DNA of 35,321 nt from an uncultured Altererythrobacter sp. (GTDB taxonomy: Bacteria; Pseudomonadota; Alphaproteobacteria; Sphingomonadales; Sphingomonadaceae), in NCBI GenBank assembly GCA_938009055.1, contig CALLIO010000117.1, positions 1 to 35,321 on the forward strand, written 5' to 3'. Positions 1-35,321 of this stretch are shown here, piece by piece. A program made the position numbers and the translations under genes. Under the pieces are notes generated by a model. That model was given only the letters and a program-made list of their open reading frames with translations, did no database searches and was not told where the DNA came from. The stretch's first letter is position 1, and each line of letters starts with the position of its first letter.

Positions 1-1097
1 GGGCGGATCTTACACCGGTACGGTTTGTTCGACCCGTCGCTGACCAAATAGACGCCGAACTCACCCTTGGGGCTTTCGGTGGCCACGTAAACTTCGCCAG
101 CGGGCACATGAAAGCCCTCTGTGTAGAGCTTGAAGTGGTGGATCAGGCTTTCCATCGACTGCTTCATTTCACCCCGTTTCGGAGGAGAAACCTTGCGATC
201 ATCGCTCGCAATCGGACCTTCGGGCATTTGCGCGAGGCACTGCTTGATAATCTTCGCGCTTTCGCCAATCTCTTTCACGCGGATCATAAAGCGGTCGTAG
301 CAATCGCTATTCGTGCCCACCGGAATATCGAACTCCATCCGGTCATAGACATCGTAAGGCTGCGATTTGCGCAGATCCCACGGGATGCCGGCAGCGCGGA
401 TCATCGGGCCGGAAAAGCCCCATGCCAACGCATCCTCGCGGCTGACCACCGCGATATCGACATTGCGCTGCTTGAAGATGCGATTGTCTTCAACGAGGCT
501 GATCGCATCGCCGAAAAGACCGGGAAGTCGCTCGTCAATCCACTCGCCAATATCGACCAGCAGTTTTTCCGGCACATCCTGATGCACGCCGCCCGGACGA
601 TACCAAGCCGAGTGCATGCGCGCGCCCGAAGCCCGCTCGAAGAAATTCATGCAATCTTCGCGCAGATCCATCATCCACAAGTTCGGGGTAAACGCGCCAA
701 CGTCCAGAATATGCGCGCCCATATTGAGGAAGTGATTGCAGATGCGCGAAAGCTCAGCAAACAACACCCGCAGATATTGCGCGCGCTCTGGCACTTCCAG
801 ATTGAGCAGCTTTTCGATCGCAAGAACGTAGCTGTGCTCCATGCAGAGCGGCGAACAGTAATCGAGGCGGTCAAAGTAAGGCAGCGCTTGCAGATAAGTC
901 TTATGTTCGATCAGCTTTTCAGTGCCGCGGTGGAGCAGGCCCACATGCGGATCAATCCGCTCGATAATCTCGCCATCCAATTCCATCACCATGCGCAAAA
1001 CGCCGTGGGCGGCGGGATGCTGCGGACCGAAATTGATCGTGTAGTTGGAAACCACTTCGCCTTCAGTGGTCAGGCTTTCCTGGAGTTCGATGCTCAT
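1..1097 (-). CDS. nuoD: NADH-quinone oxidoreductase subunit D (partial, 3' end runs off the window)
   Basis: Reverse-strand reading frame from ATG at 1097: [64 protein letters not shown]..., the classic NuoD N-terminus; open to window edge. Its ATG overlaps the nuoC TGA. Confidence 0.97.
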
Positions 1098-1753
1098 TTG
1101 CCGTCCTCCTTAGAAGCGTCGTCTTCTTCGGCTTTCTCGTCACCGGGCAGCACGTAATCCGCCCCTTCCCATGGGGATTGGAAATCGAACTGACGTAAAT
1201 CTTGGGCGAGTTCGACCGGTTCGTAGACAACGCGCTTTTCCTCTTCGGAATAGCGCAGTTCGGTGTAGCCCGTCAGCGGGAAATCCTTGCGGAAAGGATG
1301 CCCTTCAAACCCGTAATCGGTGAGGATGCGGCGAAGATCGTTGTTGCCTGCGAAAAGCACGCCGTAAAGGTCAAACACTTCGCGTTCGAGCCAGCCGGCA
1401 TTGGGCCAAAGCGTAGTAACCGTTGGAACAGGTGTTGCCTCGTCCGTGCTGCACTTCACCATGATCCGGTGGTTCTTAGTGACGGAAAGCAGCATATAGA
1501 CGACTTCGAAACGCTCAGGCCGCTGTGGGAAATCAACGCCCGCGATTTCCATCAACTGTTGATATTCGTGATCGTCACGCAAGGTTTCGAGCACATCGGC
1601 CACTTCCTCGCGCTTGACGGTGAGGATAATCTCGCCATGCGCTTCGTTTGAAGCGATTACCGACTTCTTCAGCGCTTTCGTGAGCGCATCAAGCACGCCG
1701 TCGTTCGAAGCGAATTTGGGGGCGGAGTGGAGGACGCTCATTCTATCGCTCAA
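1094..1753 (-). CDS. nuoC: NADH-quinone oxidoreductase subunit C
   Basis: 219 aa; NuoC motif [47 protein letters not shown]; nuo gene order. Confidence 0.97.
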
Positions 1754-2336
1754 TCGTCCCTGCGCGGCGGATTTTGCGCTGCAATTGCATCACGCCGTAA
1801 AGCAGCGCCTCTGCCGTTGGAGGGCAACCGGGCACATAGATATCGACCGGCACAATCCGATCGCATCCGCGCACTACGGAATAGGAATAGTGGTAATAGC
1901 CGCCGCCATTGGCGCAACTGCCCATGCTGATCACATATTTGGGATCGGACATCTGGTCGTAAACCTTGCGCAGCGCAGGCGCCATTTTGTTGCAGAGCGT
2001 TCCCGCCACAATCATCAAATCCGACTGGCGCGGTGATGCACGCGGGGCGGCGCCGAAACGCTCCATATCATAGCGCGGCATATTGGCGTGGATCATCTCA
2101 ACCGCGCAGCAGGCAAGGCCAAAAGTCATCCACCATAGCGAGCCAGTGCGCGCCCATTGGAAGACGTCTTCTGTCGAGGTGACCAGGAAACCTTTGTCAT
2201 TCACTTCTGTTTGAAGTGCCTCGAAATAATCAGCGTCCGGCGTGCGCACTTCGCCGCCCTTGGCGGTGGGCATGCTGGCAGCGGCTTCTGCAGCCGTAAT
2301 CGGAGCGGTCGGAGGGGTAATAATCGTATTGCTCAT
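1743..2336 (-). CDS. nuoB: NADH-quinone oxidoreductase subunit B
   Basis: ORF 1743..2393, start most likely at [12 protein letters not shown] (2336); [24 protein letters not shown] and [14 protein letters not shown] Fe-S binding motifs. Confidence 0.96.
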
Positions 2337-2346
2337 GTGCAGTCCC

Positions 2347-2721
2347 TTATTCCCAATCAAGGGCTCCCTTTTTCCACTCATAGGCAAGGCCAATTGCCAG
2401 AATGCCGAGGAAGACCATCATGCCGATCCAGCCGGCCCAGCCCGTTTCGCCCAAGCTTACCGCCCATGGGAAGAGGAACGCTGCCTCCAGATCGAAGATG
2501 ATGAAACTGATCGCGACGAGGTAGAAGCGCACATCGAACTGGCTGCGCGCATCTTCGAACGCGGGAAAACCGCATTCATACTCAGAGAGCTTTTCTGCAT
2601 CGGGATTGTGCGCGCCGGTAAAGCGCGAGGCAATCATCGGCGCAAACACGAAGAGGCAGGAGAGGCCGAGCGCGATGAACAAAAAGATCAGGATCGGCAG
2701 ATATTGGCTGAGATCGACCAC
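2347..2721 (-). CDS. nuoA: NADH-quinone oxidoreductase subunit A
   Basis: 124 aa; [40 protein letters not shown] is the NuoA signature. Confidence 0.96.
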
Positions 2722-2784
2722 AAGGGTCTCCTAGAGCTTCACAAACTGCGCCCGCGACTAGGCGCGTTTTAAGCAAGGTGCAAG

Positions 2785-2808
2785 GGCGCGAATCGTGCAA
2801 TTCGCGCC
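2785..2808. promoter_or_regulatory. Inverted repeat upstream of nuoA
   Basis: GGCGCGAAT-CGTGCA-ATTCGCGCC: perfect 9-bp arms around a 6-nt spacer, between the aldehyde dehydrogenase 3' end and nuoA. Could be an operator or a 3'-end hairpin; no T-tract. Confidence 0.4.
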
Positions 2809-2869
2809 ACTTTCGTTGCAACTCGGTGGATAGTTGCTTTCAGGCCGCTCTATCACCCCGCCCGCGCGG

Positions 2870-4300
2870 CTATTTCATCTGGGTGGCGATCGTCTTCTCA
2901 ATCGTCTTGCCATAAGGCGGTTTGAAGCCGCCAAGCTTGGCAATGTCGATCTTGGGCTGGTGATAAACGGCGCGCGCATGGCTGAACTCGCGGAAACCCT
3001 CAACCGCGTGATAGCTGCCCATCCCTGACGGACCAACACCGCCGAACGGTAGATCCTCCATCGAGATATGGAAGATCACGTCATTGGTCGTCACCCCGCC
3101 CGAGATTGTCTTGGTGAGCACTTGCTCCTGCTCGGCCTTGTCCTCGCCAAAATAATAGAGACCAAGTGGGCGATCCTTCTCGTTCACATAGTCGATCGCT
3201 TCATCGATGGAGCTGTAGGTTTTGACCGGCAGGACGGGGCCAAAGAGCTCTTCCTGCATCGCCTGCATTTCATCCGTCACATTCTTGAGGATGGTGAGCG
3301 GCATTTTGCGCGCATTGGACGATCCGAAATCCTCATTGCCCGGATTAACCTCGACCACTTCTGCGCCCTTGTCGCGCGCATCGGCCACCACTTCCTGCAA
3401 GCGTTCAAAGTGACGGTCTGAGACGATGGAAGCATAGTCATCGTTTTCAAGCAGGGTCGGATACATATTCTCCACCCCCTGCGCGACGCCGGCAACGGCC
3501 TCGTCCTGTTTCTCACTCGGCACATACATATAGTCAGGTGCCAAGCAGATTTGCCCCGCATTCATCATCTTGCCCAATGCAATCCGCTCGCCTGCCTTCG
3601 CATAGTCAGCGCTGCGGCCCATGAAGACAGGCGATTTGCCGCCCAGCTCCAGCGTAACCGGCACAAGGTTCTTCGATGCTGCCTCCATCACGCGGCGCCC
3701 GGTTGGGGTTGAGCCGGTAAAAACCAGATGATCGAAGGGAAGCGAGGAGAAGGCTGCTGCCACTTCGGGGCTACCATTGATCACAGCCACTTCTTCCTCG
3801 GCGAAATATTTCGCGGTCAGCTCGGCCATGAGATCAGATGTGCGCTCGGTAAACTCAGACGGTTTAATCATCGCGCGATTGCCCGCGGCAAGGATTTGCA
3901 TCAGCGGACCAAACGCCAGCTGCACGGGGAAATTCCATGGACTGAGGATGCCGATGACGCCCTTTGGCTCGTAGCGCAGCTCAGCCTTGGCCCCCAGCAG
4001 GCCAAGCGGAAACTGCACCTTGCGCTTTTCGGTACGCGCCCACTTGTCCATATGTTTAAGTGCATCCTTGCCCGCTGCATAAGTCGCAGCAATATCGGTG
4101 AGCATGCTCTGCTGCATCGAGCGATTGCCGAAGTCGGCGCTCATCGCTTTGGCAAAATCCTCGCCATTGTCTTTGATCAGGGCCATCGCGCGCTTGATCC
4201 GATCTTTGCGCACCGACATTGCCTCTGGCCTGTCAGCGGTGAAGGACTTGCGCTGCGTATCGAGGATGGCTTCCATCTCTTCGCGTTTGTCATTGGCCAT
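2870..4300 (-). CDS. Aldehyde dehydrogenase family protein, coniferyl aldehyde dehydrogenase-like
   Basis: ORF 2870..4315; internal start MANDKREEME more likely than upstream M. ALDH motifs SPWNFPVQLAFGPLMQILAAGNRAMIKPSE, LELGGKSP, NAGQICLAPDYMYVP (catalytic Cys). Confidence 0.88.
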   Translation of the reverse strand: MANDKREEMEAILDTQRKSFTADRPEAMSVRKDRIKRAMALIKDNGEDFAKAMSADFGNRSMQQSMLTDIAATYAAGKDALKHMDKWARTEKRKVQFPLGLLGAKAELRYEPKGVIGILSPWNFPVQLAFGPLMQILAAGNRAMIKPSEFTERTSDLMAELTAKYFAEEEVAVINGSPEVAAAFSSLPFDHLVFTGSTPTGRRVMEAASKNLVPVTLELGGKSPVFMGRSADYAKAGERIALGKMMNAGQICLAPDYMYVPSEKQDEAVAGVAQGVENMYPTLLENDDYASIVSDRHFERLQEVVADARDKGAEVVEVNPGNEDFGSSNARKMPLTILKNVTDEMQAMQEELFGPVLPVKTYSSIDEAIDYVNEKDRPLGLYYFGEDKAEQEQVLTKTISGGVTTNDVIFHISMEDLPFGGVGPSGMGSYHAVEGFREFSHARAVYHQPKIDIAKLGGFKPPYGKTIEKTIATQMK

Positions 4301-4456
4301 GATTGTCTCTCCCAAGTTTCAATTTGCATACCTATTTCCACCAAGCCGGAGCGAATGGCAAGCGTCGAGCGCTACGCAAACCCACATGATTGCCTTTATT
4401 GCAACGCAGCATTATGGAGCCTCCCAAAACCTCATGCCTTCATAAGGACCATCTTC

Positions 4457-5653
4457 ATGACTGCCTTTTCTGCCCAAGACCCGATTGTAATCCTCTCCTA
4501 CGCACGCACGCCGATGGGCGGGATGCAAGGTGCATTGGCAGGCGTGGAAGCAACCGATCTGGGGGCAACGGCGGTCAGCGCAGCGGTCGAGCGGTCGGGC
4601 GTTGACGGCGCTGATTTTGACCGCGCCTATATGGGATGTGTGCTTCCTGCTGGCCTTGGCCAAGCCCCTGCCCGCCAAGCTGCGATCAAGGCTGGTCTGC
4701 CCAAATCGGTGCAAGCCACAACGGTCAACAAGGTCTGCGGATCGGGCATGCAAACGGTCATCATGGGATCAGAAGCGCTGGCATCGGGCAGCGTCGATAT
4801 GGTGGTTGCTGGCGGTATGGAGAGCATGACCAATGCGCCATACCTCCTCAAAAAACACCGCAGCGGCGCGCGGATCGGCCACGATACAACATACGATCAC
4901 ATGTTCTTGGACGGGCTGGAAGATGCATACGAACCGGGCCGTGCGATGGGCACTTTTGCTCAAGAAACCGCCAATGCCTACCAGCTCACCCGCGAGGAAA
5001 TGGACGATTACTCGATCGAAAGCCTGCGCCGCGCGAATGCCGCGATTGAAAGCGGGGCCTTTGCCGATGAAGTCGTGCCGGTCACGATTAAGGGGCGCAA
5101 GGGCGACACAGTGGTCGAGCATGACGAGCAACCGGGCAAGGGCCGCCCGGACAAGATCCCGCAATTGCGCGCTGCCTTTGCCAAGGACGGCACCATTACC
5201 GCAGCAACCTCAAGCTCGATCTCGGACGGCGCAGCTGCTGTCGTTCTGACCCGTGAAAGCGTGGCCAAAGACAAGGGTTTGTCGCCAGTGGCAAAAGTCG
5301 TGGCGCTTGCCGCCCATGCTCAAGAACCCGCTGACTTCACCACAGCCCCTGTTGGCGCAATCAATACTCTGCTCAATCGTGCCGGATGGTCGGTTGATGA
5401 TGTGGACTTGTGGGAAGTGAACGAAGCTTTTGCTTGCGTTGCTATGTTCGCCATGCGCGACATCGGCATTGCGCACGAAAAGATCAATGTGAACGGCGGC
5501 GGCACCGCTCTTGGTCACCCCATCGGTGCATCGGGCACGCGGATTATCGTGACGCTAATCAATGCTTTGAAAATGCAGGGCAAGACGAAGGGTGTTGCCT
5601 CGCTGTGCATTGGCGGCGGCGAAGCGACAGCGATTGCTGTCGAGCTGGTCTAA
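4457..5653 (+). CDS. Acetyl-CoA C-acetyltransferase (thiolase)
   Basis: Start at MTAFSAQDPIVILSYARTPMGG inside the longer ORF 3728..5653; NKVCGSGMQTV, VNVNGGGTALGHPIGASGTRI-type and CIGGGEATA motifs. ORF upstream of 4457 is antisense to the ALDH. Confidence 0.95.
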   Translation: MTAFSAQDPIVILSYARTPMGGMQGALAGVEATDLGATAVSAAVERSGVDGADFDRAYMGCVLPAGLGQAPARQAAIKAGLPKSVQATTVNKVCGSGMQTVIMGSEALASGSVDMVVAGGMESMTNAPYLLKKHRSGARIGHDTTYDHMFLDGLEDAYEPGRAMGTFAQETANAYQLTREEMDDYSIESLRRANAAIESGAFADEVVPVTIKGRKGDTVVEHDEQPGKGRPDKIPQLRAAFAKDGTITAATSSSISDGAAAVVLTRESVAKDKGLSPVAKVVALAAHAQEPADFTTAPVGAINTLLNRAGWSVDDVDLWEVNEAFACVAMFAMRDIGIAHEKINVNGGGTALGHPIGASGTRIIVTLINALKMQGKTKGVASLCIGGGEATAIAVELV

Positions 5654-5686
5654 ATCTGGGCCCCTCCCCGCTGAATTAGGCAATTG

Positions 5687-5707
5687 CCCCTTGCCTATGT
5701 TAGCTGA
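5687..5707 (+). terminator. Possible hairpin downstream of the thiolase
   Basis: TAGGCAA-ttgcccc-TTGCCTA, perfect 7-bp arms 33 nt after the stop; no clear T-tract. Confidence 0.35.
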
Positions 5708-5817
5708 GCTGCATCAATATGCGTTTGTTCGCGCGTAGGGGGTCTATTCCCCTTCGAACGGCCAGTAATAAGCATAAGATCGGGCCGCAAATTCGACACG
5801 AATTTGAGGGGAAAATC

Positions 5818-6207
5818 ATGAAAAAGATCGTATTGATTGTAAGCGCGCTTGCGCTTGCTGGCTGTGAAAACCAGGCCGATGCACCAGCTGAAGGTGATGC
5901 CGTAGAAGAGGTTGCAGCAGCGGCCTATCCCGATGGACCAGGTGCATTCACACGCTCGGGCGATAACGGTGAAACGGTAGTCACAACATTAGCCGATGAT
6001 GGCAGTTACACGACCGTTATCGATGGCGAAGAAACGTCAACTGGAACATATACGGTTGATGGCGCGAATATCTGTTTCGAAGGCACGAACACCGGAGATG
6101 AGCCTGAATGTTGGGTCAACTCGGCAATGGGCGAAGATGGATCGTTTGAATCGAGCAGTCCCGACGGCGTTACGTACTCAATTCAAAAAACAGAAGCTGC
6201 GGAATAA
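5818..6207 (+). CDS. Hypothetical lipoprotein
   Basis: Start MKKIVLIVSALALAGCENQ: signal peptide with lipobox LAGC; no recognised domain in the mature part. Confidence 0.75.
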   Translation: MKKIVLIVSALALAGCENQADAPAEGDAVEEVAAAAYPDGPGAFTRSGDNGETVVTTLADDGSYTTVIDGEETSTGTYTVDGANICFEGTNTGDEPECWVNSAMGEDGSFESSSPDGVTYSIQKTEAAE

Positions 6208-6240
6208 TCGCCCGCAAGTTTCGAATATCTGAAAAAGGGG

Positions 6241-6272
6241 AAAGGCAGTCGTGAAGGCTGCCTTTTTCTTTT
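6241..6272. terminator. Intrinsic terminator between convergent genes
   Basis: aaaGGCAGtcgtgaaggCTGCCtttttctttt: GC-rich stem followed by a T-run, with an A-run on the other side, so potentially bidirectional. Confidence 0.7.
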
Positions 6273-6741
6273 AGGGCGCGCCCGTTCCCCACAGCCGGTT
6301 CTCTAGAACCCAGCCTTCGCGTCCCCCGACGTTGAACTCGCACCAACCCGCCTCGCAATCACCAAGCTTGCCGACAACGCCGACTTGCGCATTCCATTTG
6401 ATTGCAGCAGAGGCATTGGGCTCAGCGCGCATCGCCGCCAGCCCTTCGCCGGTGATGATTGCCGTGCGGGTGAGCAGCAATTGGCTTTCATTGACCCAGC
6501 CCTGCGTCCCATCGGGATCCTGCATCAGCCGCCACCCTTCGCGCAAACGCACCACCTTCACCGGCAAACCTTTGCGTTTATAAACCCAGTCGATCTTGAA
6601 ATCCTGACCCGGGCCAACCCGCATATTGACCTCGTCAAACTTCATAGACGCCCAATAGGGTGCCTCGCGCTGCTGGGCGTTTAGCCCAGCGCTGGCGAAC
6701 AACGCCGCTAGTCCCAAAAGTGATGTCAGAATCAATCGCAT
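6271..6741 (-). CDS. SH3 domain (bacterial SH3-like) secreted protein
   Basis: 156 aa with signal peptide; VNMRVGPGQDFKIDWVYKRKGLPVKVVRLREGWRLMQDPDGTQGWVNESQL and a second repeat AAMRAEPNASAAI...GWV. Confidence 0.8.
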   Translation of the reverse strand: MRLILTSLLGLAALFASAGLNAQQREAPYWASMKFDEVNMRVGPGQDFKIDWVYKRKGLPVKVVRLREGWRLMQDPDGTQGWVNESQLLLTRTAIITGEGLAAMRAEPNASAAIKWNAQVGVVGKLGDCEAGWCEFNVGGREGWVLENRLWGTGAP

Positions 6742-6836
6742 AGTGGGCGCGTCCTTAATCGCAGCACGGTGATAGTTTCAAGCTGTTGGTTAACCAGACT
6801 TGACCCGATCTGCCTTAGCGTCCTAGCGCGGGACAC

Positions 6837-7853
6837 ATGGCAACCGACGCAAACCCGCAGCGCAAACCGATCACCCACACGCCCAAAGTGGTGGTGACGC
6901 GGCATTTGATGCCCTCTGTCGAAACGCGGATGAGCGAATTGTTCGATGTTACTCTCAACACAGCAGACGCGCCCTTTTCGCGCGATCAATTGGTCGCAGC
7001 GATGCAGGAATGCGATGTGCTGGTGCCAACTGTCACCGACCGGATTGATGCAGAGATGATCGACGCCGCTGGCGAGAAATTAAAGCTGATTGCCAGCTTT
7101 GGCGCGGGAACGGAACATATTGATCTGGCCGCCGCTGCTGCGCGCAAGATTGTGGTGACGAACACGCCTGGCGTCTTCACCGATGATACTGCCGATATCG
7201 CCATGTGCGGGATTATCGGCGTGCCGCGCCGCATCCGCGAAGGGGTCGAGCTGGTGCGCAGCGGCGGGTGGACTGGATGGGCTCCATCGGGAATGTTGGG
7301 CCGAAAGCTGGGCGGCAAAGTGCTCGGCATTGTGGGCATGGGCCGGATTGGACAGGCCGTGGCGCACCGCGCGCGCGCCTTTGGCCTCGACATTATCTAT
7401 CACAATCGCAAGCCCTTGCCCGAAGCGGTCGAGAGTATGCTGGGCGCGCGCTATGTCGACGATCTCGATAGTTTGGTGAGCCAGTCGGACATTCTTTCGC
7501 TGCACTCACCGCTGACCGAAGCCACCCGCAATATGATCGATGCGCGGCGGCTCGCGCTGATGAAACCGGGTGCTTCGCTGATCAACACGGCCCGCGGCGA
7601 GATGGTCGATACCGAAGCTTTGATCGCAGCGCTTGAAAGCGGCCATCTGGCGGGCGCAGGCTTGGATGTTTATCCCGATGAGCCCAATGTCGACAAGCGC
7701 CTGATCCATCATCCCAATGTGATGACCCTGCCCCATATTGGCAGCGCGACAGCCGAAGGGCGCGAGGCATCGGGCGAGAAAGTAATCGCCAATATCCGCT
7801 TTTGGATGGATGGCCACCGGCCGCCCGATCAGGTGCTTGACGCGCTCGTTTGA
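6837..7853 (+). CDS. D-isomer specific 2-hydroxyacid dehydrogenase
   Basis: 338 aa; LGIVGMGRIGQAVAHRARAFG NAD-binding motif, NTARGEMVDTEAL, GLDVYPDEP, LPHIGSAT. Confidence 0.92.
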   Translation: MATDANPQRKPITHTPKVVVTRHLMPSVETRMSELFDVTLNTADAPFSRDQLVAAMQECDVLVPTVTDRIDAEMIDAAGEKLKLIASFGAGTEHIDLAAAAARKIVVTNTPGVFTDDTADIAMCGIIGVPRRIREGVELVRSGGWTGWAPSGMLGRKLGGKVLGIVGMGRIGQAVAHRARAFGLDIIYHNRKPLPEAVESMLGARYVDDLDSLVSQSDILSLHSPLTEATRNMIDARRLALMKPGASLINTARGEMVDTEALIAALESGHLAGAGLDVYPDEPNVDKRLIHHPNVMTLPHIGSATAEGREASGEKVIANIRFWMDGHRPPDQVLDALV

Positions 7854-8111
7854 TCTTAGGGTTTTGATCGAAGAGGGCTGAACTTGGCTTTGGCCGGCAT
7901 TTTTAGTCAGTTTGATGCGCTCGTCTTACGAGGATTTTGGGTCATCTCGACTTATCTACCCGACATCTCCAAAACAAAGTCTGGACGACAAAAAAGCTCC
8001 AATTCGGTCAAATGTGGGACATTTTTGCGCCTGCCCCTTGTGTGTCTGCGCAATTTTCGCCAAATCCCTTTCAAGACAAAGAACGCACATCGAAGTGCGA
8101 GGGGGAATAGG

Positions 8112-9416
8112 ATGATTTCGCGTAAATTGGCCGCATTGGTTGCAATGCTGGCTTTACCAACAGCTGCAGCAGCTCAAGATCCGGTATTGGTCGCCACCAA
8201 TGATAGCGGCGATACGGCATGGATTTTGACTTCATCAGCGCTTGTCTTGCTGATGACCTTGCCCGGTCTTGCGCTGTTTTACGGCGGTCTGGTCCGCGCG
8301 AAGAATTTTCTCTCTGTTCTGATCCAATGCGGCGCGGTCGCCTGCGTTGCTTCGCTATTGTGGATTGTGGTGGGCTATACGCTCGCTTTTGGCGGGGTCA
8401 GCAATGGCTGGATTGGCGCTGGAAATGCTTGGATGCTCAATGACATAGGCACTCTGCGCGAGGGTACGACGATGCCCGAAAGCACCTTTGCCCTGTTCCA
8501 AATGACCTTCGCTGTCATCACTCCGGCGCTGATGATCGGCGCATGGGTTGAGCGGGCAAGCTTTGGCTGGGTCATCGGCTTTTGCGCGCTGTGGGGCCTT
8601 GTTGTTTACGCCCCTGTCGCGCACTGGATTTGGGGCGGCGGCTGGCTCGCGCAGAGCTTTGGCACGGTCGATTTCGCAGGCGGGCTAGTGGTCCACACGA
8701 CCGCTGGTGTGTCCGCCCTGGTGGTCGCTTTGCTGCTCGGCAAACGCAAAGGTTTCCCTGAAAAACCACTCCTTCCCCATGCGCCCGGCCTCACCATGGT
8801 TGGTGCGGCTTTGCTATGGGTCGGCTGGTTCGGCTTTAACGGCGGCAGCGCCTTTACAGCGACCGATGATGCGTCCTCTGCGATCATCAACACCCATGTC
8901 GCAGCGTCAGCAGCAGCACTCGTTTGGCTGCTGATCGAGAAGTTCACTGTCGGCAAACCAACCATGGTTGGATGGGCAACCGGCGTGATCGCTGGTCTTG
9001 CGACAATCACTCCAGCGGCCGGTTCTGTTGGCCCGGGGGCAGCGATCCTGCTCGGCATTATGGGTTCGGTCATCTGCTACGGCGCGATCAATCTTGTGAA
9101 GCACCGCATGGGCATTGACGATTCGCTCGACGTATTCGCAGTCCACGGCGTGGGCGGCATGCTTGGTGCGCTGATGGTCGCAGTCTTCATGGCCGAAGGT
9201 TTCGGCGGCGTTGGCTATGGCGATGAAGGCAGCATGGGCGGCACGCTGGCCGGCCAAGCGATCTCGATCGGAGTGGTTGCGCTGTGGAGCGCGATCGGTA
9301 CAGCGATCCTTGCGCTGATGGTTTCGATGATCTTCCCAATGCGTTCAAGCGACGAGGAAGAGACCGAAGGCCTCGACATTTCCAACCACGGCGAACGGGC
9401 TTGGGAGCTGGACTAA
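8112..9416 (+). CDS. amt: Ammonium transporter (Amt family)
   Basis: Start MISRKLAALVAMLALPTAAAAQ (signal peptide); GLALFYGGLVRAKNFLSV, DFAGGLVVHTTAGVSALV, FNGGSAF, AVHGVGGMLGAL. Confidence 0.94.
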   Translation: MISRKLAALVAMLALPTAAAAQDPVLVATNDSGDTAWILTSSALVLLMTLPGLALFYGGLVRAKNFLSVLIQCGAVACVASLLWIVVGYTLAFGGVSNGWIGAGNAWMLNDIGTLREGTTMPESTFALFQMTFAVITPALMIGAWVERASFGWVIGFCALWGLVVYAPVAHWIWGGGWLAQSFGTVDFAGGLVVHTTAGVSALVVALLLGKRKGFPEKPLLPHAPGLTMVGAALLWVGWFGFNGGSAFTATDDASSAIINTHVAASAAALVWLLIEKFTVGKPTMVGWATGVIAGLATITPAAGSVGPGAAILLGIMGSVICYGAINLVKHRMGIDDSLDVFAVHGVGGMLGALMVAVFMAEGFGGVGYGDEGSMGGTLAGQAISIGVVALWSAIGTAILALMVSMIFPMRSSDEEETEGLDISNHGERAWELD

Positions 9417-9865
9417 ATCTCTAGCGAAAAGAGTTGGTTGAACTCGCCTGGCGTGTAGCCGGCAAAGGCTTCACACGGCGTAAATCCAAACGCTTTGTAG
9501 AGACCAAGGGCGGCTTCAAACACCGGCCCTGATCCGGTCTCCAGCTTCACTGTGCGAAACCCTTGCCCGCGTGCATGGTCGATCAAATGGGTCAGCATTG
9601 CGCGCCCTGCCCCCGTCCCGCGAGCATCGGGATGGGCGCGCATCGACTTCACCTCGGCGAAATCTTCATGCGATTTGAGCGCGCCGATGGAGAGCAACCG
9701 GTCCCCAGCCCATGCGGCAAAGACCGTCACCTCGGCCGATTGCAAACCGGACAGATCGAGCACATGGCAAGTGCCCGGCGGCGAGCTTTCGACCATCTCT
9801 TCATGATGCAAGGTCAGCAGCGCAACAACGTCCGTTTCGGACAAGTCTGTGCGCCGGATTTCCAC
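9413..9865 (-). CDS. GNAT family N-acetyltransferase
   Basis: 150 aa; VKSMRAHPDARGTGAGRAMLTHLIDHARGQGFRTVKLETG acetyl-CoA-binding motif; 3 nt downstream of fabI. Confidence 0.9.
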   Translation of the reverse strand: MEIRRTDLSETDVVALLTLHHEEMVESSPPGTCHVLDLSGLQSAEVTVFAAWAGDRLLSIGALKSHEDFAEVKSMRAHPDARGTGAGRAMLTHLIDHARGQGFRTVKLETGSGPVFEAALGLYKAFGFTPCEAFAGYTPGEFNQLFSLEI

Positions 9866-9868
9866 GGC

Positions 9869-10657
9869 TTAAAGGTTGTCGTGCTGCGGCATTCCCAGCA
9901 CATGAAAGCCGCCGTCAACGCGCACATTTTCGCCTGTTGTGAAGGCGCCGGCGTCGGAGATAAGATAAACCGCCGTTCCGCCCACAGCCTCCAGCGTCGC
10001 ATTGCTGCGCAAAGGTGCATTGGCATCGGTGTGCTTGAAGGTCTTGCGCGCACCGCCAATCGCGGAACCGGCAAGCGTCTTCATCGGCCCCGGACTGATC
10101 GCATTGACGCGAATCCCCTCTGGCCCCAAATCATTGGCAAGGTAGCGAACGCCCGCTTCCAGCGCCGCCTTGGCAACGCCCATCACATTGTAATTGGGCG
10201 TAACGCGGTTCGACCCCATATAGCTCAGCGTCAGGATCGTGCCGCCATTTTCCACCATCATCGGATGCGCCCTGCGCGCGACTTCGATCAGGCTATAGGC
10301 CGATATGTCCATCGAGTTCTTGAAGTTCTCTCTCGACGTATCGAGGATCCGGCCCGTCAGCTCCGACTTGTCGGAATAGGCAATCGCGTGGATGACAAAA
10401 TCGAGCGTACCCCATTGCGATTGAAGCGCGCCGAATGCCGTATCAAGCGAGGCATCATCGGTGACATCCACGTCGAGCATAATGTTCGAGCCAACGCTTT
10501 GAGCCAGCGGTTCTAGCCGCTTTCCGAAAGCTTCGCCCTGATAAGTAAACGCCAGATCGGCACCAGCGTCAGCGCATGCCTTGGCAATACCCCATGCAAT
10601 CGAGCGCTCATTGGCGACCCCCATCACAAGACCACGTTTTCCCTCAAGAACGCCCAT
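9869..10657 (-). CDS. fabI: Enoyl-[acyl-carrier-protein] reductase (NADH)
   Basis: 262 aa; GLVMGVANERSIAWGIAKAC, LTLSYMGSNRVTPNYNVMGVAKAALE, GIRVNAISPGPMKTLA. Confidence 0.96.
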   Translation of the reverse strand: MGVLEGKRGLVMGVANERSIAWGIAKACADAGADLAFTYQGEAFGKRLEPLAQSVGSNIMLDVDVTDDASLDTAFGALQSQWGTLDFVIHAIAYSDKSELTGRILDTSRENFKNSMDISAYSLIEVARRAHPMMVENGGTILTLSYMGSNRVTPNYNVMGVAKAALEAGVRYLANDLGPEGIRVNAISPGPMKTLAGSAIGGARKTFKHTDANAPLRSNATLEAVGGTAVYLISDAGAFTTGENVRVDGGFHVLGMPQHDNL

Positions 10658-10683
10658 TGCTTATCCTACCTTGTATTTGCGTG

Positions 10684-11913
10684 TCACCCGTGAAACTTCG
10701 ACAGAAGCATGGAGCCATTGGTGCCACCAAAGCCAAAGCTGTTGGTCATCACCGTGTCGAGCCCTGCATTCTCCACTAGCTGCGTGGCGATTTCTGCAGG
10801 CTTAAGCTGCGGATCGAGCGTTTCGACATTGATCGAAGGAATGATGAAGTCATGCTCAAGCGCGAGCAGGCAATAGATCGCTTCTTGCGCGCCGGTTGCG
10901 CCCTGGCTGTGGCCGGTCATAGATTTGGTCGAGCTGACCGGCGGCGTGCTTCCATCGCCAAAGACGCGCCGCACAGCCTCAATCTCGCCCACATCACCCA
11001 CCGGAGTGGAGGTGCCATGCGCGTTGATATAGCTGACCTTGCGATCTTCGCTGAGTGTGCGCAGCGCCCCGCGCATCGCGCGCTCGCCGCCCTCGCCCGA
11101 TGGCGCGACCATATCCGCACCGTCTGACGTTGCGCCAAAGCCGGTGACTTCGGCATAGATTTTCGCGCCGCGTGCCTGTGCATGCTCAAGACTTTCGAGA
11201 ACCACGATCCCGCCGCCACCGCCGATGACAAAGCCATCGCGGTCTGCATCAAAGGCGCGGCTCGCGCGTTCGGGCGTATCATTATATTTGCTCGACATTG
11301 CGCCCATCGCATCGAACAGGCAGGACAGCGTCCAATCGAGCTCTTCTCCGCCCCCGCCGAACATCACATCCTGCTGGCCCAAAGCGACCTGCTGCGCTGC
11401 CATGCCGATACAATGGAGCGAGGTTGAACAGGCCGATGTGATCGACATGTTCATGCCCTTGATCTGGTAAGCGGTGGCCAAGTTCGCGCTGATCGTCGAT
11501 GACATCGTCTTGGGCACAGCGAAAGGCCCGATCCGCTTGGTCGAATTGTTCTTCAGGACGGTTTGATGCGCGGTCAGCATGGCCGAAGTTGATGGGCCGC
11601 CCGATCCCGCGATCACGCCCGTCATCGGGTTGATAATGTCGCTTTCTTCAAGGCCCGCATCCGCAATCGCTTGGCCCATCGCAATATGGGCATAGGCAGC
11701 GCCCGGCCCCATAAAACGCAATGTGCGCTTGTCGACATGTTCCTTCACATCCAGATCAACCGCGCCGGCAATATGCGAGCGGAAGCCGTGTTCGGCCATA
11801 TCCTCGTTAAAGGTGATACCCGATTTGCCTGCCTTTAAAGAGGCAAGCACTTCGGCTGCATTGTTCCCTATTGAGGAGACGATCCCCAGTCCGGTGATCA
11901 CGACACGGCGCAT
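10684..11913 (-). CDS. fabB: 3-oxoacyl-[acyl-carrier-protein] synthase I
   Basis: Start [16 protein letters not shown] within ORF 10684..11940; [11 protein letters not shown] active site, [26 protein letters not shown]. Confidence 0.95.
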
Positions 11914-11974
11914 TCTTTTCCCCTTAAACACCGCGCCCAATAAATCGACTGGGCCGGTAGAACCTGTAATTCGT

Positions 11975-12484
11975 TCAAGCTTCTGAAAGAGCCACTTTCA
12001 TGTCTTTCACTTGATAAATGACCTCGCCATCGGCCTCAACACGGCCATCAGCGACGCCCATCGTCAACCGACGGGTTTGCACAGCCTTGGTGAACTCGAC
12101 GAAATATTTGAGCATTTTTCGTTCAGGTCGCACCATTCCGGTCAGCTTAACTTCGCCCACGCCCAAGGCATAACCGCGCCCCTTCCAGCCGCGCCAGCCC
12201 AGATTAAAGCCGGTTAGCTGCCACAGACCGTCAAGACCAAGGCAGCCCGGCATAATCGGATTGCCGGGAAAGTGGCAGTCGAAGAACCAAGCATCAGGCG
12301 TGATATCAAACTCTGCAACCACATGCCCCTTGCAATGCTCGCCGCCCTCAGCCGAGATATCGGTGATCCGGTCCATCATCAGCATCGGGGGTTCGGGCAA
12401 TTGCGCATTGCCGGGGCCGAACAATTCGCCCCGCGCACATTTCAGCAAGTCTTCGCGATCAAAGCTGGTTGGAAAATCTGACAT
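11975..12484 (-). CDS. fabA: 3-hydroxydecanoyl-[acyl-carrier-protein] dehydratase/isomerase
   Basis: 169 aa; [41 protein letters not shown]; adjacent to fabB. Confidence 0.96.
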
Positions 12485-12668
12485 CCCTTAAGGAAACTCC
12501 CCTGAATTCATTTTGGTCAAGGCAGCCCCCTGCCCCAATTGCTTTTGCCAAGCCAAACCACGGCCTGTCTTGCGTGTGTTCCTAGACCAATATCGCGCGA
12601 AAAGCGTAGCGAATTCTCACTTTAGCTGTGCATTGCCGCGCTACTTGGCGAGGGGCTTGGCAAAGCGT

Positions 12669-13412
12669 CTATTTGCTGCCGTTGCTGCACACCTTGATGG
12701 CGCTGGGATCCGTGCGTTCCTCATCGCGTTCAAAACGCGCGAAATAGCCACGAATATCAGGCTTCTCGACGAATTCGATCAGGCGAAAGCCAACCGCTTC
12801 AAATTCGCATGAAAGCAGCAAAGGCGGAATGCCGTGCTGGTCGGTCGGACGGTCGCGGTCGACCACGATCAATTGTCCGCCCTCTGCCACCGCAGGCCAC
12901 AGCCGCCACAAGAATGCATAGGGTTCGCCCACCTCGTGATACATATGGACGAGGAAGATGCGGTCGAAACTGTCAGGCGGCAATTGCGGATCATCGACCC
13001 CGCCAAGCTTGATCGAGATGTTTTCAAGCTGCTCGCGCTCGACCCGATTGCCCAGCCGCTCGAGCGCCTTTTCGTCAATATCCTGCGCCAATACGCGCCC
13101 CTCGCTGCCCACACGGTCGGCTAGGCGGACGGTGTAATACCCCTCGCCCGCACCGATATCGGCAACGGTCATCCCTTCGGTGATATTGGCAAGGTCCATC
13201 ACCTTTTGCGCTTCGCCGCGGCTATCGCGCACATCTTCTGAGCTAAAAGCATTGCTGCCCAGCCCTGATACGGGCCGGTCGGGAAGCGGGAAGTCGAGCG
13301 AAGTCTCTGGCCGGTCTGCATCGCTCGCGCCCATCTCGCCGCAACCGGCAAGCATGGTTGCGCAAGTGGCGCTGAGAATAGCGTGGCGGATCATTTTTGC
13401 GCTGGCTCTCAT
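12669..13412 (-). CDS. Class I SAM-dependent methyltransferase-fold lipoprotein
   Basis: Start at 13412 (MRASAKMIRHAILSATCATMLAGCGEMG, lipobox LAGC), ATGA overlap with the caspase gene stop; VADIGAGEGYYTVRLADRVGSEGRVLAQDID SAM-binding motif; VHMYHEVGEPYAFLWRLWPAVAEGGQLIVVD. Confidence 0.85.
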   Translation of the reverse strand: MRASAKMIRHAILSATCATMLAGCGEMGASDADRPETSLDFPLPDRPVSGLGSNAFSSEDVRDSRGEAQKVMDLANITEGMTVADIGAGEGYYTVRLADRVGSEGRVLAQDIDEKALERLGNRVEREQLENISIKLGGVDDPQLPPDSFDRIFLVHMYHEVGEPYAFLWRLWPAVAEGGQLIVVDRDRPTDQHGIPPLLLSCEFEAVGFRLIEFVEKPDIRGYFARFERDEERTDPSAIKVCSNGSK

Positions 13413-14248
13413 GGGATCGGCAAAGCTCGCATTCCGGAAAGGAAGACATTGTAAGGCAAATCGCCCTGCCGCCAAGGGGATTGGCGCCCCTCGGTTCGGG
13501 CGTTGACGGCAATCGCGGTCTTGCGAAACACTTCATCGAGCGATTGGCGGCGCTTTACCGCTTTGGCGAATTCGATGGCAAAGGGGCTTCCCTTACCCGG
13601 GTTCGCGCCATCTTCTGCGATATTGCCCGGCTCGGTCGAGAAGAACACAATTGCTGAAAGCCCGCGCAAATTTCCCATTTGCGCAAGTCCGCCTTTGGAA
13701 AAGCTGATCTCTTGGACAGAGACTTGATCCAGCTGGCGGGCCGCCCCTTCAATGGTGACTATTTGCAGCTCATCTTCCGGCTCAAGCGCATAGAGCGGAT
13801 TGCTGCGGCAAGCATCGATGACGATGATCGTGCCGCGCGCCTTAGCGCTGATCTGGCTGACCAGATTTTCTAGCGGGATAAGCGATGTGCCATCCGAACT
13901 CATCAGATAATTCGCGCCATCAACTTGAAAGCCGTGTCCGGCGAAATAGAGCATTCCGATATCATCGCCGCTGAGCGAATGGACGAAATCGGCAAAGGCG
14001 GTTTCCCATTGTGTGTGCGTGGGTTCTTCAAGCAAGGTCACGTCTTGCACCGCGCTGCGTTTGAGCGCGGCCTCGATCATCTGAACATCGGCAATCGGGT
14101 TTGTAAGATGCAGCCGCTTGTTTTCAGCAATCGCGTAGTTCGAGCCGACCAGCAGCGCCTTAACCTCAGCCTGTGCCGGTGCGCCAGTCAGCATGCCTGC
14201 GAGCCCGAGAATCAGCCCTAAAGTAAAGTGCCGCAATCTGCGCATCAT
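13409..14248 (-). CDS. Exported caspase-family (peptidase C14) protein
   Basis: 279 aa; signal peptide LRHFTLGLILGLAGMLTGAPAQA; KALLVGSNYA start of fold; catalytic His in MLYFAGHGFQVDG (about H105) and Cys in IIVIDACRSNP (about C147). Confidence 0.88.
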   Translation of the reverse strand: MMRRLRHFTLGLILGLAGMLTGAPAQAEVKALLVGSNYAIAENKRLHLTNPIADVQMIEAALKRSAVQDVTLLEEPTHTQWETAFADFVHSLSGDDIGMLYFAGHGFQVDGANYLMSSDGTSLIPLENLVSQISAKARGTIIVIDACRSNPLYALEPEDELQIVTIEGAARQLDQVSVQEISFSKGGLAQMGNLRGLSAIVFFSTEPGNIAEDGANPGKGSPFAIEFAKAVKRRQSLDEVFRKTAIAVNARTEGRQSPWRQGDLPYNVFLSGMRALPIP

Positions 14249-15267
14249 AGCCTCAACGAAACGCCGACATTCACCCCGTGGTTGACCCGCGAATCGCTAA
14301 AGTCAAACTCGCCAGAGAGGGGGAAATAGAGGATCGCGCGATAACGCAGATCAACCGCCAGGCGGTCCGTCACAAGAAACTGCAAACCCACTGCAAAGTC
14401 AGGGCCGACGCTCAGCTCGCCCTCGTCCGTGCGCGTCTCTTCTCGGACGATCTCGTCATTGACTGAGAAGAATTGCGTGCCGAATTCAAAGTCTGGCTGA
14501 TAACTCGCCTGCACCATGCCGTTGAAGAAGGCGGTGACATTGCGGTCCATCGGCACAAAGGCTGTAGCCCCTGCCCGCGCGCTCCATGTTTCCAGCGTGC
14601 GTGATGTGGCGACCCGCTGCGGCGCATTTGCCCCATCAAGATTGCGGGTTGGAGCCTCTGTACCCAAAGTATCGGCGATAAATTGCCGGACCTCGTCGGT
14701 CTCCTGAATTGCAATTTCGCCATCACCATCAATCTGGAGCCGTTCGTAACGGATACCGGCGGTGAGCGCGAAACGCTCGTTCAGGCGGCGCTGCCACGTC
14801 AGCTCAGCATCGAAGCGGTCGACGTCTTGCTGATCCAAGTTCTGGATCACTGAAATCTCGTTGATACCGATATCAGCCACTTCAACCGTGGTCTGGCGCG
14901 AGGAAACCAGCTTGGTTGTGGTCTTGCCCTGCCCGACCATTGCGGTGAGAGTAAAACGGTCGCGGTCATCGCCGAAATTGACCATGCCGCCGATCATCGG
15001 AAAGCCGACCTGATTGGCATTGGAGGCCGATCCATTGTCGAGCTCGGTCACCAGCAAATCGTCAAATCCGCTGGCATCGCGCAATTCCTGGGTCAGCTCG
15101 TCATCAATGACCGAGCGCGCTTCTTGCACGCCATCGAGGTCGGAGCTGCGCAGGTTGGAATTGTCGAAATAATAGGCAAAGCGCGGGCCGATCACCACGT
15201 CGGCGTGGGCGGGCGCGGCCAGCGCTGCAAAAGAAACCGCCCCCACCAAGGCTAGCTTTCGCGTCAT
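14245..15267 (-). CDS. Outer-membrane beta-barrel-like protein of unknown function
   Basis: 340 aa; signal peptide MTRKLALVGAVSFAALAAPAHA; alternating amphipathic strands (FALTAGIRYERLQID, SARAGATAFVPMDRNVTAFFNGMVQASYQ) and terminal strand VGVSLRL; ATGA overlap with both neighbours. Confidence 0.75.
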   Translation of the reverse strand: MTRKLALVGAVSFAALAAPAHADVVIGPRFAYYFDNSNLRSSDLDGVQEARSVIDDELTQELRDASGFDDLLVTELDNGSASNANQVGFPMIGGMVNFGDDRDRFTLTAMVGQGKTTTKLVSSRQTTVEVADIGINEISVIQNLDQQDVDRFDAELTWQRRLNERFALTAGIRYERLQIDGDGEIAIQETDEVRQFIADTLGTEAPTRNLDGANAPQRVATSRTLETWSARAGATAFVPMDRNVTAFFNGMVQASYQPDFEFGTQFFSVNDEIVREETRTDEGELSVGPDFAVGLQFLVTDRLAVDLRYRAILYFPLSGEFDFSDSRVNHGVNVGVSLRL

Positions 15268-16391
15268 TCTACATCCTCCACCTCTACCGCTTCACCGGTT
15301 ACACGCTGGGCAAGCGCGGCTGAGATAAATTCGCCAATTTCCCCGTCGAGCACCTTGTCGGGCGAGCTGGAGGTGTAGCCGGTGCGCAAATCCTTAACCA
15401 TCTGATATGGCTGCAAGACGTAGGAGCGGATTTGATGGCCCCATCCGATATCGCTCTTCTCTTGATATTCACCGGAAGCTGCCGCTTCGCGCTCGGCCAT
15501 TTCGCGTTCGAACATGCGCGCTTTGAGCATATTCATCGCGGTCGCGCGGTTCTTATGCTGGCTCCGGTCATTCTGGCTGGCCACCACAATACCGGTCGGT
15601 TGGTGGGTGATGCGCACCGCACTATCGGTGGTGTTGACGTGCTGGCCGCCTGCACCCGATGCGCGGTAAGTATCAATCTTGAGGTCAGCCGGATTGATAT
15701 CAATGTCGATATCATCATCGATCACCGGATAGACCCAAACGCTTGAAAAGCTAGTGTGGCGCTTGGCCGCGCTGTCATAGGGGCTGATGCGGACAAGGCG
15801 GTGCACGCCGCTTTCGGTCTTGGCATAGCCATAGGCGTTCTCACCCTTGACAAGCAGGGTCGCCGATTTGATCCCGGCCTGCTCGCCTGCGTGATAATCG
15901 ACCAGTTCGACCTTATAGCCACGCCGCTCGCCCCAGCGTGTATACATCCGCTGGAGCATTTCGGCCCAATCCTGACTTTCGGTGCCACCAGCGCCCGCGT
16001 GGATTTCCACGTAAGTGTCGTTCGCATCCGCCTCGCCAGACAGTAGCGCCTGAACCTTGTCAGCGTCCGCACGTTCGGCCAGCGCTGCCAATGAGGCATG
16101 ACCATCGTCGACAATGCCGTCGTCGCCTTCAGCCTCGCCCATTTCGATGAACTCAATCGCATCGGACATTTCAGAGGAGATTTCATTGACGGTGTTCACC
16201 GCATTTTCGAGCAGCTTTTGCTCGCGGCTGATCGCTTGCGCTTCCTTGGGGTTGTCCCACAGTGAAGGGTCCTGCACGCGCGCATTCAGCTCGTCGAGAC
16301 GGCGCAAGGCGCGATCCCAATCGAGCGATTGGCGTACCAGATCGAGCGCGGCCTCAATCCGGCCAATATGGGCTTGCCCTTCGGCTCGCAT
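15264..16391 (-). CDS. prfB: Peptide chain release factor 2
   Basis: Start MRAEGQAHIGRIEAALDLVRQS at 16391; YRASGAGGQHVNTTDSAVRITH contains GGQ; continuous frame. Confidence 0.96.
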   Translation of the reverse strand: MRAEGQAHIGRIEAALDLVRQSLDWDRALRRLDELNARVQDPSLWDNPKEAQAISREQKLLENAVNTVNEISSEMSDAIEFIEMGEAEGDDGIVDDGHASLAALAERADADKVQALLSGEADANDTYVEIHAGAGGTESQDWAEMLQRMYTRWGERRGYKVELVDYHAGEQAGIKSATLLVKGENAYGYAKTESGVHRLVRISPYDSAAKRHTSFSSVWVYPVIDDDIDIDINPADLKIDTYRASGAGGQHVNTTDSAVRITHQPTGIVVASQNDRSQHKNRATAMNMLKARMFEREMAEREAAASGEYQEKSDIGWGHQIRSYVLQPYQMVKDLRTGYTSSSPDKVLDGEIGEFISAALAQRVTGEAVEVEDVE

Positions 16392-16510
16392 CCTTAGTCC
16401 TTCACAATCACAGTTTCGGTGCCACCGATTAGCGCAAGAGTCGCAATTGTAAAGCGAGCGCCCTTTTAACGCGCTGTGCAAGGCTGTTCGTAAAGCGCGG
16501 CGGCAGAGGG

Positions 16511-19024
16511 CTAATAGAGCCCGCCCTGATCCTCAGCGAAGTTTTCTTCTTCCTCGTCCACAGTCTCGACCTGCTCGGGCTGGACGCGCCGCGCCTCGCC
16601 CCTGCCGCGCCTGATGAGAGCAAGAATTTCCTCGCGCTTGCTGGCGATAATATCAGCCACGGTTTCGCGTGGTGGTTCCGTATCAGGCTTGAAAGCTTCC
16701 CAGATAACGGTCGATTTCTTGCCGCCGGTTGGCCAGCCGTTGAGAACGCGCTTGCCCGAGCTTCTATCCACCCGCACCATCCGCACGCCCGCAGGGGCAA
16801 CAGCGGGCAGATCGGACCAGCGATCGCGCGATTTTTTGATCAGAGATTTGATGATCGGCGCCGCAATCGTGCCGCCTTGGGCATAGCCGCCCATATTGCG
16901 CGGCGTATCAAAGCCCACATAAGCGCCCGCAACCAATTCCTGCGTCCCGCCAACGAACCACACGTCCTTAGGACCCGTCGTCGTGCCGGTTTTGCCAAAC
17001 AATGGCAGGCCAAGATCATTGAGCACTGTTGCCGTGCCGCGATCCACCACGCCGCGCAGCATATGCATAATCTGGAATGCGGTGCGCGCATCCATCACTT
17101 GCTCGCCCGACGCGCCAAGACGCGGCATGGGCTGCCCGTCCCATTGCGCCATATTGCAACCATCGCAGCTGCGCTTGTCTGCACGGTAAATCACCTTGCC
17201 GCGGCGGTCTTGGACATAGTCGATCACAGTCGGTTCGTTGAGGCGTCCGTGATTGGCCAGCACGCCATATGCGGCGACCATTTTCTCAACCGTTGATTCC
17301 TCTGAACCAAGCGCCGTTGCGGCATAGGGATCCGCCTCGCCAATGCCGACATTCTCAATCGTTTTGACGACATTTTCCATGCCCGCCTTCATGCCGATCT
17401 GAACGGTCATAATGTTTTGCGATTGCTCAAGCCCATAGCGCAGCGGAAACTCGCCCGCGCGGCCGCCGCGAATGCACTTGTTACCCTTGGAGCGACCCTG
17501 GTAATAGCAATAACGCGAATTATCGATCTTGGTCGAAGGGGTCATCCCATTATCGAGACCGGTGGCATAGACAAAGGGTTTGATGGTCGAGCCAGGCTGA
17601 CGCATTGCCTGGGTTGCGCGGTTAAAGTCAGAGATGCGGTGATCGAAACCACCCTGCATCGCTAGCACGCGGCCATATTGCGGGTTTTGCACAAGCAATC
17701 CGCCTTGCGCTTCGGGCAAAGCGCGCACGCGGAAATTGTTGCCACTTGGGCTGACCGCAATAACGTCGCCCGCTTTCAAACGGTTGGGAAGGCCCACAAG
17801 CGGCGCTTCATCGCCATTGCTAAAGCCAATCGTAGCGCTCGGGCCAGAGCGTTTGGTGACGACACCAACGCGGTAATCCTTGTAATTGATCGCCTTGTTC
17901 GAACTTGCCAGCTGGCTTGCCCAAGGTCCGTCTTCGAAATTGATCGTCGCAATCGGCCCAGTCCAGCCGCGCCGCCCGTGATAGCGGAACAAGCCTTCGC
18001 GCAAAGCCTCTGCTGCAGCCGCCTGCATTTCAGGGTCGAGCGAAGTGCGCACCCATAGCCCACCTGCGTAAACGCTGTTGGGGCTATCATCCGCTGTCTC
18101 GCCAAACTTCTCGATCAGGTCGCGCCGCACTTCCTCAAGGAAATAGCCTGCGTCGACGACACGCGACTGGCCGCGCTGGGTCTGCAGGCCCAGCGGCATA
18201 TTGGCGGCTGCTTGCCGTTCAGCGGGCGTGATGAAGCCATTTGCTTGCATTTGCGCGAGCACAAAGTCGCGCCGTTCAAGCGCAGATTCTTCGTTTTGCT
18301 TGCGGCCGTAACGCTCTGGCGCTTTAGGCAGGATCGCGAGGAACGCCATCTCGTGCAATTCCAGATCGCCCACATCCTTGTTGAAGTAAGCGCGGCTGGC
18401 AGCCTGAACCCCAAAGCTGCGGCGTCCCAGAGGAATTTCGTTGAGGTAAAGCTCAAGGATTTCTTCCTTGCTCATCACCCCTTCGATCCGGCCAGCAAGC
18501 ACCATCTCTTTCAGCTTGCGGGTGACCGAATATTCATCACCAAGTAGCAGGTTTTTGGCCACCTGCTGGGTAATGGTAGAGCCGCCCACTGCGCGCTCGC
18601 CCGAACCGAATTTGCTGACGTAATCTAAGACGGCATTGACGGTACCGGGAAAATCGACGCCGCCGTGGCTGAAGAAGGTTTTGTCCTCTGCAGACAAATA
18701 CGCCTCAACCAAGGGTTGGGGAAAATCGGGATATTGCAGCTGAACGCGCCGTTCGCGCGCATAAGAATGGACGATATCGCCATCAATCCCGCGCACAACG
18801 GTTGGTAGGGGTGTTTCGTAATCGACCAGGCTTTCCGCATCGGGCAGATCGCGGGTCAGGAACACCCAGATCAGCGCCCATGCGATGATAAGCAAGATGA
18901 TGGCATAGACTGCCCAGCGCACCAGCCGATAGCTGCGCCAAGTGGCTCTGAGCCGCTCAAATGCTTCGCCCGAATGGCGGATCAGGCTGAAGCGTGAACC
19001 CGAAGTGCTTGTCGTATCATTCAT
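16511..19024 (-). CDS. mrcA: Penicillin-binding protein 1A (bifunctional transglycosylase/transpeptidase)
   Basis: 837 aa; LSAEDKTFFSHGGVDFPG glycosyltransferase GT51 motif, TITQQVAKNLLLG, QPGSTIKPFVYATGL transpeptidase SxxK, FGKTGTTTGPKDVWFVG. Confidence 0.95.
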   Translation of the reverse strand: MNDTTSTSGSRFSLIRHSGEAFERLRATWRSYRLVRWAVYAIILLIIAWALIWVFLTRDLPDAESLVDYETPLPTVVRGIDGDIVHSYARERRVQLQYPDFPQPLVEAYLSAEDKTFFSHGGVDFPGTVNAVLDYVSKFGSGERAVGGSTITQQVAKNLLLGDEYSVTRKLKEMVLAGRIEGVMSKEEILELYLNEIPLGRRSFGVQAASRAYFNKDVGDLELHEMAFLAILPKAPERYGRKQNEESALERRDFVLAQMQANGFITPAERQAAANMPLGLQTQRGQSRVVDAGYFLEEVRRDLIEKFGETADDSPNSVYAGGLWVRTSLDPEMQAAAAEALREGLFRYHGRRGWTGPIATINFEDGPWASQLASSNKAINYKDYRVGVVTKRSGPSATIGFSNGDEAPLVGLPNRLKAGDVIAVSPSGNNFRVRALPEAQGGLLVQNPQYGRVLAMQGGFDHRISDFNRATQAMRQPGSTIKPFVYATGLDNGMTPSTKIDNSRYCYYQGRSKGNKCIRGGRAGEFPLRYGLEQSQNIMTVQIGMKAGMENVVKTIENVGIGEADPYAATALGSEESTVEKMVAAYGVLANHGRLNEPTVIDYVQDRRGKVIYRADKRSCDGCNMAQWDGQPMPRLGASGEQVMDARTAFQIMHMLRGVVDRGTATVLNDLGLPLFGKTGTTTGPKDVWFVGGTQELVAGAYVGFDTPRNMGGYAQGGTIAAPIIKSLIKKSRDRWSDLPAVAPAGVRMVRVDRSSGKRVLNGWPTGGKKSTVIWEAFKPDTEPPRETVADIIASKREEILALIRRGRGEARRVQPEQVETVDEEEENFAEDQGGLY

Positions 19025-19079
19025 AATTGCTGATGGCCTATAGCATGCTGGCTGAACCGCGCGCTACTGGATTTAGCCT

Positions 19080-19961
19080 CTATTCATCGGAAATTCTTGC
19101 GAAATAGATTGTGATCGCGCGGGCCATGACCTCGGCGAACTGCTTCTTGCCCTCTTCAGAGGTCAATCGCTGCGCATCAGATGGGTTGGTGATAAAACCG
19201 CTTTCAAACAATATCGAGGGGATATCGGGCGCGCGAAGAACCGCCAGAGCCGCCGCTCGTTGCGTATCGGGATGGAATCGCAGCTGCCCTTCTGCCTCGC
19301 GCACAATCAAACGTGCAAAGCCGCTCGAATCTTCCTGACTGCGGCGCTGCGACAATTCGACCAGAATATCGCTCACGACTTCGCTTTGTCCCTCGATTGA
19401 AACGCCGTTCAAGCGGTCGGCATCATTTTCGCGTTCGGCAAAGCGGGCCGCTGCATCAGAAGATGCTTCATTCGACAGCGTATAAATGCTCGCACCGCTA
19501 ACCGAGCGGACATCGCCAGCACTGTCGGCATGAATCGACAAAAACAGATCAGCGCCCAGCCTGCGGGCTATCTCTGGTCGCTCCTGCAAAACGATCAGTC
19601 TGTCATCATCGCGGGTCAAAGCCACGCGAATGCCGCCTTGCTTGAGCAATTCCTCGCGCAGGGCCAACGCAAGGCCGAGCACTACGTCCTTTTCCTGTAC
19701 CCCTGCCCCGCTTGCACCCGGATCGCGTCCGCCATGCCCCGGGTCGATCACCACCAGCGGGCGCGACGTATCGGGCGGGCCGGAAACATTTGGCAAGACG
19801 ATTTGCTCGTCGATAGCGGGCATCTTGAGCCCCACCACATAATCGCGCCCCAGCGTTGGAACCTCCAGCTTCTTGCCCGACACAGCATACGCGGCAAGCA
19901 CAGCAAGCGGCGCGATCACGAAGATCAGCACGATAAGCTGGAGGTGTCTAAGAAGCGACAT
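19080..19961 (-). CDS. N-acetylmuramoyl-L-alanine amidase
   Basis: ORF 19080..20000; likely start MSLLRHLQLIV. VIDPGHGGRDPGASG, LFLSIHADSAGD, ILFESGFITNPSDAQRL (Amidase_3 motifs). Confidence 0.93.
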   Translation of the reverse strand: MSLLRHLQLIVLIFVIAPLAVLAAYAVSGKKLEVPTLGRDYVVGLKMPAIDEQIVLPNVSGPPDTSRPLVVIDPGHGGRDPGASGAGVQEKDVVLGLALALREELLKQGGIRVALTRDDDRLIVLQERPEIARRLGADLFLSIHADSAGDVRSVSGASIYTLSNEASSDAAARFAERENDADRLNGVSIEGQSEVVSDILVELSQRRSQEDSSGFARLIVREAEGQLRFHPDTQRAAALAVLRAPDIPSILFESGFITNPSDAQRLTSEEGKKQFAEVMARAITIYFARISDE

Positions 19962-20406
19962 TACAAACCAGCGATAGATTGTTGCGACTAACAAACGCAA
20001 TATGGTTGCAGCGTGAAACCCACGATGCTAACAAGGTTGCTAAGAGAAATTTACACTCTTGGGCTGCATAAGGCACCTATTGGAGCTGAAATTTCCTTGG
20101 TTTGCGGCTTTTCCCGCGAATCCCGACAACAGGTTGAAGCAGTGATGAGAAGCCCTTTCCCGCAATCCCGCTCGCAGCGCCACACGCGCTCAGGGATGAT
20201 TGCGGCACAGGCAGTGCTGGACAGGATCAATCCGCAGCACAATCGCATCGCAGCAGACACAGTTTATTCGTCGCATGGCCAGAATGCCTGCGACAAAACC
20301 CTAAACACTGGCCTTACGGAATATGAATCGGCGGCTGGTTTACCAACATATGTGCGCCATCGCGAAGCAGGCTTGCCTGCCGCCCTTGGCGTTCGGAGAC
20401 TTATAA

Positions 20407-23157
20407 ATGGCAACGCGCATGCTAATCGACGCGCGCCACCTGGAGGAAACTCGGGTGGCGGTGGTCAAAGGCAACCGAATTGACGAGTTCGATTTTGAAT
20501 CGGCTGAACACAAACAGATAAAAGGCAATATATATTTGGCAAAAGTGACGCGGGTCGAACCCTCGTTGCAAGCTGCCTTTGTCGATTTTGGCGGCAATCG
20601 TCACGGCTTCCTGGCCTTTAACGAAATTCATCCTGATTATTATCAGATCCCGCAAGAGGATCGCGAACGTCTGCTCGCTGAAGAGGCAGAGGCTGCTGAA
20701 GAAGAAGCCCGCCTTCGCGCCGAGGAAGAGGACGAGGGGCACACGCCCGGCGATGAATATGATGCGGATGAGGAATCCGCTGAAGCTCTCGCAGAAGATC
20801 TCTCCGAAGATGGTGTTGAGGAAATCGACACCTCGGAAAAAGACAAGGTCGCTACCATCGAAGAAGGCACAGTCGATGACGATGCCGACGAAGATGATGA
20901 CGACGATTCCGACAGCGATGACGGCGATTCTGAAGACTCTGACGAGGAAGACGGCGAAAAGTCGGAAGACTCAGATGAAGATGATGACAGCAAACCGCGC
21001 CGTGGTCGCCGCCGCGGTCGCTCTGGACAGCGCGGACGCCGTCGTCAGGGCGGGAAGAATGGCCGCAAGGGCGGAAGCCGTTCGAAACAGGTCGACGAAG
21101 TGCGCGCCAAGCGCATGGCGCTTCGCCGCCGCTACAAAATCCAGGACGTTATCCAGCGCCGTCAGGTTCTGCTGGTTCAAGTCGTAAAGGAAGAGCGCGG
21201 CAATAAGGGTGCAGCGCTAACCACCTATCTCAGCCTTGCAGGCCGTTATACCGTGCTGATGCCCAACAGTTCGCATGGTGGCGGGATTAGCCGCAAGATC
21301 AACTCTTCCTCTGACCGCAAGCGTTTGAAGCAAGTTGTGTCCGACCTGTCTTTGCCCAAAACCATGGGACTGATCGTACGCACCGCTGGCATTTCGCGCA
21401 CAAAGACAGAGATTAAGCGCGACTTTGATTATCTCGCGCGGCTGTGGGACGAGATCCGGCAAAATACGCTCTCATCCACCGCCCCTGCGTTGGTCCATTC
21501 AGACAGCGATTTGATCAAGCGCGCGATCCGCGACATTTACAATCGCGACATTGAAGAAGTGATCGTCGAAGGCGAAGAAGGCTATAAATCGGCCAAGAGC
21601 TTTATGAAGATGCTGATGCCCAGCCATGCGCGCCGGGTAAAGGCCTATTCCGATCCTGTGCCACTGTTCCAGCGTTATGGCGCAGAGGATCAGCTTCGTG
21701 CGATGTATGATCCGGTCGTCCAGCTGAAATCGGGCGGCTATCTCGTCATCAACCCGACAGAGGCGCTGGTCTCGATCGACATCAACTCGGGCCGCTCCAC
21801 CAAAGAGCACGGCATCGAGCAAACCGCGACCGCCACTAATCTGGAAGCCGCGCGCGAGATCGCTCGCCAATTGCGCCTGCGCGATATGGCTGGTCTCGTG
21901 GTCATCGACTTCATCGACATGGATTACAATTCCAACGTCCGCAAAGTCGAACGCGCGATGAAGGATGCGCTCAAGAACGACCGTGCGCGCATTCAGGTTG
22001 GACGGATTTCGGGCTTCGGCCTGATGGAGATGAGCCGCCAGCGTCTGCGCACTGGTGTGCTTGAGGCGACAACCCGCGAATGTCCGCATTGCGATGGCAC
22101 TGGCCTTGTCCGCACGGCCTCCTCTGCTGGCCTATCGGCTTTGCGTTTGATCGAAGATGAAGCGGCCAAGGGCAAAGGCTCGATCATTGCGCTCGCTGCC
22201 TCGACCGAAGCTGCGATCTACCTTCTCAACTCAAAACGCGACGATCTGATCGAGATCGAACAGCGTTATGGCGTCAGCGTTCAGGTCCTGCCCGAAGGTG
22301 AGGACGAAGGCGCGAAGATGAGCGTAACCAGCTCTGGCCCACGCCCAACCGAAGCGCCCAAGTTTGAACCCATCGTCGATGACGACGACGATGATGATGA
22401 CATCGCGGACTTTGCCGAGGATGAGGAAGAAGACCGTCCGAAGAAACGCCGCCGCCGCCGCGGTGGACGCGGACGGAACAAGAACCGTGATCGTTCGTCA
22501 GAAGACGGCGATAGTGACAGCGATGGCGAAGATCGCGCACGCAGTTCAGGCGACGAACGCGATGCCTCTGATGACGGCGAAGACAAGCCTAAGAAGCGTC
22601 GCCGCCGTGGTGGTCGCCGGCGCCGCAAGAACCGCGATGAAGATGGCGCGGTAGAAGCGGAAGGCGGTTCGAGCGAAGAAGTGTCGGAAGATGCTGCGCC
22701 GGTCGAAGCTGACGGTGCAGATACCCAAGACGCAGCAGAAGAAACGCCTAAGGAAAAGCCCAAGCGCAAGCGCGCTCCTCGTAAGAAAAAGACCGAGGAA
22801 AAGGCTGAAGAGGCTACTGACACTTCTGAAGAAGCCCCCGCCAGTGATGCGGCTAATGATGCTGAGGCTGACGCCGAAGAAAAGCCTGAAAAGCCCAAAC
22901 GCAAACGGGCTCCGCGCAAGAAGAAGGCTGCCGAAACCGAAGCGCCTGCTGCTGAAAAGGCTGCTGAGGATGCACCGGCTCCCGCTGAGGAAAAGCCCAA
23001 GCGCAAATCGCGGGCAAAAACCAAGGCTAAGAAGGAAGCCAAGCCAGAGCTTGAAACCAAATCAGCCGATGCAAGCGAAGCGACTGAGGGCGATAAGCCT
23101 AAGTCGGGCGCAAAACGCGGCGGTTGGTGGCAGCGCACCTTTGGCGAAGGTGAGTAA
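20407..23157 (+). CDS. rne: Ribonuclease E
   Basis: 916 aa; MATRMLIDARHLEETRVAVVKGNRIDEFDFES, S1 domain with acidic/basic insert, CPHCDGTGLVRT Zn-link, long charged C-terminal scaffold ending GGWWQRTFGEGE. Confidence 0.96.
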   Translation: MATRMLIDARHLEETRVAVVKGNRIDEFDFESAEHKQIKGNIYLAKVTRVEPSLQAAFVDFGGNRHGFLAFNEIHPDYYQIPQEDRERLLAEEAEAAEEEARLRAEEEDEGHTPGDEYDADEESAEALAEDLSEDGVEEIDTSEKDKVATIEEGTVDDDADEDDDDDSDSDDGDSEDSDEEDGEKSEDSDEDDDSKPRRGRRRGRSGQRGRRRQGGKNGRKGGSRSKQVDEVRAKRMALRRRYKIQDVIQRRQVLLVQVVKEERGNKGAALTTYLSLAGRYTVLMPNSSHGGGISRKINSSSDRKRLKQVVSDLSLPKTMGLIVRTAGISRTKTEIKRDFDYLARLWDEIRQNTLSSTAPALVHSDSDLIKRAIRDIYNRDIEEVIVEGEEGYKSAKSFMKMLMPSHARRVKAYSDPVPLFQRYGAEDQLRAMYDPVVQLKSGGYLVINPTEALVSIDINSGRSTKEHGIEQTATATNLEAAREIARQLRLRDMAGLVVIDFIDMDYNSNVRKVERAMKDALKNDRARIQVGRISGFGLMEMSRQRLRTGVLEATTRECPHCDGTGLVRTASSAGLSALRLIEDEAAKGKGSIIALAASTEAAIYLLNSKRDDLIEIEQRYGVSVQVLPEGEDEGAKMSVTSSGPRPTEAPKFEPIVDDDDDDDDIADFAEDEEEDRPKKRRRRRGGRGRNKNRDRSSEDGDSDSDGEDRARSSGDERDASDDGEDKPKKRRRRGGRRRRKNRDEDGAVEAEGGSSEEVSEDAAPVEADGADTQDAAEETPKEKPKRKRAPRKKKTEEKAEEATDTSEEAPASDAANDAEADAEEKPEKPKRKRAPRKKKAAETEAPAAEKAAEDAPAPAEEKPKRKSRAKTKAKKEAKPELETKSADASEATEGDKPKSGAKRGGWWQRTFGEGE

Positions 23158-23170
23158 ACTTTGAAGGCTT

Positions 23171-23213
23171 GAGGCGGGTTGCTTTTATACGAAGCGCCCG
23201 CCTCACCCTTTTC
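23171..23213 (+). terminator. Hairpin terminator candidate after rne
   Basis: GAGGCGGG-ttGCTTttatacgAAGCg-CCCGCCTC then acccttttc: 8-bp perfect outer stem with an inner GCTT/AAGC pairing, between convergent rne and methyltransferase genes. Confidence 0.6.
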
Positions 23214-23224
23214 AGCCTACCGGC

Positions 23225-23860
23225 CTAAGCTCCCGCTTTTCGGGCAACACCCCATTCATTCCAGCTGGCAAAGCGCGGCGCTTTGGGCAGATAGCCCTGC
23301 CCCATAGGCTCAACATCAAAGCCCCCGCCACGCAATGCTGAACCAATCGGACGGGTCAAATGGCATCCGCCCGCCAGCTTCTTCCATGTCGGCTCGATCC
23401 GGTCCTGCCATTTGGCGACCTTGGCATCGGGTGCGCGGCCATGTTCTAGGAAGAGCAAGCGACCACCCGGTTTCAAAATTCGCCGCATTTCTGACATCAC
23501 CTGTGCAGGGTCCTCGACCGAGCACAAAGTGAAGGTGCAGACCACCGTGTCGAACTGGCTATTGCGAAAGGGGATCGCCTCGCCCGCGCCTTCGCGAATG
23601 TCGGTTTTCCAACCCTTCGCCTCTGCCGTTGCGCGCGCTTGATTCAGCAATCCGCCATGCGGGTCGATGCCCGCAAAGCTTGAGATTGCCCCAGTATCAT
23701 AAAATTCTTGGTTGAGGCCGCCGCCGCAGCCCAATTCGAAAACGGCGCCCTTGGCCAAAGGCACGATCTGGCTGCGCCGTTTCATTATCTGACCCTGCCC
23801 GCAGGCAAAGGTGATCAATTTGGGCATGATCTTCGCATCATACCAACTGGCAATTCCCAT
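23225..23860 (-). CDS. Class I SAM-dependent methyltransferase
   Basis: ORF 23225..23875, likely start MGIASWYDAKIMPKLI; VFELGCGGGLNQEFYD, AEAIPFRNSQFDTVVCTFTLCSVEDP-type region, RILKPGGRLLFLEHGRAP. Confidence 0.9.
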   Translation of the reverse strand: MGIASWYDAKIMPKLITFACGQGQIMKRRSQIVPLAKGAVFELGCGGGLNQEFYDTGAISSFAGIDPHGGLLNQARATAEAKGWKTDIREGAGEAIPFRNSQFDTVVCTFTLCSVEDPAQVMSEMRRILKPGGRLLFLEHGRAPDAKVAKWQDRIEPTWKKLAGGCHLTRPIGSALRGGGFDVEPMGQGYLPKAPRFASWNEWGVARKAGA

Positions 23861-23953
23861 CGGTCCCTCTCCCATTGAAGCCTCAACAAGCCCGACGATT
23901 GGAAGAGCAAGCTATCACCAATTTGATGCTTGGCAACACGCCTTTGGAACAGA

Positions 23954-25420
23954 TTATTGCGATTGTGCCTTTATTGCCGCAGCAACTTTGCCAAGCTGCT
24001 CGGCCAACACTGCCTGAAGCTGCTCTGGCGAAAGCGCCGACCAAGCAGTGATCTGCGGCATGGAGAGCCCGATCCGCAAGGTTCCTGCCCATTCGCCGGC
24101 GACCCGTGTCGATTTAACTGGCTGGCCCAGTCGCAATCCAGCAGCTGCCATTGCACGGTAAGCGATCTGCGCTTCATCAAAGCTGCGCATATTGCGGAGC
24201 GAGGATACATCAATTGTGATGAGCGACTGCATCTCGATTGGATGCTCCGCCATCTCTGCTCGCCCGCCATCGGGGTGCGGCTCGACCATCGCAAGGCCAA
24301 GCGGCTCGACCACATGTTGCGCAACGCCGCGGCGAAATTCTGTGATGATGGCATCAATCTGTGCCGGGGCAATGGCCGAGAAACGCTCAAGCTCGAAGAT
24401 CGATGCTTCCAGACGTAGGGCAAGGCCAGGATTGCCGCTGTTTTCAAGCCGTTTTGCTCCAGGCCAATCTTGCGGCCATTCTGCGCGGCGGAATATCTTG
24501 GCAAAACCGGCTGGCAATTGCGGCGCCGCTGCCTGTAAACTCGCTGGCACAAGCGCAAAGCCGTTGAATGGCGGGCCGCCCATAAATTTCGAGCCGGTGA
24601 GGAACACAATCGCCTCGCCGTCCAGATATTCGCGCACCGCCTCGCCGGTAATGCGCGCCTGACACGCATCGATCACAAGCGAGAGCCGGTCGTGATAATG
24701 CGCGCGCAATTGGTCGATATTCTCAAGCGAGGGAAGGATCAGGCCCGTTTTCGAACCATGCACGACATGCAGCAATGCTTGGCGCCCATCCATCGCTGCG
24801 ACGCCCATCTCGATCCGCACCTGCTCGCAAATGTCACCGCTGGTGCGGACTTTACCCTCTAGGCAGCGCAAGGGAATGTCAGCCAGCGAGACCGGCCCCA
24901 GCCCCTCGACCGGCTGCGAAGGCTCGACAGCATATTCAAGCGCCGTTTCCTGCGCGAAATAGCGGCCATGGGCAGAATGAATGCACCCGCTGCCCACTTC
25001 ATCGGCACCCAGCAAGATATTGTGCACGCCCGCAGCGCTATGCGCCGCAGCGAAGCACAAAGCGATATATTCCAAATCCGTCCCTGACGGCGCAAAGATG
25101 ATCCCGGTGCTTTTGTCCAACCCGTAAGCCGCGCGAATTCGCGTGCGCAAATCTTCAAGCTGGAGCGCATAATCGCGGACATCGCTCAAGCTGCGCAAAT
25201 GGGCGAAAGCGTCAGCGGAAATATCATTCGCGGTCGAAGAAGCGAAGGCAGTGATGTCTCTTGGGTAAGGAGCGGAGAGATAGCGATTGAGGCCAGTTTC
25301 CGGATCGAGCGCGATCCGCGCATCGCCCCCGCCCGACATCAGCGCGATCAGCTCGCGGGACTTGGCATCATCGACAAATCCGGCGAGAGGCGCCGAAAGC
25401 GACAGATCAGCAATGGGCAT
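23954..25420 (-). CDS. PLP-dependent fold-type-I enzyme (aminotransferase class V/desulfurase-like), substrate unknown
   Basis: 488 aa; IIFAPSGTDLEYIALCFA, LVIDACQARITGE (PLP Asp), FLTGSKFMGGPPFNGFA (candidate PLP Lys). Confidence 0.75.
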   Translation of the reverse strand: MPIADLSLSAPLAGFVDDAKSRELIALMSGGGDARIALDPETGLNRYLSAPYPRDITAFASSTANDISADAFAHLRSLSDVRDYALQLEDLRTRIRAAYGLDKSTGIIFAPSGTDLEYIALCFAAAHSAAGVHNILLGADEVGSGCIHSAHGRYFAQETALEYAVEPSQPVEGLGPVSLADIPLRCLEGKVRTSGDICEQVRIEMGVAAMDGRQALLHVVHGSKTGLILPSLENIDQLRAHYHDRLSLVIDACQARITGEAVREYLDGEAIVFLTGSKFMGGPPFNGFALVPASLQAAAPQLPAGFAKIFRRAEWPQDWPGAKRLENSGNPGLALRLEASIFELERFSAIAPAQIDAIITEFRRGVAQHVVEPLGLAMVEPHPDGGRAEMAEHPIEMQSLITIDVSSLRNMRSFDEAQIAYRAMAAAGLRLGQPVKSTRVAGEWAGTLRIGLSMPQITAWSALSPEQLQAVLAEQLGKVAAAIKAQSQ

Positions 25421-25504
25421 AGGCGCGTGTTCTCGTTTTCACCTTGGCAAATGCGACATCCGATCTCTATAGGCCGCGCTCCCATCAGGAAAGGCACTTT
25501 TGCA

Positions 25505-26521
25505 GTGGCATCCCCACTTACCCCGCTAAAACTTGACGAAGCGACGCGTAGGCGCGTCAAAATCCTCTTCATCGCCAAAAATGCGCTGTGGGATGGAAAG
25601 TTTCACGAGGCTGATGGCAACCATGCCTTTTATCACCGCGAGATGCGCGAAGTGCTCGAAGGTTTGGGATTAAACCTTCAGGTGGAAGACAATTTCGAAG
25701 TTCTGTTCGACAAGCCGGATGTGGATTTCGTCTTACCACTGCTCAACCGAGCGGGCTTCTTCAATTCCGAAATGCTGCTGCCTTTGTTGTGCGAGCGTGC
25801 AGGCATTCCTTATCTTGGCGCAAGCCCCATTCTGCGCGGTCTATCGGATGACAAACATCTGGCCAAACGCGCCGCCCAAGAGGCCGATGTGCCAACCGCG
25901 CCATGGGCGATCTATCGTGCGGGAGCCCCTATTGAAGAAGCGAAATGCCCCAAGGCGGATCGCTATGTCATCAAACCCAATGCATCCTCGGCCAGTTGGG
26001 GCGTTGGCGATGCAAGTGATTGGGCAGGCGTGAAAGAAGCGATCCTTCGCATCCATAATGACGAGGCAAACGGCGGACAGGACGCTTTGGTCGAGCCCTT
26101 CATCGACGGCAGCGATGTCGAAGTGCCGGTTGTCACTATCAATGGTGAGCCGCAAATTTTACCGATGATGATTTTTCGCCAAGCTGATCCATCGCATCTG
26201 CGCACTTATCAGGAAAAGCGCGATTTGGTTGACCGCAGCCAGAAATACTCGCTCGATCCGTTCGAGGATGAAGCGATGGTTGCGAAGATTGACGCGCTGA
26301 CCCGCAAGGCTTGGGAGGAATACCGCCCGTTCGACTATGGCCGCTTCGAATTCCGTGTGAATGAGGAAACCGGCGAAGTGACGTTCCTCGAGCTTAATCT
26401 CAATTGCAATTTGTGGTCGCAAAAGGTGTTTGGCCGCGCGGCGCAATTGGCAGGATGGACGCAAGTGCAGCTGATCGAAACGATCTTGGCCGAGGGGCTG
26501 CGTCGGCACGGATTGCTATAA
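25505..26521 (+). CDS. ATP-grasp enzyme of the D-alanine-D-alanine ligase type, substrate unknown
   Basis: GTG start at 25505 with AGGAAAGG upstream (alternative ATG at 25451); GIPYLGASPILRGLSDDKHLAKRAAQEADVPTAPW, YVIKPNASSASWGVG, VEPFIDGSDVEVPVV, EVTFLELNLNCNLWS. Confidence 0.82.
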   Translation: MASPLTPLKLDEATRRRVKILFIAKNALWDGKFHEADGNHAFYHREMREVLEGLGLNLQVEDNFEVLFDKPDVDFVLPLLNRAGFFNSEMLLPLLCERAGIPYLGASPILRGLSDDKHLAKRAAQEADVPTAPWAIYRAGAPIEEAKCPKADRYVIKPNASSASWGVGDASDWAGVKEAILRIHNDEANGGQDALVEPFIDGSDVEVPVVTINGEPQILPMMIFRQADPSHLRTYQEKRDLVDRSQKYSLDPFEDEAMVAKIDALTRKAWEEYRPFDYGRFEFRVNEETGEVTFLELNLNCNLWSQKVFGRAAQLAGWTQVQLIETILAEGLRRHGLL

Positions 26522-26780
26522 GGCTGGCTGCATTTGCAGGCGCTAATTACCAAAAATGGCCGCTAAGACGATTAGGGATTAGGTTCTTTGACAAAATGCT
26601 GTTAGTAGCATCTCCGCTGACGTCGAAATTTGCGACGGACTTCGGATTGTGACGATCGCCGCTTGCTTTCATTAGCCCCGGCGCAAACCAGACTACGACT
26701 TCCTTTCTTCGGACGATTTGATGCACGACCACTCCGCATTTTGCGGTGTGGCAATTTTCGCGTTCTCGAAAGGAACCACC

Positions 26781-26993
26781 ATGAGTAAAACTGGCACAGT
26801 AAAATTCTTCAACACCGACAAAGGCTACGGCTTCATTCAACCTGACGATGGTTCGAGCGATAGCTTCGTACACATCAGCGCCGTTCAGGCCGCTGGTATG
26901 CAGACGCTCGATAAAGACCAGCGTCTCAACTACGAAGTTGAAACCGGCAACAATGGCAAAGCCAGCGCGGTGAACCTGTCCGCTGCTGACTAA
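26781..26993 (+). CDS. cspA: Cold-shock protein
   Basis: MSKTGTVKFFNTDKGYGFIQPDDGSSDSFVHISAVQAAG; SD AAAGGAAC upstream. CSD RNP1 and RNP2 motifs. Confidence 0.96.
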   Translation: MSKTGTVKFFNTDKGYGFIQPDDGSSDSFVHISAVQAAGMQTLDKDQRLNYEVETGNNGKASAVNLSAAD

Positions 26994-27009
26994 CGGGCTA
27001 AATTCGTTT

Positions 27010-27045
27010 CCTGCCGCTTGTATGCGTTACGCTGCGAGCGGCAGG
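27010..27045. terminator. Large hairpin downstream of cspA
   Basis: CCTGCCGCT-[18 nt containing GCGTTACGC]-AGCGGCAGG: perfect 9-bp arms 16 nt after the cspA stop; no T-tract. Confidence 0.5.
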
Positions 27046-27105
27046 TGCGACCTACGATAAGAAGATGCTGGTGAGCGCACACGCCAGCGAAAAACGGCGC
27101 CCCAA

Positions 27106-27849
27106 TTAAGCGGGCACCTGTGCTCCCTTCCAATCGAACACCTTGCCGCTGTCATCGGGCGAGGAGCGCTCAATCACATCCAGCAGCGCACTTGCCGAAA
27201 CCTGCGGCGTCAACAATTGCCCATCGCGCAGCCCCTTTTGAAAGGGCTGCGACAAGGCGGTGTCGACGGTTCCTGGATGCAAGCCCAGAACCACAGCTTG
27301 GGGATGCGTGCGGCCAAGTTCGAGCGCAAAATTCTTAAGCAGCATGGTGAGCGCCGCCTTCGAAGCGCGGTAGCTGTGCCAGCCCCCCAACCCATTATCG
27401 CTGATCGAACCGACCCGCGCCGATAATGCGGCAAAAACGCTGCGCTTGTCGCGTGCGAAGAGCGGCAACATATGCTTGGCAATCAGCGCCGGGCCAATCG
27501 TATTGAGCGCCAGCGTTTCCGCCATCGTGCCGCTATCAAGGCGCTTGTAAGAACGCTCTGGCCCACTGCCATTCTCAAGCGTCAGAACTCCGCTGGCGAC
27601 CACGACAAGCTCGGGCGGCTCGTCGCGCATCCTTTCAGCGGCATCGGCAATACTTGCCTCATTGGTCAGATCGAAGGCGAAGGGCACAGCGCCTTCGATC
27701 GCGCCGCCACTGCGCGAACCCGCATAGATGCGTCCGCATCCTCTGGCGATGAGTCCAGCCAGCAATGCAGCACCAATCCCCCCGCTCACGCCAAAAATCG
27801 CGGCGCTCTTGGGCCATGGCTGACCCTGATTTTCTACTTCATCGGACAA
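27106..27849 (-). CDS. Short-chain dehydrogenase/reductase family protein
   Basis: 247 aa; SAAIFGVSGGIGAALLAGLIARG Rossmann motif, WHSYRASKAALTMLLKNFALE active site YxxxK. Confidence 0.9.
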   Translation of the reverse strand: MSDEVENQGQPWPKSAAIFGVSGGIGAALLAGLIARGCGRIYAGSRSGGAIEGAVPFAFDLTNEASIADAAERMRDEPPELVVVASGVLTLENGSGPERSYKRLDSGTMAETLALNTIGPALIAKHMLPLFARDKRSVFAALSARVGSISDNGLGGWHSYRASKAALTMLLKNFALELGRTHPQAVVLGLHPGTVDTALSQPFQKGLRDGQLLTPQVSASALLDVIERSSPDDSGKVFDWKGAQVPA

Positions 27850-27949
27850 CGGTAAAACCTCAGTGTATCAGACAGCATCCTATCAATTTTTTCGCGCGAT
27901 ATTGCGCGTCAAGGAGGGCCTGCGCGCTCTTGCTTTTAGGGAGTGACGT

Positions 27950-28054
27950 ATGTGTGTCCAACATTTGGACCAAAAGCTAGTGCACAGCGCTCAAGCCACC
28001 TCTCAAAATGCTCAACAGCTCAAGCTTGCCCTCGCCGCCCAATTCGCTAGATAG
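27950..28054 (+). other. Candidate small ORF upstream of sdhB (34 aa)
   Basis: AGGGAG-tgacgt-ATG: SD-like spacing; [34 protein letters not shown], stop 26 nt before sdhB ATG. Too short for statistical support. Confidence 0.25.
27956..27970. promoter_or_regulatory. Perfect dyad GTCCAA-cat-TTGGAC upstream of sdhB
   Basis: 6-bp arms, 3-nt spacer, in the divergent SDR/sdhB intergenic region. Confidence 0.35.
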
Positions 28055-28080
28055 AAGCAGCGCAAAATACAGGATCGATC

Positions 28081-28863
28081 ATGGCGACATTCACGCTTCC
28101 AAAGAATTCCAAGATCAACAAGACCGGCAATGTCCACAAGACGGACGGTTCCGGCACGGTCAAGAAGTTCAAAATCTATCGCTTCGATCCCGATAGCGGC
28201 GAAAATCCGCGCTATGATACGTTCGAGATTGACCTCGATGAATGCGGTCCGATGGTTCTGGATGCTTTGTTCAAGATCAAGAACGAAGTCGACCCGACGC
28301 TAACCTTCCGCCGCTCCTGCCGCGAGGGGATTTGCGGCTCTTGCGCGATGAATATGAATGGCAAGAACGGGCTGGCTTGTACGACTGCCATCGAAGATTT
28401 GTCGGGCGCGGTGCAGATCACGCCGCTGCCGCATATGGATGTGATTAAGGATCTCGTTCCTGATTTCACCCATTTCTATGCGCAATATGCCTCGATCCGC
28501 CCTTGGCTGCAGACGGTATCGACCACGCCTTCGGGCAAGGAACGGCTGCAATCGCCTGAGCAACGCGAGCAATTGGATGGGCTTTACGAGTGCATTTTGT
28601 GTGCATGCTGCTCTACCTCATGCCCGTCTTACTGGTGGAATTCGGGCAAGTTCCTTGGCCCTGCGATCCTGCTCCAAGCCTATCGTTGGCTGGCCGATAG
28701 CCGCGATGAAATGACAGGCGAGCGCCTCAACGAATTGGAAGACCCTTTCCGCCTTTACCGCTGCCACACGATTATGAATTGTGCGAATGTCTGCCCCAAA
28801 GGGCTTTCTCCCGCCAAGGCGATTGCAGAAACCAAGAAGATGATGGCCGAGCGCCAGATCTAG
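28081..28863 (+). CDS. sdhB: Succinate dehydrogenase iron-sulfur subunit
   Basis: 260 aa; [60 protein letters not shown] cysteine clusters. Confidence 0.97.
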
Positions 28864-28880
28864 CCCGCGCAGGCCAGACC

Positions 28881-29336
28881 ATGGCGAAGAAGGACGAGGT
28901 TTTCGACCATTCCCCCTGCCCCGATAATCCGGGTTGGCATCGCTGGGATCTAAAGGACGAGACGATCTTCAATGGCGCTGTGATGGGCAAGCTCATCACC
29001 CGCAAAGAAGGCGATTTCTGCCGTCTGCGGATGTTTCCCGAACGCCGTCACCTCAATCTGCAAGAGGTCATCCATGGCGCGGTCACACAGTCGCTGATCG
29101 ACATATCGCTTTTCACCGCGATGCATACGCTGGGCAGCGGCAATGCTGGCCCATCAGTTACGCTAGAAATATCGACCCAGTTTGTTGGCGCAGGAAAAGG
29201 CGATCGTCCGCTCGATGCCGTCACGGAAATCATGCGCGAGACCGGCAAGCTCGCCTTTATCCGCGGGACAGTGGTGCAAGAAGACGAAACCGTCGCTGCC
29301 TTTTCCGGCATTGTGCGCAAGTTCACTCCACGATGA
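28881..29336 (+). CDS. Hotdog-fold thioesterase (PaaI-like)
   Basis: Start MAKKDEVFDHSPCP; NLQEVIHGAVTQSLIDISLFTAM...SVTLEISTQFVGAG is hotdog/PaaI-like. Confidence 0.85.
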   Translation: MAKKDEVFDHSPCPDNPGWHRWDLKDETIFNGAVMGKLITRKEGDFCRLRMFPERRHLNLQEVIHGAVTQSLIDISLFTAMHTLGSGNAGPSVTLEISTQFVGAGKGDRPLDAVTEIMRETGKLAFIRGTVVQEDETVAAFSGIVRKFTPR

Positions 29337-30460
29337 GCGGTATCACCCAGCGTTATGAGGAATTGATCGCAGCCGGTGAATTGCAGCGCGATCCCGACCA
29401 GCAGGTCGCCATTGCCGAGTTGATGGTATTGCAACGCTCGCTTGAAACGGCGCAATCCAAAGGCTTGTTCGGACAATTGTTCGGCGCCAAACCCAATCGC
29501 CATTACGGCATTTACATGTGGGGCGGTGTCGGGCGCGGAAAGTCGATGCTGATGGATCTGTTCCATGAAACGCTTGCCATCAAGGCCAAGCGCCGCGTCC
29601 ATTTCCACGCCTTTATGCAAGAGGTGCACGCCCGGCTGCGCGATGAGCGCAAAAAGGAAAGTGGCGATCCGATCCCGCCGGTCGCCGCCGCGCTTGCGCA
29701 AGATCTTGAATGTCTCAATTTCGACGAGATGGTCGTGACCAACTCCGCCGATGCGATGATTATGAGCCGGCTCTTCCGCGCGCTGATCGAAGATGAGGGC
29801 GTGGCGATTGTCACAACGTCAAACCGTCCGCCCAGCGATCTTTACAAGGACGGGCTCAACCGCGAACATTTCCTGCCCTTTATCGATTTGATCGAGGAAC
29901 GTCTGTCGATCCTTCCACTCAATGGGCCGCTCGACTACCGGCTCGACCGGCTGGGCGATATCGACAGTTGGCATACCCCCTTGGGCGATGCGGCGACCGC
30001 TCAGGTACGAGAGGCCTTTTTCCGGCTCACCGATTATAAGCCCGAAGACGCCGAACATGTCCCAAGCGAAGAGTTAGAGATCAGCGCTGGCCGCACAATG
30101 CATGTGCCCAAAAGTCTGAAAGGGGTTGGCGTCTTCTCTTTCAAACGCCTATGCGCCGAAGCCCGCGGTGCGCCGGATTATCTCGCCATTGCGCGCGCGT
30201 TTCATACCGTTGTGATTGTCGGCATCCCGCAAATGTCTAAAGAAATGCGCAATGAGGCAGCGCGCTTCGTTACGCTGATCGATGCGCTATACGAACATCG
30301 CGTCAAATTGTTCGCAACTGCCGAAGTCGAGCCGGAGGCGCTCTATCCCGCAGGCGATGGCGCTTTCGAATTCGAGCGCACTGTCAGTCGTTTAATGGAA
30401 ATGCAGAGCAGCGATTACATGGCGCTTGGCCATGGTGCAGAGCAAGCCGCCATCGCTTGA
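29333..30460 (+). CDS. zapE: Cell division protein ZapE / AFG1-like ATPase
   Basis: Start MSGITQRYEELIAAGELQRDPDQQ at 29333 (ATGA overlap); GIYMWGGVGRGKSMLMDLFHE Walker A, LNFDEMVVTNSADAMIMSRLF, TSNRPPSDLYKDGLNREHFLPFI. Confidence 0.95.
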   Translation: MSGITQRYEELIAAGELQRDPDQQVAIAELMVLQRSLETAQSKGLFGQLFGAKPNRHYGIYMWGGVGRGKSMLMDLFHETLAIKAKRRVHFHAFMQEVHARLRDERKKESGDPIPPVAAALAQDLECLNFDEMVVTNSADAMIMSRLFRALIEDEGVAIVTTSNRPPSDLYKDGLNREHFLPFIDLIEERLSILPLNGPLDYRLDRLGDIDSWHTPLGDAATAQVREAFFRLTDYKPEDAEHVPSEELEISAGRTMHVPKSLKGVGVFSFKRLCAEARGAPDYLAIARAFHTVVIVGIPQMSKEMRNEAARFVTLIDALYEHRVKLFATAEVEPEALYPAGDGAFEFERTVSRLMEMQSSDYMALGHGAEQAAIA

Positions 30461-30469
30461 GAAAACCGG

Positions 30470-31537
30470 CTAGGCGACTTTTGCAGCCTCAGCGTGATCT
30501 GCCAGTCGGCGCTGGGCAGCCACCAGTCGGTTCATCACTTTCAGGTCATTTTCACGCAGCTTCAAAGCAGTATCCGCCCACAGTTCGGTAATCCGGTTGA
30601 GTTCATCGAGCTGCAAGTCCCAGCTGATCTTCATCGCTTTGCGCGAGCCGACAAGACCGGCGTGGCGCCGCTGCGATTTCTTGATGAAGTCGCGGCAAGC
30701 ATTGATCCCGTCTCCTGGCTCAGCAAGTTGATGGACAATCCCCAGATCATACATCTCTTCAGCCGTATAGGTCTGGTTCGAAACGATAATCCGGTCAGCC
30801 ATCGCACTGCCAAGCTTGCGTGAAAGCAGCGCATGGGCGCCCATCCCTGGGAAAAGGCCGAACATAACTTCGGGCAGGCCAAACGTCGCAGTTCGCTCGG
30901 CAATGATATAGTCAAAGGATAGCAAAGCTTCGAACCCACCACCAAGCGCAGCCCCCTGGACAAGGCCGACCGTCAGCATGTCCATGTTCAGCGTGTTGAT
31001 GTTGCGTTCAAGTATCCGGCAGCAGCGATGACCATAGCTGACCAAACCATCGCGGTCGCGCTCGCGGATCAATTGCTGGAACAGCGCGAGATCACCGCCA
31101 AAGCAGAACACATCTTTCGCACGGCTGCCCAAAATCAGATAGTTCAACGGCACTTTGTCTGGACCGAAACCGCTTTCGATCTGATCCTGCCAATTCTCAA
31201 AATCATGCAGCATGCTTGGCGTAAAGCTGGGCCGCGATTCGGGGTTCATGAAAGTCCACAAGGCGCGTTGCTGCTCGTCATAAAGAACGTCCAGCTCCTC
31301 AAGCTCAAAAAGCTTAGCAGGGATTGCTGCATGCAGAGCGCTCTCTGCAAACATCTCGTCATCGCCCGTAAGGGGGATCGCTCTATTGATTGCGCCGTCC
31401 ATCACTTCTTTTAGCTCGCTCCGCCCTTTATTGTCTGCGAACTCAATTCCACTCCGCGGGTCACTCGAACCTTTTGGAAGATGTGAAACGAAACTAGGCT
31501 CGCTGGCGGACGGTTTGCAAATGGAAAGATGTTTCAT
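30470..31537 (-). CDS. RpfF-like DSF synthase / enoyl-CoA hydratase (crotonase) family protein
   Basis: Crotonase core FCFGGDLALFQQLI, GLVQGAALGGGFEALLSFDYIIAERTATFGLPEVMFGLFPGMGAHALLSRKLG and C-terminal HAGLVGSRKAM...LWADTALKLRENDLKVMNRLVAAQRR resemble RpfF. Two Glu in FEA and PEV are 20 residues apart, as recalled for E141/E161 of RpfF. Start uncertain: 31537, 31402 or 31354. Confidence 0.82.
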   Translation of the reverse strand: MKHLSICKPSASEPSFVSHLPKGSSDPRSGIEFADNKGRSELKEVMDGAINRAIPLTGDDEMFAESALHAAIPAKLFELEELDVLYDEQQRALWTFMNPESRPSFTPSMLHDFENWQDQIESGFGPDKVPLNYLILGSRAKDVFCFGGDLALFQQLIRERDRDGLVSYGHRCCRILERNINTLNMDMLTVGLVQGAALGGGFEALLSFDYIIAERTATFGLPEVMFGLFPGMGAHALLSRKLGSAMADRIIVSNQTYTAEEMYDLGIVHQLAEPGDGINACRDFIKKSQRRHAGLVGSRKAMKISWDLQLDELNRITELWADTALKLRENDLKVMNRLVAAQRRLADHAEAAKVA

Positions 31538-31543
31538 GCGGTT

Positions 31544-31599
31544 AAACGAGTCTCATTTCGGGCCAATGGATAGTTAACAGCCCAATGAGAATTTCGTTT
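31544..31599. repeat. Large imperfect inverted repeat between asnB-like and rpfF-like genes
   Basis: AAACGA-gt-CTCATT-tc-GGGC-[16 nt]-GCCC-AATGAG-aatt-TCGTTT: 16 paired positions in three blocks. Confidence 0.8.
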
Positions 31600-33497
31600 C
31601 AGGAGGTCACTTCAAGTCGTTGCAAACTCTTGTCGAGCATCATCATTTGCCACAGGACACGCGAATTATCTGAGCGACCAGAAATGTGCATCTCGGCAAG
31701 ATTACTTAAGTGACTACTATCGAAAAGCCCTGAATTTATAAGCATTTGACTTTGCGCAACACCACGTGCTTGCGATGCCAGCGGCCCGCGCAGCCACTGC
31801 GCAATTGGGGTTACGAAGCCCTGCTTCTGCCGGTAGAGAATATTTTGCGGAAGGTAACGCTCCATACTCTTCTTGAGCAAATATTTGCCGGTTGAGCGTT
31901 TTACACGGAATTTTTCAGGCAAAGTCGCGGCAAATTCAATCAAGCGGTGGTCGAGCAGCGGTTCTCGCGCCTCTAAACTTACCGCCATGCTGGTGCGATC
32001 AACCTTGGTCAGGATGTCGCCGGGCAGCCAGAATTTGAGATCGGCATATTGTGCACGGTCCAATCCGCTTCTTGCAGGAGCGCCACGCATCAGGGCGATC
32101 AGCTCGTCTTCTGCCTTATATCCACCGAGCGCTTTGCGTGCTGGATCGGCATAGATGGCGCTGCGCTGATCGGCGGTGAGCACGGATAGCCCGCGGGCAT
32201 AACCCGCATCGCCATCGCCCGCGAGCGCAAGCAAAGTGGATTTGGCGCGAAACGGTCGTGGGGCCCAATCCGCCTTGGGCCATAGCTTGCCCAAAGTGCC
32301 AAACAGGGGTTGTCGCAAGGACGCAGGGAGCAGCGAACGCGCGCGTTCCTCATGCGCATGGAAGACTTGTCGGCGATAACCGGCAAAGGCTTCGTCCGCT
32401 CCGTCGCCCGACAAAGCTACAGTCACATTCTCGCGCGCCAATTGGCACACGCGCCATGTCGGAAGCGCAGAGGCATCGGCGAAGGGTTCGTCAAACATGC
32501 CCACGAGCTGATCCATCGCAGTGAAGTCGTCATTGCCAACGATCCGTTCGCGGTGGTCGGTCTGGAACAGCTCGGCCACTTGTTTGGCGTAGGAGGTCTC
32601 ATCGACCTCGCTCACGTCAAAGCCAATCGAGCAGGTTTGGACGGGTGATTGGCTGGTCTCTGCCATCAATGCGACGACAGAAGAACTATCGACGCCGCCA
32701 GACAGAAACGCACCCAATGGCACATCGGCGACCATCCGGCTGCGTACAGCCTCGCGCAGCAAGTTTACTAGCTCAGCAGACAGATCCGCCTCGCTGCCTT
32801 TGCGTCGTTCCGCAAAACTAATGTCCCACCACTGCTTGGGCTGGCTCAGCGGTTTGCCTTGCTCAAGCAGCAGAAAATGACCGGCGGGCAATTTGCGCAC
32901 GCCCTGAAGGATCGAGCGCGTATCGGGCACATAACCCCAAGCGAGGTAATCATCGACGGCGGCAACATCGATCCGGCGTTTGAGCAGCGGATGGGCGAGC
33001 AGCCCTTTCATCTCGGATGCAAAGGCGAGGCTGCCATCGGACAGCTCGGCCAGAAACAGCGGCTTTACCCCCAACCTGTCGCGAGCAATGAAAAGTTCGC
33101 GGGCCTGCGTATCGAACAGAGCGAAGGTGAACATGCCATCCAAGCGCTTGAGACAATCGGCGCCCCAGCGTTGATAGGCGGCAAGAATAACCTCGGTATC
33201 GCCATCGGTGTTGAACTGTGCGCCCTCGCCTTCCAACTCGCGGCGCAATTGGCGGTAATTGTAAATCTCGCCATTGAAGACAATGACCGCGCGCTTGTCA
33301 GCCGAATGCATCGGTTGAGGGGAGCCTTCTAGGTCGATGATCGACAGGCGGCGATGGCCCAGCCCCACACCCTGATCGGTCCAAACACCTGCGCCATCGG
33401 GCCCGCGATGCACCATCGCATCGCACATCCGCTCTACCCGCACCGGATCAACCGGCTTGGGCGTTGGCCCATGAAATATTCCGGCAATCCCGCACAT
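31599..33497 (-). CDS. Asparagine synthase (glutamine-hydrolysing)/amidotransferase, XrtA/PEP-CTERM-associated type
   Basis: 632 aa; MCGIAGIFHG GATase II start, VHRGPDGAGVW, FNGEIYNYRQLRREL, GAFLSGGVDSSSVVALMAE ATP-PP motif; directly downstream of exosortase. Confidence 0.92.
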   Translation of the reverse strand: MCGIAGIFHGPTPKPVDPVRVERMCDAMVHRGPDGAGVWTDQGVGLGHRRLSIIDLEGSPQPMHSADKRAVIVFNGEIYNYRQLRRELEGEGAQFNTDGDTEVILAAYQRWGADCLKRLDGMFTFALFDTQARELFIARDRLGVKPLFLAELSDGSLAFASEMKGLLAHPLLKRRIDVAAVDDYLAWGYVPDTRSILQGVRKLPAGHFLLLEQGKPLSQPKQWWDISFAERRKGSEADLSAELVNLLREAVRSRMVADVPLGAFLSGGVDSSSVVALMAETSQSPVQTCSIGFDVSEVDETSYAKQVAELFQTDHRERIVGNDDFTAMDQLVGMFDEPFADASALPTWRVCQLARENVTVALSGDGADEAFAGYRRQVFHAHEERARSLLPASLRQPLFGTLGKLWPKADWAPRPFRAKSTLLALAGDGDAGYARGLSVLTADQRSAIYADPARKALGGYKAEDELIALMRGAPARSGLDRAQYADLKFWLPGDILTKVDRTSMAVSLEAREPLLDHRLIEFAATLPEKFRVKRSTGKYLLKKSMERYLPQNILYRQKQGFVTPIAQWLRGPLASQARGVAQSQMLINSGLFDSSHLSNLAEMHISGRSDNSRVLWQMMMLDKSLQRLEVTS

Positions 33498-33508
33498 GGT
33501 CTAGTCGC

Positions 33509-34540
33509 TTAGCCAGTTGCCGGGCTGGCGTAAATCGCTGCCAATGCAAAGAGGAGTAAAAGCCCAAGACTTGCCAGCATCGCGGTGTTCGCGCTGCCCG
33601 CATTTCCTTCAAGCTTGGAAAGCCAGCTCATGGTCTGCAATTCTTGCACCGAATAGCCAGCGCTTTCCGGTTCGCGCTCGAAAAAGGGTATCGCACCGCC
33701 CAGCACGATGGCCATCACAATGGCGAAGAAAACCCAGCCATAGACAATATGATCGAAGCCTGCGGCAAATTCGACGCCTTGGCTTTGCGCGATGTAGATC
33801 GTGCCCCATGCCCGGATACCGTTGGCGATGATTGGAACCAGCACGCATGCGCCCATAAACAAGGCGCGGCGCTTCCAGCTATCGAAGGATGTGAAGGCGA
33901 CCAAAACGCCCAATGTCACCATCGCGATCAGGAATTTTACGCCGGAGCACTCTTCCGCCACGATGAAGAGGCCAACCGGCGTATTGATATAGATATCCTC
34001 AACCGTCGCCTCGATCCCGCTCCACATGGTGAGCGCAATCGCAATCTCTGCCGTGATGCCCTGCAGGAAAGGGATGATCTCATCGCCAAAGGGCACGAGG
34101 AAGGTCATCATACCAACAGGCAGCATCAAAAAGGCTACGATGCGGGGGCCAAGGAAAAGCAGTATGCTCGCCTGAAGTGCGCCGACTGCGCCAGCTTGCG
34201 CGAGTAGGTTGATGTCCAGGGCGATGCCAGCCAGCCACAATGCGAACGCTGTCCCCAGAAAACCAAGACCAGGCAACCAATGGGTGGGCGCCAGCTGCTT
34301 CAACCCTTCGGCGCGCAAGGCAATCAGCCAAACGACGACCAAGGGGACGAGCAAAATGTGGTTGTAGGTGTCGATGTTCCACCATTGGTGAAGCATATCG
34401 CCCCATTGCTGCGCAGTGAGTGCAAAAATGCCGAGCCATGACAGTGCCAACCGTGCAAGCGGCATACGCCAGACTTGCGGCAGATGAGCGATCAATCCGT
34501 CCTCGCGCCAGTTTTTAAGGCGGGCTTCAAGCTGCGTCAC
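33509..34540 (-). CDS. Exosortase (XrtA-like), without a fused EpsI domain
   Basis: 343 aa polytopic; catalytic Cys/Arg/His motifs FIVAEECSGVKFLIA, IIANGIRAWGTIY, GFDHIVYGWVFF. Confidence 0.9.
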   Translation of the reverse strand: MTQLEARLKNWREDGLIAHLPQVWRMPLARLALSWLGIFALTAQQWGDMLHQWWNIDTYNHILLVPLVVVWLIALRAEGLKQLAPTHWLPGLGFLGTAFALWLAGIALDINLLAQAGAVGALQASILLFLGPRIVAFLMLPVGMMTFLVPFGDEIIPFLQGITAEIAIALTMWSGIEATVEDIYINTPVGLFIVAEECSGVKFLIAMVTLGVLVAFTSFDSWKRRALFMGACVLVPIIANGIRAWGTIYIAQSQGVEFAAGFDHIVYGWVFFAIVMAIVLGGAIPFFEREPESAGYSVQELQTMSWLSKLEGNAGSANTAMLASLGLLLLFALAAIYASPATG

Positions 34541-35321
34541 GGCTTTTGCCCTCCTTCGCCTTTCCTAGGATGGCACCGAGCGGGGCGAGCATCGCTTCCC
34601 AGCTTTGCTCAGCCACCACATATTCGCGGGCTCCCGCGCCCATCGCATCGCCTTGAGCAGGGTTCTGCGCAAAATGCAGCAGATGGGCGGCAAGCGCTGC
34701 ATCGCTCGATCCGATCGCGAAATGCTTGCCGTCCTTGGCATTTATGCCGGTTGCTGCCTCTGGTGAGAGGACAACAGGGCGCGCCATCGCCATCGCCTCA
34801 AGCACCTTGTTTTGAACCCCGCGTGCAATGGTGAGCGGCGCTGTGACGGCGGTGGCTGAACGGATAAAGGGGCGTACATCTGGCACCCCTCCCCAAACGC
34901 GCACGCCGTTTCTGCCGTCATGCGCGGTCAGCTCGGGCACAGGCGCGCGGCCAACCACGTGGAATTGCGCTGTGGGAAGTTCGGACTGCACGGCAGGCAG
35001 AATATGCTCGATCATCCTGAGGCATGCCGCGACATTGGGCGGATAATCCATTTGTCCGGTGAAGACGAAATGCGGCCCGTCGCCCGCTAGCTGAGGATGA
35101 GGATCGGTTTGAGCGGGATCGAAGAAATCTGCGTCAATGCCATTGCCGATGGCCCGAATATCGCCCGCATCGCCGTCGGACAGGCGCGAGCGAAGCAGCG
35201 CAGCCTCAGCATCGGTGATCAGCGTCGTAACATCGGCGCGGCCCACCAGTTTCTCTTCCACCGCACGCAGCAATTGCCCCTCGCGCGCGTCGATCCATTT
35301 GCGCGGGAACGCGCCGCTTTC
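34527..35321 (-). CDS. Glycosyltransferase (PEP-CTERM/XrtA-associated type), partial at window edge
   Basis: Frame open to 35321 (ESGAFPRKWIDAREGQLLRAVEEKLVGRADVTTLITDAEAALL...); GT-B features FTGQMDYPPNVAA, VWGGVPDVRPFIRSATAVTAPLTIARGVQNKVLEAMAMARPVVLSPEAATGI. 14-nt overlap with the exosortase gene. Confidence 0.85.
   Translation of the reverse strand, partial: ESGAFPRKWIDAREGQLLRAVEEKLVGRADVTTLITDAEAALLRSRLSDGDAGDIRAIGNGIDADFFDPAQTDPHPQLAGDGPHFVFTGQMDYPPNVAACLRMIEHILPAVQSELPTAQFHVVGRAPVPELTAHDGRNGVRVWGGVPDVRPFIRSATAVTAPLTIARGVQNKVLEAMAMARPVVLSPEAATGINAKDGKHFAIGSSDAALAAHLLHFAQNPAQGDAMGAGAREYVVAEQSWEAMLAPLGAILGKAKEGKSRDAA

Follow-up and report, generated by a model that had tools for sequence, protein, structure and literature searches.

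A conserved divergent pair of PLP-enzyme and Ddl-like ATP-grasp genes may be half of a four-gene biosynthesis-and-export module in Sphingomonadaceae

Introduction

In the synthesis of the F420 side chain, the nucleotidyltransferase CofC is paired with the amino-acid ligase CofE. In many sphingomonads, sphingolipids replace LPS. The phosphosphingolipid (ceramide diphosphoglycerate) pathway of Caulobacter is encoded by CC_1168-CC_1152, and CC_1153 is required for the conversion of ceramide phosphoglycerate to the diphosphoglycerate, that is, for the second phosphoglycerate (PMC11324152).

Here we analyzed a locus in a 35,321-nt stretch of DNA from an uncultured Altererythrobacter sp. (assembly GCA_938009055.1, contig CALLIO010000117.1), hereafter the window. 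The original prediction suggested that a fold-type I PLP enzyme and an ATP-grasp ligase, encoded divergently, ligate an unusual amino acid or a dipeptide that is tailored by a nearby methyltransferase. The window lies on contig C117 of a 2.49-Mb, 85% complete genome (G000) near Altererythrobacter; a metagenome-assembled genome of that name encodes a PLP protein with 68% identity.

Results

The PLP and ligase genes lie on opposite strands with a gap of 84 nt, as originally predicted (Table 1). The sequence AGGAAAGG is found at 25487-25494, 10 nt upstream of the GTG start of the ligase at 25505. A longer mechanical ORF of the ligase, starting from ATG 25199, was rejected because it runs into the PLP gene and is unsupported by relatives.

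Table 1 Coordinates of the pair and its neighbor in the window
Feature	Position	Strand	Remarks
PLP-dependent enzyme, fold-type I, class V-like, uncharacterised family	23954..25420	-	488 aa; start ATG 25420, stop 23954 (ORF reading)
Divergent intergenic region	25421..25504		84 nt
Ddl-like ATP-grasp ligase	25505..26521	+	338 aa; GTG start
Class I SAM methyltransferase (PF08241)	23225..23875	-	78 nt downstream of the PLP gene; neighbor only, judged outside the system

Among 301 sampled genomes of the family, the PLP gene is found in 48 and the ligase (E<=1e-30) in 103. The ligase is present in 46 of the 48 genomes with the PLP gene (Fisher p=6e-23; p-values here and below are inflated by the non-independence of the sampled genomes). 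In all 46, the two genes are adjacent, on the same contig and divergent, with a median gap of 153 nt, so the neighborhood conservation expected of the pair was borne out. The distance between the ends of the two alignments is 77-293 nt in 45 genomes and 1221 nt in one. Outside Sphingomonadaceae, both genes are rare across the class. In the ligase tree, the copies divergent to a PLP gene form one clade of 30, containing one PLP-less subclade, and the divergent arrangement is missing from the basal branches. The tree and the pairing kept in 46 of 46 genomes indicate that the arrangement is old and retained. These observations support a conserved functional association between the two genes. A regulatory region common to both is plausible, and a promoter scan of the 84-nt intergenic region found no sigma-70-like site.

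Two variants of the arrangement were seen. The PLP genomes without a ligase at the above threshold, G230 and G267, carry a diverged PLP copy (36-38%) in a common conserved block without any ATP-grasp gene (L082, G230:C17; L092, G267:C35). At other loci, among them L068, L075, and L077, another ligase paralogue with about 47-54% identity to that of the window lies just past the PLP gene, and ligase-PLP-ligase arrangements are found in G100, G004, G250, G106, G170, and G217.

The proposed tailoring role of the methyltransferase did not hold. Its gene tracks the rne neighborhood, even in genomes without the PLP gene: our neighborhood comparison found it at rne in L083, L085, and L098, all of which have no PLP gene, and most PLP loci are without it. 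It is therefore not a part of the system, since its synteny with rne is independent of the PLP gene. Two other window genes were noted. A small cold-shock-domain-like gene (MSKTGTVKFFNTDKGYGFIQ...; 26781-26993, plus strand), identified by eye, lies 259 nt 3' of the ATP-grasp gene. A crotonase-fold protein (30470-31537, minus strand) exceeds the NF006452 cut-off and matches RpfF, the diffusible signal factor synthase, well but under the threshold (209 bits versus 550).

The original prediction covered a true and conserved association but only part of it: the strongest partner of the ligase is an NTP-transferase and not the PLP enzyme. In a neighborhood comparison of 40 loci, the ligase gene is often followed by that of a MobA-like NTP-transferase (PF12804, hereafter NTPase), a Wzx/PST flippase (PF01943) is often nearby, and a second ATP-grasp (PF14397) is present in some branches. 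Across the 301 genomes, a strong NTPase homologue (E<=1e-44, with counts tallied by hand from the results table) is present in 101 of the 103 ligase genomes versus 9 of the 198 others (Fisher p=2e-66). The two exceptions are G052 and G249 (73% complete). Since the flippase family is broad, its genome-wide co-occurrence is uninformative, and only linkage counts. Such linkage recurs. In G068 (L214) and G090 (L216), the four genes form one block with NTPase-ligase on one side and PLP-flippase on the other, the PLP and flippase genes being 16 nt (G068) and 33 nt (G090) apart. The same block is found in G084, by coordinates as far as the contig end, and all four genes are within a few kilobases in G151 (L069) and G153 (L075).

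In the genome of the window, the NTPase gene (4866-5675) and the flippase gene directly after it (5653-6987) are on contig C206, unlinked to the pair on C117. The valine-degradation and glycine-cleavage genes around them were taken as chromosomal neighbors only. Where unlinked, the NTPase may act in another pathway. Ligase-NTPase operons occur in many genomes, including PLP-less ones, and about half of the ligase genomes have no PLP gene, which makes the PLP enzyme accessory. Genomes of one PLP-less branch, G116 and G292 among them, have the ligase and NTPase together with a GT4 glycosyltransferase, a flippase, a PF14397 protein, and an AMP-ligase. We found no enzyme for lipid-carrier attachment in consistent linkage with the module loci. 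An anti-phage defence system was discarded as a candidate, as no PADLOC model matches the PLP, ATP-grasp, NTPase, or flippase proteins.

We hold with about even confidence that the pair is half of a four-gene biosynthesis-and-export module, mostly confined to Sphingomonadaceae, with a lipid-linked amino-acid product of the envelope. An amide or peptide ligase acting with an amino-acid PLP enzyme, as originally proposed, is still a sensible reading, but the NTPase and flippase partners point away from a free dipeptide and toward an envelope molecule that is exported. It is possible, though we doubt it, that the pair makes a soluble dipeptide or modified amino acid and that the NTPase and flippase form a separate envelope pathway merely co-occurring in the same lineages. 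The unlinked NTPase and flippase genes in the genome of the window fit this alternative, as do the NRPS and peptide-metabolism contexts of PLP relatives and the distant ATP-grasps after a lysine 2,3-aminomutase in G617 (L115), both described below. It is harder to reconcile with the nearly one-to-one co-occurrence of ligase and NTPase over 301 genomes, with their shared operon in many genomes, PLP-less ones included, and with the tight PLP-flippase tandems of G068 and G090.

The PLP protein matches no Pfam or NCBIfam family, and a PDB search with the single sequence gave nothing useful. When a profile of the family was compared with solved structures, the best match was the cysteine desulfurase 1t3i (E=0.024), in an alignment that places D251-A-C-Q254 and K278. 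In profile-profile comparisons, the SufS type matched in the same register (E=2.3e-5, probability 76, 256 columns). The E values were 0.11 for the IscS type, 0.15, out of register, for the glycine decarboxylase / PLP decarboxylase set, and 0.37 between the PLP and ATP-grasp sets. K278, D251, and Q254 are invariant and in class V order, in a register matching both SufS and 1t3i. K278 is predicted to be the Schiff-base lysine, and D251 and Q254 are predicted to contact PLP. The AlphaFold model of the PLP protein has a pLDDT of 39, and that of the ATP-grasp protein is likewise of low quality. Position 437, the sole C-terminal cysteine candidate, is Cys in many sequences, but the window protein and L001 carry Ser there, so there is no conserved persulfide cysteine. 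These comparisons favor a fold-type I enzyme like those of class V and do not favor a desulfurase.

PLP relatives with 27-39% identity are found in other Alphaproteobacteria. In Sinorhizobium medicae, the relative overlaps the 3' end of an NRPS gene. On plasmid pMl1 (L168:1-10485), nitroreductase and phosphopantetheinyl transferase genes are near this relative and the large NRPS, and the operon is found on many S. medicae plasmids. The Neorhizobium relative adjoins a D-aminopeptidase and a D-alanine aminotransferase. The relative in G377 adjoins a PLP decarboxylase; at this locus (L111:7559-13278, G377:C6), a possible small-molecule cluster, it is flanked by a Ferritin-like (PF12902) protein and the 884-aa PLP decarboxylase protein. 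These contexts suggest amino acid or peptide substrates.

With either reading of the pathway, the PLP enzyme could be an epimerase or racemase that provides the Ddl-like ligase with a D-amino acid. We consider this rather unlikely: the remote similarity is to cysteine desulfurases and not to epimerases specifically, even though isopenicillin N epimerase has the class V fold, the partner is a Ddl-like ligase, D-amino-acid enzymes lie beside the Neorhizobium relative, and the S. medicae relative adjoins an NRPS. Sulfur chemistry, in which a cysteine desulfurase or C-S lyase would pass sulfur to the product, is improbable, as the persulfide cysteine is not conserved (Ser at position 437 in the window protein and L001) and sulfur-transfer genes are not linked, despite 1t3i and the SufS type being the top matches of the two profile searches.

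The ligase motifs listed in the original prediction (GIPYLG, DDKHLAK, YVIKPNASSASWGVG, and LELNLNCNLWS) are all present and conserved. The last had been read as an altered metal site, but it retains the Ddl E-x-N ligands (E296 and N298), and R280, E282, K117, and K157 are conserved as well. The departure from Ddl is in the TxPGMTxHSL stretch after E-x-N and not in the metal ligands. In alignment with the true Ddl of the same genome, whose gene is followed by FtsQ-like and FtsA-like genes (both named from translations), the ligase is without the donor Glu motif of the N-terminus, and LNCNLWSQK stands where the Ddl has the acceptor loop TQPGMTPLSL. Lys307, invariant in a 21-sequence ligase alignment, occupies the position of the substrate-carboxylate Ser of Ddl; residue roles are given after E. 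coli DdlB. With its metal ligands retained and its acceptor side changed, the enzyme has an intact metal site and departs from Ddl on the substrate side.

The ligase matches the Pfam Ddl C-terminal domain (8.7e-13) and, by phmmer, solved Ddls (E about 1e-10), and its score against TIGR01205 is 65.7 bits, far below the curated Ddl level (cut-off 245.65). Judged from its sequence, the ATP-grasp protein is not a Ddl. The Pfam match might suggest a redundant D-Ala-D-Ala ligase that serves peptidoglycan, but this is hardly credible with a score of 66 against a cut-off of 246 bits, a true ddl beside ftsQ/ftsA in the same genome, and neither the donor motif nor the acceptor loop. On Rhizobium symbiotic plasmids, ATP-grasp homologues reach just 26-30% identity and were not counted as the same system. 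In G617 (L115:3109-10880, G617:C41), a lysine 2,3-aminomutase-like protein and two PMT-type glycosyltransferases come before a tandem of two Ddl-like ATP-grasps, and an EamA exporter comes after it; this is possibly a beta-amino-acid ligation cluster.

Within the annotated plasmid collection, the NTPase has its nearest relatives in a phosphosphingolipid cluster of Roseomonas, and those at the sphingomonad loci L202, L203, and L207 are in such a cluster too. From position and description, we infer orthology of the Roseomonas and sphingomonad genes to CC_1153. The NTPases of the module group in a clade of 39 (SH-aLRT 97), apart from the sphingolipid-cluster clade, and are thus paralogues that do not belong to the phosphosphingolipid pathway. 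CDP-alcohol transferase and cytidylyltransferase genes are present in L202, L203, and L207, and also in L170, there with LptF/LptG. None of these was found in the module loci.

Discussion

Sequence and gene context suggest that the four-gene set probably makes and exports an amino-acid-decorated molecule of the cell envelope that is not yet described. The NTPase would activate a phosphorylated headgroup or sugar. Through epimerisation, transamination, or lyase chemistry, for instance, the PLP enzyme would make or modify the amino component, and the ATP-grasp enzyme would convert a carboxylate to an acyl phosphate and join it to an amine in an amide bond. The lipid-linked product would then be flipped to the periplasm by the Wzx/PST-type flippase, where it would probably modify a sphingolipid- or glycan-based envelope. 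Our data show the gene association and the conserved residues, whereas we infer all of these chemical steps; the weakest points are which carrier is used and what the PLP enzyme catalyses.

A more specific form of this proposal is only tentative. The sphingolipid-based envelope of sphingomonads would contain an aminoacylated lipid or lipid-linked glycan that has not been described before, made jointly by a new Ddl-derived amide ligase, a new class V-like PLP family, and a paralogue of the phosphosphingolipid NTP-transferase recruited for headgroup activation.

Literature searches found no description of the four-gene module. It is a combination of known enzyme superfamilies that is undescribed, with a PLP family unnamed in the public libraries searched (Pfam and NCBIfam). 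The PLP family now has a concrete pathway context, and the dedicated set of ligase, NTP-transferase, and flippase suggests an envelope component that is unmapped in sphingomonads.

Compared with known enzymes, the ligase shares with Ddl (TIGR01205, PF07478) the ATP-grasp fold, the ATP-site lysines, the GRxE and ExN metal-site residues, and the order of motifs. The similarity is remote, however: the donor Glu motif is missing, the acceptor loop is replaced by a conserved LNLxCNLWSxK, the N-terminal motif DGNHAxYH is specific to the family, and a separate true Ddl is encoded in the same genome. The PLP protein resembles class V enzymes of the SufS type (PF00266) in its Asp-x-x-Gln ... Lys residues, in register across 256 columns, but it is not recognized by PF00266, has no conserved persulfide cysteine, and has the invariant family motifs GGDxR, SST, SGTD, DACQxR, and TGSKF.

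As for pathways, the module has a homologous NTP-transferase, a flippase, and an envelope setting in common with the Caulobacter phosphosphingolipid pathway. It differs in that its NTP-transferase is in a paralogous clade, no CDP-alcohol transferase, kinase, or LptFG is linked, and the ATP-grasp ligase and PLP enzyme are not described in that cluster. The logic of F420 synthesis is similar by analogy, as a MobA/CofC-like NTP-transferase is again combined with an amino-acid ligase, but the ligase families are unrelated, and the flippase of the module indicates export.
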